64,000 nucleotides of DNA, taken from Rhodoferax sp. (lineage in GTDB: Bacteria; Pseudomonadota; Gammaproteobacteria; Burkholderiales; Burkholderiaceae_C). The DNA lies in NCBI GenBank assembly GCA_019449595.1, contig JAGRPL010000004.1:124001-188000 (forward strand), read 5' to 3'. The notes under the pieces were generated by a model. That model searched no databases, had not been told where the DNA came from, and worked only from the letters and a program-made list of their open reading frames with translations. Below are positions 1 through 64,000 of this stretch, one piece after another (position 1 is the stretch's first letter; each line of letters opens with the position of its first letter). The translations under genes and the position numbers were made by a program.

Positions 1-879
1 GTGGAATGGAAAAAGGTGGAGAAGACCGTCCGCCAGGAGCATGAGCAAAAGGGCTTTGACGGGCGTTTCGGCCCTGGCTTGCCGCGTGTGTCCGACGGCT
101 CCATGCTTTTCCTGATGCATCTGCTCTCCAAGATGCGTCCGTCTACCGATGGTGGCAGCCGCTTTGGCATTGTTCTGAACGGCTCCCCACTGTATACCGG
201 TGGTGCAGGCAGCGGCGAGAGTGAAATCCGCCGCTATGTATTGGAAAACGACTTGGTCGAGGCTATCATTGGCCTGCCGACCGACATGTTTTACAACACG
301 GGAATCGCCACCTACGTCTGGATTCTTTCCAACAAGAAGCCTGCGGCCCGTAAAGGCAAGGTTCAGCTCATTGATGCTAGTGCCTACTGGCAGAGGATGC
401 GGAAGAGCCTGGGTAGCAAGCGCAAGGAAATGAGCGACGAGCACATTTCCATAGTTACCAGAATGTTTGGCGACTTCGTAGATGCAGAGGAAGACGGCAA
501 GCCCATCTCCCGCATCTTCAACAATGCCGACTTCGGCTATACCACCATCACGGTGGAGCGTCCCTTGCGCGATGAAGCAGGCAACACGGTGCTCGGCGCC
601 AAGGGCAAGCAGAAAGGCAAACCCCAGCCAGACTCAGCGTTACGCGACACTGAAAACGTGCCGCTGGGTGAAAACATCCAGGACTACTTCGCGCGGGAGG
701 TGTTGCCGCACGCGCCTGACGCCTGGATTGACGAAGAAAAGAGCAAGGTCGGCTACGAGATTCCCTTTAACCGACACTTCTACGTCTTCGAGCCGCCGCG
801 CAGCCTGCACGTTATCGATGAGGAGTTGAAGACTGTCACGGCCAGCATCATGAAGATGCTGGAGGAGCTAGCGGAATGA
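1..879 (+). CDS. hsdM: Type I restriction-modification methyltransferase subunit HsdM, 3' part (5' end outside window)
   Basis: This is the C-terminal 292 residues of the modification subunit of a type I R-M enzyme, which methylates adenine using S-adenosylmethionine in complex with HsdS. The frame is open at the first base. The opening residues VEWKKVEK match what normally follows the catalytic NPPF motif in HsdM, so the catalytic core lies just upstream and the GTG at position 1 is an internal valine codon, not a start. Visible family marks are GRFGPGLP, the stretch ending in GFG-like [12 protein letters not shown], and [16 protein letters not shown], all typical of the N6 adenine methylase fold. 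Its stop overlaps the hsdS start by 4 bases (ATGA), as in translationally coupled hsdMSR operons. Identification is firm; the missing N-terminus prevents checking the catalytic residues. Confidence 0.93.
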
Positions 880-2171
880 GTTTTCCGGAGTATGGGAACT
901 ACAGGGAAAGCGGCATTCCATGGGTCGGTGCCTTGCCTGCACATTGGGGCGTTTTGCCGCTGGTGGGAGTGGCAAGAGAACGCACTGAGTCGAACGTGGG
1001 CATGCAAGAAAACAACCTCCTGTCGCTAAGCTATGGCCGAATCGTCCGAAAGGACATTGACTCAAACAATGGCCTGCTTCCTGAGTCCTTTGAGACCTAT
1101 CAAATAGTTCAGAGGGGAGATATCGTCCTGCGTCTGACGGACCTTCAGAACGACAAGCGCAGCCTCCGCAGCGCGCAGGTGCAGGAACGAGGCATCATCA
1201 CCTCCGCCTACCTAGCCCTTGAGCCAAAGGGCGCATCGTCGGCGTTTTTGGCTTACCTGTTGAGGGCCTACGACCTCGGCAAAGTCTTCTACTCGATGGG
1301 CGGCGGGCTGCGGCAGTCGATGAAGTTCGCTGACCTAAAGCGTATGCCTATTGCCGTACCGTCAGAGCCAGAGCAGACCGCCATCACAGCATTCCTAGAC
1401 CGCGAGACCGAAAAAATCGACGCCCTGGTTGCCGAGCAGGAAAAGCTTGTCACCCTACTCGCCGAAAAGCGTCAGGCCACCATTTGCCATGCAGTCACTA
1501 AGGGTCTGAAACCGAACGCACCGATGAAAGACTCTGGTGTGGAGTGGCTTGGGCAAGTGCCGGGACATTGGTCAATCAAACCTTTCTTTTGTGTCGCCCC
1601 AGAATGCTATGAACCCAACGATGGCATGCGTGAGGACAACCTTCTTTCCTTGAGCTATGGACGTATTGTTCGAAAGAATATCGAGTCCAATGAAGGTCTT
1701 CTGCCCGAGTCATTCGAGACTTATCAAATTATTCGACCAAACGAAATTGTCTTCAGGCTCACCGACCTCCAGAACGACAAACGCAGCCTTCGCACGGCTC
1801 TTGTAGAGGAGCAGGGCATCATCACATCGGCCTACACTGCTGTGAAGCCCACTGGCATTCATGCTCGGTACTTAAACTACCTACTTCGTGCTTACGACGT
1901 CACGAAGGTTTTCTATTCGATGGGCGGTGGACTACGACAGTCCATGAAATTCGCCGACATTAAGCGCCTACCGACACTTATTCCGCCAAGCACCGAACAA
2001 ACCAATATCGTCACCTTTCTGGATTTAGAGACTGCCAAACTCGACGCCCTCAGAGCCGAATCCGAACGCGCCATCACGTTACTTAAGGAGCGCCGCAGCG
2101 CCCTCATCGCCGCCGCCGTGACGGGTCAAATCGACGTGTGCGGCCTTGTCCCCCAACCGAAGGCCGCATGA
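876..2171 (+). CDS. hsdS: Type I restriction enzyme specificity subunit HsdS with two near-identical target-recognition domains
   Basis: HsdS directs the HsdM/HsdR complex to a bipartite DNA target, one target-recognition domain (TRD) reading each half. The 431-residue protein has the usual layout: TRD1, a helical spacer rich in E/K/L (about 171-210), TRD2, and a second helical spacer (about 380-415). Unusually, residues 42-170 and 250-378 align without gaps, and I count about 93 identities in 129 positions, including [10 protein letters not shown] and [13 protein letters not shown] in both halves. At DNA level the halves are clearly diverged, so this is not a very recent tandem copy. The gene overlaps hsdM (ATGA) and its stop overlaps the hsdR start. 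Two equal TRDs predict a palindromic bipartite recognition sequence. Confidence 0.95.
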
Positions 2172-5100
2172 TGTCCGCTCTGCACAAGGAAATCCACTTC
2201 GAGTCGGCCATTTGCACCCACCTTGGCCAGCATGGCTGGCTCTATGCCGAAAGTGATGCCGAACACTACGACCGTGCCAATGGCCTGTTCATGCCCGACC
2301 TGCTGGCTTGGGTGGAATCCACCCAGCCCGATACATGGCAGCGCCTGACCAAAACCCATGGCCCGGCCTTGGCTGAACGCCTGGCAGAGCGTGTGCGTAA
2401 AAGCCTCAACGAACGCGGCACCCTAGATGTTTTGCGCCGTGGTGTCGAAATGCTCGGGCTCAAAGAGCCCTTGAGTCTGGCGCAGTTCAAACCCGCGTTG
2501 GCCATCAACCCGGTCACGTTGCAGCATTACGCCGCCAACCGGCTGCGGGTGGTGCGCCAGGTGCGGCATTCACCGAACAACCCCAAAGACGCACTGGACC
2601 TGGTGTTGTTTCTGAATGGCATCGCAGTCGCCACGGCAGAACTCAAATCAGACTTCACACAAAGCGTGCAGGACGCGGTAGACCAATACCGCTTTGACCG
2701 CTTGCCGCAACCCAAAGGCGGCGTGCTGGAGCCTCTTCTTGGCTTCCCTGGTGGTGCCTTGGTGCATTTCGCGGTCAGCCAGAGCGAGGTCATGATGACC
2801 ACCAAGCTGGCAGGTCCGGCTACCTACTTCCTGCCATTCAACAAGGGCAACCAAGGGGCCGCAGGCAACGCGCCCAACCCCGAAGGCTTCGCCACGTCGT
2901 ACCTCTGGGAAGAGGTCTGGGCACCCGACAGTTGGCTCGACATCCTGCACCGCTATCTCATTGGCAAGCGGGATGACAAGAAGCAGCTCAAAAGCGTTGT
3001 GTTCCCTAGGTATCACCAGCTCGACGCTACCCGCAAGCTGGTGGCTGACGTTCTGGCACAGGGCGCTGGTCAGCGTTACCTCATCCAGCACTCGGCAGGC
3101 TCGGGCAAAACCAACTCCATTGCCTGGACTGCCCACTTCCTGGCCGACCTGCACAACGCCGAGCATCAGAAGCTGTTTGACAGCGTCCTGGTCGTCAGCG
3201 ACCGCAATGTGCTGGACGCCCAGCTCAAGGAAGCCATTTTTGACTTCGAGCGCACCCATGGTGTGGTGGAAAGCATCACCAACGACCACGGCAGCAAAAG
3301 CGCCCAGCTCAGCCAGGCGCTCAAGGATGGGAAGAAAATCATCATCTGCACCATCCAGACATTTCCCTTCGCCTTACAGGCCGTGCAAGAGCTGGCGGCC
3401 ACCGAAGGTAAGCGCTTTGCTGTGATTGCCGACGAGGCCCACAGCTCGCAAAGCGGTGAGGCAGCGGCCAAGCTCAAGCAATTGCTGTCGGTCGAAGAAT
3501 GGGCTGCGCTGCAAGACGGTGGCGAAGTGGACACGGAACTTCTGCTGGCCGCCCAAATGGCCGCACGCAGTGCCGACAGTGAGGGGGCCAAAAGCCTGAC
3601 GTACATCGCGTTCACCGCTACCCCCAAGCAGAAGACCCTGGAATTGTTTGGCCGTCCCGGCCCTGATGGTCTGCCCCTGCCGTTTCACGTCTATTCGATG
3701 CGCCAGGCCATCGAAGAGGGCTTTATTCTGGACGTGCTCAAGAACTACACCAGCTACAAGTTGGCGTTCAAGCTCGCCCACGACGGCAAGGAGTATGACG
3801 AGACGCAGGTCGAGCGCAGCACGGCCATGAAGGGAATCATGGGCTGGGTGCGTCTGCACCCGTACAACATTGCCCAGAAGGTGCAAGTGGTCGTGGAGCA
3901 CTTCCGCGAGAACGTGCAACCCCTGCTTTCGGGCAAGGCCAAAGCCATGGTCGTGGTCGGTAGCCGCAAAGAGGCCGTGCGCTGGCAAAAGGCCATTCGT
4001 GGCTACATCGAGCGCCAGGGCTACAAGCTGGGCGTGATGGTCGCGTTCTCCGGTGAAGTCGATGACCCGGAGAGCTACCCAGCGCCGGTTAGCGAAACCA
4101 GCAAAGACCTGAACCCCGGCCTCAAAGGCCGAGACATCCGTGATGCCTTTGCGGAACCGGAATACCACCTGTTGCTGGTGGCGAACAAATTCCAAACTGG
4201 CTTTGACCAGCCCTTGCTGTGCGGCATGTATATCGACAAACTGCTGGGTGGCATCCAAGCCGTTCAGACCCTGTCGCGCCTGAACCGTGCCCACCCCGGC
4301 AAGGACACTACATACATCCTCGACTTCGTCAACGAACCCGCCGACATCCTGAAGGCGTTCAAGACCTATTACGAAACCGCTGAGCTGGAAGCGAGTACCG
4401 ACCCGCACCTGGTCTATGACCTGCGGGCAAAGCTCGATGCCAGCGGCCATTACGATGATTTCGAAGTAGAGCGCGTAGCCAAGGTGGACGTAGACCCCAA
4501 TGGCACGCAAAAGCAGTTGGATGCGGCCATCGCTCCGGTAGCCGACCGCCTGCTCAAACGCTACAAAGCCGCCAAGCAGGAAAAGACCCAAGCCGACGCA
4601 CTAGGGGACTCCAAGGCCATCCAGGCTGCCAAAGACATCCTGGATGCGCTGGTGCTGTTTAAGAACGACATGGGCAGTTTTGTGCGCCTGTATTCGTTTC
4701 TATCGCAAATTTTCGACTACGGCAACACCGACATCGAAAAGCGTTTTCTGTTCTTCAAGCGGCTCATCCCGTTGCTGGAGTTCGGTCGTGAACGCGATAC
4801 CGTGGACTTGTCCAAGGTGGTGTTGACCCACCACACCCTCAAGAACCATGGCAAGCAGCCGCTGAGCCTGAATGCCGATGGCACCTACAAACTGCCACCC
4901 ATGGATGCGGTGGGCACCGGCTCGGTACAAGAAAAGCAGCATGCCTACCTCAAGGAAATCATCCAGAAGGTGAATGGCTTGTTCGAAGGCGAACTCAGCG
5001 ATGATGACCAACTGGTCTACGTCAACGGCGTTCTGAAAGGCAAGCTGCTGGAAAACGAAACCCTGGTCAGTCAGGCCGCCAGCAACAGCAAGGAGCAGTT

Positions 5101-5299
5101 CGCCAACTCGCCCGACCTCAAAGAAGCCGTGATGCACGCCATCATGGATGCCCTGGAAGCGCATACCACCATGAGCACGCAGGCCTTGGGGTCCGAACGC
5201 GTGCGCGACGGACTCAAAGATATTCTGCTGGGACCGGCGCAGTTGTACGAGGCCCTGCGGGCACGGTCTGGTGCTGACGGTAGTAGTGCCCAGGTGTAG
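2168..5299 (+). CDS. hsdR: Type I restriction enzyme endonuclease/translocase subunit HsdR
   Basis: HsdR is the motor and nuclease of the type I enzyme: it pumps DNA using ATP and cuts it far from the target. The 1043-residue product shows an N-terminal PD-(D/E)xK nuclease core (DLVLFLNGI followed by ATAELKSDF). The SF2 helicase motifs follow: Walker A HSAGSGKTNS, DEAH box ADEAHSSQSG, motif III AFTATPKQKT, and late motifs NKFQTGFDQPLL and QTLSRLNRAHPG. The C-terminal helical region docks on the methylase. I chose the ATG at 2168 because it overlaps the hsdS stop as ATGA; an in-frame ATG 30 bases earlier would lie well inside hsdS. All key motifs are intact, so the nuclease looks functional. 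Confidence 0.95.
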   Translation: MMSALHKEIHFESAICTHLGQHGWLYAESDAEHYDRANGLFMPDLLAWVESTQPDTWQRLTKTHGPALAERLAERVRKSLNERGTLDVLRRGVEMLGLKEPLSLAQFKPALAINPVTLQHYAANRLRVVRQVRHSPNNPKDALDLVLFLNGIAVATAELKSDFTQSVQDAVDQYRFDRLPQPKGGVLEPLLGFPGGALVHFAVSQSEVMMTTKLAGPATYFLPFNKGNQGAAGNAPNPEGFATSYLWEEVWAPDSWLDILHRYLIGKRDDKKQLKSVVFPRYHQLDATRKLVADVLAQGAGQRYLIQHSAGSGKTNSIAWTAHFLADLHNAEHQKLFDSVLVVSDRNVLDAQLKEAIFDFERTHGVVESITNDHGSKSAQLSQALKDGKKIIICTIQTFPFALQAVQELAATEGKRFAVIADEAHSSQSGEAAAKLKQLLSVEEWAALQDGGEVDTELLLAAQMAARSADSEGAKSLTYIAFTATPKQKTLELFGRPGPDGLPLPFHVYSMRQAIEEGFILDVLKNYTSYKLAFKLAHDGKEYDETQVERSTAMKGIMGWVRLHPYNIAQKVQVVVEHFRENVQPLLSGKAKAMVVVGSRKEAVRWQKAIRGYIERQGYKLGVMVAFSGEVDDPESYPAPVSETSKDLNPGLKGRDIRDAFAEPEYHLLLVANKFQTGFDQPLLCGMYIDKLLGGIQAVQTLSRLNRAHPGKDTTYILDFVNEPADILKAFKTYYETAELEASTDPHLVYDLRAKLDASGHYDDFEVERVAKVDVDPNGTQKQLDAAIAPVADRLLKRYKAAKQEKTQADALGDSKAIQAAKDILDALVLFKNDMGSFVRLYSFLSQIFDYGNTDIEKRFLFFKRLIPLLEFGRERDTVDLSKVVLTHHTLKNHGKQPLSLNADGTYKLPPMDAVGTGSVQEKQHAYLKEIIQKVNGLFEGELSDDDQLVYVNGVLKGKLLENETLVSQAASNSKEQFANSPDLKEAVMHAIMDALEAHTTMSTQALGSERVRDGLKDILLGPAQLYEALRARSGADGSSAQV

Positions 5300-5311
5300 G
5301 CTCCACCGGAG

Positions 5312-5530
5312 CTAATCCCATGGGTTCGAGCCCATGCTGCTGAAGCTGTCCATAGTACTTTGATGGGTGTCGATGCCGAAGGGACTGCCGCCGACATCGA
5401 CCCCGCCCGTGTTGCCGTCCAGCATGGGAAGACCCGTGGCCGGGTTCACAACCGGCATATCGGTCGAACTTGAGCTGCTTATCGTGCTGCCATGGAACCC
5501 AAATAAATCAAAGATACTTCGCCAAAACAT
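5312..5530 (-). CDS. Small hypothetical protein (72 aa), island cargo
   Basis: I do not recognise a named family. The predicted product is 72 residues, with an aromatic N-terminus (MFWRSIFDLFGF), a serine run, and a Gly/Asn/Asp-rich middle with NPATGLPML and GGVDVGGSPFG. The ATG at 5530 is preferred because AGGGTGGA stands a few bases before it; two in-frame ATGs upstream lack such a site. The gene converges on hsdR, with 12 bases between the stops, and is the most downstream of a minus-strand cassette that includes the DUF6573 gene. The NPATGLPM motif is one I associate with small proteins in betaproteobacterial mobile elements. Function is unknown and there is no signal peptide or membrane span. 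Confidence 0.6.
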   Translation of the reverse strand: MFWRSIFDLFGFHGSTISSSSSTDMPVVNPATGLPMLDGNTGGVDVGGSPFGIDTHQSTMDSFSSMGSNPWD

Positions 5531-5578
5531 ACGTCCACCCTTCATCAACACCACCCCGCCTGAGCGGGGCCGCAAACT

Positions 5579-5956
5579 TCAGTCTTCACCCGGCAGCATG
5601 ATGGTGATGACCGGCTCCCAAGCGTCACCAGGCCCCACCATCGCCTGCAACGCGGCAAGCGTTGGACGTCCGCCATGGGCAGGAACGCGGAGTACCGACA
5701 CGCTGACACGGTCGCCTCCGGCCCCCTTGATGGCGAGCTTGGTCATCCACAGGACATCCCACAACCTGCCGGTCTCGCTCTGTCCGGCACCCCGTCTGTT
5801 CTCTGGCCAGGCCACGCAGTCGGCCCATGCCGCCGCTGTCAGCGCCACGGCATACCGAAAACCGGCCTCCTTCGCCATGGCTGACACATCCACCAGCACC
5901 CCATCGTCAATGGCTTGGGCTCGGCTGTAGCTGTAAATCACTTCTGCATTTCTCAT
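5579..5956 (-). CDS. DUF6573-like small protein (125 aa)
   Basis: The product begins MRNAEVIYSYSRAQAIDDG and continues VLVDVSAMAKEAGFRYAVALTAAAWADCVAW; this opening is typical of the DUF6573 family found on plasmids and integrative elements. No enzymatic function is known to me. The start at 5956 is supported by a strong ribosome binding site, AAGGAG, five bases upstream, and by a 4-base ATGA overlap with the stop of the 62-residue gene before it. The frame can be extended 67 residues further upstream, but that extension overlaps two other frames and has unlike composition. The protein lies in the element cassette and probably belongs to its conserved backbone rather than to the R-M system. 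Confidence 0.7.
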   Translation of the reverse strand: MRNAEVIYSYSRAQAIDDGVLVDVSAMAKEAGFRYAVALTAAAWADCVAWPENRRGAGQSETGRLWDVLWMTKLAIKGAGGDRVSVSVLRVPAHGGRPTLAALQAMVGPGDAWEPVITIMLPGED

Positions 5957-6141
5957 TTTTTCTCCTTGACGATTTGGACAGGCACCATGGCCGTGCCTCG
6001 ATGGGACATGCGTAGCACGTACCGCTGCCCCTGAAACGTGCCTTTGAAATCCCGATGGGTTTTGGCCCATTCTTCGGGCGTCATGCGCACCATTTCCGGT
6101 GCCGCTTGTGGGGTGGTCAGCTCTTGCATGTGGTCTTTCAC
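5953..6141 (-). CDS. Small hypothetical protein (62 aa), coupled to DUF6573 gene
   Basis: This short product (key segment MTPEEWAKTHRDFKGT, then QRYVLRMSHRGTAMVPVQIV) has a compact alternating pattern suggesting a small beta-rich fold. I recognise it only as the kind of short conserved protein seen beside DUF6573 genes on mobile elements. Its stop overlaps the DUF6573 start as ATGA, and the DUF6573 ribosome binding site lies in its last codons, so the two are probably translated together. The start is either GTG 6141, which itself overlaps an upstream TGA as GTGA, or ATG 6129. No catalytic motif is visible. Confidence 0.6.
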   Translation of the reverse strand: MKDHMQELTTPQAAPEMVRMTPEEWAKTHRDFKGTFQGQRYVLRMSHRGTAMVPVQIVKEKK

Positions 6142-6251
6142 GTTTGCCGGATTTCAAGATTCAGAGCCTTGTTTTTTGGCTCCTTGGCTTTTGGCGATGT
6201 CCGGGGCATCGCCTTTGCCGCCGTCTTTTCGGAGTCCGTCGCCTGCGACAC
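6138..6251 (-). CDS. Possible very small ORF (37 aa) upstream of the cassette
   Basis: An open frame on the minus strand ends with a TGA that overlaps the GTG start of the 62-residue gene (GTGA). The last 37 codons after an in-frame GTG are rich in Lys, Ala and Ser (SEKTAAKAMPRTSPKAK). The coupled overlap is the only real support. The frame extends upstream to 6440, but that part looks like chance translation and I see no ribosome binding site. It could be a leader peptide, the end of a decayed gene, or nothing. Confidence 0.25.
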   Translation of the reverse strand: MSQATDSEKTAAKAMPRTSPKAKEPKNKALNLEIRQT

Positions 6252-6485
6252 AGGGAGCCGAAACGGCGTAACGTGAAAGCGCTGGAATCGAAGCCGCAGC
6301 CCGCACAGGGACCGGATGCTGAGCCACCCGAAGGGCGGGGCGCTTGGTCGTTGGATGGCTTCGGCTACGGTCGCAAATGAGGTGACAACGCCGACAAGTC
6401 GGCGGCAATGGCATCCGTGCGTCGGATGCCTGGCGGACACAGACCGCCGGAAGTTCGGGAGCCGTGCAAGACACGGGGCCAGGCG

Positions 6486-6940
6486 TTCAGCCGCAGCCGT
6501 CAGACCGCTCTACCGCCCAAGCGGTTGAGAACGGCTGACCTAGAGGGTGCCGCAAGAAAATAGCCGACAGGGCGCTAGCCCGGCGTCGTGCGATAGGAAG
6601 GCCCAAGCCCTTCCGGTTTCGCAGTGGGGGACTGAAAGTCCCGGCGCACCGAGTCCGACAGGCTCGGGCAACCTGGCCGAGTGAGCACAGCGAACCACAG
6701 CAAGTGCAGCGTCCAGCGCAACGGGTCGGGCGGGTTGCCCGAGCCTGGAATGACGCGCAAAGCGTCATGGAAGGCTGGGGCGCCCTGTCCCATATTGCCC
6801 ATGCTTTTCGTCCAGAAAAGCAAGCGGTGCCGGGCGTCCAGCCCGACTGAGCACCTGGCGGTGGGCTGCGTTAGCCGTACTAACGGCTGACGCTCCCCCC
6901 TGACGCCCCCGGGCGCAGCCGGGAGGGTCAGTTTGATTTT
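6486..6940 (+). ncRNA. Candidate structured non-coding RNA or origin-type region, about 450 bp of nested inverted repeats
   Basis: No credible gene lies between 6252 and 6991. From about 6486 the sequence is a succession of perfect or near-perfect inverted repeats. They include CAGCCGT/ACGGCTG enclosing ACCGCT/AGCGGT (about 6494-6537); TGCGA/TCGCA enclosing GGAAGG/CCTTCC (about 6589-6622); GGGACT/AGTCCC with a 3-base loop (about 6628-6642); 15-base arms at 6659-6673 and 6733-6747 that could close a multibranched domain; ATGACGC/GCGTCAT at 6750-6768; GGTGC enclosing CGGGC/GCCCG at about 6826-6855; and an imperfect 26 bp palindrome at 6868-6893. A terminator-like hairpin with T-rich tail ends the block at 6940. 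This fits a folded RNA read on the plus strand, or a cis-acting replication or transfer origin for the element. The family is not identified. Confidence 0.5.
6900..6940 (+). terminator. Terminator-like hairpin at the end of the structured block
   Basis: CTGAC (6900-6904) pairs with GTCAG (6927-6931), enclosing a GC stem (CCCCCGG with CCGGG plus GG, one bulged A) and a 6-base loop. The 3' side runs into TTTGATTTT (6932-6940). It would stop a plus-strand transcript about 50 bases before the next gene. Confidence 0.45.
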
Positions 6941-6991
6941 GTAGCTACACGTCAAAACAACAGTCCCGTAATGCGGGAAAACGGAGAAGAC

Positions 6992-7801
6992 GTGAGCGAA
7001 AAAATGGGAGTTAAGGATGGCCGCGAAGCGGGCATGGAAGAGCAGACCGGCATCATGCGTCTGCTGCATCGCTTTGGATGGCTCAGGACGAGAGACCTGG
7101 CGAGCCTCAGCAGTGGCGCGGCGTCGAAGACACCGCCGAAAGGAGGGCCAATGCTGCAGCCGCCAATTGCCAGTCCGGTGGACATTCGACGCATTCAGCG
7201 CCACCTGTCCAAGCTCCGAGAGCGTCGGATGGTGCTGATGACGCAAGCCCCGAACGGAAGCTGGATTTACGCCTTATCGGAAAAAGGTGCCCGTGCCTTG
7301 CAAGGGTTTGGTCTCCCAGCTTCCACCGGTAAAGACATGCTGCGCCGATACCATGCAGCGTTTTTCCTGCATCGCAATGTTGCGAATGAGGTCGCCATCA
7401 GTGCCATGTTGCAAGGTTTCAGAGTATCGACGGAGCGAGAAATCGCGCAAGGTCGTTGGCTTGGCGGTGCCGACGGTGTGATGGGTAAAAAACCAGATGT
7501 TGTGCTGAAGTCCGGAAATGATGTCTGGTTCGTGGAAGTGGAGCGTAGTCACCGCAACCGCAAAGACTATGACCACCTCATGCGTTTTCTATTGCAAATC
7601 TGGCGCGATACGCGCCTGGGTGAAGCAGTAGACATCGATGGCACCCACCGCTTGAGACAGGTCATTTTTATATGCACAACTGGATTTGAAAAAAAACTGT
7701 CCCAAGACCTCTTTTCAAAGGGCTGGAAGTTGGATGAACTGCGTTCCCGGGTCCGTTTTGAGACATCGCTATACAGTTTCAAGGCCATTGCGTTTTATTG
7801 A
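6992..7801 (+). CDS. Replication-relaxation-like winged-helix protein of the element
   Basis: The 269-residue product has an N-terminal winged helix-turn-helix (about residues 15-100), with LHRFGWLRTRDLASL, IQRHLSKLRERRMV and the wing-like WIYALSEKGARAL. This pattern is typical of replication-relaxation (Replic_Relax) proteins of plasmids and integrative elements. The C-terminal half contains PDVVL followed by VWFVEVERS, spaced like the D...ExE/ExK core of a PD-(D/E)xK fold, so nuclease ancestry is possible but unproven. GTG 6992 is chosen because GGAG lies six bases before it; ATG 6971 upstream lacks a site. It is transcribed away from the structured block, suggesting that it acts on that DNA in replication or mobilization. 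Confidence 0.6.
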   Translation: MSEKMGVKDGREAGMEEQTGIMRLLHRFGWLRTRDLASLSSGAASKTPPKGGPMLQPPIASPVDIRRIQRHLSKLRERRMVLMTQAPNGSWIYALSEKGARALQGFGLPASTGKDMLRRYHAAFFLHRNVANEVAISAMLQGFRVSTEREIAQGRWLGGADGVMGKKPDVVLKSGNDVWFVEVERSHRNRKDYDHLMRFLLQIWRDTRLGEAVDIDGTHRLRQVIFICTTGFEKKLSQDLFSKGWKLDELRSRVRFETSLYSFKAIAFY

Positions 7802-8030
7802 CAGTCAAGAGTGTCGCCTAGCCGAACGGTGCTCTCCACGCATGATTCAGTTCAGAAAAATATCTGAACAGCAACGCCTCGGCCGCGTTGTCTCCCTTTG
7901 CCCTACGGAAGTCACCCTGCACCTGCTGTGCCCCCTGAACCAACTGAATTTCAAAAATATCGCATAGAGAAATGCTGTGAAAAAGAATCTTAAAAATCAC
8001 TTGGCACAGTCAGCCCCATGACGATGCAAA
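7802..8030. other. Intergenic stretch between convergent element genes, with one inverted repeat
   Basis: No gene is supported here. The only notable feature is a perfect inverted repeat GTTCAGA (7850-7856) and TCTGAAC (7863-7869) around AAAATA, 49 bases after the preceding stop. It has no T tract, so it is more likely an operator-like site or transcript end stabiliser than a terminator. The base composition is more AT-rich than the chromosomal part of the window. Confidence 0.4.
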
Positions 8031-8054
8031 AAGGGCCACCGTACGGTGGCCCTT
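8031..8054 (-). terminator. Rho-independent terminator of the SF3 helicase gene
   Basis: This is a perfect 24 bp palindrome, AAGGGCCACC followed by GTAC and GGTGGCCCTT. On the minus strand it is followed by a run of T residues (A tract at 8028-8032 on the plus strand). It lies 22 bases beyond the stop of the minus-strand helicase gene. Confidence 0.85.
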
Positions 8055-8076
8055 CATGGATGTGCATGGTTGGTAA

Positions 8077-9345
8077 TCAGAGCCCTGCAAAGCCCCCAGG
8101 CACATAAACGTTGCAGTAATACTGCTGGCCCCGCCCGGTGCGGCGGCGCTCGCAGACCAGCTGCTTATGGGATTCGCGTAGGCGTTTCCAGAATTGGGTG
8201 GAGCCCAAGGTTTGCAAGGCATTGTCACTGCACCAGTTGCGGTAATGCTCGAACACCAGAGCTTTGGTCACGGTGCATTCACCCTGCACGGTGACGCACG
8301 CATCGTCGAGCCACGCCATGACCGAGTTCGTGTCCATCTTGGCCTCCTGCAGGGCATGGGCCATGGCCGCTGGCACTTCGGATTCGAAGCCGCCCCGTGC
8401 TAAAAGCCGCAACAGTCCTTCCAGCGCCCACAACAAAACACCAGACAGTTCGGTCTCGATGATGCGTCTCGCCAGTTGCGGGTCCCGCTCTTTGGGTGGA
8501 ACCGTACCGCCAAATGGGACGATATCCCAGCGCCGCCAGAAGCCTACGCTATGGTCTGCGACAGCGGGCAGGTGGTTGCCACAAACAACCCACTTGCCAC
8601 GGATATGAATGCTTAGTGGGTCGCGGTGCTTTCGGTCGATTTGAACCCGCTCCCCGGCAATCATAGACTTGATGAGCTGTTCATTGATGCGGCTGCGGGG
8701 TACCTCGTCGGCATAAATGAGGTTGGCTCCGACCAGGACACTGAGTTTGAATCCTTCCAGCGCATCGAGATTCACGGCGGCAATGTTGCTGTGCAGGGCT
8801 TGCACAATATTTGCAAGAACCCCTTTGCCATTAGCGCCCTCGCCGAGCCAAAGCTGCGCGGTTTGAAAGCGTGCATCTGCCAAAAACGTGTAGCCAATGT
8901 ACTCCTGCACCCGAGCACGAACCGAGTCATCCGGCAGTGCACGCAGCAAAAAACGCTCAAAACTTGGGGCGGTAGCCTTCGCGTCAAATGCGCAGCGCAG
9001 GACGTGCCGGATACCCAACGTCGGGTCTGCAGGACGCAATTCCAACCGGGTGCCGTTGATATGCACGTAGCCATTGCTGACCGGCACGACGACCTCGTCG
9101 GTCGGGTCGGCAAGCTTGGGTAGGAAAAGCACTGCAGCGCGAACGGCCTGCTTGGCGTTAGCAGCGCTGGCGAAATCCGCCCTATGCGCAACCAGCCAGT
9201 GGTACGCGGACACCTCGGCTTCGTCGTCTTCTATAACTTGCCAATGGGTTCCTGTCCATTGGTAAAGCAATTTCGACTCACTGGCCATGTTTCCACACGC
9301 CAGCAATGCGGACGCGTAGTTGTGGGGTTCGAAAGATTTAGCCAT
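8077..9345 (-). CDS. Phage/plasmid primase-type SF3 helicase (D5/P4 family)
   Basis: This 422-residue protein is a superfamily 3 helicase of the kind annotated as phage/plasmid primase, P4 family, C-terminal domain; such proteins unwind the replication origin of satellites and plasmids. The D5_N-type helical region (about 40-150) is followed by Walker A GEGANGKG (168-175), Walker B NLIYADE (208-214), motif C with VVCGN (253-257) and an arginine finger in SVGFWRRWDIVPF (266-278). The C-terminal winged-helix region ends at about 415. There is no N-terminal primase domain, so it is shorter than P4 alpha. ATG 9345 is preferred over 9351 since GGGAGG lies six bases upstream. It follows the integrase on the same strand and ends at a strong terminator. 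Confidence 0.88.
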   Translation of the reverse strand: MAKSFEPHNYASALLACGNMASESKLLYQWTGTHWQVIEDDEAEVSAYHWLVAHRADFASAANAKQAVRAAVLFLPKLADPTDEVVVPVSNGYVHINGTRLELRPADPTLGIRHVLRCAFDAKATAPSFERFLLRALPDDSVRARVQEYIGYTFLADARFQTAQLWLGEGANGKGVLANIVQALHSNIAAVNLDALEGFKLSVLVGANLIYADEVPRSRINEQLIKSMIAGERVQIDRKHRDPLSIHIRGKWVVCGNHLPAVADHSVGFWRRWDIVPFGGTVPPKERDPQLARRIIETELSGVLLWALEGLLRLLARGGFESEVPAAMAHALQEAKMDTNSVMAWLDDACVTVQGECTVTKALVFEHYRNWCSDNALQTLGSTQFWKRLRESHKQLVCERRRTGRGQQYYCNVYVPGGFAGL

Positions 9346-9618
9346 GAGCATCCTCCCGAACCGAAAACTGGTGGTTCTGCAAAGATACGCACAGCTGAAA
9401 AACGCGACCGGAGACCGCCTGCATCATGCGATGCGGGAAATAAGAATCCCTGTTGAAGGGTATGAACATAAAAAACACCTCAGAGTCCGCAGATTTGGCA
9501 CGAAGGTCATGGTGGACTCGATGAGACGCAGGTGCCGCAAGCAACACGCTTGCGTCACCTATAAGGAAAAAGTTTTATTTTTCAGCGTGTCGCATCAATG
9601 CTTTGACAGCTGGATGCT
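9346..9618. other. Intergenic region between integrase and helicase genes
   Basis: This is about 270 bp of relatively AT-rich DNA that should carry the promoter of the helicase gene. A 69-codon minus-strand frame (9338-9547) runs into the helicase start but has no recognisable motif or ribosome binding site, so I do not call it. No strong inverted repeat was found. Confidence 0.4.
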
Positions 9619-11052
9619 TTAGGCGAACACCTGCAATGGCGTCTGTTGAACTGAGTGGCCAACTTGGGCGCCACCCTGTTTAAGGTGAATAGTTATTTCC
9701 GACGCTTCAATCAAATCAGTGTCGAACGCGGTTGCCTCTGTCAGCTCCATGACACGCGATAGGCGACTGGTAAGAGTAAAGACCTGGGCAAGGCGCTGCA
9801 TTTCAGCAACGGAATACCCAGCGGTAGTTTTCAAGTTTTTGTGCCCCACTGCCGCAGCGACCGCACGTTCGGATTCGCTGGCATTCGCCATGTTCAAAAA
9901 CGCCGTGTCCCCCGTAATATTGAACAGGTCAAGATTAGACAAACAGTTCTTGTTGCGATTGATGAAAGAACGCCGAAAATCTTTCAGAAGCAGGTCTTCC
10001 AAGCCCATTGCGGTGCAGGCGTCGTCAAATGCTTTGCATACGTCGTCAGCACTGCCCAGGTTTCCGAATAGTGGGCTATCCCCTGTGGCCTCAACAATTC
10101 GCTCGACAAAAATCTGTGCAGCCGATTGGGACAAAGGCACATATCGTGGCTGCTTGGTTTTGTGCTCGGTCTTGTGTTTCAACAAGGTGAGGCGACCACC
10201 AACGATTTTTCCATTGGATTCGTAAAATTCAATATCCGAGCCCTTTGCATTTCGGATTTCGCTGAGACGACAGCCTGTTTCATCGATGACCTTTAGATAA
10301 TCTGCGAAATTTTCAGGAAGAGTCGTGCAACTGAGGAGCTTGGCATACTCACTATCGCTGGCGAGCCGCTGGCGCTTGTTTCCATGTGCTACGGGCAATG
10401 TGAATGCGAAGGCATCCAATTTCATGTCGGGCACGCGAAAAGGCGTGTCTTCTGAAATTTTCGTCCCGGCATAGCGCAAAAGGCGGGTGAGTGCGGTCAG
10501 TCGTAAACGGACTGTGTTGTCACCCAACGGCTTTGTTTTGCCTGCCTGGTTCAACGCATCACTATTTGAACGTGGCTGTCGGTCAAATTTCCAATCGGTT
10601 TTCAGCTGCGCAATGAGCTGGGCCCCACGCCGACCATGAAAATCTTTGAGAGTTTTGTCGGTCAGCAACTTCCCGATAAGGGCATAGTCATTGAGACGTT
10701 GGCCGTGGTTATCTGGATTTTCCTGGACATATGCATTCGCCCAATAGCTCATTGGTCGGTCAAGGTCCTGTAGAACCTCGCGCTCTTTGCGACGGGCTTT
10801 TGCGGGTTGCAACTTGCCTGCGATTATTTCCGTTAATTTTTTTTCTTTGAACTGAACTGCTGATTTCTTGACGTCGAAAGTCTTTGACGTATAGAAAATT
10901 CCTTGGTACCAGACCGCTGCTTGGTACTTTTCCTTACCTGTGCTTGTCAGCACTTTTTTGACGTATGTGTCCTTGCTCACTTTGTACTCCACAAAGTGCA
11001 GTACATCCACGTTGTTTATTCCGTTTGGTCGATTTGACCAAACGGTCACCAA
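9619..11052 (-). CDS. int: Tyrosine recombinase (integrase) of the element
   Basis: The protein integrates and excises the element by site-specific recombination at the adjacent tRNA-Thr. Counting from the TTG at 11052 (477 residues), the N-terminus has an arm-binding-like part, a core-binding helical domain (about 90-200) and a catalytic domain. The catalytic set is R262 in GCRLSEIR, a lysine in the beta-hairpin (LLKHKTEHK, about 292-294), KDFRR with K357 and R360, H404 in VGHKNLKTTAGYS, and nucleophile Y413. Position 357 is normally His (HxxR) and is Lys here. The start is uncertain: TTG 11052, GTG 11049 or GTG 11010. With GTG 11010 a perfect 10-base-arm palindrome falls just upstream of the gene instead of inside it, which I find attractive. 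Confidence 0.92.
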   Translation of the reverse strand: MVTVWSNRPNGINNVDVLHFVEYKVSKDTYVKKVLTSTGKEKYQAAVWYQGIFYTSKTFDVKKSAVQFKEKKLTEIIAGKLQPAKARRKEREVLQDLDRPMSYWANAYVQENPDNHGQRLNDYALIGKLLTDKTLKDFHGRRGAQLIAQLKTDWKFDRQPRSNSDALNQAGKTKPLGDNTVRLRLTALTRLLRYAGTKISEDTPFRVPDMKLDAFAFTLPVAHGNKRQRLASDSEYAKLLSCTTLPENFADYLKVIDETGCRLSEIRNAKGSDIEFYESNGKIVGGRLTLLKHKTEHKTKQPRYVPLSQSAAQIFVERIVEATGDSPLFGNLGSADDVCKAFDDACTAMGLEDLLLKDFRRSFINRNKNCLSNLDLFNITGDTAFLNMANASESERAVAAAVGHKNLKTTAGYSVAEMQRLAQVFTLTSRLSRVMELTEATAFDTDLIEASEITIHLKQGGAQVGHSVQQTPLQVFA

Positions 11053-11103
11053 ATGTGACTTTTGAGTTAGTGCCTGCTAACTTGTATTGTCTTACAATAC
11101 AAG
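11021..11103. promoter_or_regulatory. Palindrome-rich control/att-arm region of the integrase
   Basis: Three inverted repeats stand within 83 bp: CCGTTTGGTC/GACCAAACGG (11021-11030 and 11036-11045, perfect 10-base arms, spacer GATTT); GTTAG/CTAAC (11066-11081); and CTTGTATTG/CAATACAAG (11081-11103, perfect 9-base arms). They lie between the integrase coding region and the tRNA-derived att core. Repressor operators, excisionase or integrase arm sites are all possible; the sequence does not tell which. Confidence 0.6.
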
Positions 11104-11132
11104 GCGTAGGAGGATGTCTGCTTCGAGCAGGA

Positions 11133-11182
11133 ACCGCCTTGTAAGCGGTAGGTCATCAGTTCGAATCCGATAATCGGCACCA
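11133..11182 (+). repeat. att site: 3' half of tRNA-Thr(UGU) at the element/chromosome junction
   Basis: The segment reads as the 3' part of a tRNA: anticodon stem ACCGC/GCGGT around loop CTTGTAA (anticodon TGT at 11140-11142), variable loop AGGTC, T arm ATCAG-TTCGAAT-CCGAT, acceptor strand AATCGGC, discriminator A and encoded CCA (11180-11182), then eight T residues. No matching 5' acceptor strand (GCCGATT) or D arm exists upstream; the sequence there belongs to the element. This is the expected remnant when a tyrosine recombinase uses a tRNA 3' end as attachment site. A full tRNA-Thr with the same 3' half should lie at the other end of the element, left of this window. Confidence 0.85.
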
Positions 11183-11212
11183 TTTTTTTTCGCGGTCAGT
11201 CTTGCTGCGATT

Positions 11213-11527
11213 TCATGTGGGTTTGTGTGCCATCTGGACTTTGATCCGGATGCTGTTCACCTCCCAGCCCTTGGAGCGCAGATGCGATTCCAGAGAGGGC
11301 AGCAGTTGGCGAATCTTCGCCGCGGCCGCGTTGTTGTCGAGAAGCAGGCACCAGACCGGGCCTTCAATCGGACCGGCTTTGACCGCCGATCGCAAGGTGG
11401 CCGGAATCAGCTTCTCGACCGACTTGAGGCGGGCCGAGGATTCCATTGCGAGGTCTGCCAGGCGCGCCAGGGTCGGCGAGTCCTGCGTGGCTTGCAGCAG
11501 CGTAACGGAGTGGTTGCGACGGTTCAT
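11213..11527 (-). CDS. DUF721 (DciA-like) family protein
   Basis: The 104-residue product (from ATG 11527) has the DUF721 pattern: an N-terminal helix with LQATQDSPTLARLADLAM, a central sheet GPVWCLLLDNNAAAAKIRQLLP, and the closing WEVNSIRIKVQ. DUF721 covers DciA, which loads or assists the replicative helicase DnaB in bacteria lacking DnaC; many betaproteobacterial copies are annotated only as DUF721. The gene is the first chromosomal gene beyond the att site and is divergent from the M23 peptidase gene, with about 25 bases between starts. The DUF721-M23-secA order is common in this family of bacteria. An in-frame extension upstream would overlap the peptidase start region. Confidence 0.75.
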   Translation of the reverse strand: MNRRNHSVTLLQATQDSPTLARLADLAMESSARLKSVEKLIPATLRSAVKAGPIEGPVWCLLLDNNAAAAKIRQLLPSLESHLRSKGWEVNSIRIKVQMAHKPT

Positions 11528-11552
11528 GATTTGAAATGCGAGGAAGTCCCCG

Positions 11553-12557
11553 ATGCAGTTGATTATCACGGATGCCTGGTTGGTCAAAAGCCGCGCAGTT
11601 CATTTGAGCGGCACCAAGCTTGCCCTGGCCCTGGTTGGGCTGTCCCTCACACTGATGCTGGTCTCTGCCGGCCTGTACCACTGGGTTTTTCTCAAGGGCG
11701 CCCGTGAGGGGTGGCCCGTCATCGGCGCGCTCGTCAAGCTGGTGGTCAAGGATGAAGTGGCACAGCGGGACCGGTTCATGCGCGAAAACATTGAGGTCAT
11801 GGCCCGCAAGCTGGGCGAGATGCAGGCCAAGATGCTGCAGTTGGAGTCGCTGGGCGAGCGCGTATCCGGCCTGGCGGGGGTGAATCCCGCAGACATCAAG
11901 ATCAAACCCGGGCAAGGTGGGGCGTTGGTGCCCGGTCGCGATTTGACCATGGAGGAGTTGCAGGGCACGCTGGAGCAGCTGGACCATCTGGCCAATCAGC
12001 GCACCGACCTGATGACGGTGCTGGAGTCGCGCTTGTTTGAGCAGAAAATCAAGAAAATGACGATTCCCACCCAGCGACCGGTTTTCAGCGCCAATCTGGG
12101 TTCGGTGTTCGGTTGGCGCATTGACCCCTTTACCGGACGTTCGGCCTTGCATACCGGGCTGGATTTCCCAGCAACACCGGGAACACCCATTTTTGCCGCG
12201 GCAGGCGGTGTGGTAGTGACGCAGGAGTTTCACCCGGAATACGGCAACATGGTCGAAATCGACCATGGCAACAACCTCGTCACGCGCTATGCCCATGCCT
12301 CCAAGGTGGATGTGAAAAAGGGCGACCTGATCAAGCGGGGCCAGAAGATTGCGGAAGTGGGTTCCACCGGACGTTCGACCGGGCCCCACCTGCATTTCGA
12401 GGTGCTGGTGCAGGGGGTAACCCAGGATCCGCAGAAATTCCTTGATGCCGGACGCGGACTGTCTGCGAACCAGGTGGCCCAGGCAAAACTCCCCGCTGCG
12501 CTGCCACCGCGTTCCCACAATGGCGCTGTACCCGCTGCAGCGTCCGGGCAACGCTAA
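11553..12557 (+). CDS. M23 family metallopeptidase, membrane-anchored
   Basis: This is a 334-residue periplasmic peptidoglycan hydrolase-type protein. A transmembrane segment (about 22-44) follows a short cytoplasmic N-terminus, then comes a coiled-coil region (about 65-165) and a C-terminal LytM/M23 domain. Zinc ligands are visible as H200 and D204 in HTGLDFP and H281 in HLHFEV; H279 is the catalytic histidine, and RYAHAS supplies a further conserved His. Coiled coil plus M23 resembles EnvC/NlpD-like division factors, some of which are regulators, but here the zinc site is complete. The start has GAGGAAG six bases before ATG. It precedes secA, as usual in Comamonadaceae. Confidence 0.88.
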   Translation: MQLIITDAWLVKSRAVHLSGTKLALALVGLSLTLMLVSAGLYHWVFLKGAREGWPVIGALVKLVVKDEVAQRDRFMRENIEVMARKLGEMQAKMLQLESLGERVSGLAGVNPADIKIKPGQGGALVPGRDLTMEELQGTLEQLDHLANQRTDLMTVLESRLFEQKIKKMTIPTQRPVFSANLGSVFGWRIDPFTGRSALHTGLDFPATPGTPIFAAAGGVVVTQEFHPEYGNMVEIDHGNNLVTRYAHASKVDVKKGDLIKRGQKIAEVGSTGRSTGPHLHFEVLVQGVTQDPQKFLDAGRGLSANQVAQAKLPAALPPRSHNGAVPAAASGQR

Positions 12558-12699
12558 AATCAGCGATCTGGTATTTCCGGTGCCGTGCAGCCGCTGTTGG
12601 TGGTTGCATTGCGCGGGAACACCCCCATTTCATTCAGATTAGATAAAGGACTGCGCTGTTCTGTGGCCTCATCGGGAGGCGCAGGCCAGTCTTGCATGC

Positions 12700-15456
12700 A
12701 TGGCCATCAATATCCTTACCAAAATCTTCGGCAGTCGCAATGACCGCCTGCTCAAGCAATACCAGAGCGTCGTTGCGCGCATCAACGCCATGGAGCCGCA
12801 GTTCGAGCAGCTGACTGACGAGGGGCTGCGCGCGAAGACGCAGGAATTCAAGGAGCGCCTAGCCAAGGGCGAATCGGTGGATGCCATTCTTCCCGAGGCT
12901 TTTGCCGTAGTGCGCGAAGGCTCCAAGCGGGTCATGAAGATGCGGCATTTCGATGTGCAAATGCTGGGGGGTATGTCGCTGCATTACGGGAAAATTTCCG
13001 AGATGCGCACGGGTGAAGGCAAGACGCTCACTGCCACGCTGCCGGTCTACCTCAATGCCCTTGCAGGCAAGGGTGTGCACGTGGTCACGGTCAACGACTA
13101 CCTGGCCAGTCGCGATGCCCAGTGGATGGGGCGCCTCTACAACTTCCTGGGCTTGACGGTGGGTATCAACCTGCCGCAGATGCCGCGCGAGGAGAAGCAG
13201 GCCGCCTACAGTGCCGACATTACGTATGGCACCAACAACGAATACGGATTCGACTACCTGCGTGACAACATGGTCTACGAGGTGTCCGACCGCGTGCAGC
13301 GTGGCCTGCATTACGCGATCGTGGACGAGGTGGACTCCATCTTGATCGACGAGGCGCGTACGCCGCTCATCATCAGCGGTCAGGCGGAAGACCATACGGA
13401 GATGTATCTGGCCATCAACAAGGCGGCGCCCCAGCTGGTGCGCCAGGAGGGTGAGGCGGATCCCCGTACCGGCGAGGGCGTTACCAAGCCGGGTGATTTC
13501 ACGGTGGACGAGAAAAGCCACCAGGTGTTTCTGACTGAGCAGGGGCATGAGACCGCCGAGTGGATTTTTGCCGAGATGGGATTGATTCCAGCAGGCTCCT
13601 CGCTGTATGACCCGGCCAACATCACGCTCATGCACCACCTGTATGCGGCATTGCGGGCGCACCATGTCTTCCATCGCGACCAGCACTATGTGGTGCAGCA
13701 GGGCGAAATCATCATCGTGGACGAATTCACCGGCCGCCTGATGACCGGACGGCGCTGGAGCGACGGTTTGCACCAGGCAGTGGAGGCCAAGGAAGGCGTG
13801 GCCATCCAGGCCGAAAATCAGACGCTGGCTTCCATCACGTTCCAGAACTATTTCCGTCTTTACGGCAAGCTCGCCGGCATGACCGGAACGGCTGATACCG
13901 AGGCCTACGAGTTCCAGGAAATTTACGGCCTGGAAACCGTCGTCATTCCGCCCAACCGCGTCAGCCGCCGAGACGATCAGCTTGACCGGATCTACAAGAC
14001 CACGCGCGAGAAATACGAGGCGGCGATCAAGGACATCCGCGAATGCCATGAGCGCGGCCAGCCGGTGCTGGTGGGAACCACCTCGATCGAGAACTCGGAA
14101 ATCATTTCCCAGCTGCTCGACAAGGAAAAGTTGCCGCACCAGGTGCTCAACGCCAAGCAGCACGCGCGCGAGGCCGATATCGTGGCCCAGGCCGGCCGTT
14201 CCAAGATGATCACCATCGCCACCAACATGGCCGGTCGGGGAACCGACATCGTCCTGGGTGGCAGCGTGGAAAAAGCGATCGAAGCCGTGGAAGCGGATGA
14301 AACGCTGGATGCCTCTGCCCAGCAGCAGAAAATTGCAGCGTTGCGGGCTGAGTGGCTGGTCGAGCACGAAAAGGTCAAGGCACTGGGTGGCTTGCGCATC
14401 ATTGCCACCGAGCGCCACGAGTCACGCCGCATTGACAACCAGTTGCGTGGCCGCTCCGGCCGCCAGGGGGATCCGGGTTCCTCGCGGTTTTACTTGAGCC
14501 TGGATGATTCCCTGATGCGCATCTTTGCCGGGGACCGGGTCAAGGCCATCATGGACCGGCTGAAGATGCCCGAAGGCGAAGCCATCGAAGCCGGCATCGT
14601 GACCCGCAGCATCGAGAGCGCGCAGCGCAAGGTCGAGGCGCGGAACTTCGACATGCGCAAGCAGTTGCTGGAGTACGACGACGTGTCCAACGACCAGCGC
14701 AAGGTCATTTACCAGCAACGCAATGCCATTCTGGACGCGCAGGACCTGAGTGCCCAGATCGCATCGTTGCGCGAGGGCTGCTTCCAGGATCTGGTGCGCC
14801 AGTACATCCCGGACGAATCCGTGGAGGAGCAGTGGGATGTGCAGGCCCTGCAAAAGGTGTTGGCCGAGGAGTGGCTGATCGAACTCGATCTGCACCAGCG
14901 CGTGCAAGAAGCGAACGCCATCACGGACGAAGACTTGCTGACGGCCGTGGTCGAGGCGGCCCATGGGGTTTTCCAGACCAAGGTGGATCAGGTGGGAGTG
15001 GAGAACTTCACGCAGTTCGAGCGCATGGTGTTGCTGCAGAGCATTGACAGCCACTGGCGCGATCACCTGAGTGCGCTGGACTACCTGCGCCAGGGCATTC
15101 ACCTGCGGGGTTATGCGCAAAAGCAACCCAAGCAGGAATACAAACGCGAGGCCTTCGAGTTGTTCGGGCAGTTGCTGGACTCGGTGAAGAACGAGGTCAC
15201 CAAGGTTCTGATGACGGTGAAGATCCAGTCCAGTGAGCAGCTGGAAGAAGCGGCTGAAGCCCTGGAGACTCGCGGCGAGACCATCAGCAACGTCACTTAC
15301 AGCGCCCCGACGGAAACCGGTGAGGTGCAAACCACCGTGGACCCGGAGACGGTGCGCGATGCCGCTGCCGGCCAGGTTCCCCGGGTGGGACGCAACGACC
15401 CCTGCCCCTGTGGCAGCGGCAAGAAATACAAGCAATGCCATGGAAAACTGGCCTGA
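12700..15456 (+). CDS. secA: Preprotein translocase ATPase SecA
   Basis: SecA is the ATP-driven motor that pushes unfolded preproteins through SecYEG; SecB, which hands clients to it, is also in this window. The product is 918 residues, standard for the family. Visible marks are Walker A MRTGEGKT (102-109), the DEVD-type motif in [33 protein letters not shown] of the second helicase domain, [13 protein letters not shown], and the C-terminal zinc-binding tail with C902, C904, C913 and H914, which binds SecB and lipid. The ATG at 12700 gives the family N-terminus ([16 protein letters not shown]). The gene is followed after 9 bases by argJ. Confidence 0.98.
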
Positions 15457-15465
15457 AAGATAGCA

Positions 15466-16695
15466 ATGCCCGTCAATTTGCCTGCTCCTGATATCGATAC
15501 GCTTTTCCCCATTGCGGGCGTTCGCATTGGCGTGACCGAGGCCGGCGTGCGCAAAGCCGGCCGCAAGGATTTGACCGTGGTGCTGATGGACGAAGGGGCC
15601 TCGGTGGCTGGCGTCTTTACCAGCAACCGCTTCTGCGCCGCTCCGGTGCAGATTTGCCGCCAGCATCTGGCAAGTGGTGCCGGAATTCGGGCCATGCTGA
15701 TCAACACCGGCAATGCCAATGCCGGCACCGGCGCTGATGGTCTGGCGCGGGCGCGCAGCACCTGCGCGGCCCTGGCGCAGCATCTGGGCATTTCCGTGGA
15801 GCAGATACTGCCGTTTTCCACGGGGGTCATCATGGAGCCCCTGCCTAACGAGCGCATTGAGGCCGGTCTGGCTGCGGCTATTGCAGACGCGAAGCCGGGC
15901 AACTGGTTGCGTGCGGCAGAAGGCATCATGACCACCGACACGGCACCCAAGGCCTTTGGGGCACAGGTGACTATTGGCGGCGTGCCGGTGCATATCACCG
16001 GCATCAGCAAGGGCGCGGGCATGATCCGCCCGAATATGGCCACCATGCTGGGCTTTATTGCGACCGATGCCTGCGTGAGCCAGTCGGTCATGCAGCAGCT
16101 GACACGGGAGTTGGCCGAAGGGTCTTTCAACCGGGTAACGGTGGACGGCGACACGTCCACCAACGACTCATTGGTGGTGATTGCGTCCAACCGCGCGGGA
16201 CACGGTGTGATTGAGTCGCTGGATAGTCCGGACGGACAGGCCCTGAAGAACGCCATGCTGGGTGTGGCGCGCAATCTGGCTCAGGCAATTGTGCGTGATG
16301 GCGAAGGAGCGACCAAGTTCATCGCCATTGAGGTGGAGGGGGGGCGTGACGCCGGTGAATGCCGCCAGGTGGCCTATGCCATTGCCCATTCGCCCCTGGT
16401 GAAAACGGCCTTCTTTGCCAGCGATCCCAATCTGGGGCGCATTTTGGCCGCGGTGGGTTATGCTGGCATTGAGGATCTGGACCAGAGCCGCATTGAACTG
16501 TTTCTGGACGATGTGCACGTGGCTACCCAAGGCGGGCGCAACCCGGCATACCGAGAGGAGGACGGGCAACGCGTCATGAAGCAAAGCGAAATCACGGTGC
16601 GTGTCGGCCTGGGGCGTGGCACCGCCACGGACACGGTGTGGACCTGCGACCTGAGCCACGATTACGTGACGATCAACGCCGATTACCGCTCCTGA
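15466..16695 (+). CDS. argJ: Bifunctional glutamate N-acetyltransferase / amino-acid N-acetyltransferase ArgJ
   Basis: ArgJ moves the acetyl group from N-acetylornithine to glutamate, giving ornithine and recycling the acetyl group in arginine synthesis; bifunctional forms also use acetyl-CoA. The 409-residue precursor self-cleaves into alpha and beta chains before the nucleophile Thr193, seen here in MATMLGF (A192-T193). Other conserved parts are [19 protein letters not shown] and [10 protein letters not shown]. Whether this copy is mono- or bifunctional cannot be read from the sequence with confidence. It lies directly behind secA and 3 bases before the DUF815 ATPase gene, so it is probably cotranscribed. 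Confidence 0.96.
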
Positions 16696-16698
16696 GGC

Positions 16699-17577
16699 AT
16701 GACTGAGCAGCTATCGGCCTTCCTGGCGCGTGCAGAGCTCTTGATGGAGCGTATCGAGGCGGCCTTGCCCCATGCCTTGGTGCAGCCGGACTGGGGCGCC
16801 TCCATTGCATTCCGCTACCGCCGACGCAGCTCGGGGCAGGGCGTCATTGCACCGGTTGGCCACATTGGCGCCATCAGTCTAGATGACCTGAAGGAAATTG
16901 ACGTCCAGAAGGAAAAGATCCAGCGCAATACCGAACAGTTTGTGCGTGGCGTACCCGCCAACAACGTGCTGCTGACTGGCGCACGGGGAACCGGCAAGTC
17001 GTCGCTCATCCGGGCCTGCCTGCATGCCTATGCAGACCAGGGTCTGCGCCTGATCGAGGTTGACAAGGCGGAATTGGTGGACTTGCCTGACATTGTGGAA
17101 CTGGTCGCCCAGCGGCCGGAGAAGTTCATCATCTTCTGTGATGACTTGAGCTTTGATGAAGGCGAGCCAGGCTACAAGGCGCTGAAATCGGTGCTGGACG
17201 GATCCGTGGCAGCCGCGACACCCAATGTGCTGGTTTACGCCACCAGCAACCGTCGCCACCTGTTGCCGGAATACATGGCCGAGAACCTGAGCTACACCCA
17301 CACGGCCGATGGCGAGGTGCATCCTGGAGAGGTCGTGGAAGAGAAGATTTCCCTCTCCGAGCGGTTTGGCTTGTGGGTGAGTTTTTACTCGTTCAGCCAG
17401 GATGAGTATTTACAAATTGTTGCGCAGTGGCTGTCGGCCCTGGGGGTGGATGCGCAACACATCGCAGCAGCCCGCCCCGAGGCACTGGTCTGGGCCCTGG
17501 AGCGGGGATCGCGAAGCGGCCGGGTGGCCTGGCAGTTTGCCCGGGACTTTGCGGGGCGCCGCAGCACCACGCCATGA
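16699..17577 (+). CDS. DUF815 family AAA-type ATPase
   Basis: This is a cytoplasmic P-loop ATPase of 292 residues. Walker A is GARGTGKS (94-101) and the Walker B-like segment is FIIFCDDL (143-150); VYATSNRRHLLPE is a sensor-1-like region with the asparagine that follows many AAA sheets. The DUF815 family is widespread in proteobacteria and has no firmly assigned role that I know of. The stop overlaps the start of the Nudix gene (ATGA), suggesting coupled expression with secA-argJ upstream and mutT downstream. Confidence 0.85.
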   Translation: MTEQLSAFLARAELLMERIEAALPHALVQPDWGASIAFRYRRRSSGQGVIAPVGHIGAISLDDLKEIDVQKEKIQRNTEQFVRGVPANNVLLTGARGTGKSSLIRACLHAYADQGLRLIEVDKAELVDLPDIVELVAQRPEKFIIFCDDLSFDEGEPGYKALKSVLDGSVAAATPNVLVYATSNRRHLLPEYMAENLSYTHTADGEVHPGEVVEEKISLSERFGLWVSFYSFSQDEYLQIVAQWLSALGVDAQHIAAARPEALVWALERGSRSGRVAWQFARDFAGRRSTTP

Positions 17578-18065
17578 CGGGCCAGCCCTTGGTGGCCGAT
17601 CCTGGCGCCATCCGATTGGGGGGCGTCGACCGTGCGGTGGTGGATGTGGCCGTTGGCGTGCTGGTGCGCCCGGATGGCGTTTTCTTGCTTACATCACGGC
17701 CGCACGGCAAGGTCTATGCCGGTTACTGGGAGTTTCCCGGCGGCAAGCTGGAAGCCGGGGAATCGGTGGAGCAGGCCTTGCGGCGGGAACTGCAGGAAGA
17801 GTTGGGGATTGAAATCGCATCCGCCTTGCCCTGGAAAGTGGAAATGGTGGACTACCCCCACGCGTTGGTGCGGCTGCATTTCTGCAAGGTGTTTGCCTGG
17901 ACCGGTGCTTTGCAGATGCGGGAGGCACAGTCTTTTTCCTGGGAGCGTCTGCCGGTCCGGGTTCAGCCGGTTCTACCCGGGACGGTTCCGGTGCTGGAGT
18001 GGCTGGCAGAAGAGCAGCAATTCCAGGGTGCTACACATTCGATAACTGCCCGCGCAGAGAATTAG
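17574..18065 (+). CDS. mutT: MutT-type Nudix hydrolase (8-oxo-dGTP diphosphatase)
   Basis: The 163-residue product carries a full Nudix box, GGKLEAGESVEQALRREL followed by QEELGI, matching GX5EX7REUXEEXGU. The context YAGYWEFPGGKLE is typical of MutT enzymes that clear 8-oxo-dGTP from the nucleotide pool and prevent A:T to C:G changes. ATG 17574 overlaps the DUF815 stop and places VDVAVGVLVR near the start as in the family; the N-terminus is about 15 residues longer than E. coli MutT. It is the last gene of the plus-strand run and faces yacG. Confidence 0.88.
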   Translation: MTGQPLVADPGAIRLGGVDRAVVDVAVGVLVRPDGVFLLTSRPHGKVYAGYWEFPGGKLEAGESVEQALRRELQEELGIEIASALPWKVEMVDYPHALVRLHFCKVFAWTGALQMREAQSFSWERLPVRVQPVLPGTVPVLEWLAEEQQFQGATHSITARAEN

Positions 18066-18109
18066 CGGTCTACAGCCCTGAATAAGCGCCTATTTGGAGT
18101 GCCTGCCGG

Positions 18110-18331
18110 CTACATCCGAGGGGTCTCGTTAAACATCAGATCGTCCGGTGCCGCCTGCGTGGGCACCCGGAAGGTTTCGCTGGCCCAGGCGCCGAAGTCC
18201 ATGTTTTTGCAGCGCTCGCTGCAAAAGGGCCGCGCAGGGTTGGAGGGGCTGTACACGCTGTCGCCGCCGCAGGTCGGGCAGCGCACGATTCGGCGCGGGG
18301 TCGCGGTGTCTGCGTCGTCAGTCTGATCCAT
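18110..18331 (-). CDS. yacG: DNA gyrase inhibitor YacG (zinc-finger protein)
   Basis: This small protein (73 residues) binds one zinc through C18, C21, C37 and C41 (CPTCGG then [16 protein letters not shown]). YacG proteins bind gyrase B and block DNA binding in E. coli. ATG 18331 lies 20 bases after the zapD stop and has AGGA upstream; a GTG at 18361 would add ten residues overlapping zapD. It is last in the order pilB-pilC-pilD-coaE-zapD-yacG, matching the conserved coaE-zapD-yacG arrangement of many proteobacteria. Confidence 0.92.
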
Positions 18332-18351
18332 GGGTGCGGATTCCTGGGGTT

Positions 18352-19107
18352 TCAGGAGCACAGCGCCAGCTCAAAAGTGCCGTCGGTATTGCTGGAGTGC
18401 AAGCGGTCGTCATCTTCGTGGCGCATGAGGCGGATGGAGACCATCAGGCGGTTGCCGCTGATTTCCGGGATCAGGTTCAATGCGGGATCCAGCGCCAAGC
18501 GCAGCAACTGGAACGTGCGCCCTTGTGGCAGATTCTGCTGGAACTGTCCGCCGACCGCGATGACTTTCTGAGGAGAGCCGGAGTCCCGTAACAACTTGAG
18601 CAGCAGGTGGATGGATTCGGCCAGCGGGGAGAGCGATGCGGCCCAGCGCTGCAGATCAGTCTGGCGCGCAGCGGCGCTGCCGTGTTGCCAGGCATAGTAA
18701 GCCGGTAAATCGAATTCGCATGTGCCACCCGGAATGCCCACACGGCTGCGGATGCTCATGAGCCAGTCGTTTTCCGTGAGTGATTGGCCGGCTTTGCCGG
18801 GCTGGCCATTCAAGGCACTGAAGCAGCGGTCCAGTTGCTGGACGATGTCGTCGAGCACTCCTTCCGCAATGGCCGGGTTGCCGCGGTAGCCATTCAGGAT
18901 CTGCTTCTGCTTGTCCAGGTCTTTGAGGACATCGGATTTCAGGTCGGCGCGGGCACCAACGTCCATGACCTCGAAGATGGTGGTGATGGCGAAATGGTGG
19001 TCCAGCGCTTCTGTGCGGGACATCAGTTCTGCCAAACGCAGAAACAGGTGCTCCAGACGCAAATAGGTGCGAATGCGCTCGTTGAAGGGGTATTCGTAAA
19101 GGATCAC
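18352..19107 (-). CDS. zapD: Cell division protein ZapD
   Basis: ZapD bundles FtsZ filaments at the division site. The product from GTG 19107 is 251 residues, close to the 247 of E. coli, and starts with [20 protein letters not shown], the family hallmark. Frames upstream of this GTG run into coaE and do not resemble the family, so I take GTG as the start; a modest GGA stands before it. Conserved internal parts are [14 protein letters not shown] and [13 protein letters not shown]. It is located 22 bases after coaE and before yacG. Confidence 0.92.
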
Positions 19108-19129
19108 GCTGATTTTTCCGGTGGCCGAA

Positions 19130-19741
19130 TCATAGCCCGAACTGGGGTCCAATTTCCTGCACCTGCCGTGCAAGTTCGTCCATGGTAATGCCATCGTTGA
19201 ACACCACCATGTCGGCTGCTGCCAGCCGTTGGGAACGGGAGGCTTGTGCAGCCAGAATTTTGTGCACTTCGGCTTCGCTCAGGCCATTGCGTGCGGCAAC
19301 GCGGGTGATCTGGGTGGCTTGCGTGCAGTCAATGACCAGAATCCGGTCCAGTGTCTTTCGCCAGTGCCGGGACTCCACCAGCAAGGGGATGTCAAACACC
19401 AGGCAGGCCGCACCTGCGGCTTGGGCTTGTTGTGCCTGCAGCGTAATCGCCTGGCCAACCAGGGGATGCACAATGCCTTCCAGCCGGGCCTTGGCGGATG
19501 GATCGGCGTAAATCAGTGCGCGCATCTGGTCGCGGTCCAGCGCACCTTCGGGCGTCAGCAGGGTGGGGCCGAAAGCGGCCTTCAGCAGGGCAATGGCGGC
19601 GCCTCCGGCTGCGGTGGTGGCCCGGGAAATGGCGTCTGCATCAATGACAACCGCACCCTGGCGCGCCAGCATGCCGGCAACCGTGCTCTTGCCGCTGCCG
19701 ATGCCTCCGGTCAGGCCCAGCCGGGTCGCAACGGTGCCCAT
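19130..19741 (-). CDS. coaE: Dephospho-CoA kinase CoaE
   Basis: CoaE catalyses the last step of coenzyme A synthesis, phosphorylating the 3' hydroxyl of dephospho-CoA with ATP. The 203-residue product has the P-loop GGIGSGKST (12-20), DADAISR (the substrate-site aspartates), the LVFDIPLLVE motif and RNGLSEAEVHKILAAQ in the lid region. It begins two bases after the pilD stop, so it is cotranscribed with the pilus genes, as in Neisseria and Pseudomonas. Confidence 0.96.
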   Translation of the reverse strand: MGTVATRLGLTGGIGSGKSTVAGMLARQGAVVIDADAISRATTAAGGAAIALLKAAFGPTLLTPEGALDRDQMRALIYADPSAKARLEGIVHPLVGQAITLQAQQAQAAGAACLVFDIPLLVESRHWRKTLDRILVIDCTQATQITRVAARNGLSEAEVHKILAAQASRSQRLAAADMVVFNDGITMDELARQVQEIGPQFGL

Positions 19742-19743
19742 GC

Positions 19744-20589
19744 TCAGAGCCCGATGGCCTGGCGCAGTGCGGTCGGCCCGAGGATGAGGGCGGTCAAGCC
19801 TGCTCCGGCAAGAAAAGGCCCGAAGGGGACGTAGCCGCCCTCCCGCAAGCCGGTGCTGAACTTCATGGCAATACCTACGATGGCTCCAATAATGGAGGCG
19901 AGCAAAATCATGGGAATCAGGGCTTGCCAGCCAAACCAGGCCCCCAGGGCTGCAAACAGCTTGAAGTCACCATAGCCCATGCCCTCCTTGCCGGTCACCA
20001 GCTTGAAAAGCCAGTACACCGACCAGAGGGAAAGGTAACCGGCTACTGCCCCCCAGAGCGATGCATGCAGTCCCACCGGCGTCCATTGCAGCGCCGAGGC
20101 CACCAGCCCCAGCCACAGCAGGGGCAATGTCAGATCGTCCGGCAGCAGGGTGGTATCCCAGTCGATGAGTGCCAGCGCGAGCAGGGTGGCGGCAAACGCA
20201 CACCAGATGGCGCCCGTGGCCGTCGCACCCCATTGCCAGACGCTGAAGAAGAACAGGCCGCTGGTGGCAACCTCAACCAGCGGATAGCGCACGCTGATGG
20301 CGGCTTTGCAGGCCGAGCAGCGTCCGCGCAGCAGCAGGTAGCTGATGACTGGCACGTTTTCATACCAGCGGATCATGTGTCCACAGTGCGGGCACCGGGA
20401 GCGCGGCACCATCAGATTGAACGGTGCCGCAGTTTCTGGTGGTTTGCCCGCCATTTCGGCGCATTCCGCCGCCCATTGCCGTTCCAGCATCTTGGGCAAC
20501 CGGTATATGACGACGTTGAGAAAGCTGCCGATCAGGAGGCCCAGTACGGCGGCGATGGAGGCTTCAAGTCCTTGCAAAGTCAATGTCAT
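19744..20589 (-). CDS. pilD: Type IV prepilin peptidase/methyltransferase PilD
   Basis: PilD is an inner-membrane aspartyl protease (A24 family) that cuts the leader of prepilins and pseudopilins and N-methylates the new first residue. The 281-residue protein has several membrane spans, a cytoplasmic zinc site with C66, C69, C91 and C94 (CPHCGH and CSACKA), and the two catalytic aspartates in LIDWDTTLLPD (about D143) and GYGDFK (D208). ATG 20589 overlaps the pilC stop as TGATG; a TTG one codon earlier is less likely. Confidence 0.96.
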   Translation of the reverse strand: MTLTLQGLEASIAAVLGLLIGSFLNVVIYRLPKMLERQWAAECAEMAGKPPETAAPFNLMVPRSRCPHCGHMIRWYENVPVISYLLLRGRCSACKAAISVRYPLVEVATSGLFFFSVWQWGATATGAIWCAFAATLLALALIDWDTTLLPDDLTLPLLWLGLVASALQWTPVGLHASLWGAVAGYLSLWSVYWLFKLVTGKEGMGYGDFKLFAALGAWFGWQALIPMILLASIIGAIVGIAMKFSTGLREGGYVPFGPFLAGAGLTALILGPTALRQAIGL

Positions 20590-21806
20590 CAAACCACCTG
20601 GCCCAACTTGAAAATGGGCAGGTACATGGCCACCACAATGCCACCGATCACGGTGCCCAGGATCACGATGATGATGGGCTCCATCAGGCTGGAGATGCCC
20701 GCCACCATGTCATCCACTTCGGCTTCGAAAAAATCGGCAGCCTTGCCCAGCATATGGTCAATGGAGCCGGACTCTTCACCGATGGCGCACATCTGCAGAA
20801 CCATGGAAGGAAACAGGTTGGCGTTGGTCATGGCCGCCGTGAGGGCGGTGCCGGTCGAGACTTCCTGTTGGATCTTGAGCGTGGCCTCCTCGAACACATT
20901 GTTGCCCGCCGCGCCACCCACCGAATCCAGCGCTTCCACCAAAGGCACACCGGCGGCAAACATGGTCGACAGGGTGCGTGTCCAGCGGGCGATGCAGGAT
21001 TTTTCCACCAGCACGCCAAAAATGGGGAGCTTCAGCATGATGCGGTCCATGACGGCCTGCATTTTCTTGTTGCGCTTCCAGGACTCCATGAAAAAGTACA
21101 CGCCGCCGCCAATGCCGCCGAAGATCAGGTACCAGTACTGGATGAAGAACTCACTCATCGCAATGACCATCAGCGTGGGCATGGGCAGCTCGCCGCCGAA
21201 GGACGTAAACACCTGCTTGAACGATGGAATCACAAAGATCATGATCACGGCCACCACGACAAATGCCACGACCAGCACGGAGATGGGGTACATCAGCGCC
21301 GACTTGATTTTGGACTTGATGGCCTCGGTCTTCTCCATGTACACCGCCAGGCGGTCCAGCAACTGGTCCAGAATACCGGCCGACTCGCCGGCCTCCACCA
21401 GGTTGCAATAGAGGTTGTCAAAGTACAGGGGAAATTTCCGGAACGCGACGCTGAGGGAGGTGCCCGTCTCCACATCGGTGCGAATGTCGTTGAGCAGCTT
21501 GGTGACGCGGGGGTTGGGGTTGCCACGGCCCACGATGTCAAAGGCCTGGAGCAGGGGAACGCCGGCTTTCATCATGGTGGCGAGCTGCCGCGTGAAAATG
21601 GCAAGGTCCTTGGGTTTGATCTTCTTGCCCGCGCTCATCTTGCGCTTCTTGATCTTGGTCGGAGTGACCCCCTGCCTTCTGAGCGAGGCCTTGATCTGGT
21701 TCTCGCCAGCGGCGCGCAGTTCGCCCCGGACCTGCTTGCCGTTGCGATCCTTGCCTTCCCATTCAAAAACGGCGTCCTTGCTGTCTGCTGTCTTGGCAGT
21801 TGCCAT
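20589..21806 (-). CDS. pilC: Type IV pilus inner-membrane platform protein PilC
   Basis: PilC (405 residues) is the inner-membrane platform on which the PilB and PilT motors act. It has the two repeated T2SSF domains (about 68-190 and 270-392), each followed by hydrophobic spans. Conserved parts include FTRQLATMMKAGVPLLQAF and the matching RTLSTMFAAGVPLVEAL, plus EAGESAG and GEESGSID. The N-terminal extension begins MATAKTADSKDAVFEWEGKD. It lies 20 bases downstream of pilB. Confidence 0.97.
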   Translation of the reverse strand: MATAKTADSKDAVFEWEGKDRNGKQVRGELRAAGENQIKASLRRQGVTPTKIKKRKMSAGKKIKPKDLAIFTRQLATMMKAGVPLLQAFDIVGRGNPNPRVTKLLNDIRTDVETGTSLSVAFRKFPLYFDNLYCNLVEAGESAGILDQLLDRLAVYMEKTEAIKSKIKSALMYPISVLVVAFVVVAVIMIFVIPSFKQVFTSFGGELPMPTLMVIAMSEFFIQYWYLIFGGIGGGVYFFMESWKRNKKMQAVMDRIMLKLPIFGVLVEKSCIARWTRTLSTMFAAGVPLVEALDSVGGAAGNNVFEEATLKIQQEVSTGTALTAAMTNANLFPSMVLQMCAIGEESGSIDHMLGKAADFFEAEVDDMVAGISSLMEPIIIVILGTVIGGIVVAMYLPIFKLGQVV

Positions 21807-21826
21807 ATAGTCCCCTGGGTTACTCT

Positions 21827-23560
21827 TTATTCGTTGGTGACGGCCAGAACCTCTTCCAGCGAAGTCAGTCCCTGCTTGGCTTTATGCAGGCCGGATTGTC
21901 GCAAAGAACGCACGCCTTCCAGCTGCGCTTGCGCTGCAATATCCAGGGCGCTGCCGTCCCGCAGGATGATGCGCTGGATTTCATCACTGATTGGCATGAC
22001 TTGGTAAATGCCGACACGTCCTTTGTAACCGTTGTTACACATGGAGCAGCCCACGGCGCGGTAGGTCTTCCAGGTTCCGTCCAGTTCCGATTCCTGAAAC
22101 CCGGCAGCGAGCAGTGTTTCCCGGGGAAGCTCTGCCGGAGCCTTGCAGCTCGCGCACAGACGCCGGGCCAGGCGTTGTGCGGTGATCAAGATGACGCTGG
22201 ATGCAATATTGAAGGGCGCAATGCCCATGTTGCGCATGCGGGTCAACGTTGCCGGCGCGTCGTTGGTGTGCAGCGTGGACAGCACAAGGTGTCCGGTTTG
22301 TGCGGCCTTGATGGAGATGTCGGCCGTTTCCAGATCACGGATTTCACCCACCATGATGATGTCTGGGTCCTGGCGCAAGAAGGATTTCAGTGCAGCGGCA
22401 AAGGTCAGGCCTGCCTTCTCATTGACATTGACCTGGTTGACGCCGGGCAGGTTGATTTCCGACGGATCTTCCGCCGTGGCAATGTTGACGCCGGGCTGGT
22501 TGAGCAGGTTGAGGCAGGTGTAGAGCGATACCGTCTTGCCCGAACCTGTGGGCCCGGTGACCAGAATCATGCCGTAGGGCCGACCGATGGCCTTGAGCAG
22601 GCGCTCCTTTTCCTCTGGCTCGTAACCTAGGGCGTCAATGCCGAGCTTGGCACTGCTCGGGTCCAGAATCCGGATCACGATCTTTTCGCCGAAAAGCGTC
22701 GGCAGCGTACTGACGCGGAAATCGATCACCCGGTCGGCGCCGACCTTGAGCTTCATACGGCCGTCCTGGGGCACACGCTTCTCGGAGATGTCCATGCGGG
22801 AGATCACCTTGATCCGGGAGGCGAGTTTTTCCTTGATGGCAATGGGGGGGGACGCAATTTCCCGCAGCTCGCCGTCAATGCGAAAACGTACGCGGTAGGT
22901 GTGCTCGTAGGGCTCGAAATGCAGGTCGGAGGCCCGCATGCTGAAGGCGTCCATCAGCATTTTCTGAAGAAAGCGGACGACCGGTGCGTCTTCCACTTCG
23001 GCGACGTTCGTCTGGGTGTTGTCGCTGATGACTTCGGTGGACGCTTCGTCGAATTCGAAGTCGCCGCCGATGATGTCTTCCATGGCCTCCGAGGCGCTGG
23101 TCGTGCTGGCTTCCACCAGTTTGGACAGTTTGTCGTATTCGGCTATGACCCATTCAACGCCCATCTGGGTCGAGAACTTGATTTTTTCCGCTGCAGCCTG
23201 GTCGGAGGGGTCAGCGGTTGCAACGATCAGGCGGTTGCTGTGCTTGCTCAACACCACAACGCGGTAGTCGCTGCAGATCTTGTTGTCCAGCAAACCCTTT
23301 GGCAGCCGCTGCGGGTCAACGGCATCCAGATCGATCAGGGGCGCGGCAAATGCAGCCGAGAGCGTGTGTGCCAGATCGGAGGCGGAGACGGCTCCCGAGC
23401 CAACCAACTCGGCGATGAAGCTGCTCTTGCCGGCGAGGGTTTTGCGGTAGATGTCCTCGGCGGAGGTCTGGCCCAGCTTGCCGGCGGTGACCAAGGCACG
23501 CCCCAGGCCGGGAAGGGCGATGGCGGGGGATTCACGTTGGATGGTATCGACAGCGGCCAT
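21827..23560 (-). CDS. pilB: Type IV pilus assembly ATPase PilB
   Basis: PilB is the hexameric extension motor of the type IV pilus. The 577-residue protein has an N-terminal MshE-like domain that in some relatives binds c-di-GMP, then the secretion ATPase core with Walker A GPTGSGKT (336-343), Asp box, Walker B region DIIMVGEIRD (400-409) and His box LSTLHTNDAPAT. A four-cysteine zinc site is formed by C469, C472, C505 and C508. The major pilin genes are not in the window. It is the first gene of the pilB-pilC-pilD-coaE-zapD-yacG operon. Confidence 0.97.
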   Translation of the reverse strand: MAAVDTIQRESPAIALPGLGRALVTAGKLGQTSAEDIYRKTLAGKSSFIAELVGSGAVSASDLAHTLSAAFAAPLIDLDAVDPQRLPKGLLDNKICSDYRVVVLSKHSNRLIVATADPSDQAAAEKIKFSTQMGVEWVIAEYDKLSKLVEASTTSASEAMEDIIGGDFEFDEASTEVISDNTQTNVAEVEDAPVVRFLQKMLMDAFSMRASDLHFEPYEHTYRVRFRIDGELREIASPPIAIKEKLASRIKVISRMDISEKRVPQDGRMKLKVGADRVIDFRVSTLPTLFGEKIVIRILDPSSAKLGIDALGYEPEEKERLLKAIGRPYGMILVTGPTGSGKTVSLYTCLNLLNQPGVNIATAEDPSEINLPGVNQVNVNEKAGLTFAAALKSFLRQDPDIIMVGEIRDLETADISIKAAQTGHLVLSTLHTNDAPATLTRMRNMGIAPFNIASSVILITAQRLARRLCASCKAPAELPRETLLAAGFQESELDGTWKTYRAVGCSMCNNGYKGRVGIYQVMPISDEIQRIILRDGSALDIAAQAQLEGVRSLRQSGLHKAKQGLTSLEEVLAVTNE

Positions 23561-23652
23561 GACCCAGTAAGAATGTACGTTGCAGCGAAATCAGGGCATC
23601 ATCGCTGATTGCACCCGCAATGTAAATCGTAAGGAGGGAAACGGCCGCTCGG

Positions 23653-23677
23653 TGGATGTGGATTGACAACACATCCA
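23653..23677 (-). terminator. Hairpin downstream of tRNA-Pro
   Basis: TGGATGTG (23653-23660) and CACATCCA (23670-23677) form perfect 8-base arms, five bases beyond the tRNA 3' end. There is no clear T run, so it may be a weak terminator or a processing signal. Confidence 0.45.
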
Positions 23678-23681
23678 TGAC

Positions 23682-23758
23682 TGGTCGGGGTGAGAGGATT
23701 CGAACCTCCGGCCTCTACGTCCCGAACGTAGCGCTCTACCAGGCTAAGCTACACCCCG
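23682..23758 (-). tRNA. tRNA-Pro, anticodon CGG
   Basis: The minus strand folds as a complete 77-base tRNA. The acceptor begins CGGGGTG and ends CACCCCG-A-CCA with encoded CCA; the D arm has AGCCTGGTAGAGC, the anticodon stem CTACG/CGTAG encloses TTCGGGA (anticodon CGG), and the T arm has GGTTCGAATCC. It reads CCG codons, abundant in this GC-rich genome. Confidence 0.97.
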
Positions 23759-23786
23759 TTTGGAGATACTGGCTCCCGAAAGGTCG

Positions 23787-24779
23787 TCAGTGGGTTCTCT
23801 CCAGCAGCTGAGTCGCCAATTGTACCAAACAGTCGGTATGCAAGCCGGATGGAAGGCCCTGGGCTGCGGCAATGGCCCGTCGGGCTTCCTGTTGGGCGGC
23901 GGCGCGGGCAATATCTAGAGCCCCGGTTTCCTTGACAATGCGGATGACGTCGTCCAGCATGGCCACAGCGCCGGTCTCGATTGCCTGCTGGATCGTTGCC
24001 CGCTCGTGTTCCGAGCCGCGTTGCATGGCGGCAATCAGGGGCAGCGTGGCCTTGCCTTCGCGCAGGTCGTCGCCCAGGTTCTTGCCCATGACCGATGCAT
24101 CGCCCGTGTAGTCGAGCACGTCGTCGATCACCTGAAAAGCGGTTCCCAATGCCTGACCATAGTCGGCGCAGGCGGCTTCCATGGTCGGGTCGGCCCCGGC
24201 CAGGATGGCGCCGACCCGGGCGCTGGCTTCAAACAGCTTGGCCGTCTTGGAGCGAATGACCTGCAGATAGCCCACTTCGTCCAGCGCGGCGTTGTGCATG
24301 TTCATCAGCTGCATGACTTCACCCTCGGCAATGATGTTGGTGGCATCGGCCAGCACCTGCATGATGCGCATGCTTTGGGTGTCCACCATCATCTGGAAGG
24401 CGCGGGAATAAAGAAAATCGCCAACCAGCACGCTGGCTGGGTTGCCGAATTTCGCGTTTGCGGTCGCGCTGCCGCGCCGCAGCGTGGAGTCGTCCACCAC
24501 GTCGTCGTGCAGCAGGGTGGCGGTGTGGATGAACTCCACCACGGCGGCCATGTTGAAACGCTGCTCGCCGGTGAAGCCCAGGGCCCCGCAGCACAGCAGC
24601 AGCAGGGCGGGGCGCAGTCGCTTGCCGCCTGCCGCGATGATGTAGTGGGAAACGCTGCCAACCAGGGGGACGCCGGAGTCCAGCCGCGAGGCGATGACCC
24701 GGTCGACCTGGTGCATGTCGTGTTCGATGATGGTGAGCCCAGTCGATGAGCCGGAAGGAGTGGCGTGCAAGGCAGTCAA
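23787..24779 (-). CDS. ispB: Octaprenyl (polyprenyl) diphosphate synthase
   Basis: This trans-prenyltransferase extends farnesyl diphosphate with isopentenyl units to make the ubiquinone side chain. The 330-residue product has GGKRLRP (51-57), the first aspartate-rich motif DDVVD (92-96) and the second motif DDVLD (219-223). The ubiquinone-8 usual in Comamonadaceae suggests an octaprenyl product; chain length is inferred, not read. Its place divergent from rplU-rpmA-obgE is conserved in many proteobacteria, and it links to ubiE/ubiJ/ubiB later in the window. Confidence 0.95.
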   Translation of the reverse strand: MTALHATPSGSSTGLTIIEHDMHQVDRVIASRLDSGVPLVGSVSHYIIAAGGKRLRPALLLLCCGALGFTGEQRFNMAAVVEFIHTATLLHDDVVDDSTLRRGSATANAKFGNPASVLVGDFLYSRAFQMMVDTQSMRIMQVLADATNIIAEGEVMQLMNMHNAALDEVGYLQVIRSKTAKLFEASARVGAILAGADPTMEAACADYGQALGTAFQVIDDVLDYTGDASVMGKNLGDDLREGKATLPLIAAMQRGSEHERATIQQAIETGAVAMLDDVIRIVKETGALDIARAAAQQEARRAIAAAQGLPSGLHTDCLVQLATQLLERTH

Positions 24780-24844
24780 ACGGTTGGTTAGTGGTGGGAT
24801 TGTATAGAAGGCCCCCGGGGGGCCGGGCGCGTATCTAGGGGTAT

Positions 24845-24873
24845 TTGCCGTTTGGGCGCCGGGATGGTATACT
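24845..24873 (+). promoter_or_regulatory. Sigma-70 promoter of rplU-rpmA
   Basis: TTGCCG (24845-24850) and TATACT (24868-24873) are separated by exactly 17 bases, close to consensus. Transcription should begin near 24880, giving a leader of about 43 bases. That leader contains a short hairpin (CTCTGC with GCGGAG, around 24881-24904), possibly related to control of the ribosomal protein genes. Confidence 0.85.
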
Positions 24874-24922
24874 GCCGGGCTCTGCGAAAATCCGTTTGCG
24901 GAGTCAAGTTAAAGAGGTCAAC

Positions 24923-25234
24923 ATGTACGCGGTCATAAAAACCGGTGGCAAGCAATATCGGGTTGCTGCTGGCGAAAAAATTAAAGTAGAACAGATTGCT
25001 GCGGACGTAGGCCAAGAGATTGTGATCGACCAGGTTCTGGCTGTCGGCAACGGCGCTGAATTGAAGGTTGGCACACCCTTGGTGTCCGGCGCGACCGTCA
25101 CGGTCACAGTAATTTCTCACGGCAAGCACGACAAGGTGCGCATTTTCAAGATGCGCCGTCGCAAGCACTACCAGAAACGTCAAGGGCATCGCCAGCAGTT
25201 CACCGAACTGCAAATCGGTGCGATCAAGGCTTAA
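24923..25234 (+). CDS. rplU: 50S ribosomal protein L21
   Basis: The 103-residue protein starts [15 protein letters not shown], the L21 hallmark, and contains the basic [17 protein letters not shown] segment that contacts 23S rRNA. The ATG at 24923 has AAAGAGG upstream; a longer frame upstream would cross the promoter and is not used. It is followed after 12 bases by rpmA. Confidence 0.98.
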
Positions 25235-25246
25235 GGAGCGTAGGTC

Positions 25247-25504
25247 ATGGCACAGAAAAAAGGCGGCGGCTCTACGCGAAACGGGCGCGATTCCAAGCCC
25301 AAAATGCTCGGTGTGAAGGCGTTTGGCGGTGAGTTGATCAGCGCTGGCTCCATCATCGTGCGCCAGCGTGGAACCAAGTTCCACCCCGGCACCAATGTCG
25401 GCATCGGCAAGGATCACACCCTGTTCGCGCTGACGGACGGACACGTTTCATTCGCCGTCCAGGGCGCATTGAACAAGCACACGGTGAGCGTTACTGCAGC
25501 CTGA
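25247..25504 (+). CDS. rpmA: 50S ribosomal protein L27
   Basis: This 85-residue protein begins [19 protein letters not shown]; the basic N-terminal tail reaches toward the peptidyl transferase centre. GGAGCGTAGGTC precedes the ATG. A terminator follows within 25 bases, so rplU-rpmA can be made apart from obgE. Confidence 0.98.
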
Positions 25505-25525
25505 TCTGCAGATACTCCACCAGAG

Positions 25526-25553
25526 AAACCCTGCGCCGTGGCGCGGGGTTTTT
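25526..25553 (+). terminator. Terminator after rpmA
   Basis: The arms AAACCCTGCGCC and GGCGCGGGGTTT pair over 12 positions (one T-G) around a GT loop, followed by TTT. It lies between rpmA and obgE and probably lowers obgE transcription relative to the ribosomal protein genes. Confidence 0.85.
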
Positions 25554-25570
25554 CGTTTATAACCGGGTGA

Positions 25571-26650
<1,080 letters not shown>

Positions 26651-26652
26651 GT

Positions 26653-26702
26653 GCTATTAAATTGGTAGCTGCCTGCGCAATCTGAATGGCATCTACAGCT
26701 GA
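26653..26702 (+). repeat. Interspersed ~50 bp repeat, copy A
   Basis: GCTATTAAATTGGTAGCTG starts the unit, followed by CCTGCGCAA and a GC-rich end at CTACAGC. It shares the order GCTAT, 7 variable bases, a TAGCTG block, then TGCGCAA with five other copies in this window. It fills the gap between obgE and proB and ends two bases before the proB ATG. Confidence 0.75.
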
Positions 26703-26704
26703 CT

Positions 26705-27841
26705 ATGGCAAATAATTCAAATTCAGTGGTGCTACGCGATGCGCGGCGCATCGTGGTCAAGGTGGGCTCCAGTCTGGTGACCAATGACGGACGGGGTCTG
26801 GATGAAGTGGCCATCGGCGAGTGGTGCCGCCAGATGGCGCACCTGATCCAGGACGGCCGCGAAGTCGTCATGGTCTCCAGCGGTGCCATCGCCGAAGGCA
26901 TGAAACGCCTGGGCTGGACAACCCGCCCCAAGGCGATTCAGGAACTGCAGGCCGCCGCCGCCGTGGGGCAGATGGGCCTGGCCCAGATGTACGAGACCAA
27001 GCTCAAGCTCAACGGGCTGGGCAGTGCGCAGGTGCTGCTGACCCACGCCGACCTGGCCGATCGGGAGCGGTATCTCAATGCCCGCTCCACCCTGTTGACC
27101 CTGCTCAAGCTGGGCGTGGTGCCCGTCATCAACGAAAACGATACGGTGGTCAACGACGAAATCAAGTTTGGCGACAACGACACCCTGGGTGCACTGGTGG
27201 CCAATCTGGTGGAAGCCGATGCCCTGGTCATCCTGACGGACCAGAAAGGCCTGTTCACCGCCGACCCGCGCAAGGACCCCGCTGCACAGTTTGTGCACGA
27301 GGCACAGGCCGGGGACGCCGCACTGGAAGCCATGGCCGGCGGCGCAGGTTCCAGCATTGGGCGCGGCGGCATGATCACCAAAATCCTGGCCGCCAAGCGC
27401 GCCGCGGGCTCCGGGGCTTCCACGGTGATTGCCTGGGGCCGTGAGCCCGATGCCCTGATTCGCCTGTCGCAGGGCGAGGCGATCGGCACGCTGCTGGTGG
27501 CGCAAACCCAGAAGAATCAGGCGCGCAAGCAGTGGATGGCGGACCATCTGCAATTGCGGGGCGCGGTGGTGGTGGATGCCGGTGCCGCCGTCAAATTGCG
27601 CGACGAAGGGAAAAGCCTGCTGCCCATCGGCATGGTGCAGGTGGACGGCGATTTTTCACGCGGCGACGTGATTGCGGTGCGCGATGCCGTCGGCGCCGAG
27701 ATTGCACGCGGCCTGGCCAACTACTCCAGTGCGGAAGCGCGTCTGCTGTGCCGCAAGCCGTCAGGCGAATTCGAGAAACTGCTTGGCTACGCCGGCGAAC
27801 CCGAGATGCTGCATCGCGACAACCTGGTGCTGACCCGCTAG
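26705..27841 (+). CDS. proB: Glutamate 5-kinase ProB
   Basis: ProB phosphorylates glutamate at the first step of proline synthesis and is normally inhibited by proline. The 378-residue product has an amino-acid kinase domain (about 12-270) with [23 protein letters not shown] and GRGGM, then a C-terminal PUA domain (about 285-370, [16 protein letters not shown]). It follows obgE, an order common in Betaproteobacteria; proA is not in the window. Confidence 0.96.
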
Positions 27842-27851
27842 GCGGGTTGCT

Positions 27852-28361
27852 TCAGTATCCCCAGTCCTTGCGGGTGGATTTTTTCCCTTCCCGCAAGGCC
27901 TTGATGATGGCGTCCTTGCTGGTCGCCAGCCGGTTCTCGCAGCCGCCCTGACGGGCAAATGCCCAGGCGTGGCGTGACGGCATGTTGTCGTTGACGGGTC
28001 TCCACTGGGGCTGCTCTACCAGTGTCCACTGGCCCGAGTTGCCGGCTCGCGCATAGGTTTTCACCTCGTCGGTGACGCAGCGGATACCCTCGTACACGGC
28101 GTTGACCGAGCCCGAGCTGTTGCGCATCACCATGACATAGCGCACTACGCCATCGGCGCCCACGGACAGCGTCTGCGGGTCCACACCGACTTTCACCGAT
28201 ACGTAGGAAGGCATGTCGACGGTAACCAGCTGGTCCCGGGAGAAGGCTGGCGGTGGGGGAATCTTGTCTTCCACCCAGTCCGGGTTATCTGGGCCGTTTT
28301 GTGCCCAGGCGGCGCCCGCCAGCAGCAGGGCGCCCAGTGCGAGCAAGCGTTCAACGCGCAT
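27852..28361 (-). CDS. CNP1-like family periplasmic protein
   Basis: The 169-residue product has a clear Sec signal peptide ([20 protein letters not shown], cleavage after AWA) and a mature domain with [27 protein letters not shown] and EQPQWRPV. This matches the CNP1-like family, described from Neisseria cryptic proteins; its role is unknown to me. The gene overlaps the rppH stop by 11 bases, so the two are cotranscribed. Confidence 0.85.
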
Positions 28362-28995
28362 GGTTGTGATTCCGGTTGGGGGGCAGGCTGGAGTCCGTGG
28401 CGGGGTCCGCCGGGCCGGCCGCAGGCAAGGCCTTTGTGCCAGTGGCCTGCGGCTCGGGTGTGCCGGTGCTTCCCGGCTCGCGCACGCGGTTCCCGTGGCG
28501 CAGGTAGCGGTTGCGCGGCTCCTGGCGGGGCAGGTAGCGCGCCAGTTCCGTCAGGGCCATTTCGTAGACCCCGCGCTTGAATTCGACCACGGCGTCCAGC
28601 GGCACCCAGTAGTCGTTCCAGCGCCAGGCGTCAAATTCCGGATGGTCGGTCGCGCGCAGGTTCAGATTCCAGTCGTGACCGATCAGTTGCAGCAGAAACC
28701 AGATCTGTTTCTGGCCCTTGTAATGGCCGCGCGCATCACGCCGGATGTAACGGTCAGGCACCTCGTAGCGCAACCAGTCTCGGGTTCGGGCAACCACGCT
28801 CACATGCTCCGGCTGGAGCCCCACCTCTTCGTGCAGTTCGCGGATCATCGCCTGCTCGGGGGTCTCCCCCCAGTCAATTCCGCCTTGCGGAAACTGCCAC
28901 GAATGGGTGCGAATGCGCTTCCCCCAAAATACCTGATTTTTCTGGTTGAGCAGGATGATGCCGACGTTGGGCCGAAAGCCGTCCCGGTCAAGCAT
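28351..28995 (-). CDS. rppH: RNA pyrophosphohydrolase RppH
   Basis: RppH removes pyrophosphate from the 5' triphosphate end of mRNA, opening it to RNase E decay. The 214-residue product begins [17 protein letters not shown] and has the Nudix box [17 protein letters not shown] followed by HEEVGL. The catalytic domain ends at about 155, followed by a Pro/Ala-rich C-terminal tail usual in Betaproteobacteria. ATG 28995 is chosen over a TTG two codons earlier. It is divergent from proS. Confidence 0.95.
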
Positions 28996-29087
28996 AATCA
29001 AACCCCAATTTTTAAACTTCGTTCATTATGCACAGCATGTGCGGTGCATCAAGGGGCGAAGGCGTCTATTGTTCAGCGAGTCAAGTC

Positions 29088-30826
<1,739 letters not shown>

Positions 30827-30830
<4 letters not shown>

Positions 30831-31474
30831 CACCTGCGGATGGGGTGACAACGGCCGTATCCAGAAGGCGGGTGGTTCTGCCCCTGCTGGCCGGCCTGGG
30901 CCTGTTGTCGGTCCGGGCGCCGGTCTGGGCAGGGCGCCAGGTGGAAGAGCCGCTGGTGGACTCGGTGCGCACGGCCCTGAGTTCGGCCATCCACAACGCG
31001 GCGCCCCCCATCCCCGAGTTTGCCGACACCGAGTCGCGCCTGGCGTACCTGCGCTGGCTGGGTGCCATGAGCGAGAAGCTGAAGAAGAAAAAACCCGAGT
31101 GGGAGACGCGCAAGGAGTTCTTGCAGACCGTCTGGTACGAGAGCAAGCGTGCCGGCCTGGATGTGGCGCTGGTGCTGGGGCTGATCCAGGTGGAGAGCAA
31201 CTTCCGCAAATACGCGGTGTCGTTCGTGGGGGCGCGCGGCTACATGCAGGTCATGCCGTTCTGGACCCGGGTGCTGGGCGACGGCGACGCCGGCAAGCTG
31301 TTCCACATGCAGACCAACCTGCGCTTTGGCTGCGTGATCCTGCGCCACTACCTGGAGCGCGAAAACGGCGATCTGTTCCTGGCCCTGGGGCGCTACAACG
31401 GCTCACGGGGCAAGGCGCCGTATCCCAATGCCGTGCTGGGTGCCAGGCGGCTGTGGGAGTTTGCTGCCAGGTAG
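30827..31474 (+). CDS. Lytic transglycosylase (SLT domain) with export signal
   Basis: The 215-residue product is a soluble lytic transglycosylase-type enzyme cleaving the glycan strands of peptidoglycan. A signal peptide with SRRR before a hydrophobic run (about 12-35) ends in VWA; the RR suggests possible Tat export but Sec is equally possible. The SLT domain has catalytic Glu123 in [11 protein letters not shown], then [12 protein letters not shown] and [14 protein letters not shown] 30827 overlaps the proS stop. Confidence 0.88.
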
Positions 31475-31546
31475 CGGGATGAGTGGGGTGCGCCAAACGC
31501 ACAGCCCGGCTGATCCGGGCTGCGCATCAGGGGGGCGACGAGAAAA

Positions 31547-31873
31547 TCAGGCCGCTGCGGTGCCCAGGGCTTTTTGCAGATCGCCGCTCTCGTACATCTC
31601 CATCATGATGTCCGAGCCACCGATGAACTCGCCCTTGACGTAGAGCTGCGGAATGGTGGGCCACTGGCTGTAGTCCTTGATGCCGGCGCGGATTTCGTCG
31701 TCTTCCAGCACGTTCACGGTCTTGACCGTCTTGGTGTCGATGCCGCAGGCCTTCAGGATCTGGATGGCACGGCCGGAAAAACCGCACTGCGGGAAGCTGG
31801 CGGTGCCCTTCATGAAGAGCAGGATTTCATTGTTCTTTACCAGCTCATCAATGCGTTGTTGTGTGTCGCTCAT
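31547..31873 (-). CDS. grxD: Monothiol glutaredoxin Grx4
   Basis: Monothiol glutaredoxins carry [2Fe-2S] clusters for iron-sulfur protein maturation. The 108-residue protein has the CGFS signature with C30 (FPQCGFSGRA), WPTIPQLYVKGEFIGG and GGSDIMMEMYESG. ATG 31873 has GGAG eight bases upstream; a TTG two codons earlier is less likely. It lies downstream of the prfA-prmC pair on the same strand, a usual neighbour in Betaproteobacteria. Confidence 0.96.
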   Translation of the reverse strand: MSDTQQRIDELVKNNEILLFMKGTASFPQCGFSGRAIQILKACGIDTKTVKTVNVLEDDEIRAGIKDYSQWPTIPQLYVKGEFIGGSDIMMEMYESGDLQKALGTAAA

Positions 31874-31930
31874 CGCCAAAACTCCATAAAAACAGGCCCC
31901 ATCGGCCTATAGATGCATACGAAAGCAGCA

Positions 31931-32827
31931 TTATCCCCCGTCTTGCGGCCGGCCGCCGGCCAGCGTGGGTATTGCCCCCGGCAGGCGAGCCCCGCTGCAG
32001 CGCGCAATGCCGCCCAGGTCGTGCCGGGATTGCACGGCTTGCAGCCCCGCCGCCTGCAGCAGGGCCTGCACTGCTGGCGCCTGGTCGTAGCCATGCTCCA
32101 GCAGCAGCCAGCCGCCGGGCGTCAGGTGGGCCGGCGCCTGGCGAATGATGGTGCGGATGTCGTCCAGCCCGTCGGCACCGCTGGTCAGGGCCTGCGGGGG
32201 CTCGTGGGCCAGGGCCGCCAGATGCGGGTCGGCCTCGGCGATGTAGGGCGGGTTGGAGACGATGGCGTCGAAGCAGCCGGTCATGCCGTCCAGCCAGGAC
32301 CCCTGGCGGAACTGCACCGGTAGACCCAACCGCCGGGCATTGCCCTGGGCCACGGCCAGGGCGTGCTGGCTGTAATCCAGAGCGTGGACCTGCAGGTCAG
32401 CCCGGGTGGCCTGCAGCGCCAGGGCGATGGCGCCGCTGCCGGTACCCAGGTCCAGGACAGTGGCGCCGGGGCGCTCGCCCAGCACCTCCAGTGCCCAGTC
32501 CACCAGGGTTTCGGTATCGGGGCGGGGCACCAGCACCCGGGCATCCACCACCAGGTCCAGCCCGTAGAACTCCTTGTGGCCGGTGATGTAGGCCAGCGGC
32601 TCGCCGGCCACGCGGCGGCGCACGGCCTGGGTCAGCGTGGCCTGGGCCTGTGGGGGCAGGGGATCGGTGTCGTGCGCCAGCAGCCAGGCACGGTCGTGGG
32701 CGCTTTGGCCCAGCGCGTGCAGCACCAGCAGCTGGGCGTCCAGCCGGTCCAGGCCCTGTGCCTGTGCCAGCGCCAGGCCCTGTGCCACGGTTGCGGGTGC
32801 CGGCGGGAGATCGGTGGGGGCTTGCAT
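31931..32827 (-). CDS. prmC: Release factor glutamine methyltransferase PrmC
   Basis: PrmC methylates the glutamine of the GGQ motif in release factors RF1 and RF2, raising termination efficiency. The 298-residue protein has an N-terminal helical domain, SAM motif DLGTGSG (126-132) and the catalytic NPPY (192-195). Its substrate gene prfA lies immediately upstream, 74 bases away, with a copy of the interspersed repeat between. Confidence 0.95.
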   Translation of the reverse strand: MQAPTDLPPAPATVAQGLALAQAQGLDRLDAQLLVLHALGQSAHDRAWLLAHDTDPLPPQAQATLTQAVRRRVAGEPLAYITGHKEFYGLDLVVDARVLVPRPDTETLVDWALEVLGERPGATVLDLGTGSGAIALALQATRADLQVHALDYSQHALAVAQGNARRLGLPVQFRQGSWLDGMTGCFDAIVSNPPYIAEADPHLAALAHEPPQALTSGADGLDDIRTIIRQAPAHLTPGGWLLLEHGYDQAPAVQALLQAAGLQAVQSRHDLGGIARCSGARLPGAIPTLAGGRPQDGG

Positions 32828-32829
32828 AT

Positions 32830-32876
32830 GCTATGAATTCAATAGCTGTGCACGCAATGAATACGGCGTCTGCGGC
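32830..32876 (+). repeat. Interspersed ~50 bp repeat, copy D
   Basis: GCTATGAATTCAATAGCTG begins the unit, then TGCACGCAA and a GC-rich end TCTGCGGC. It lies between prfA and prmC and ends two bases before the prmC start codon as read on the minus strand. Confidence 0.7.
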
Positions 32877-32901
32877 ACGATCTAACCTGTAAAAATGCCC
32901 G

Positions 32902-34002
32902 TCACCGGTTGGCGCTGAGTTCCAGTGCCGCCAGCTGCTCGGCCGCCTCGTAGGCTTGCAGGGCCTGCACCACATCGTCCAGATCGCCTTCCATGATGGC
33001 GAGCAGCTTGTACAGCGTGAGGTTGATGCGGTGGTCGGTCAGGCGCCCCTGCGGGAAGTTGTAGGTGCGGATGCGGTCGCTGCGGTCGCCGCTGCCCACC
33101 AAGCTCTTGCGCTCGGCGGCGTCCTTGGCGGCGCGTTCGCTGCGTTCTTTCTCGTGGATGCGGGCGGTCAAGACTTTCAGCGCCTGCGCCTTGTTGCTGT
33201 GCTGGCTGCGTCCGTCCTGGCATTCAGCCACGATGCCGGTGGGAATGTGCGTGATGCGCACGGCCGAGTCGGTCTTGTTGATGTGCTGGCCGCCGGCGCC
33301 GCTGGCGCGGTAGGTGTCGATGCGCAGGTCCGAGGGGTTGATCTTGATGGCCTCGGCCTCGTCCTGCTCGGCCAGTACGGCCACGGTGCAGGCGCTGGTG
33401 TGGATGCGGCCCTGGGTCTCGGTGGCGGGCACGCGCTGCACGCGGTGACCGCCGGATTCGAACTTCAGCGCACCGTAGGCGCCGGTACCGTTGTGGTGGC
33501 CTTCCATGCGCACCACCACTTCCTTGTAGCCACCCAGCTCGCTGGGCGATTCGCTGACAATCTCGCTCTTCCAGCCGCAGCGGTCGGCGTAGCGCATGTA
33601 CATGCGCAGCAGGTCGCCGGCAAACAGGGCGGACTCGTCGCCGCCGGTGCCGGCGCGGATTTCCACAAACGCCGGGCGGGCATCATCCGGGTCCTTGGGC
33701 AGCAGCATGCGCTGCAGCTCGCCCTCCAGTTGCGTCAGTTCGGTCGTGGCGCTGGTGATTTCTTCTTCCGCCATTTCCGCCATGTCGGGGTCGGATTTCA
33801 TCTCTTGTGCACTGGCCAGATCGGCCTCACGTTGCTGGTAGCGCGCCCAGCGGCTGGCCACGGCCGACACATCGGTGTGCTCACGCGAGAGTTTGAGGAA
33901 CTGCTCCATGTCCTTCATGATGTCTTCGCGGGACAGCAGGAACTCCAGCTCGGCCTGGCGTTCGGTGTAGCGGACCAGTTGTTGGCGGAAAAAAGCTTTC
34001 AT
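32902..34002 (-). CDS. prfA: Peptide chain release factor RF1
   Basis: RF1 ends translation at UAG and UAA. The product (366 residues from ATG 34002) has the PxT stop-codon motif as PAT (about 192-194, in RVPATETQG) and the GGQ motif (about 237-239, GAGGQHINK) methylated by PrmC. The ATG two codons earlier gives MPM; either is possible. The gene follows hemA on the same strand, the hemA-prfA-prmC order being conserved in many proteobacteria. Confidence 0.97.
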
Positions 34003-34084
34003 GGGCATGCAATCTGGATGACGGGTAGCGCGACGACGGTAAGGCCCTATCCGAAGCGAAATAACAAGATGTGGCTGTTAGGCG

Positions 34085-34111
34085 CCCCTCTCGCCCAGCG
34101 GGGGAGAGGGG
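34085..34111. repeat. Strong GC inverted repeat between hemA and prfA
   Basis: CCCCTCTCGCCC (34085-34096) and GGGGGAGAGGGG (34100-34111) pair with one mismatch around AGC, followed by TGGGGGAGAG. It resembles the CCCTCTCCC/GGGAGAGGG type of dispersed intergenic palindrome known from many proteobacterial genomes. It could also attenuate read-through from hemA into prfA. Confidence 0.65.
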
Positions 34112-34136
34112 TGGGGGAGAGTGGGGGCCAGCGCAG

Positions 34137-35396
34137 CTAACGGCTGTTGCGTAAGAAGAAATGCGAAATGGCCGCGCCCGCGCGCTCGCGGGCCTGGGCG
34201 TCGCCGGTGTGCAGCTCGGCCATGGCGCCGTGCAGCATTTTTTGCGTCAGGCCCTTGGAGAGGGCTTCCAGCACGGCGTCCACCGGCTCGCCCTTGGCCA
34301 GCAGCTTGCGGGCCCGGGCCAACTCAGAAGCGCGCCAGATATCGGCTTGGGCGTTGAGCTGCTGGATCAGCGGCACGCTGGCACGCTGGTCCACCCAGTG
34401 CATGAAGCTCTGCACGCCGGCATCCACAATGGCTTCGGCCTGCGCCACGGCGGCCTGGCGGCTAGCCTGCGCGGTCTGCACCACGCTGGCCAGGTCGTCC
34501 ACGGTGTACAGGTACACGTCTTCCAGGGCCTTGACCTCGATCTCGATGTCGCGTGGCACGGCCAGATCGACCATGAACATGGGGCGGTGGCGGCGTTTTT
34601 TCAGAGCCCGCTCCACGGCACCCAGACCGATGATGGGCAGAGTGCTGGCGGTGCAGCTGATGACGGCGTCGAATTCGTGCAGCCTGCTGGGCAGGTCGGC
34701 CAGGCGCATGACCTCGCCGCCGAAGCGGGTGGCGAGCTTTTCACCGCGCTCCAGCGTGCGGTTGGCAATGGCGATGGACTTTGGGTTCTTGGCCGCAAAG
34801 TGGGTGGCGCACAGCTCGATCATCTCGCCGGCGCCCACAAACAGCACCTTGACCTTGCCCAGGTCTTCAAACAGCTGGCCCGCCAGACGCACGGCGGCGG
34901 CGGCCATGCTGATGGAGTGCGCGCCGATTTCGGTGGACGTGCGCACTTCCTTGGCCACGGCAAAGGAGCGCTGGAACAGCTGGGAGAGGGTGGTGCCCAG
35001 GGCGCCCGCGGCGTCGGCGGCGCGCACGGCGTCTTTCAACTGTCCCAGGATCTGGGGCTCGCCCAGCACCATGGAGTCCAGCCCGCTGGCCACCCGGAAG
35101 GCGTGGCGCGCGGCCTGGCTGTCCTGCAGGCTGTAGGTATGCGAGCGCAGTATTTCGGGGGAAATGCCGGCCGAGTGGGCCAGCCAGTCCAGCGTGGGTT
35201 CCAGCTCCGACTGTTCGCCGGCGCAGTAGATCTCGGTGCGGTTGCAGGTGGAGACGATGGCCGCCTCTGGCATGCGGTTGAGCGACTGGCGCAACCCGCG
35301 CAAATGGGGTTCGATCTGGTCCATGGCGAACGCAAACCGGCCCCGCAAATCCAGCGGTGCGGTGGTGTGGTTGATGCCTAAAGTCCAGACTGCCAT
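34137..35396 (-). CDS. hemA: Glutamyl-tRNA reductase HemA
   Basis: HemA reduces glutamyl-tRNA to glutamate-1-semialdehyde, the entry step of tetrapyrrole synthesis by the C5 route. The 419-residue protein has the catalytic cysteine C51 in [10 protein letters not shown], the GINHTTAPL start, an NADPH-binding domain with [12 protein letters not shown] and a C-terminal dimerisation helix. The N-terminal region usual for haem-dependent turnover is intact. Its start faces the small membrane protein gene. Confidence 0.97.
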
Positions 35397-35466
35397 ATAT
35401 GCACGTTATACCCAATTATAAAATCGTCGGCACCACAACCAACTCCGGGGCCCTGCGCCCGTCTGT

Positions 35467-35742
35467 ATGGGCCCTCTGGACCTGCTGAACCACCTGCTCA
35501 ATTTTCTGGCTCCCGCCGTGGCCGTCGGCTTGGTGCTGGCCGTGGCAACACCGATTTTCAACCGAAAAAAACTGGCAATCCGCTCCGTTGCTGCGCAGAC
35601 TGCTATCAATTCCATAGTGGGCGTGCTGGCCCTGGCGCTGGGACTGTGGTTTTTCGGTCGCGACGGCAAGATGGCCTCCTACGGCGCCCTGGTGGCGGCG
35701 GTGGCTGCCAGCCAGTGGTGGGCCGCGCGCGGGCGGCGCTAG
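35467..35742 (+). CDS. Small conserved membrane protein (91 aa)
   Basis: I do not recognise a named family. The product has two or three hydrophobic spans (about 12-30, 43-65 and 70-87), a short basic loop FNRKKL and a C-terminal RGRR. The start has no strong ribosome site; ATG 35467 is the first in frame. It stands divergent from hemA and converges on the phosphodiesterase gene, with one base between stops. Confidence 0.6.
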   Translation: MGPLDLLNHLLNFLAPAVAVGLVLAVATPIFNRKKLAIRSVAAQTAINSIVGVLALALGLWFFGRDGKMASYGALVAAVAASQWWAARGRR

Positions 35743-35743
35743 G

Positions 35744-36532
35744 TCAGTCCGGGCTGAAGGCGTCCACGCGGTCGGTGATGAGACCGTCCGTGCCCAGGTC
35801 GAGCAGGCGCTGGGCCTCGTCCGCGTCGTTGACGGTGTAGCTCAGGGTGCGAAAGCCGCCGGCCTGGGCCTGGGCCACGCTGTGGCTGTCCCACAGGGCG
35901 TGGTGGCAGATGATGGCCACGCAGTCCAGCGCGCGCGCTGCTTCCAGCCAGCCGTTCCACAGGGATTCCAGCAGCAGCCCGCGGGGCAGTTCGGCATGGG
36001 CGTGGCGGGCGCCCTCCAGGGCCTCGACGTCAAAGGAGCTGAGCAGCGGCGCCACTGCCTCGTCCTGCCACAGCCGCGCCACGTGCCGAGCCACCACTTC
36101 GCCGGTGTGGCGCTCGGTGCCGGGGCTGGGCTTGAGCTCCAGGTTCAGGAACAGGTGGTTGCGCAGGCAGAAGGCGGCCACGGCGTCCAGCGTGGGCAGG
36201 GGCTCGCCGGCATAGGCGCGGGAATGCCAGCTGCCAGCGTCCAGTTGCGCCAGCAGGCCCCAGGGGTGGTCGCCGCCAAGGGCGCTGTGCCCCTCACCCA
36301 GCCGGGCGCGGGCGTTGGTGGTGCGCTGCAGGGTGTCGTCGTGCAGCAGAAAGGGCACCCCGTCCTGGCTGAGCTTCACGTCGCACTCGAACATGCGGTA
36401 GCCGTGGCTGGCCCCCAGGCGGAAGGCGGCCAGGGTGTTCTCGGGGGCCAGTTTGCCGGCGCCGCGGTGGGCGATCCAGCGCGGATAGGGCCAGTGGGCC
36501 AGGGGCGGCAGGGGATGGGTGGTGGCGTTCAT
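35744..36532 (-). CDS. ugpQ: Glycerophosphodiester phosphodiesterase
   Basis: The enzyme hydrolyses glycerophosphodiesters from phospholipids to glycerol-3-phosphate and an alcohol. The 262-residue product has the family motifs WIAHRGAGKLAPENT, FECDVKLSQDGVPFLLHDD and FLNLELKP, then SFDVEALEGA and the ending DGLITDRVD. No signal peptide is seen, so it is cytoplasmic like UgpQ. The start at 36532 gives a normal length; the frame runs further upstream but that part overlaps the promoter region of the DUF3683 gene. Confidence 0.92.
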   Translation of the reverse strand: MNATTHPLPPLAHWPYPRWIAHRGAGKLAPENTLAAFRLGASHGYRMFECDVKLSQDGVPFLLHDDTLQRTTNARARLGEGHSALGGDHPWGLLAQLDAGSWHSRAYAGEPLPTLDAVAAFCLRNHLFLNLELKPSPGTERHTGEVVARHVARLWQDEAVAPLLSSFDVEALEGARHAHAELPRGLLLESLWNGWLEAARALDCVAIICHHALWDSHSVAQAQAGGFRTLSYTVNDADEAQRLLDLGTDGLITDRVDAFSPD

Positions 36533-36713
36533 GGTGTTGTGGGCCCTGAAACGGTTGGGTGTAATGGCGATTGTGGCTGCTTGGCGGGCATCGGGCCAGT
36601 GCCCTGCCGGGTGGGGTTCCAGTAGAGACCGTGGGTGATTGGTGCACTGCGGTAACATCTTCCCTCTGCCAAAGCGGCCCGTCCACCTGCCTGGGCCGCA
36701 ACCGAAATACCCG
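36533..36713. other. Divergent intergenic region between ugpQ and the DUF3683 oxidase gene
   Basis: This stretch of 181 bp must hold both promoters. I see no near-consensus sigma-70 site or strong palindrome. The plus-strand frame of the oxidase could extend to 36639, but [11 protein letters not shown] at 36714 is the expected N-terminus. Confidence 0.4.
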
Positions 36714-39700
36714 ATGAACGCTCCCACTTCGCTCAACCACCTTTTGTCCGGCGCCCATCCGGCGCCGCACGTGCACGAACGCATCCGCGAAATCCCCTAC
36801 AACTACACCTCGTTTTCCGACCGGGAGATCGTGATCCGCCTGCTGGGCGAGCCCGCCTGGACGCTGCTCAACCAGCTGCGCGGCGAGCGCCGCACGGGCC
36901 GCTCGGCCCGCATGCTGTACGAGGTGCTGGGCGACATCTGGGTGGTGCAGCGCAACCCCTACCTGCAGGATGACCTGCTGGACAACCCCAAGCGCCGCGG
37001 CCAGCTGGTCGATGCCCTGAACCACCGCCTGGCTGAGGTGGAAAAACGCCGCACGCCGCAGACCGACCCCGAGCGTGACGCCATGGTGGGCCAGCTGCTG
37101 GTGGCGGCCCGCGCCGCCGTGCAGGCCTTTGACGCGGCTTTTGTGGATGTGGCCACGCTGCGCAGAAAGGCGCAGAAACTGTTCAACCGGCTCACCGCCA
37201 AGGACAACATCAAGTTCGACGGCCTCTCCAGGGTGTCGCACGTGACCGACGCCACCGACTGGCGCGTGGAATACCCGTTTGTGGTGCTCACCCCGGACAC
37301 CGAGGCCGAAATGGCCGGTCTGGTCAAGGGCTGCATCGACATCGGCCTGACCATCATCCCGCGCGGGGGCGGCACTGGCTACACCGGCGGCGCCATTCCG
37401 CTGACCTGGAAATCGGCTGTCATCAACACCGAAAAGCTCGAGGCCATGACCGAGGTCGAGATGCGCCGCCTGCCCGGGCTGGAGCACGACGTGGCCACGG
37501 TCTGGACCGAAGCCGGTGTGGTGACCCAACGCGTGGCCGATGCCGCTGAGCGCGGCGGCTACGTATTTGCGGTGGACCCAACCTCGGCCGAAGCCTCCTG
37601 CGTTGGCGGCAACATTGCCATGAACGCTGGCGGCAAGAAGGCCGTGCTGTGGGGCACGGCGCTGGACAACCTGGCCTCCTGGCGCATGGTGACGCCGCAG
37701 GCCGAGTGGCTGGAGGTGACGCGGCTGAACCACAACCTGGGCAAGATCCACGACGTGGATGTGGCCAGCTTCGAGCTGCAGTATTTCAAGGCCGACGGCA
37801 AGACCAGACTGCGCACCGAGCGCCTGGACATCCCGGGCAAGACCTTCCGCAAGGAAGGCCTGGGCAAGGACGTGACCGACAAGTTCCTCAGCGGCCTGCC
37901 CGGCATCCAGAAGGAGGGCTGCGACGGCCTCATCACCAGCGCCCGCTGGGTGGTGCACCGCATGCCCGCGCACACCCGCACGGTGTGCCTGGAATTTTTC
38001 GGCCATGCGCGCGGCGCCGTGCCCAGCATCGTCGAAATCAAGGACTTCATGTTCGCCGAGCAAAAGCGCAGCGGCGTGGTGCTGGCCGGGCTGGAACACC
38101 TGGACGACCGCTACCTCAAGGCCGTGGGCTACGCCACCAAGAGCAAGCGCGGCGGCCTGCCCAAGATGGTGCTGTTTGGCGACATTGCCGGCGACGACGC
38201 CGACGCCGTGGCCCGCGCCACCAGCGAGGTGGTGCGCATTGCCAACTCGCGCAGCGGTGAGGGCTTCATCGCCATCAGCCCGGAGGCGCGCAAGAAATTC
38301 TGGCTCGACCGCAAGAAGACCGCGGCCATCTCGCGCCACACCAACGCCTTCAAGATCAACGAGGACGTGGTCATTCCCCTGCCGCGCATGGCCGAGTACA
38401 CCGACGGCATCGAGCGCATCAACATCGAACTGAGCCTGCGCAACAAGCTGGCCCTGTGCGACGCCCTGCAGGAGTTCTTTGCCCGTGGCAACCTGCCGCT
38501 GGGCAAGTCGGACGACGCCAGCGAGATCCCTTCGGCCGAGATGCTGGAGGACCGCGTGGCGCAGGCCCTGGCATGCATTGCCGAGGTGCGCGCGCAATGG
38601 CAGGGGTGGCTCGACCAGGTGGAGAGCCTGTTCCCGCAGCTGCAGGACCACACCCTGCGTGCCAGCTGGAAAACCCAGCTGCGCGCACCGTTGCAGGGCA
38701 TCTTCACCGGCGGCGCGTTCGAAGCCATCCTGGCCGAATGCACGGCCATCCACCAGCGCGTGCTCAAGGGCCGCGTCTGGGTGGCGCTGCACATGCACGC
38801 CGGCGACGGCAACGTGCACACCAACATCCCCGTCAACAGCGACGACTACGACATGCTGCAGGCCGCGCACGGCGCGGTCAAGCGCATCATGGCGCTGGCG
38901 CGCTCGCTGGACGGCGTGATCTCGGGCGAACACGGCATTGGCATCACCAAGCTGGAGTTCCTGAGCGATGCCGAGCTGCAGCCGTTCACCGACTACAAGG
39001 CCAAGGTCGACCCCGAAGGCCGCTTCAACAAGGGCAAGCTGCTACGCAATCAGGAGCACGCTGCGCAGGCTGCAAGCGGTCTGGGCGGTGATATGGCCCA
39101 GAATTTCCCGGCCTATGCCGACCTGACCAACGCCTACACGCCGTCCTTCGGCCTGATGGGCCACGAGTCGCTGATCATGCAGCAGAGCGACATTGGCGCC
39201 ATTGCCGATTCGGTGAAGGACTGCCTGCGCTGCGGCAAGTGCAAGCCGGTGTGCAGCACCCACGTGCCGCGCGCCAACCTGCTGTACAGCCCGCGCAACA
39301 AGATCCTGGCGACCTCGCTCCTGGTGGAAGCCTTCCTGTACGAGGAGCAGACCCGCCGCGGCATCTCCATCAAGCACTGGGAGGAGTTCGAGGACGTGGC
39401 CGACCACTGCACGGTGTGCCACAAGTGCCTGTCGCCGTGCCCGGTGAAGATCGACTTCGGCGACGTCACCATGAACATGCGCAACCTGCTGCGCAAGATG
39501 GGCAAGAAGAGCTTCCGCCCCATGGCGGCGTTCCAGGCCTGGTTCATCGGCACGCAGAGCATTGGCGGCATCCAGTTCGCCCATGCGCTGACCAACCTCA
39601 GCTTCAAGGGCCAGCGCCTGGGCAACCGCGTGCTGTCCCTGGTGGCGCGCAAGCAGACCAGTGCGCCGCCGGCCACGGTGGGCACGGCGCCCATCAAGGA

Positions 39701-40634
39701 GCAGGTCATCCACTTCATCAACAAGAAGATGCCCGGTGGCCTGCCCAAGAAGACGGCGCGCGCGCTGATGGACATCGAGGACCCGGATTACGTGCCCATC
39801 ATCCGCAACCCGCAGACCACCACGGCCGAGACGGAAGCGGTGTTCTACTTCCCCGGCTGCGGCTCCGAGCGCCTGTTCAGCCAGGTCGGCCTGGCCACGC
39901 AGGCCATGCTGTGGCATGCGGGTGTGCAGACTGTGCTGCCGCCGGGCTACCTGTGCTGCGGCTACCCCCAGCGCGGCAACGGCCAGTTCGACAAGGCCGA
40001 GAAGATGATCACCGACAACCGGGTGCTGTTCCACCGCGTGGCCAACACGCTGAACTATCTGGACATCAAGACCGTGGTGGTGAGCTGCGGCACCTGCTAC
40101 GACCAGCTGCAGGGCTACGAGTTCGACAAGATATTCCCGGACAGCCGCATCATCGACATCCACGAATACCTGCTGGAAAAAGGCATCACGCTGCCGGCCG
40201 ACCAGCCGGGCTACCTGTACCACGAGCCCTGCCACAACCCCATGAAGCAGGGCGACTCCATGAAGACCGTGCGTGCCCTGGTGGGCGACAAGGTGCTCAA
40301 GAGCGAACGCTGCTGCGGCGAGAGCGGCAGCCTGGCCGTGTCGCGCCCCGATGTCTCCACCCAGGTGCGCTTCCGCAAGGAAGAGGAAATCCGCAAAGGC
40401 GAGGCCCAGCTGCGCAGCAGCGGCGCGGTGCCGGCCGAGCAGAACGTGAAGATCCTCACCTCGTGCCCGAGCTGCCTGATGGGCCTGAACCGCTACCAGG
40501 ACGACGTGCAGAACGGCCTGCTGGAAGCCGACTACATCGTGGTCGAGATGGCCAAGCAGATCCTGGGCACGAACTGGATGCCCGAGTACGTGCAGACGGC
40601 CAATGCCGGCGGCATCGAACGGGTGCTGGTGTAG
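36714..40634 (+). CDS. DUF3683 FAD-linked oxidase / Fe-S oxidoreductase fusion (1306 aa)
   Basis: This is a very large oxidoreductase combining parts that in the glycolate oxidase complex are separate subunits. After an N-terminal DUF3683 region (about 30-140) comes an FAD-binding PCMH domain with [16 protein letters not shown], an FAD-oxidase C-terminal domain including [12 protein letters not shown] and [10 protein letters not shown], and two 4Fe-4S sites ([11 protein letters not shown] at about 836 and [13 protein letters not shown] at about 899). CCG-type cysteine-rich domains follow ([39 protein letters not shown]). It resembles GlcD plus GlcF or D-lactate dehydrogenases; a 2-hydroxy acid substrate is inferred. 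Electron acceptor is unknown, perhaps ubiquinone. The next gene is DUF971. Confidence 0.9.
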
Positions 40635-40658
40635 ACCACGCAGAACGAAAGGACGGCT

Positions 40659-41072
40659 ATGGCAGGCTTGAAGGCCGGGGCTCCGACCCCGCAGGATCTG
40701 ACGGTGCACAGCCAGTCGCGGGTGCTCGAGATCCGTTTTTCGGACGGCGCGCACTTTCGCATTCCGTTCGAGCTGATGCGCGTGTACTCGCCATCGGCCG
40801 AGGTGCAGGGGCACGGCGCCGGGCAGGAAACCCTGCAGACCGGCAAGCGCGACGTGACGCTGGACGCCCTGGAGCCCGTGGGCAATTACGCGGTGCAGCC
40901 CCATTTTTCCGACGGCCACGCCTCCGGCATCTTCACCTGGGATTACCTGTACTTTCTCGGTTCGCAGCAGGCACAGTTGTGGCAGGATTACGCAGACCGG
41001 CTCAAGGCGGCCGGCGCTGACCGCGATGCGCCCATGGCGCCCAAGGCCGGCCCCGGCTGTTCCAGCCACTGA
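40659..41072 (+). CDS. DUF971 (gamma-butyrobetaine hydroxylase-like N-terminal) protein
   Basis: The 137-residue product contains LTVHSQSRVLEIRFSDGAHF, FELMRVYSPSAEVQGHG and HASGIFTWDYLYFLG, the marks of DUF971. The family is often found beside Fe-S or ubiquinone genes and may bind metal; here the C-terminal GPGCSSH gives a possible extra ligand. It lies 24 bases after the large oxidase and before ubiE. Confidence 0.9.
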   Translation: MAGLKAGAPTPQDLTVHSQSRVLEIRFSDGAHFRIPFELMRVYSPSAEVQGHGAGQETLQTGKRDVTLDALEPVGNYAVQPHFSDGHASGIFTWDYLYFLGSQQAQLWQDYADRLKAAGADRDAPMAPKAGPGCSSH

Positions 41073-41085
41073 GTGGGCGAGTCTT

Positions 41086-41133
41086 GCTATTGTTTTTATA
41101 GCTGTTTGCGCAATATGGATGGGGTTTGCAGCC
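41086..41133 (+). repeat. Interspersed ~50 bp repeat, copy B
   Basis: GCTATTGTTTTTATAGCTG begins the unit, then TTTGCGCAA and the end GGGGTTTGCAGCC. It fills the gap between the DUF971 gene and ubiE, about 24 bases before the ubiE start. Confidence 0.8.
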
Positions 41134-41156
41134 TGTTTTTCCTATAAAATTTGACC

Positions 41157-41888
41157 ATGACAACAACTCACTTTGGTTTCCGTTCGGTCGATGAATCCGA
41201 AAAGGCGCAACACGTGCGGGGCGTTTTCGACTCCGTTGCCCCCAAGTACGACCTGATGAACGACCTCATGTCCATGGGGCTGCACCGCGCCTGGAAGGCC
41301 TACACCGTGCTGGTGGCCAACCTGCACGAGGGTGACCGGGCGCTGGACATTGCCGGTGGCACGGGCGATCTGGCCCTGGCCTTCTCCAAGAAGGTGGGCA
41401 AGAGCGGCCAGGTGGTGCACACCGACATCAACGAGGCCATGCTGCGCACCGGGCGCAACCGCCTGATCGACGCCGGCGTGGTGCTGCCCACCACGGTGTG
41501 CGACGCCGAGAAGCTGCCGTTCCCCGACAACCACTTCAACCTGGTCAGCGTGGCCTTCGGCCTGCGCAACATGACCCACAAGGATGTGGCCCTGGCCGAG
41601 ATGAATCGCGTGCTCAAGCCCGGCGGCAAGCTGCTGGTGCTGGAGTTCTCCAAGGTGGCGGCCCCGCTGGAGAAGGTGTACGACTGGTATTCGTTCAAGG
41701 TGCTGCCCCGCCTGGGCAAGCTGGTGGCGGGCGACGACGCCAGCTACCGCTACCTGGCCGAGTCCATCCGCATGCACCCCGGGCAGCAGGAGCTCAAGGC
41801 CATGATGCACAAAGCCGGATTCGGCCATGTGGACTTTCACAACATGACGGGTGGTGTGGTGGCCTTGCATGTCGGAATCAAATGTTGA
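41157..41888 (+). CDS. ubiE: Ubiquinone/menaquinone methyltransferase UbiE
   Basis: UbiE is the SAM-dependent C-methyltransferase of quinone synthesis. The 243-residue product has the SAM motif [11 protein letters not shown], the family segment [24 protein letters not shown] (shown only in part as a family mark) and [12 protein letters not shown] at the end. ATG 41157 is taken; a TTG two codons earlier has no advantage. It starts a ubiquinone cluster with ubiJ and ubiB downstream. Confidence 0.96.
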
Positions 41889-41940
41889 GACTTGGAAAAA
41901 CCCCGTCCGGCCCCAGCTGCGGAGTTACTTTGGAGATGTT

Positions 41941-42906
41941 ATGAAAATCTGGACAGTGGTGCTGGCTACCTTCCTGGCGGTGTCAGGGTTCAACGCCGAG
42001 GCCGCGCGCCTGGGCGGTGGCAAGTCGTTTGGCAAGCAGTCGTCCAACGTCACGCGCCGTGAGGCCACGCCGGCCGCGCCGGCGCAGAACGTGACCAACG
42101 CCGCGCCCAAGCCGGCCCCCGCGGCCGCACCGGCCCCGGCTCCCGCGCCCAAGCGCCCCTGGGGTGCCATGCTGGGCGGCCTGGCTGCCGGCCTGGGGCT
42201 GGCCTGGCTGGCCCATTCCCTGGGCATGGGCGAAGGCTTCGGCCAGATCCTGATGTTTGCCGTGCTCGCTCTGGCCGCCGTGGCGGCGGTGCGCTGGTTC
42301 CTGCGCAGCCGTACGCCGCAGCCCGCCGCAGGGCAACCGTTTGCGTTCCAGGGCGCGGGCCATGTGCCCTCGGTCGATGCCAAGCCCTACCGGCCCGAGA
42401 ACGTGGGCAACGACGCCTCCGCGCGGCCCTGGGAGCGGGGTGGCATGGCGTTCGAGCCGGCCAGCCCGGCATCGGGTTCCATGATCGGTTCGGCCCTGTC
42501 CGGCTCGCAGAGCTGGGGCATTCCCGCCGGGTTTGACAGCGAGGGCTTTCTCAAAGCGGCCAAGACCAATTTCGTGACCCTGCAGGCGGCGTGGGACAAG
42601 TCCGACATCCCGGCGCTGCGGGCCATGATGACCGACGCCATGCTGGGCGAGATCCGGTCGCAGCTGGCCGAGCGGGAAACCCACACCGGCGCCAGCCCCA
42701 ACCTCACCGAGGTCGTGATGATCGAGGCCCACCTGCTGGGCATTGAAGAGCTGGACGACGCCTACATGGCCAGCGTGGAGTTCTCCGGCATGATCCGCGA
42801 GGAACCGTCGGCGGGTCCCAGCCCGTTCCGTGAAGTCTGGAACATGACCAAAGCCAAGAGCGGCCCCAGCGGCTGGCTGGTGGCCGGCGTGCAGGCCCTG
42901 CAATAG
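41941..42906 (+). CDS. Tim44-like domain membrane protein
   Basis: The 321-residue protein has a signal-like N-terminus (MKIWTVVLATFLAVSGFNAEA), an Ala/Pro-rich low-complexity linker (about 40-75), two membrane spans (about 79-98 and 103-120) and a C-terminal Tim44-like domain (about 200-318) with GFLKAAKTNFVTLQAAWDK and ASVEFSGMIREE. Tim44-like proteins of bacteria have no settled role. It lies between ubiE and ubiJ and may only share their transcript. Confidence 0.88.
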   Translation: MKIWTVVLATFLAVSGFNAEAARLGGGKSFGKQSSNVTRREATPAAPAQNVTNAAPKPAPAAAPAPAPAPKRPWGAMLGGLAAGLGLAWLAHSLGMGEGFGQILMFAVLALAAVAAVRWFLRSRTPQPAAGQPFAFQGAGHVPSVDAKPYRPENVGNDASARPWERGGMAFEPASPASGSMIGSALSGSQSWGIPAGFDSEGFLKAAKTNFVTLQAAWDKSDIPALRAMMTDAMLGEIRSQLAERETHTGASPNLTEVVMIEAHLLGIEELDDAYMASVEFSGMIREEPSAGPSPFREVWNMTKAKSGPSGWLVAGVQALQ

Positions 42907-42987
42907 GCATGCAATAGGCCGGACATCCACAGGGGCTGACCGCCGCAATGGCGGAACCGGCCCGTATTCGGGGAATAATGGGGGACT

Positions 42988-43548
42988 ATGGCAACACAGT
43001 CCCCTTTTTCCATGCTGGAGGGCCTCCTCCAAAACTTCAATCTACCTCCCGCGCCGCCCGCCTGGGCCGTCGATGAGACGCACCGGCGCATTGTGCTGCT
43101 GCTTAACCATGTGTTGATGCAGGAGCCGCAGGCCATGGAGCGCCTGGTCCGGCAAAAAGGGCGTGTGGTGCTCATGCAGTGGCGCAGCCTGACCTTCACG
43201 GTGCAGGTCACCCCCGCCGGCCTGCTGGACCTGGCCGCTGCCGGTGCGCCGGCCGACCTCAAGCTGGTCATTGCCGAAGAATCGCCCTTGGCCATCGCGC
43301 AGGCCCTGCTGCAGGGCGACAAGCCGGCGGTGCGCATTGAGGGCGACGTGCAGCTGGCAGCCGAGGTGAACTGGCTGGCCGACCATTTGCGCTGGGACAT
43401 CGAGGAAGACCTGGCCCGGGTGCTGGGCGATGCCCCGGCCCATGCGCTGGTGCAGGCGGCACAGACGCTGGCGCAGGCCGTGCAGCAGTTTGTGGGCCGG
43501 CGTACCGGCGGCAGCACCAACGGCAGTGCCAGCGGGTCGGCTGCATGA
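42988..43548 (+). CDS. ubiJ: Ubiquinone biosynthesis accessory factor UbiJ (SCP2 domain)
   Basis: UbiJ binds lipid intermediates for the aerobic ubiquinone enzyme complex. The 186-residue product has an SCP2-like domain with [29 protein letters not shown] and [18 protein letters not shown], followed by a Gly/Ser-rich C-terminal tail. The stop overlaps the ubiB start by 4 bases, supporting the assignment. Confidence 0.9.
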
Positions 43549-45110
43549 GTCGCCTGTACCGCGGGGTTTTCATTGTCTGGGTGGTCTTCCGCTACGGACT
43601 CGACGAGCTGGTTCTCAGCGGTTTCCAGAAACCCTGGCTGGCGCGCCTGACGCGGGTGCTCACCTTTGGCCGCGCGCTGGACGCGCCACGCGGCCAGCGC
43701 CTGCGCGAGGCGCTGGAGCGCCTGGGCCCCATTTTTGTCAAGTTTGGCCAGGTGCTGTCCACCCGGCGGGACCTGATGCCCGTGGACATTGCCGACGAAC
43801 TGGCGCGCCTGCAGGACCGGGTTCCGCCGTTTCCCTCCGAGGTGGCCGTGGCCACCATCGAGCGCGCCCTGCGCAAGCCCCTGAGCGAGCTGTTTGTGTC
43901 GTTCGAACAGGAGCCGGTGGCCAGCGCCTCCATTGCCCAGGTGCACTTTGCCGTGCTGCGCGACCGCAACAACCGGCTGCGCGAGGTGGCCGTCAAGGTG
44001 CTGCGCCCGGGCATGCTCGCGGCCATCGAGAAAGACCTGAGTCTGATGCGCATGATGGCGGGCTGGGTGGACAGTCTGTCGGCTGATGGCAAGCGCCTGC
44101 GCCCGCGCGAGGTGGTGGCGGAGTTCGACAAGTACCTGCATGACGAGCTGGACCTGGTGCGCGAGGCGTCCAGTGCCGCCCAGCTGCGACGCAACATGGA
44201 AGGCCTGCAGCTGGTGCTGGTGCCGGAGATGCTGTGGGACTACTGCACCACCGATGTGCTGGTGATGGAGCGCATGCACGGCGTGCCCATCAGCCAGGTG
44301 GACCGCCTGCGGGCGGCGGGGGTGGATATTCCCAAACTGGCGCGCGACGGTGTCACCATCTTCTTTACCCAGGTGTTTCGCGACGGGTTTTTCCACGCCG
44401 ACATGCACCCGGGCAATATCCAGGTCAGCCTGGACCCGCAGACGTTTGGCCGCTACATCTCGCTGGATTTCGGCATTGTCGGAACCCTGACCGAGACCGA
44501 CAAGGAATACCTGGCGCAGAATTTTGCGGCCTTCTTCCGGCGCGACTACAAGCGCGTGGCGGAGCTGCACATCGAGTCCGGCTGGGTTCCTCCGGGGACT
44601 CGGGTCGACGAGCTGGAGGCGGCCGTGCGGGCCGTGTGCGAACCGTATTTCGACCGGCCCCTGCGGGAAATCTCCCTGGGCATGGTGCTGATGCGTCTGT
44701 TTCAGGCCTCGCGGCGCTTCCAGGTGGAAATCCAGCCCCAGCTGGTGCTGCTGCAGAAGACACTGCTCAACATCGAGGGCCTGGGGCGCGAGCTCGACCC
44801 CGAACTGGACCTGTGGGCCACGGCCAAGCCCTTCCTCGAAAAATGGATGATGGGCCAGGTGGGGCCGCAAAAGCTGCTCGACCAGCTCAAGGACCAGGCG
44901 CCCCGCTACGCCAAGCTGCTGCCCGAGCTGCCCATGCTGCTGCATGCCTATTTGCGCCGCGGGGGGGCGGATTCCGGGCGGGTCATGGACGAGCTGCTGG
45001 CCGAGCAGCGGCGCACCAACCGCCTGCTGCAGGCGCTGGTGTATGCCGTGATCGGGTTTGCCCTGGGCATGGTCGTCATGCAGTTTGTGGTCCGCGTACG
45101 GCTTTTCTAG
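43545..45110 (+). CDS. ubiB: Ubiquinone biosynthesis ATPase/kinase-like protein UbiB
   Basis: UbiB is an ABC1/ADCK-family protein with ATPase activity that helps deliver membrane-bound quinone precursors. The 521-residue protein shows the KxGQ motif ([13 protein letters not shown]), the Ala/Ser-rich loop [10 protein letters not shown], the invariant [17 protein letters not shown] and the DFG motif in LDFGIVG. One or two membrane spans close the C-terminus ([14 protein letters not shown]). All atypical-kinase residues seem present. Confidence 0.96.
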
Positions 45111-45162
45111 TGCGAGCCTTATAATTGAAGGCTTTGCAACTTGAAGTCAGAGCCCCAAAGCC

Positions 45163-45468
45163 ATGCCCATATACGCCTATAAATGCGAGTCCTGCGGGTT
45201 TGCCAAGGACGTATTGCAGAAAATGTCGGATGCTCCGCTGGAGGTGTGTCCTTCGTGCGCCCAGCCCACGTTCAAGAAGCAGGTCACTGCGGCCGGCTTC
45301 CAGCTGAAGGGTTCGGGCTGGTACGCCACCGATTTCAAGGGTGGCGGCAGCGCCCCCGCAACCGGCGTGGCGCCGTCCACCGCGGAGGCTGCCGCCCCCG
45401 CTGCCGAATCCCCGGCACCCAAGGCTGAACCGGCTGCTGCGCCCGCTGCGCCGGCATCGGGCAGCTGA
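45163..45468 (+). CDS. FmdB family zinc-ribbon regulatory protein
   Basis: The 101-residue product starts MPIYAYKCESCGF with zinc ligands C8, C11, C29 and C32, then a conserved FKGSGWYATDFK-like segment (here QLKGSGWYATDFKGG). The last 40 residues are an Ala/Pro tail. FmdB proteins are thought to be regulators, but the role is not established. It is placed between ubiB and the DUF502 gene, before aspS, as commonly found in Betaproteobacteria. Confidence 0.92.
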   Translation: MPIYAYKCESCGFAKDVLQKMSDAPLEVCPSCAQPTFKKQVTAAGFQLKGSGWYATDFKGGGSAPATGVAPSTAEAAAPAAESPAPKAEPAAAPAAPASGS

Positions 45469-45497
45469 CGCCTGCCGCCCAACCGACTGGATTGCCC

Positions 45498-46145
45498 GTG
45501 CCCTTCAAAAAATACATGCTCACCGGCCTGATGGTCTGGCTGCCGCTGGCCATCACCATCTGGGTGCTGCTGTGGCTGGTTGGCATGCTGGATGCGGTGT
45601 TCGGCGGCTTCCTGTCGGCGCTGGCGGCCGTGACGCCGGCCACCCTGGGGCCCGTGCTGGATCGCCTGCACAACATTCCCGGCCTGGGCGTGCTACTCGT
45701 GGTGTCCGTCATGCTGTTCACCGGCGCGCTGGTATCCAACGTGGCGGGGCGGTGGTGGATCAAGCAGTGGGACCGCATCTTTGCCAACATCCCGATCGTC
45801 AAATCCATCTACAACAGCGTCAAGAAGGTGTCGGACACGCTGTTTTCCAGCAACGGCAATGCGTTTCGCACGGCGCTGCTGATCCAGTACCCCCGCCAGG
45901 GCAGCTGGACCATCGCCTTCCAGACCGGTGTGCCAGGCGGCGAGGTGGCGTCCCACCTCGGCCCCGACTACATCAGCGTCTACGTACCCACCACGCCCAA
46001 CCCGACCAGCGGCTTCTTCCTGATGCTGCCCCGGGCCGATGTCGTCGAACTCGACATGAGCGTGGACCAGGCGCTGACCTACGTGATTTCCATGGGCGCG
46101 GTTCCCCCCGCCATGCCGGTGCAAAAATCGGTGCCCCCCAGATAA
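45498..46145 (+). CDS. DUF502 family membrane protein
   Basis: The 215-residue protein has two membrane spans (about 8-30 and 58-80), then the DUF502 core with IPIVKSIYNSVKKVSDTLF, TGVPGGEV and YVPTTPNPTSGFFLMLP. GTG 45498 is preferred over the TTG two codons earlier because GGAT lies just upstream at the right distance. Function is unknown. It comes 50 bases before aspS. Confidence 0.88.
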   Translation: MPFKKYMLTGLMVWLPLAITIWVLLWLVGMLDAVFGGFLSALAAVTPATLGPVLDRLHNIPGLGVLLVVSVMLFTGALVSNVAGRWWIKQWDRIFANIPIVKSIYNSVKKVSDTLFSSNGNAFRTALLIQYPRQGSWTIAFQTGVPGGEVASHLGPDYISVYVPTTPNPTSGFFLMLPRADVVELDMSVDQALTYVISMGAVPPAMPVQKSVPPR

Positions 46146-46195
46146 CCCTTAACCATGTTCCGCTGCCGGTCACGGTGGCGCCCTGAAAGCAAGCT

Positions 46196-48013
46196 ATGGC
46201 CATGCGCTCCCACTATTGCGGTCTGGTGACCGAAGCCCAACTGGGCGAAACCGTTTCCCTGTGCGGCTGGGTGAACCGCCGCCGCGACCACGGTGGCGTG
46301 ATCTTTGTCGACCTGCGCGACCGCGAAGGGTATGTGCAGGTGGTGTGCGACCCCGACCGCGCCGACATGTTCAGCGCCGCCGAAGGCCTGCGCAACGAGT
46401 TCTGCATCCAGGTCAAGGGCCTGGTGCGCGCGCGTCCCGCAGGCACGGTCAACGATAACCTCAAGAGCGGCAAGATCGAGGTGCTGTGCCATGAGCTGAC
46501 GGTGCTCAACCCCTCGGTGACGCCACCGTTCCAGCTCGATGAGGACAACCTGTCGGAAACCACGCGTCTGACGCACCGTGTGCTGGACCTGCGCCGCCCC
46601 TACATGCAGAACAACCTGATGCTGCGCTACCGCGTGTCCATGGAAGTGCGCAAGTTCCTCGACGCCAACGGCTTCGTCGACATCGAAACCCCCATGCTCA
46701 CCAAGAGCACGCCCGAAGGTGCCCGCGACTACCTGGTGCCCAGCCGCGTGCACGACGGCCAGTTTTTCGCGCTGCCGCAAAGCCCCCAGCTGTTCAAGCA
46801 GCTGCTGATGGTGGCCGGCTTTGACCGCTACTACCAGATCACCAAGTGCTTCCGCGACGAAGACCTGCGCGCCGACCGCCAGCCCGAATTCACCCAGATC
46901 GATATCGAGACCTCGTTCCTGGGCGAGGAAGAAATCCGTGCCATGTTCCAGGGCATGATCACCACGGTGTTCAAGAACACCATCAACGTGGACCTGGGCG
47001 AATTCCCGGTCATGACCTACGAGCAGGCCATGCACCTGTACGGCTCCGACAAGCCCGACCTGCGCGTGAACCTGCAGTTCACCGAACTGACCGACGTGAT
47101 GAAGGACGTCGACTTCAAGGTCTTCTCCGGTGCCGCCACCATGAAGAATGGCCGCGTGGTCGCCCTGCGCGTGCCCGGTGGCTCCGCGGAAGGCGGCGGC
47201 ATCAGCCGCGGTGAGATCGACGCCTACACCGAGTTCGTCAAGATCTACGGCGCCAAGGGTCTGGCCTACATCCGCGTCAACGACCTGTCCAAAGGCCGCG
47301 ATGGCCTGCAGAGCCCCATCGTCAAGAACATCCATGACGTCGCATTGGCTGCCGTGCTGGAGCGCTCCGGCGCCCAGAATGGCGACCTGATCTTCTTCGG
47401 CGCGGACAAGGCCAAGGTCGTCAACGACGCCATCGGTGCCCTGCGCATCAAGATCGGCCACAGCGAATTCGGCAAGAAGAACGGCCTGTTCACCGGCGGC
47501 TGGCGCCCCATGTGGGTGGTGGACTTCCCGATGTTCGAGTTCGACGAGGAAGCCCAGCGCTACACCGCGACCCACCACCCCTTCACTGCCCCCAAGGACG
47601 GCCACGAGGACTGGATGGTCACCGCGCCCGAGAAGTGCATCTCCAAGGGCTACGACATGGTGCTCAACGGCTGGGAAATGGGGGGCGGCTCGGTCCGTAT
47701 CCACCGCGCCGACGTACAGCAGAAGGTGTTCGACGCACTCAAGATCAGCCCCGAAGAAGCGCAGCTCAAGTTCGGCTTCCTGCTCGACGCCCTGCAGTAC
47801 GGCGCGCCCCCGCACGGTGGCTTGGCCTTCGGCCTGGACCGCATCGTCACGCTGATGACCGGCGCCGAGTCCATCCGCGACGTGATCGCCTTCCCCAAGA
47901 CACAGCGCGCCCAGTGTCTGCTCACGCAAGCGCCGTCGCCCGTGGACGAGAAGCAGCTGCGCGAGCTGCACATCCGCCTGCGCACCCCCGAGGCTGCCAA
48001 GACCGCCGGCTGA
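46196..48013 (+). CDS. aspS: Aspartyl-tRNA synthetase
   Basis: AspS charges tRNA-Asp, and in bacteria without AsnS also tRNA-Asn. The 605-residue enzyme has the N-terminal OB-fold ([20 protein letters not shown]), class II motif 2 with [18 protein letters not shown], the bacterial GAD insertion (about 300-420) and motif 3 [13 protein letters not shown]. Whether it is discriminating cannot be told here. A terminator follows 20 bases after the stop. Confidence 0.97.
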
Positions 48014-48032
48014 ACGGGTCTGGTGCACAATG

Positions 48033-48060
48033 AAAGGGCGCTCGGGTAGCGCCCTTTTTT
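48033..48060 (+). terminator. Terminator of the aspS transcript
   Basis: The arms AAAGGGCGCT (48033-48042) and AGCGCCCTTT (48048-48057) pair perfectly around CGGGT and run into six T residues ending at 48060. The nudB ATG begins on the next base, so the T tract doubles as nudB 5' sequence and nudB needs another start or read-through. Confidence 0.9.
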
Positions 48061-48555
48061 ATGTCCACACCCTACAAGATTCCCCAATCCGTGCTGGTGG
48101 TCATCCACACCCCGGCGCTGGAGGTGTTGCTGATCCGCCGAACCGAGGGCGTGGGGGACGCCGCGTTCTGGCAGTCGGTCACCGGCAGCAAGGACGCCCT
48201 GGACGAGACGTGGGCGCAGACGGCGGTGCGGGAGGTGGCCGAGGAAACCGGCATCGATTGCGGCCCCGCCAGCCGTCCGGACGTGGTGCTGCAGGACTGG
48301 CATCTGGAAAATGTGTACGCGATCTACCCGCGCTGGCGGCACCGCTACGCCCCCGGGGTGACGCACAATACCGAACGCCTGTTCGGGCTGCAGGTGCCAG
48401 CGGGAACCCCCGTTACCCTGAACCCGCGTGAGCACACCCATTACCGCTGGCTGCCTTACCGGGAGGCGGCCGAACAGTGTTTTTCGCCGTCCAATGCCGA
48501 GGCCATACTGCAGCTGGCGCGGTTTGCGGCGGCGGTGCCATTGGAAAGGACGTGA
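48061..48555 (+). CDS. nudB: Dihydroneopterin triphosphate diphosphatase NudB
   Basis: NudB removes pyrophosphate from dihydroneopterin triphosphate, the product of FolE, in folate synthesis. The 164-residue product has the Nudix segment GSKDALDETWAQTAVREVAEE with GI; the spacing from Gly to the first Glu is one residue longer than the standard box. Context FWQSVTGS and HYRWLPYREA fits the NudB subgroup. folE lies about 2 kb further on, after two intervening genes. Confidence 0.9.
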   Translation: MSTPYKIPQSVLVVIHTPALEVLLIRRTEGVGDAAFWQSVTGSKDALDETWAQTAVREVAEETGIDCGPASRPDVVLQDWHLENVYAIYPRWRHRYAPGVTHNTERLFGLQVPAGTPVTLNPREHTHYRWLPYREAAEQCFSPSNAEAILQLARFAAAVPLERT

Positions 48556-48559
48556 CAGC

Positions 48560-49303
48560 ATGACACTCTTGCGCGTAGCGACCTACAACATCCACAAGGG
48601 TGTGCAGGGCATCGGGCCGCGGCGGCGGCTGGAGATCCACAACCTGGGCCACGCCATCGAGCAGCTGGACGCCGACATCGTGTGCCTGCAGGAAGTGCGC
48701 AAGGTGCACCGCCGCGAAGCCGAGTACTTCACCCACTGGCCCGAGATGCCCCAGGCCGATTTCCTGGCACCGGAGGGTTATGAGGCTGTGTACCGCACCA
48801 ACGCCCATACCCGGCACGGCGAGCACGGCAATGCCATGCTGTCACGCTGGCCGGTGGTTGCGCACCAGCACGAAGACATGTCGGACCACCGGTTCGAGCA
48901 ACGGGGCCTGCTGCACGCGGAAGTCCTGGTGGAAGGACGCACCGTGCATGTGGTGGTGGTGCACCTGGGCCTGATCAAGGCCAGCCGGGTGCGCCAGCTG
49001 GCGCAGCTGCAGCGGTTTGTCGCGCGCGAAATACCCGCCGATGCCCCCATCGTCGTGGCTGGCGACTTCAACGACTGGGGCTCGCTGGTGCAGAACGCAC
49101 TGGGGGCTGCCGGGCTGGTGACCTGCGGGCAGCAGCGCGTTGGCACTTTCCCTTCGCGCCTGCCGGTGGTGCAGCTGGACCATGTGTATGCGCGCGGGCT
49201 CATTCCCCGGGGCCTGCAGGTGCCGCGGGGGCGCATCTGGGGCCGCATGTCGGACCACCTGCCCCTGATTGCGGAGTTTGAGTTGCCGCAGGGTGCCTCT
49301 TGA
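48560..49303 (+). CDS. Endonuclease/exonuclease/phosphatase family protein
   Basis: The 247-residue product has the EEP-fold residues in order: ATYNIHKG (metal Asn), CLQEVRK (metal Glu), VVHLGL, VVAGDFNDW (Asp and Asn) and the final SDHLPLIAEF (Asp-His). These enzymes cleave phosphodiester or phosphomonoester bonds; the substrate here is unknown. Its stop overlaps the cardiolipin synthase gene start. This pairing is common (YbhP-ClsB in enterobacteria). Confidence 0.88.
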   Translation: MTLLRVATYNIHKGVQGIGPRRRLEIHNLGHAIEQLDADIVCLQEVRKVHRREAEYFTHWPEMPQADFLAPEGYEAVYRTNAHTRHGEHGNAMLSRWPVVAHQHEDMSDHRFEQRGLLHAEVLVEGRTVHVVVVHLGLIKASRVRQLAQLQRFVAREIPADAPIVVAGDFNDWGSLVQNALGAAGLVTCGQQRVGTFPSRLPVVQLDHVYARGLIPRGLQVPRGRIWGRMSDHLPLIAEFELPQGAS

Positions 49304-50508
49304 CGGTTCCGGTGTTCAGCCCCGGGCACCAGCTGCGGCTCCTGCAGGGCGGGGTTGCGTGCTTTGCGGCCATGGTGGAGGCCATTGACCGCAGCGTGCA
49401 GGAGGTCCGGCTGGAGACCTACATCTTCAGCTTTGACGCCTCCGGCGAGCGGGTGGCCGCCGCGCTGGTGCGCGCCGCGCGGCGGGGCGTGCCCGTGTAC
49501 TTGGTGATGGATGGCATCGGAACCCCGACGGTGCCGGCGGACTGGGTGCACCGCTTTACCGAGGCGGGAGTGCGCTGGCACCTCTTTTCCCCGCTGGGGC
49601 GCTGGGGGCTGCTGATCCCGGGGCGCTGGCGGCGCCTGCACCGCAAGCTCTGTGTGGTGGATGGGCGTGTCGCCTTTTGTGGCGGCATCAACATCCTGGA
49701 CGACTATTACGAACCGGACCACACGGCGCTGGACGCGCCCCGTTTTGATTTTTCGGTGCGGGTGGAGGGGCCGCTGGTGGTCGATGCCCACCGCGCCATG
49801 GCCCAGTTCTGGGAGCGGCTGCAGATCACCCGGCAGCTGGAGCGCTGGGACTTCGAGGAGGCCCGCCAGTCTCTGCAGAAGGCCTTCACGCCGCAGCCTG
49901 CCGGCCCGCTCAGGGTGCCGGGCGCCGGCACCGGTGCCAGCGCCGCGCTGGTGCTGCGGGACAACGTGCGCAACCGCAGCCGCATTGAGCAGGTCTACCG
50001 CAAGGCCATTGCAGAGGCTCGCCAGGAGGTGCTGATTGCCAACGCGTACTTTGTGCCGGGCGGCAAGCTGCGCCGGGCACTGGTGCATGCGGCTGGACGG
50101 GGGGTGCGCGTGCGCCTGCTGTTGCAGGGGCGGTATGAGAACTTCATGCAGTACCACGCCGCCCGACCGGTGTACGGCAAGCTGCTGGCCGCCGGCATCG
50201 AAATCCACGAGTACGCCGCGAGCTTCCTGCACGCCAAGGTGGCGGTGATCGACGAACAATGGGCCACCGTGGGTTCCAGCAACCTGGACCCCTTGAGCCT
50301 GCTGCTGGCACGGGAGGCCAATGTGGTGGTCGAGGATGGGGCGTTTGTCCAGGAGCTGCGCACCTGCCTGACCACCGCCATGGACACCCAGGCTGTGCGG
50401 TTGGATGCCCAGGTGTTTGCCAACCGGCCATGGCGCCAGCGTTTCCTGGACCGGCTGGCGTTCTGGCTGATGCGGCTGATGCTGTTTCTGACGGGTAGCC
50501 GCTATTGA
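49300..50508 (+). CDS. clsB: Cardiolipin synthase ClsB (phospholipase D family)
   Basis: ClsB makes cardiolipin by phosphatidyl transfer. The 402-residue product has two HKD motifs: H114-K116-D121 in HRKLCVVDGRVAFCGG, and HAKVAVIDEQWATVGSSN near residue 302. ETYIFSFDASG and DDYYEPDH are further family marks. TTG 49300 overlaps the preceding stop; GTG 49312 is an alternative. The last codons and stop (CGC TAT TGA) fall inside a copy of the interspersed repeat. Confidence 0.92.
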   Translation: MTVPVFSPGHQLRLLQGGVACFAAMVEAIDRSVQEVRLETYIFSFDASGERVAAALVRAARRGVPVYLVMDGIGTPTVPADWVHRFTEAGVRWHLFSPLGRWGLLIPGRWRRLHRKLCVVDGRVAFCGGINILDDYYEPDHTALDAPRFDFSVRVEGPLVVDAHRAMAQFWERLQITRQLERWDFEEARQSLQKAFTPQPAGPLRVPGAGTGASAALVLRDNVRNRSRIEQVYRKAIAEARQEVLIANAYFVPGGKLRRALVHAAGRGVRVRLLLQGRYENFMQYHAARPVYGKLLAAGIEIHEYAASFLHAKVAVIDEQWATVGSSNLDPLSLLLAREANVVVEDGAFVQELRTCLTTAMDTQAVRLDAQVFANRPWRQRFLDRLAFWLMRLMLFLTGSRY

Positions 50509-50549
50509 TTTGATAGCTGTCTGCGCAAAAGGCGCGGGGGCTCGCGGCC
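50501..50549 (+). repeat. Interspersed ~50 bp repeat, copy C, overlapping the clsB stop
   Basis: GCTATTGATTTGATAGCTG begins the unit, then TCTGCGCAA and the end GGGGGCTCGCGGCC. Its first bases supply the final Tyr codon and the TGA stop of clsB. Confidence 0.8.
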
Positions 50550-50586
50550 AAAAACCTTATTGTTTAAAGGCTGGTAGTATGCTGGC

Positions 50587-51312
50587 ATGTTAATGAAAAC
50601 ACAGAGCACCATGAACCCATCCGATGCCGATGAGGGAACCCCTGTTTCCGTCAAGATCAGGGAGCGGCTGCTGGCCGCCCGCAAGCGCTTCAACGCCAAC
50701 GACAACATTGCGCAGTTTGTGGAGCCCGGCGAACTGGAAAAGCTCCTGGACGAAGTGGAAGTCAAGATGCAGGCCGTGCTCGACAGCCTGGTGATCGACA
50801 CCGCAAACGACCACAATACCGACAAGACGGCCCGCCGCGTGGCCAAGATGTACGTCAACGAGGTATTCCGGGGGCGCTACGTCACCGGCCCCACCATCAC
50901 CGAATTCCCCAACGTCGGCCACCTCAACGAGCTGATGATCGTAGGCCCCATCACCGTGCGCAGCGCCTGCAGCCACCACTTCTGCCCGGTCATCGGCAAG
51001 ATCTGGATCGGCGTCATGCCCAATGAGCACACCAACGTGATTGGCCTGTCCAAGTACGCCCGTCTGGCCGAGTGGATCATGGGCCGGCCGCAAATCCAGG
51101 AAGAGGCGGTGGTGCAGCTGGCCGACCTGATCCAGGAAAAGACCCAGCCCGACGGCCTGGCCATCGTCATGGAAGCCAGCCACTACTGCATGGCCTGGCG
51201 CGGCGTGAAGGACATGGACAGCAAGATGATCAACTCGGTCATGCGCGGCGTGTTCCTGAAAGACCCGAACCTGCGCCGCGAGTTCTTGTCCCTGATTCCC
51301 CGGAAAGGCTGA
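50587..51312 (+). CDS. folE: GTP cyclohydrolase I FolE
   Basis: FolE converts GTP to dihydroneopterin triphosphate, the first step of folate synthesis; NudB upstream acts next. The 241-residue product has the zinc site in SACSHHFCPVIGK (C128 and neighbouring His) and ASHYCMAWRG, plus NEHTNVIGLSKYARL. It is longer than the E. coli enzyme at the N-terminus; ATG 50593 or 50611 are possible later starts. The BLUF gene begins five bases after the stop. Confidence 0.95.
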   Translation: MLMKTQSTMNPSDADEGTPVSVKIRERLLAARKRFNANDNIAQFVEPGELEKLLDEVEVKMQAVLDSLVIDTANDHNTDKTARRVAKMYVNEVFRGRYVTGPTITEFPNVGHLNELMIVGPITVRSACSHHFCPVIGKIWIGVMPNEHTNVIGLSKYARLAEWIMGRPQIQEEAVVQLADLIQEKTQPDGLAIVMEASHYCMAWRGVKDMDSKMINSVMRGVFLKDPNLRREFLSLIPRKG

Positions 51313-51317
51313 TACCC

Positions 51318-51740
51318 ATGTTGGTCCGTTTGCTTTACGCCAGTCGCGCCGTAGATCCCAGCGCCGATTCCATCGAGTCCATCCTCACGCAGTCGCGGCA
51401 GTACAACCCCACCTGCGGCATCACCGGTATCCTGTGCTACGGCGGCGGCATCTTCCTGCAGGCCATAGAAGGCGGCCGCAACGCGGTGAGCGAGTTGTAT
51501 GGGCACATCCAGAAGGACGCGCGCCACAAGGACGTGGTGCTGCTGCACTACGAAGAAATTTTCGAGCGGCGTTTTGGCGGCTGGACCATGGGGCAGGTCA
51601 ACATGTCCAAGATCAACACCAGCATCCTGCTCAAGTACGCCGAAAAACCCGAGCTGGACCCTTATGCGGTGTCGGGCAAGGTATCGCTGGCCCTGCTGGA
51701 AGAGCTGATGGCCACGGCGTCCATCATTGGCCGGGTCTGA
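51318..51740 (+). CDS. Short BLUF-domain blue-light sensor
   Basis: BLUF proteins bind FAD and change hydrogen bonding on blue light. The 140-residue product is a BLUF domain with a short C-terminal cap and no output domain. The photocycle residues line up with AppA numbering: Y7 (LLYASR), N30, Q48 (FLQAIEG), W89 and M91 (GGWTMGQVN). Such short forms act through partner proteins. Five bases separate it from folE, so it is probably on the same transcript; a functional tie to folE is not obvious. Confidence 0.92.
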   Translation: MLVRLLYASRAVDPSADSIESILTQSRQYNPTCGITGILCYGGGIFLQAIEGGRNAVSELYGHIQKDARHKDVVLLHYEEIFERRFGGWTMGQVNMSKINTSILLKYAEKPELDPYAVSGKVSLALLEELMATASIIGRV

Positions 51741-51786
51741 AGTTGGCGTTTGCGGGCCCACAACCCCGCCGCACGCTCCGCCGGAC

Positions 51787-52665
51787 GTGACCGAGCTGGT
51801 CGGCTGCGACTTTTCCAGCCGGCCCACAGCGCGCAAACCCATTGTGCTGGCCCTGGGGCATCTGGAGCGCGGACGGGTTCTGCTGTCCCGGCTGGAGCGC
51901 TTGGCGTCATTGGACGCGTTCTCGGGCTGGCTGCAGCAGCCACGTAGCTGGGTGGGGGCGTTTGACCTGCCCTTTGGCTTGCCCCGGGAACTGGTCGAAA
52001 CCCTGGATTGGCCCCGTGACTGGGCGGCGTGCATGCGCCACTATGCGGCATTGGACCGCGCGACGGTACGCGCCACCTTCGCCGCGTTTTGCGACGCCCG
52101 GCCGAAGGGCGCCAAATTTGCCCACCGGGCGACCGACTGGCCAGCCCACTCCAGTCCGTCCATGAAATGGGTCAACCCGCCGGTGGCCTACATGCTGCAT
52201 GCCGGTGTGCCGCGCCTGCTGGAAGCCGGCATCCATTTGCCGGGCTTGCATGCGGGAGACCCGCAAGACGTGGACGCCACCGGGCAGCCGCGCCGGGTGG
52301 CACTGGAGGCCTATCCCGGCCTGCTGGCGCGCGAAATACTGGGCGCACGCAGCTACAAGAGCGATGACAAGGCCAAGCAGACGCCCGAGCGCCTGATCGC
52401 CCGCAAGGACCTGGTGACGGCGCTGGAAATGGGGCAGACCCGTCTGCACCTGCGCCTGAAAGTCACGCATGCCCAGCGCGATGCCCTGGTGGCAGATACT
52501 TCGGGTGATGCGCTGGACGCCGTGCTGTGCCTGCTGCAGGCGGCCTGGGCCTGGCAGCAGCATCGGCAGGGCGCACCCTGCTATGGCTTGCCGCCGGAGA
52601 TGGACCCGTTGGAGGGGTGGATCGTCAGCGCGCAGGCCGCGCCCGGCATCAACGCCGGGGGATGA
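51787..52665 (+). CDS. DUF429 family protein
   Basis: The 292-residue product (from GTG 51787) opens LVGCDFSSRPTARKPIVLAL and has GAFDLPFGLPREL, a pattern of acidic residues like RNase H-fold enzymes, and a late ALDAVLCLLQAAWA segment. DUF429 members are predicted nucleases without assigned substrate. An upstream TTG start would overlap the BLUF gene; I prefer GTG 51787 but the start is uncertain. The 3' end overlaps that of the convergent MinD-like gene by 17 bases. Confidence 0.8.
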   Translation: MTELVGCDFSSRPTARKPIVLALGHLERGRVLLSRLERLASLDAFSGWLQQPRSWVGAFDLPFGLPRELVETLDWPRDWAACMRHYAALDRATVRATFAAFCDARPKGAKFAHRATDWPAHSSPSMKWVNPPVAYMLHAGVPRLLEAGIHLPGLHAGDPQDVDATGQPRRVALEAYPGLLAREILGARSYKSDDKAKQTPERLIARKDLVTALEMGQTRLHLRLKVTHAQRDALVADTSGDALDAVLCLLQAAWAWQQHRQGAPCYGLPPEMDPLEGWIVSAQAAPGINAGG

Positions 52666-53482
52666 CGGTTTCCTGGAGCTTGAGCGCCAGCTGGGAGATG
52701 GCCAGTGCCGCAGGGCAGCCGGGGGTGTTTTGCAGCAGCAGCTGCCGGCGCATGACGGCTTGCCGCACGGAGGGGTCGGCCGGGATGTCGCCCATGTGGA
52801 TCAGCTTGACCGGACGGCCGGGTTCGCTGGGGACAAAGCGGTCGAGCACCTGCTGCAGCTGTGTGGTGATGGCGCGTCCGTCGCCCAGGCGGGCGGTCTG
52901 GTTGATCACCATGCGGATGTTCTGGCGCTTCTGCTGCCCGACCAGCACCTTGATGGTGGCGTAGGCGTCGGTCAGGGAGGTGGGCTCGGGGGTGGCCACC
53001 ACCAGAACCTCGGAGGCCAGGGACACGGCAAACAGCACCACGTCGGAGATGCCGGCGCCGGTGTCCAGCAGCACCACGTCGTAGTGGGGCACCAGCCCCT
53101 CCATGATGCGCAGAAAGTCGTCCCGCACCTCGGGTGACAGGCGGGAGTACTCCACCATGCCGGAACCCGCCAGCAGTACGGAAAACCCGCCGGGTGCCCG
53201 GACGATGGCGTCTTCCAGCCGGGCCTTGCCGGTAAAGACGTCGTGCAGGGTCACCTTGGGGTACAGGTTGAGCACCACGTCCAGGTTTGCCAGTCCCAGG
53301 TCGGCGTCCAGCACCAGAACCCGCTGGCCCAGTTTGGCCAGTGCAGCGGCCAGGTTGGCGGACACGAAAGTCTTGCCCACGCCGCCCTTGCCGCTGGTGA
53401 CGGCCAGCACCTTTCCGAGCGGCTTGAGCGGCACGCCCGCGCCGGCGGCGGTGGTTTCCGGGGGATTCAACACGTCAGACAT
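52649..53482 (-). CDS. FlhG/MinD-family P-loop ATPase
   Basis: The 277-residue protein has the deviant Walker A KGGVGKT after VLAVTSG, the switch region LVLDADLGLANLDVVLNL and VVLLDTGAGISD. These match the FlhG (YlxH/MinD-like) group that sets flagellar number or place; a general polarity role is also possible. No flagellar genes are in the window. Its ATG overlaps the stop of the diguanylate cyclase gene (TGATG), so the two are translationally coupled. Confidence 0.85.
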   Translation of the reverse strand: MSDVLNPPETTAAGAGVPLKPLGKVLAVTSGKGGVGKTFVSANLAAALAKLGQRVLVLDADLGLANLDVVLNLYPKVTLHDVFTGKARLEDAIVRAPGGFSVLLAGSGMVEYSRLSPEVRDDFLRIMEGLVPHYDVVLLDTGAGISDVVLFAVSLASEVLVVATPEPTSLTDAYATIKVLVGQQKRQNIRMVINQTARLGDGRAITTQLQQVLDRFVPSEPGRPVKLIHMGDIPADPSVRQAVMRRQLLLQNTPGCPAALAISQLALKLQETVIPRR

Positions 53483-54288
53483 CAATTCACCCTTTGCATG
53501 GCGCCATGGGCCGCTGGGCCCGGCACGTCGCTGGAAACATTCTCGATCCACGCCGGGTCCCCGAGCGCGAGATGGCTAAACAGGAGGGTCTTTTCTTCGG
53601 CGCTGACATAGATTTCTTGCTGCTGATCCAGACAGACGCAGTTGCGGCCGCTGGCCTTGGCCCGGTACAGCTGGGTGTCGGCGCGCTCCGTCCACAGGGC
53701 GGCGGTCGAGCGGACCCATTCTGGCGCATAGGCACCGCCCACGCTGACTGTGACCTGGAGCGTCACGCTGGGGGAAATCGGGATCACCAAAGCTTCCACG
53801 GCGGAGCGGATGCGCTCGGCCACCACCATGCCGAAGGCCGTATGGCAGTAGGGCATGACCACGGAGAACTCTTCCCCCCCGTAGCGGGCCAGCGTGTCCA
53901 TGGGGCGCACGCAAGCGGCCAGGCATTTTGCGACGGCCTGCAACACGCGGTCGCCGGCCTGGTGGCCGTAGGTGTCGTTGACCTTCTTGAAATGGTCGAT
54001 GTCCAGCATCAGCAGAAGTGTCGGTTCGCCGGAGCGCGCGACCATGTCAATGTTGCGGTCCAGCGTGGCGCGGAACTGGCGCCGGTTGGCCAGGCCGGTC
54101 AGCGGGTCCCTGAGCGACAGTTCGCACAAGCCGTCAATGACGCTTTGCAGGTAATCGCGGGCCGACTCCTCGGGCGGAGGCAGGGCCATCACCATGTCGT
54201 GGTCCAGCAGCGCCCGCGCGTCATCCAACTGCAGTTGACACAATTCAACGAAGGGATTGGAAGGGGAGGGAGCCACGGCGTGATTCAA
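53482..54288 (-). CDS. Diguanylate cyclase (GGDEF domain)
   Basis: The enzyme makes c-di-GMP from two GTP. In the 268-residue product the GGDEF domain runs from about 60 to 225, with DPLTGLANRR, DIDHFKKVNDTYGH and the active GGEEF motif (137-141). The inhibitory I-site RxxD is present as R128-P-M-D131, five residues before it. An N-terminal helical region and a C-terminal tail of about 40 residues lack known sensor domains. It is coupled to the MinD-like ATPase gene. Confidence 0.94.
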   Translation of the reverse strand: MNHAVAPSPSNPFVELCQLQLDDARALLDHDMVMALPPPEESARDYLQSVIDGLCELSLRDPLTGLANRRQFRATLDRNIDMVARSGEPTLLLMLDIDHFKKVNDTYGHQAGDRVLQAVAKCLAACVRPMDTLARYGGEEFSVVMPYCHTAFGMVVAERIRSAVEALVIPISPSVTLQVTVSVGGAYAPEWVRSTAALWTERADTQLYRAKASGRNCVCLDQQQEIYVSAEEKTLLFSHLALGDPAWIENVSSDVPGPAAHGAMQRVN

Positions 54289-54389
54289 AGTTGAGCCGAT
54301 AAAGTCTAACAGGAACCACTGTCATGGTCGCTGCAAAAACGGCTGGCATCGCGGGCATTTGACCGCAATTCGCCAAGTATTTCTCGCGC

Positions 54390-56066
54390 TTATGCAGCCG
54401 GGGTTCCGGTCGCGCCCCGCAGCCGCGCGATCTGCGCCAGAGCCTCGGTATCGGTGCGGTAGAGCTGCAGCAAGGGGCTGTCGTCCAGCTGGCCGGCTCT
54501 TCGCAACACGGTTTCCACCGGCAATTTGATGCCGCTGATGTGCAGCGTGACGCCGTGTGCCTGCAGCGCTACCCGCAGGGCGCTGAAAACTTCCACACCG
54601 GTGGCGTCGATGCGGTTGATGGGATGGGCAAACAGGCACACATGCCGGGTGTCCGGGTGTGCCGCCAGGTAGCCGGATATGTTGCGCTCGAAGCTGCTGG
54701 CTGCCGCAAAGTCGAGCTCGGCGTCCATGCGCAGCGCATACATGTGATCGGCCAGCGGCGCCAGGTCCCAGAGGTGGCGGTCACGCAGGCTGCCGTCCGG
54801 GTGCAGGCCCACTTCGATGATGCGCGGGTGCAGGCGCTGGTGCAGGAAGTCAATCAGGCCCAGCATGACGCCGGCCAGCACCCCCCAGTAAATGCGCGGC
54901 GCCGTCAGCAGCGTGACCAGGAAAGTCACCCCCATGGTGAATGCTTCCATGCGCAGCAGGCGCCACAACCGCACAAAACTGGCTGGCTTGAGCAGGCTGC
55001 TGACGGCCGCCACGACTACGGCTGCCAGCACCGCGGACGGCACGTGGTACAGCGCCGGGGTCAGCCACAGCAGGACGGCCAGGACCATGACCACCGTCAC
55101 CACCGTGGCCCAGCCGGTCTGGGCCCCCGCGTACAGATTGATGGCCGAGCGCGAGAACGACGAGCTGGTGGGGAAGCTGCCGGTGGCGCCGGACGCCAGC
55201 TTGGCCAGGCCCTGCGCAATCAGGTCCTGGTTGTCGTTCCAGGGCTTGTGTTCGCGCAGGTTCTCCACCTTGGCACTGGAGGCGGTCTCCAGAAAGCTCA
55301 CCAGGGTGATGACCATGGCCGGCACGATCAGTGCGCCCAGCGTGCCCCAGGCCAGCGTGCCCGGCCAGTACAGGCCCGGCAGCCCGGAGGGCAGCGCGCC
55401 AATGACGGCGCCGCCGTGCCCGGAGAAACCGCTGGCGTAGCTGAGGGCGCCCGCGCCAATGACGGTGACCATCACGATGGGGGCGTTGGGGGCCAGCTGC
55501 TTGCCGACCACCAGCAAGGCCAGGCTGCCCAGGCCGAAGGCGGCGGCCATGGCATCGACATGGGGTGCGGCCAGCCAGACGGACCAGTCCCCTTGCATGC
55601 CCAGCAGGGCCGGCAACTGTGACAACACGATCAGCACCGTGGCCGCCTGGGTGAAACCGGCCAATACGGGGGCGCTGACCAGGTTGAGAATCCAGCCAAA
55701 GCGCCCCAGCCCCAAACCGACCTGCATCAGGCCGCTCAGCAGCGCCAGCCACACCGCCAGCGCCACCCATTGGGCACTGCCGGGTTCGGCCAGGCCCGCC
55801 AGCGAGGCGGTGACCAGCAGACTGGAGAGGGCGGTGGGCCCTACCGACAGCCGGGGTGATGCGCTCCACAGCACCGCCACCAGAGCCGGCAGAAAAGACG
55901 CGTAGATGCCGGTGACCAGGGGCATGCCCGCCAGCGCCGCGTAGGCCACCGACTGCGGCACGATGACCAGCGACACCGTCAGCCCGGCGGCGACTTCACC
56001 GCGCAGCAGCGTGGCGTTGGGGCGGGGCCAGGCCAGAAACGGCAGCCAGCGGGTGAATCGGGTCAT
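54390..56066 (-). CDS. SulP family anion transporter with STAS domain
   Basis: The 558-residue protein has 10 to 14 membrane spans with the SulP marks VPQSVAYAALAGMP and SASPRLSVGPTALSS, and a C-terminal cytoplasmic STAS domain (about 440-545, with RIDATGVEVFSAL). Substrates in the family include sulfate, bicarbonate and dicarboxylates; sulfate is a guess supported only by the neighbouring sulfur-transfer-type gene. ATG 56066 overlaps the moeB stop. Confidence 0.93.
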   Translation of the reverse strand: MTRFTRWLPFLAWPRPNATLLRGEVAAGLTVSLVIVPQSVAYAALAGMPLVTGIYASFLPALVAVLWSASPRLSVGPTALSSLLVTASLAGLAEPGSAQWVALAVWLALLSGLMQVGLGLGRFGWILNLVSAPVLAGFTQAATVLIVLSQLPALLGMQGDWSVWLAAPHVDAMAAAFGLGSLALLVVGKQLAPNAPIVMVTVIGAGALSYASGFSGHGGAVIGALPSGLPGLYWPGTLAWGTLGALIVPAMVITLVSFLETASSAKVENLREHKPWNDNQDLIAQGLAKLASGATGSFPTSSSFSRSAINLYAGAQTGWATVVTVVMVLAVLLWLTPALYHVPSAVLAAVVVAAVSSLLKPASFVRLWRLLRMEAFTMGVTFLVTLLTAPRIYWGVLAGVMLGLIDFLHQRLHPRIIEVGLHPDGSLRDRHLWDLAPLADHMYALRMDAELDFAAASSFERNISGYLAAHPDTRHVCLFAHPINRIDATGVEVFSALRVALQAHGVTLHISGIKLPVETVLRRAGQLDDSPLLQLYRTDTEALAQIARLRGATGTPAA

Positions 56067-56824
56067 GCGGCGGCGTGCGTGCTGCCACACACCGGGCACG
56101 CCGGGTTGCGCGGCAGGCGGATGTCGGTCCAGCCCATGCCGCGGCCGTCGAGCATCAGCAGCCGCCCGGTGGCCGGTTCGCCCGCTCCACTGAGCAGCTT
56201 CAGCGCCTCGGCGGCCTGCATGCTGCCCATGATGCCCACCAGCGGCGCGAACACGCCCATGGTGGCGCAGCGGGTTTCCTCGAAGGTGGTGTCGGGGGGA
56301 AAGACGCAGGCGTAGCAGGGCGAGTCGTCGCGTCGGGGGTCATACACCGCGAGCTGGCCGTCAAAGCGGATGGCCGCACCCGAGACCAGTGGCACGCGGT
56401 GGCGCACGCAGGCGGCATTGAGTGCCTGGCGGGTGGCGAAATTGTCGCTGCAGTCCAGCACCACATCGGCCTGGGCCACCAGAGTGGCCAGCTGCCCGGC
56501 GTCGGCGCGCACGGCCAGGGTGGTGATGTGCAGGCTGGGGTTGATGGTCAGCAACGCCTGGCGGGCCGACTCCACCTTGGGTTGGCCGACACGGGCTTCG
56601 GTATGGATGATCTGGCGCTGCAGGTTGGTCAGGTCGACCGTGTCGTGGTCGACCAGGGTGAGGTGCCCTACACCCGCCGTGGCCAGGTACAGGGCGGCGG
56701 GGGAGCCCAGACCGCCCAGGCCGATGATGAGCGCATGCGCCTGCAGGATGCGCTGCTGCCCCTCGATTCCCAGCTCGTCGAGCAGGATGTGGCGCGAGTA
56801 GCGCAGCAGTTGCGAGTCATCCAT
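56063..56824 (-). CDS. moeB: MoeB/ThiF-family adenylyltransferase
   Basis: This E1-like enzyme adenylates the C-terminus of a sulfur-carrier protein (MoaD or ThiS) for molybdopterin or thiamine synthesis. The 253-residue product has the nucleotide loop GLGGLGSP (35-42), DNFATRQALN, and zinc ligands C170, C173, C243 and C246; the catalytic Cys candidate is C186 (FEETRCATMG). There is no rhodanese domain. The start MDDSQLLRYSRHILL at 56824 is the family N-terminus. Confidence 0.92.
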   Translation of the reverse strand: MDDSQLLRYSRHILLDELGIEGQQRILQAHALIIGLGGLGSPAALYLATAGVGHLTLVDHDTVDLTNLQRQIIHTEARVGQPKVESARQALLTINPSLHITTLAVRADAGQLATLVAQADVVLDCSDNFATRQALNAACVRHRVPLVSGAAIRFDGQLAVYDPRRDDSPCYACVFPPDTTFEETRCATMGVFAPLVGIMGSMQAAEALKLLSGAGEPATGRLLMLDGRGMGWTDIRLPRNPACPVCGSTHAAA

Positions 56825-56915
56825 GGAGCCGTATCGCCGCCGGGTCGTCCCAAGGCAAAACAGCCCCCGTGGGGGGCTGCGCAGTACGTGAAGCGACCAG
56901 CGTCGGGGCCATGCC

Positions 56916-58352
56916 CTAGTTGTCCTTGGGTTCTTCCTTGCGCTCCACCAGGGTCTTGCTGACCAGGACCGCACGACCCTTGAGCTGGTTGATGGCCTGG
57001 GCCAGCTGGAAATCCTTGTCGGAACCAAACTCGGGCGGGCGGCGCTCGGAGGCGGGCTTGCGCGATTCTTCCTCCAGGCGCTTGAGGGCTTCGTCGCGGG
57101 CTTTTTCCAGGCCGGGGTCCTTGACTTCCTCGCCCTGACCGCTGGCCAGGTGCTTGCCCAGATCGGCTTCGCGGGTACGCAGGACAGCAAACGGGCTGCC
57201 CTCTTCGGTTTCGTCCACCATCACGTCGGGCACGATGCCCTTGGCCTGGATGGACTTGCCGCTGGGGGTGTAGTAGCGCGAGGTCGTGATCTTCAGACCG
57301 GTGTCGGGCCCCAGGGGGCGGAAGGTCTGCACCGAGCCCTTGCCGAAGGTCTGGGCGCCCATGATGGTGGCGCGTTTGTGGTCCTGCAGGGCACCGGCCA
57401 CGATTTCACTGGCCGAGGCGGAGCCTTCGTTGACCAGCACCACTAGGGGAACCTTCTTCAGGCTGGCGGGCAAGCCTTTCAGGGGGTCGGAGCCGTCGCG
57501 TCCCAGGTAGTCGCGCAGGGTGGCCCGCAGAACCTGCTTGCTTTCGGGCGTCTGGCCGTTGGTGGACACCACCGTGACGTTTTCAGGCAGGAAGGTGGCG
57601 GACACCGCAATGGCGGCGGTCAGCAGGCCGCCGGGGTCGTTGCGCAGATCCAGCACCATGCCCTTGATGCGCGGGTCCTGCTTGTAGAGCTCTTCAATCT
57701 TGTGGGCGAAGTCCTCGACCGTGCGCTCCTGGAACTGGCTGACGCGGATCCAGGCGTAGCCAGGTTCCACCAACTTGCCGCGCACCGACTGCTGCTTGAT
57801 TTCTTCGCGGGTGATGGTGACGGTGAAGGTCCGGTTCTCGTCCTTGCGGAACACCGTGAGCACCACCTTGGTGTTGGGTTCGCCCCGCATGCGCTTGACG
57901 GCATCGTTGAGGGTCAGGCCCTTGATGGCGGTGTCGTCCACGCGGGTGATCAGGTCATTGGTCTTGAGGCCGGCGCGAAAGGCGGGGGAGCCCTCGATCG
58001 GCGAGACGACCTTGACCAGGCCGTCTTCCTGCGTGATTTCGATGCCCACGCCGACGAATTTCCCGGAAGTGCCTTCCTTGAATTCCTTCAGCGATTTCTT
58101 GTCAAAGTACTGGGAATGGGGGTCCAGGCTGGAGACCATGCCGGAAATGGCTTCGGTGATGAGCTTCTTTTCGTCCACCGGTTCCACATAGTCGCTCTTG
58201 ACCATGCCGAAGACGGCGGCCAGCTGCTGCAGCTCTTCCAGCGGAAGCGGCGCCAGCGTGTTGCGTGCCACGGTTTGCAGCGACACGGTCGTCAGCGCAC
58301 CGGCGAGAACGCCCACACCTACCCAGCCCGCAATTTTCAGTTTTTGACCCAT
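56916..58352 (-). CDS. S41 family C-terminal processing peptidase CtpA
   Basis: This periplasmic serine protease cuts proteins at their C-termini and often regulates murein hydrolases. The 478-residue precursor has a signal/anchor (about 7-27), a PDZ domain (about 85-185, with GVGIEITQEDG) and the catalytic domain with the GSASASE motif (310-316) and Lys338 in TFGKGSVQ. ATG 58352 has AGGA seven bases upstream. The C-terminus is rich in charged residues. Confidence 0.95.
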   Translation of the reverse strand: MGQKLKIAGWVGVGVLAGALTTVSLQTVARNTLAPLPLEELQQLAAVFGMVKSDYVEPVDEKKLITEAISGMVSSLDPHSQYFDKKSLKEFKEGTSGKFVGVGIEITQEDGLVKVVSPIEGSPAFRAGLKTNDLITRVDDTAIKGLTLNDAVKRMRGEPNTKVVLTVFRKDENRTFTVTITREEIKQQSVRGKLVEPGYAWIRVSQFQERTVEDFAHKIEELYKQDPRIKGMVLDLRNDPGGLLTAAIAVSATFLPENVTVVSTNGQTPESKQVLRATLRDYLGRDGSDPLKGLPASLKKVPLVVLVNEGSASASEIVAGALQDHKRATIMGAQTFGKGSVQTFRPLGPDTGLKITTSRYYTPSGKSIQAKGIVPDVMVDETEEGSPFAVLRTREADLGKHLASGQGEEVKDPGLEKARDEALKRLEEESRKPASERRPPEFGSDKDFQLAQAINQLKGRAVLVSKTLVERKEEPKDN

Positions 58353-58458
58353 AAATATTCCTGTATCGGCCCAATATACACCTTGGAGGCGTTTTGCAGC
58401 CCCCGGTTCCCGGATTTGTGTAGGTGCGGTCAATCCGGGTGGTTGCAAGCCGTATTTT

Positions 58459-59202
58459 TTACGCTTTTCCCTGGGCTGCAACTGCCGCTGCGGCCTTGGC
58501 GGCGGCTTCGGCGTCGCCCAAGTAGTAGTGGCGGATGGGTTTGAGGTTGGCGTCGAGCTCGTAGACCAGCGGAATGCCGTTGGGGATGTTCAGGCCCACG
58601 ATGTCGTCGTCCGAGATGTTGTCCAGGTACTTCACCAGGGCCCGGATCGAGTTGCCGTGGGCCGCCACCAGCACGCGCTTGCCGGCCTTGATGGCGGGGG
58701 CCATCGACTCGCTCCAGAAGGGCAGCACCCGCGCCACGGTGTCTTTCAGGCACTCGGTCAGCGGTACGTCTTCGGGTTTGAGGTTGGCGTAGCGTCGGTC
58801 GCCACGCTCGCAGCGGGGGTCGGTGGCTTCCAGCGCGGGCGGCGGGGTGTCGTAGCTGCGGCGCCAGACCAGCACCTGGTCATCGCCAAATTGCTTGGCG
58901 GTTTCCGCCTTGTCCAGTCCCTGCAGCGCGCCGTAGTGGCGCTCGTTGAGGCGCCAGCTCTTGGCCACCGGCAGCCAGGTGCGGTCCATCTCGTCCAGGC
59001 AGTACCACAGGGTGTGGATGGCACGCTTGAGCACGCTGGTGTAGCACAGGTCGAACTCGTAGCCTTCGGCCTTGAGCAGCTTGCCGGCGGACATGGCTTG
59101 CGATACGCCGGTGGGGGTCAGATCGACGTCGGTCCAGCCGGTGAAGCGGTTTTCAAGGTTCCAGGTGGATTCGCCGTGGCGGATGAGAACGAGTTTGTAC
59201 AT
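58459..59202 (-). CDS. gpmA: 2,3-bisphosphoglycerate-dependent phosphoglycerate mutase
   Basis: GpmA interconverts 3- and 2-phosphoglycerate in glycolysis. The 247-residue product has the phospho-histidine motif LIRHGEST (H9), [24 protein letters not shown] and the second catalytic His in [14 protein letters not shown]. It is upstream of ctpA on the same strand, an order usual in Betaproteobacteria, and divergent from the rhodanese gene. Confidence 0.97.
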
Positions 59203-59305
59203 GGTGACGGGAATAAATGCGGGGATGGAGCCGGGAGTCCCGGCAGCGAAACAGCCGCCATTCTAAAATGGCAGGCTGACGGATACGTAACCAACAAGGA
59301 ACAAA

Positions 59306-59713
59306 GTGAAATTCATTTTCGATAACTGGATGTTGATCTCCATCGCCCTGGCTTCGGGCGCCCTGCTGTTGTGGCCCGTGATCCAGGGTGCTGCCACGGC
59401 GGGTCTGGACCCCGCCGGTGCCGTGCAGCTGATCAACCGCGAAAAAGGCGTGGTGATTGACGTCTGCTCCCCGCAGGAGTTTGCCGCGGGCCACGTGGGC
59501 GGCGCCAGGAATATCCCGCTGGACGATCTGGAAGCCAAGCTGGCAGGCGCCGTCAAGAACAAGGCGCTGCCCCTGATCCTGGTGTGCCAGTCCGGCGCGC
59601 GCTCCGGCCGTGCCGTGGCGATCGCCAAGAAACTGGGTTACGAGCAGGCTCAATCGCTGGGCGGCGGGCTCGCGGCGTGGAAAGCGGCTAACCTGCCGGT
59701 TGAAAAAACCTGA
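59306..59713 (+). CDS. Membrane-anchored rhodanese-like protein
   Basis: The 135-residue product has an N-terminal membrane span (about 8-28) and a single rhodanese domain with DVCSPQEFAAGHVGGARNIP and active cysteine C94 in LVCQSGARSGRA. It may move sulfane sulfur or act as a thiol protein near the membrane. The GTG start has AAGGAAC upstream. It precedes grxC and secB, as in many proteobacteria. Confidence 0.92.
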   Translation: MKFIFDNWMLISIALASGALLLWPVIQGAATAGLDPAGAVQLINREKGVVIDVCSPQEFAAGHVGGARNIPLDDLEAKLAGAVKNKALPLILVCQSGARSGRAVAIAKKLGYEQAQSLGGGLAAWKAANLPVEKT

Positions 59714-59774
59714 GCGTTGCCCCATATGGGGTGTCAGGCCCCATTCCTTATTTGCCATAGAAAGCGCACCTCCC

Positions 59775-60035
59775 ATGCAAGCCGTCAAGATGTACACCAC
59801 CGCTGTCTGCCCCTATTGCATCCAGGCCAAGCGCGTCCTCCAGTCCAAGGGGGTGGCGCACATCGAAGAGGTGCGCATCGATACCCAGCCCGAAGAGCGC
59901 GCCAAGATGATGGAATTGACTGGCCGGCGCACCGTGCCGCAGATTTTCATCGGCGCAACCCACGTGGGCGGCTGCGACGACCTGATGGCGCTGGACAGCC
60001 GGGGCGGTTTGTTGCCTTTGCTCAATGCGGCCTGA
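59775..60035 (+). CDS. grxC: Glutaredoxin 3 (GrxC)
   Basis: This dithiol glutaredoxin (86 residues) reduces disulfides with glutathione. The active site CPYC lies at residues 12-15 (TTAVCPYCIQAK), and RRTVPQIFIGATHVGGCDDL carries the conserved cis-proline and GG-D glutathione site. It is 61 bases after the rhodanese gene and 116 before secB. Confidence 0.96.
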   Translation: MQAVKMYTTAVCPYCIQAKRVLQSKGVAHIEEVRIDTQPEERAKMMELTGRRTVPQIFIGATHVGGCDDLMALDSRGGLLPLLNAA

Positions 60036-60151
60036 ATAGTGCGCCAGGAGCCGCTTGCGGCCTGAGATAATTCCGCGGTAACGCTATTTTTGTTGCACGT
60101 CTGTCCGGCACCCCGCGGGCGGGCCTTGCCCTACTTTGAAAGACTGTTCCC

Positions 60152-60607
60152 ATGTCAGACCAGACCCCCGTATTCCAGATTCAGCGCGTCTACCTCAAGG
60201 AAGCTTCGCTGGAGCAGCCCAACTCTCCCGCCATCCTGCTGGAGCAGGAACAGCCGGCGGTGGACATCCAGCTGGGCGTGGAAGCCACGCCGGTTGCCGA
60301 GGGCGTTTTTGAAGTGTGCGTGACTGCCACCGTGCAGACCAAGATCAAGGACAAGACCGTGTTCCTGGTGGAAGCCAAGCAGGCCGGCATTTTCGAGATC
60401 CGCAACGTGCCCGAAGAGCAGATGGGCCAGATCATGGGCATTGCCTGCCCGCAGATCGTCTACCCCTACCTGCGCGGCAACGTGGCCGACATCGTCCAGC
60501 GCGGCGGCTTCCCGCCCGTGCACCTGTCGGAAATCAACTTCCAGGCCATGTACGAGCAGCAGCAGATGGAAGCAGCCAGCGCCGCCAACGGCAGCCTGCC
60601 CCAGTAA
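60152..60607 (+). CDS. secB: Protein-export chaperone SecB
   Basis: SecB is a homotetrameric chaperone that keeps preproteins unfolded and delivers them to SecA. The 151-residue product has [41 protein letters not shown] and the conserved [24 protein letters not shown] (only the core IVYPYLRGN is needed for recognition). The order grxC-secB-gpsA is highly conserved in proteobacteria. Confidence 0.97.
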
Positions 60608-60620
60608 TTTCGGGCATTTT

Positions 60621-60670
60621 GGGCTTGCAGCCCCCGTGTTGATTGCGTAGCTAGCTATGAAAATAATAGT
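60621..60670 (-). repeat. Interspersed ~50 bp repeat, copy E, overlapping the gpsA start
   Basis: Read on the minus strand: ACTATTATTTTCATAGCTAG, CTACGCAA, and the end GGGGGCTGCAAGCCC. The gpsA ATG and its first codons (ATG AAA ATA ATA) lie within the inverted-repeat end of this copy. Confidence 0.75.
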
Positions 60671-61676
60671 GCTGGGTGGTGGCGCCTGGGGTACGGCGCT
60701 GGCGGTCAGTGCCAGTGGCAACCCGGCGGCGCAGCATGCCGTGACCCTGTGGGTGCGTGACGCGGCGCAGGGCCAGGCCCTGGCCCGCCAGCGCGTGAAC
60801 CAGCGTTACCTGCCCGGGGTGGCGTTGCCATCGGGCCTGCTGATCAGTGCCCAGCCGCTGGCGACGGAGCTGGCGCACCAGGACCTGGTCATCGTGGCGT
60901 CCCCCATGGCGGGCCTGCGCGGCCTGCTCGGCACCTTGCGCCAGTGCACCGTCCCGGTGGCGTGGCTGTGCAAGGGGTTCGAACAGGGTGTGGGCGAGGC
61001 GCCCGGCCTGCTGGGCCATGAGGTTCAGGGCCAGGTGGCACCCGGTCTGCGGGCCGGCGTGCTCAGCGGTCCCAGTTTTGCGCAGGAAGTGGCACAGGGC
61101 CAACCCACCGCGCTGGTCGCGGCCAGCGCGTATGCGGACGTGCGCGACGCACTGGTGGCCGGCTTTCACAGTCCGACACTGCGGGTGTATGCCAACGACG
61201 ACGTCGTCGGGGTGGAGGTGGGCGGTGCCGTCAAGAACGTGCTGGCCATTGCCACCGGTCTGTGCGATGGCTTGCAGCTGGGGTTGAACGCCCGCGCCGC
61301 TCTGATCACGCGAGGACTGGCCGAAATGACCCGCCTGGGGCTGGCATTGGGCGCCCGGGCCGAAACTTTCATGGGCTTGAGTGGTCTGGGGGATCTGGTG
61401 CTCACGGCCACGGGCGATCTGTCGCGCAACCGGCGCGTGGGTCTGGCCCTGGCGCAGGGCAAGACCCTGCAGCAGGCGGTGGAGGCTCTGGGCCACGTTG
61501 CCGAGGGCGTGTACTGCGCCCGCACCGTGGTGCAGCGCGCCCGCAGCCTGGGCGTGGACATGCCGATTGCCCGCAGCGTGGTGGATTTGCTGGACGGGCG
61601 CCTGCAACCGGCGCAGGCCGTGGCGACCCTGATGGGGCGCGAACCCGCCAGCGAAGGGAACGGCTCGGCGTTCTGA
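60657..61676 (+). CDS. gpsA: Glycerol-3-phosphate dehydrogenase [NAD(P)+] GpsA
   Basis: GpsA reduces dihydroxyacetone phosphate to glycerol-3-phosphate for phospholipid synthesis. The 339-residue product starts [16 protein letters not shown] (nucleotide-binding loop), with [20 protein letters not shown], the catalytic lysine in [13 protein letters not shown] and [15 protein letters not shown]. The start codon lies in an interspersed repeat, and no good ribosome site is visible: upstream is GCGTAGCTAGCT. It converges on cphA with 14 bases between stops. Confidence 0.96.
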
Positions 61677-61690
61677 TCCGCCGGGCGGCT

Positions 61691-64000
61691 TCAGCCCTGC
61701 TGGACCCGCGCCGCAATGTGGGCCAGCGCTTCTTCCACCTGGTCCACCAGAATCAGGCACAGTTCGCCGGGCGCCAGCTTGTCCATGGCGGTGTCGATGG
61801 CGCGGAACTCCCCCTTGATCTCCGAAATGTCAGTGGTGCGCTGCGCGTTGGCCAGGCCCTGGCGCAGCAGGGCCACCACTTCACCGTCCTTGCGGCCGCG
61901 CTGGCACTGGTCCTCGTAGAGCACGACTTCATCGAAGGCATTGCCCAGGATTTCGGTCTGCTGGCGGATGTCCTGGTCGCGCCGGTCGCCCGCACCGCTG
62001 ATGACCACGCTGCGCCGCGTGCCGGACATGGCCTGCACGGCCTGCACCAGCGCGATCATGGCGTCCGGGTTGTGGCCGTAGTCGGCAATGACCGTGGCGC
62101 CGCGGTACTGGAACAGGTTGAAGCGCCCCTGGGCGTTGTCCGTGTCGTTGGAGAAGCGGGCCAGCCCCTTGCGGATGGTGTCCCACGGCACATCCAGCGC
62201 CCACACGGCCGCCACGGCCGCCATGACGTTGTCGACCTGGAAGCCGATGGCGCCGCCCAGTGTCAGCGGCACATCCTTCAGGGCAATGGTCTGCTGGAAA
62301 TCGCCCTTGGCAGCCACGATGTGGCCGTCCTCGACGTAGACCACCGCCTGCCCCTGGGCCCGGTGCGTGGCCATGACGGGGTGGTTCTTGTCGGCGGCAA
62401 AAAACGTCACGGCGCCGCGGCACTTGCTGGCCATGGCGGCCACGGCGGGGTCGGCGGCATTGAGTACGGCCACGCCCGTGGGCGCCACGTTCTGGACGAT
62501 GACGCGCTTGAGCACGGCCAGGTCCTGCACCGTGGTGATGTAGTTCAGGCCCAGGTGGTCGCCGCTGCCCACGTTGGTCACCACGGCCACGTCGCAGCGG
62601 TCAAAGGCCAGGCCTTCGCGCAGCACGCCGCCCCGCGCGGTTTCCAGCACGGCGGCGTCCACGTCCGGGTGCAGCAGCACGCTCTTGGCGCTCTTGGGGC
62701 CGCTGCAGTCGCCGGTGTCGATGCAGGTGCCGTCCACATAGACGCCGTCGGTGTTGGTCATGCCCACCCGCAGCCCGTTGTAGGTCAGCAGGTGCGAGAT
62801 CAGCCGCACGGTGGTGGTCTTGCCGTTGGTTCCGGTGACGGCCACGATGGGAATGCGCCCGTCCTGCCCGTTCTTGAACATGCTGGAAATGATGGCCTCG
62901 CCCACGGCCCGGCCCTTGCCGAACGAGGGCGCCAGGTGCATGCGCAGGCCTGGCGCGGCGTTGACTTCCACCACGCCGCCGCCCTGTTCCTCGATCGGGC
63001 GCAGGATGCTGTCGCACACCACGTCCACGCCACAGATGTCCAGCCCCACCATGTGCGCCGCGGCCACGGCGCGCGCGGCCACATCGGGGTGCACGTCGTC
63101 GGTCACGTCGGTGGCCGAGCCGCCGGTGGACAGGTTGGCGTTGTTGCGCAAATTGATGCGCCGGCCCTTGTCGGGAATGTCGTCGGCGGTCACGCCCTGG
63201 GTGGCCAGGCAGGAGCGGGCAATGTCGTCGATGCGGATTTTGGTCAGCGACGTGGAGTGCCCGCTGCCGCGGCGCGGGTCCAGGTTGACCTGGTCCACCA
63301 GCTGTGTGATGGTGTGCACGCCGTCGCCCACCACCGTGGGCGGGTCGCGGCGGGCCGCGGCCACCAGCTTGTTGCCCACCACCAGCAGACGGAAATCGTT
63401 GCCGGGCATGTACCGCTCGACCAGGATGTCGTCGCGGAACTGGGTGGCAATGGCGTAGGCCTTCAGCAGATGTTCCTTGCTGGTGATGTTGACGGTAACG
63501 CCCTTGCCCTGGTTGCCGTCGTTGGGCTTGACCACCACGGGCAGGCCGATTTCGCAGGCGGCTGCCCAGGCGTCCTCGGCATCGCGCACTTCGCGCCCCA
63601 TGGGCACGGGCACGCCGGCGGCGGACAGCAGTTTCTTGGTCAGGTCCTTGTCCTGGGCAATGGCTTCGGAAATGGCACTGGTGGAGTCCATTTCGGCGGC
63701 CTGGATGCGCCGCTGCTTGCTGCCCCAGCCAAAGCGCACCATGCTGCCTTCGGTCATGCGGCTGTAGGGAATGCCGCGGGCCACGGCCGCATCCACAATG
63801 CAGCCGGTGCTTGGGCCCAGGCGCACGTCCTCGTCCAGGTCGCGCAGCTGGGCTAGGGCATCGGCCAGGTCGAACGGGGTGTCATCCCGCGCGGCCAGGC
63901 ACAGTGCCTCTGCCAGTTCCAGCGCCAGCCGGCCCACGGCCTCTTCGCTGTACTCCACCACCACTTGGTACACGTGGGGTTCCACGGTCGCGGTGGTGCA
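61691..64000 (-). CDS. cphA: Cyanophycin synthetase CphA, N-terminus outside window
   Basis: CphA polymerises Asp and Arg into cyanophycin, a nitrogen store. At least 769 residues are present. The ATP-grasp domain comes first (VVVKPNDGNQGKGV, GVDVVCDSI, VVEVNAAPGLRMH), then the Mur-ligase-like domain with VTGTNGKTTTVRL and ADYGHNPDA. The frame is open to the window end; TVEPHVYQVVVEYS corresponds to about residue 100 in other CphA proteins, so the GTG at 63985 is an internal codon. Two forms (CphA and CphA') occur in Betaproteobacteria; which one this is cannot be told without the start. Confidence 0.93.
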   Translation of the reverse strand, partial: CTTATVEPHVYQVVVEYSEEAVGRLALELAEALCLAARDDTPFDLADALAQLRDLDEDVRLGPSTGCIVDAAVARGIPYSRMTEGSMVRFGWGSKQRRIQAAEMDSTSAISEAIAQDKDLTKKLLSAAGVPVPMGREVRDAEDAWAAACEIGLPVVVKPNDGNQGKGVTVNITSKEHLLKAYAIATQFRDDILVERYMPGNDFRLLVVGNKLVAAARRDPPTVVGDGVHTITQLVDQVNLDPRRGSGHSTSLTKIRIDDIARSCLATQGVTADDIPDKGRRINLRNNANLSTGGSATDVTDDVHPDVAARAVAAAHMVGLDICGVDVVCDSILRPIEEQGGGVVEVNAAPGLRMHLAPSFGKGRAVGEAIISSMFKNGQDGRIPIVAVTGTNGKTTTVRLISHLLTYNGLRVGMTNTDGVYVDGTCIDTGDCSGPKSAKSVLLHPDVDAAVLETARGGVLREGLAFDRCDVAVVTNVGSGDHLGLNYITTVQDLAVLKRVIVQNVAPTGVAVLNAADPAVAAMASKCRGAVTFFAADKNHPVMATHRAQGQAVVYVEDGHIVAAKGDFQQTIALKDVPLTLGGAIGFQVDNVMAAVAAVWALDVPWDTIRKGLARFSNDTDNAQGRFNLFQYRGATVIADYGHNPDAMIALVQAVQAMSGTRRSVVISGAGDRRDQDIRQQTEILGNAFDEVVLYEDQCQRGRKDGEVVALLRQGLANAQRTTDISEIKGEFRAIDTAMDKLAPGELCLILVDQVEEALAHIAARVQQG

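Follow-up and report, generated by a model that had tools for sequence, protein, structure and literature searches.

The locus considered here, in a mobile element of a Rhodoferax sp. genome (assembly GCA_019449595.1, contig JAGRPL010000004.1), raises the question of what is encoded by several hundred base pairs of nested inverted repeats lying directly upstream of a Replic_Relax gene: a structured RNA, an origin of replication or transfer, a leader of the neighbouring gene, or nothing in particular. The DNA analysed, termed the window, is the whole stretch of 64,000 nucleotides at contig positions 124,001 to 188,000, and coordinates given below refer to it unless stated otherwise. The repeats, placed by the earlier note at 6486-6940, are real and belong to something larger, namely an aligned core block on the plus strand (6444-6954), which is accompanied by a second block further upstream. 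The best explanation, advanced here tentatively, is that the ~500-nt core block gives rise to a structured noncoding RNA, which binds a probable MOBC-type relaxase and helps to move the mobile element.

The mobile element is delimited by two copies of a 55-bp repeat that covers the 3' part of a tRNA-Thr (TGT) gene. The right attachment repeat is located at 11132-11186 (plus strand), and an identical copy lies outside the window at C13:122551-122605, the two copies being 12,581 bp apart. Together with a tyrosine integrase gene (Phage_integrase; 9619-11052, minus strand), these repeats at a tRNA gene mark an integrative element of 12.6 kb inserted in tRNA-Thr. Between them are found the type I restriction-modification genes (1-5299, plus strand), comprising hsdM (N6_Mtase; starting to the left of the window and ending at 879), hsdS (876-2171), and hsdR (2138-5299), followed by a divergent DUF6573 gene (5579-5956, minus strand), two structured blocks, the Replic_Relax (PF13814) gene (7004-7801, plus strand, its start at 7004 judged from homologs), a P4-family primase/helicase gene (TIGR01613, DUF5906; 8077-9351, minus strand), and the integrase gene. 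A small minus-strand ORF in another frame, situated just upstream of DUF6573 (~5960-6130), reads MQELTTPQAAPEMVRMTPEEWAKTHRDFKG..., and a conserved motif, CCGGATTTCAAGATTCAGAGCC, occurs at 6147-6168 on the DUF6573 side of the second block.

The core block, aligned in 20 sequences, is predicted to pair within 6458-6946, and all of its features described here are on the plus strand. A long closing helix (6659-6747, arms 6659-6679/6727-6747) consists of 20 pairs, 15 of which have changed on both sides, and 96.5% of its cells are paired; the 15-base arms reported previously are present here, inside a 22-nt, 91% complementary pair (6659-6680/6726-6747). The helix encloses a GC-GTCCA-GC hairpin (6709-6717), and a GGC-GTTCA-GCC hairpin is located at 6482-6492. 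Further downstream, a junction (6796-6867) bears two GUCCA hairpins (6802-6822 and 6831-6845), the first of which is the small-loop hairpin of the earlier note, with the loop GTCCA, while overlapping palindromes, answering to the near-palindrome of that note, are present as well. The last element is a terminal hairpin (6898-6933) of 12 pairs, of which 11 have changed on both sides, with 77.5% of the cells paired. Across the block, the loops of the recurrent hairpins remain constant as GUCCA or GUUCA and their stems change; more hairpins, with CCCA loops, were recognized by eye.

With a GC content of about 0.71, chance stems are common, and the block might accordingly be regarded as ordinary GC-rich palindromes devoid of function. 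The fold itself goes well beyond that expectation: 6458-6946 folded alone as RNA reaches -261.7 kcal/mol, whereas 100 dinucleotide shuffles average -214.9 (sd 6.4) and never fold as well (z -7.29), bearing out the earlier view that high GC alone would not give such order. Moreover, the fold is kept by compensatory changes. The core alignment (A4) consists of the window and 19 loci, each upstream of a Replic_Relax relative, and its structure comprises 139 pairs in 25 helices. Both sides have changed in 90 of the 139 pairs, 85.0% of the cells pair, and the covariation score is 0.386. The shuffles gave 59.6 double-change pairs, 70.7% paired cells, and a score of 0.151, with none of 500 reaching the observed values, although these shuffles ignore relatedness; partners slid along the alignment gave 38-45% paired cells and scores of at most 0.099, in a comparison where the structure, derived from the same rows, favours true over slid partners. 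The covariation that the earlier note proposed to look for is thus present, and its suggestion of a large folded RNA belonging to no named class gains support from this covariation and from conservation beside the same gene elsewhere. The homologous blocks sought by BLASTN were likewise found, as collinear pieces upstream of the gene in many relatives.

A similar architecture to that of the 3' domain analysis was obtained from 19 sequences by MAFFT and RNAalifold; the 3' domain analysis, performed with the same programs, yielded 39 of 50 pairs changed on both sides. An alignment including distant loci and fitted to the structure showed 88.3% paired cells versus 60.1% after shuffling, and its 13 double-change pairs were equalled in 22 of 500 shuffles. 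Before counting, copies from genomes already represented had been removed (L003, L044, L191, and L207, represented by L024; L004, L011, and L203 by L027; L007 and L206 by L036; L043 and L208 by L025; L013 and L205 by L005), as had sequences from different genomes that are nearly identical to a retained one (L037 to L032; L006, L012, and L204 to L005, with L012 kept in the 27-source count given below). L021, having too little upstream DNA, and L041, a partial match, were also left out. Since covariation, fold energy, the density of GUCCA hairpins, the covariance-model matches, and the upstream block all exceed their controls, an origin of the block in functionless palindromes can hardly be credited.

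It had also been stated that the region holds no ORF. This does not stand literally, as frame-open ORFs on the minus strand cross the block (e.g., 6487-6768 and 6575-7246); its substance survives, because merely 48 of the 393 gap runs, counted in aligned rows taken pairwise against the window, are multiples of three, which makes conserved coding unlikely.

The second structured block (block A; 6214-6404, plus strand) is composed of 63 pairs, 38 of which have changed on both sides among 11 sequences. In total, 76.9% of its cells are paired, compared with 67.8% in shuffled and 33-44% in slid controls, and both arms of its closing helix change together. Block A and the core may be separate molecules, because they are parted by ~0.8-1.5 kb of other DNA in L023, L024, and L029. 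In these intervening segments (L023 3960-5480, L024 4680-5500, L029 4660-5490), several TGACGnCGTCA palindromes were noticed by eye, together with what appears to be a small gene on the minus strand; L023 additionally shows a gene resembling an insertion-sequence transposase.

How tightly the fold and the gene travel together was followed by DNA, protein, and covariance-model searches. A DNA search of 399 genomes of the family recovered, besides the own genome, pieces upstream of relatives of the gene in three others (G440, G344, and G465), and only the own genome was recovered among 103 genomes of the genus. Short DNA matches in five further family genomes (L014-L019) were discarded, as they received no covariance-model support at E <= 0.1 (L019 0.22, L017 0.3). 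A protein profile of 27 sequences detected 20 loci in the genome collection, in genera including Pseudogulbenkiania, Paraburkholderia, Acidovorax, Comamonas, Hydrogenophaga, Leptothrix, Massilia, Trinickia, Castellaniella, Roseateles, Curvibacter, and Limnobacter; the viral contigs contributed a single full relative (L040) and a partial match (L041). The gene is rare in the samples, occurring in eight of 399 family genomes and seven of 399 order genomes.

The covariance model R1, with 72 positions, was built on the junction at 6796-6867. At E <= 0.001, it recovered 26 of the 27 sources, 342 kb in total, with one place per locus, on the same strand as the gene and just upstream of it. All 23 close relatives were recovered, of which 19 belong to the training set and four (L035, L038, L194, and L012, the last a near-copy of L005) do not, along with three of the four distant sources in this set. 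Among seven distant loci, whose proteins share ~28-33% identity, three were found at E <= 0.001 and four missed this threshold, one of them (L198) reaching 0.0075. Two or three GUCCA hairpins each are present in the remaining loci, L196, L197, and L199. When R1 alone was applied to 274 genomes, four were returned: the own genome; G229, the Comamonas already used for training; G1144, with a place newly found by the model alone and immediately followed by the gene; and G945, whose hit (L195) falls inside a gene and was rejected as a false positive. The hairpins are concentrated in a comparable manner: eight relatives that did not serve for training have 15 GUCCA/GUUCA hairpins in 7.2 kb of upstream DNA, against six in 210 kb elsewhere, a difference of ~70-fold.

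The pairing of fold and gene marks a clade and not all of PF13814. The PF13814 loci drawn from a phylum sample (L210-L216) contain no R1 place at E <= 0.1, GUCCA hairpins are absent from L209-L211 and L213-L216, and L209, whose protein match is marginal, lacks both. One locus of this group (L212/L226) represents a further PF13814 island of the own genome (G000:C13:1195286-1195705), with a single GUCCA hairpin ~560 bp upstream of the ORF and a nearby ORF that looks integrase-like by eye. A pattern scan of viral sequences gave at least 120 stretches; among those listed, 12 passed the filter for a second loop motif, none with CTATAC nearby. In 19 viral stretches, the sole encoder of a protein relative was L175, on the same contig as L040.

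Across the loci, the folded block and the gene stay constant, whereas the recombinase, the replication protein, and the defence genes change. Among the selected neighbours in the fetched neighbourhoods, the recombinase is of the tyrosine or the serine type, and the defence genes range from type I, II, IIG, and III restriction-modification to DISARM DrmA/DrmB and a retron-type reverse transcriptase; the last, at L026:2311-4083 near the block, was assigned as RT-Protease_XI by PADLOC (518 bits). The replication proteins, in the eight loci where one was recognized, comprise a P4-type primase (window, L020, and L029), a PF03090 replicase (L025 and L194), and an AAA_25 ATPase (L022, L031, and L040). 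The SF3-type helicase/primase is therefore not a constant companion, and the proposal that the block would recur beside the same helicase in other genomes gave way to a different constant neighbour, the Replic_Relax gene. DUF6573 was also dismissed as a constant partner, its relatives being present in just 13 of 31 sources, two of the 13 from the same genome. tRNA genes were detected in eight of 18 loci scanned (L022 Lys, L023 Ser, L024 Phe, L026 Met, L031 Thr, L037 Pro, L194 Ala, and L196 Pro), in L024 and L026 as two copies of the same tRNA, hinting that the elements of the relatives use varied tRNA targets.

The protein encoded downstream of the block is a probable MOBC-type relaxase with a predicted architecture of a winged helix and a PD-(D/E)XK-like domain. 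PF13814 is placed in the MobC relaxase superfamily in Table 1 of PMC5357655, and PMC9299015 and PMC12857230 describe a relationship between MOBC relaxases and PD-(D/E)XK enzymes, with which the predicted fold agrees; against this, Replic_Relax is paired with MOBT calls in PMC11104534. The window protein scores 27.9 bits against the PF13814 cut-off of 25.3, and of nine relatives, L025 passes (25.8), four score 15.5-20.0, and four have no match; the PF13814 genome search also missed G229. The candidate resembles the MOBC relaxases CloDF13 MobC and pAD1 TraX in the PF13814 label (PMC5357655), in a predicted PD-(D/E)XK-like fold, and in an adjoining noncoding region (PMC12857230), a comparison qualified by the weak PF13814 scores in most relatives tested and by the lack of a profile match in the CloDF13 frames: the best E was 0.42 among six-frame stretches of NC_002119, a record whose table does not annotate MobC. 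No relative of the protein was found among sequences of solved structures.

If the gene encodes a relaxase, the block might be an oriT or oriV that works single-stranded, the plus strand folding as single-stranded DNA whose hairpins are recognized by the relaxase candidate or by a replication protein. This is the strongest rival, albeit an unlikely one. It accords with the filing of PF13814 as a relaxase family (PMC5357655) and with the position of oriT upstream of the relaxase gene in three atypical systems (PMC9299015), and varying stems with kept complementarity would fit folded single-stranded DNA as well, whereas ordinary recognition of double-stranded DNA leaves the complementary stem changes unexplained. 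In pAD1, by comparison, TraX binds five direct repeats in oriT (PMC12857230), unlike the block, where the stems vary and the fold is constant. An oriV serving one initiator is difficult to reconcile with a replication protein that changes between loci while the block stays.

The size of the structure also weighs against a single-stranded origin. Known origins of transfer typically contain a few repeats, and the 139 and 63 predicted pairs over ~700 nt lie far above that number.

Which strand folds bears on the same rival. The minus strand of the core folds nearly as well as the plus strand (-235.5 versus -247.1, ~5% weaker), in line with a DNA origin, and for block A the minus fold is slightly the stronger; the raw G-U count over all pairs gave no decision between the strands. 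In core helices common to the plus and minus folds, 38 G-U pairs stand against 14 A-C, and RNase P RNA, taken as a control from 26 of 29 loci in 26 genomes of the same family (three shortened by a contig end were dropped), gave 31 against nine. The wobble share of 4.0% in the core is close to the 3.2% of RNase P RNA, and this likeness, together with a bias towards the same strand where helices are shared, would speak against single-stranded DNA, in a test that counts related sequences as independent and with G-T being tolerated in DNA too. Over the union of both folds, the counts are 62 versus 28 for the core and 68 versus 77 for the control, and the power of the test is limited because the control shows no bias there. 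Block A has 17 G-U versus four A-C pairs in shared helices and 25 versus 14 in the union. Alpha-tmRNA was unusable as a further control, with one of 41 above its cut-off. Taken together, the counts suggest that folding takes place on the plus strand, on which the downstream gene is also encoded, and that its wobble resembles that of RNA.

An RNA transcribed on this strand might be a long 5' leader acting in cis on how the downstream gene is transcribed or translated, and the winged-helix protein might bind back to it. The arrangement suits such a role: every R1 place is directly upstream on the same strand, and the last hairpin ends 37-70 nt ahead of the start codon in all 20 aligned loci. The block is very large for a leader, and no conserved terminator was seen. 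The terminal hairpin was rightly recognized in the earlier note, but its T-rich tail is not conserved: among the 20 aligned rows, judged by eye, the window alone has it, and the hairpin is missing from the list produced by a terminator scan. Behind this hairpin, a conserved CTATAC follows, with the window version CTACAC at 6945-6950 (plus strand), and it precedes the start codon by 33-40 nt at 16 of the 20 loci, by 25 and 27 nt at two, and by 59 nt in the window, one locus lacking the motif. CTATAC is possibly a -10 promoter element and could be the promoter of the downstream gene itself, which would speak against a leader. No promoter-like site was found in a search of 5900-7100, a result that weighs against the transcribed RNA preferred here. 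On balance, a cis-acting leader is rated rather unlikely and ranks next after the single-stranded origin.

Comparison with known RNAs supports a class outside Rfam. No family of Rfam 15 (4227 families) matches the block at the gathering score, only three weak, unrelated families appear there at E <= 5, and eight relatives yielded tRNAs only at the gathering score. A phage or plasmid RNA was rejected, as the phage and plasmid collections gave no DNA or protein match, and the core matched none of 20,395 E. coli records. Among the papers listed in searches of the open-licence literature of PubMed Central, which omits most subscription-journal papers, none linked an RNA to PF13814. In size class, in its many helices, and as a candidate bacterial noncoding RNA, the block resembles GOLLD, ROOL, and OLE (PMC12286853).

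The block differs from these three RNAs in lacking an Rfam match and in having a relaxase candidate as its constant neighbour. In HEARO/omega-RNA, too, a large structured RNA accompanies a nuclease gene on mobile elements, and the block could be imagined as a similar guide RNA that has lost its nuclease or now leads the protein with the PD-(D/E)XK-like fold to DNA. The pairing of a large fold with a gene of nuclease fold on mobile elements would agree with this proposal, whose first version the earlier note had raised as an example. It found no backing: neither the block nor, apart from tRNAs, the eight relatives match HEARO or another Rfam family at the gathering score, no IscB/TnpB family match occurs among the selected neighbour proteins searched, and the fold predicted for the nuclease-like protein is of the PD-(D/E)XK-like type. 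A guide RNA is consequently judged highly improbable.

The closest analogue is the sgm-sRNA of Salmonella Genomic Island 1 (SGI1), likened to the block by gene order and not by sequence. According to PMC9299015, SGI1 is an integrative mobilizable element with a noncoding RNA gene located between an atypical relaxase gene and oriT, and experiments established that SGI1 needs this self-encoded RNA for mobilization; a role of RNA in the conjugation complex was considered conceivable by its authors. The two cases differ in that the presumed SGI1 relaxase is of the tyrosine-recombinase type and the protein here is predicted to be PD-(D/E)XK-like, that the functional core of sgm-sRNA occupies ~0.2-0.3 kb of a 650-700-base transcript, and that its fold is predicted, with no covariation mentioned in the passages describing it (PMC9299015).

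The mobilization RNA proposed at the outset is preferred because the fold tracks the Replic_Relax gene and not the genes for replication or integration, because hairpin stems change while the loops stay, as expected of single-strand folds being read, and because the RNA essential for SGI1 transfer sets a precedent (PMC9299015). Transcribed on the strand of the relaxase candidate, the block would yield a structured noncoding RNA that would act as RNA rather than as single-stranded DNA. This RNA is predicted to bind the encoded Replic_Relax-related protein, which presumably nicks DNA, with the repeated GUCCA loops possibly serving as docking sites for the protein, and the ribonucleoprotein may then act in mobilization by analogy with sgm-sRNA. 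A bolder form, speculative and less probable still, envisages RNA as a subunit of the relaxosome: a relaxase of the PD-(D/E)XK (MOBC-like) type would be active exclusively in a ribonucleoprotein complex with a non-Rfam RNA of 0.5-0.75 kb, whose GUCCA loops would dock several relaxase copies or position the nick, in tRNA-targeting elements shuttling anti-phage defence among Burkholderiales and their neighbours.

R1 and the GUCCA hairpins provide a marker for mobile elements near type I, II, IIG, and III restriction-modification, DISARM, and retron-type reverse transcriptase genes. Even if the block proved to be an origin, a fold of such size held by covariation would be unusual. If the preferred reading is true, a family of DNA-transfer enzymes has an RNA partner, and the question raised by the SGI1 RNA, of whether RNA forms part of conjugation complexes, would become directly testable.
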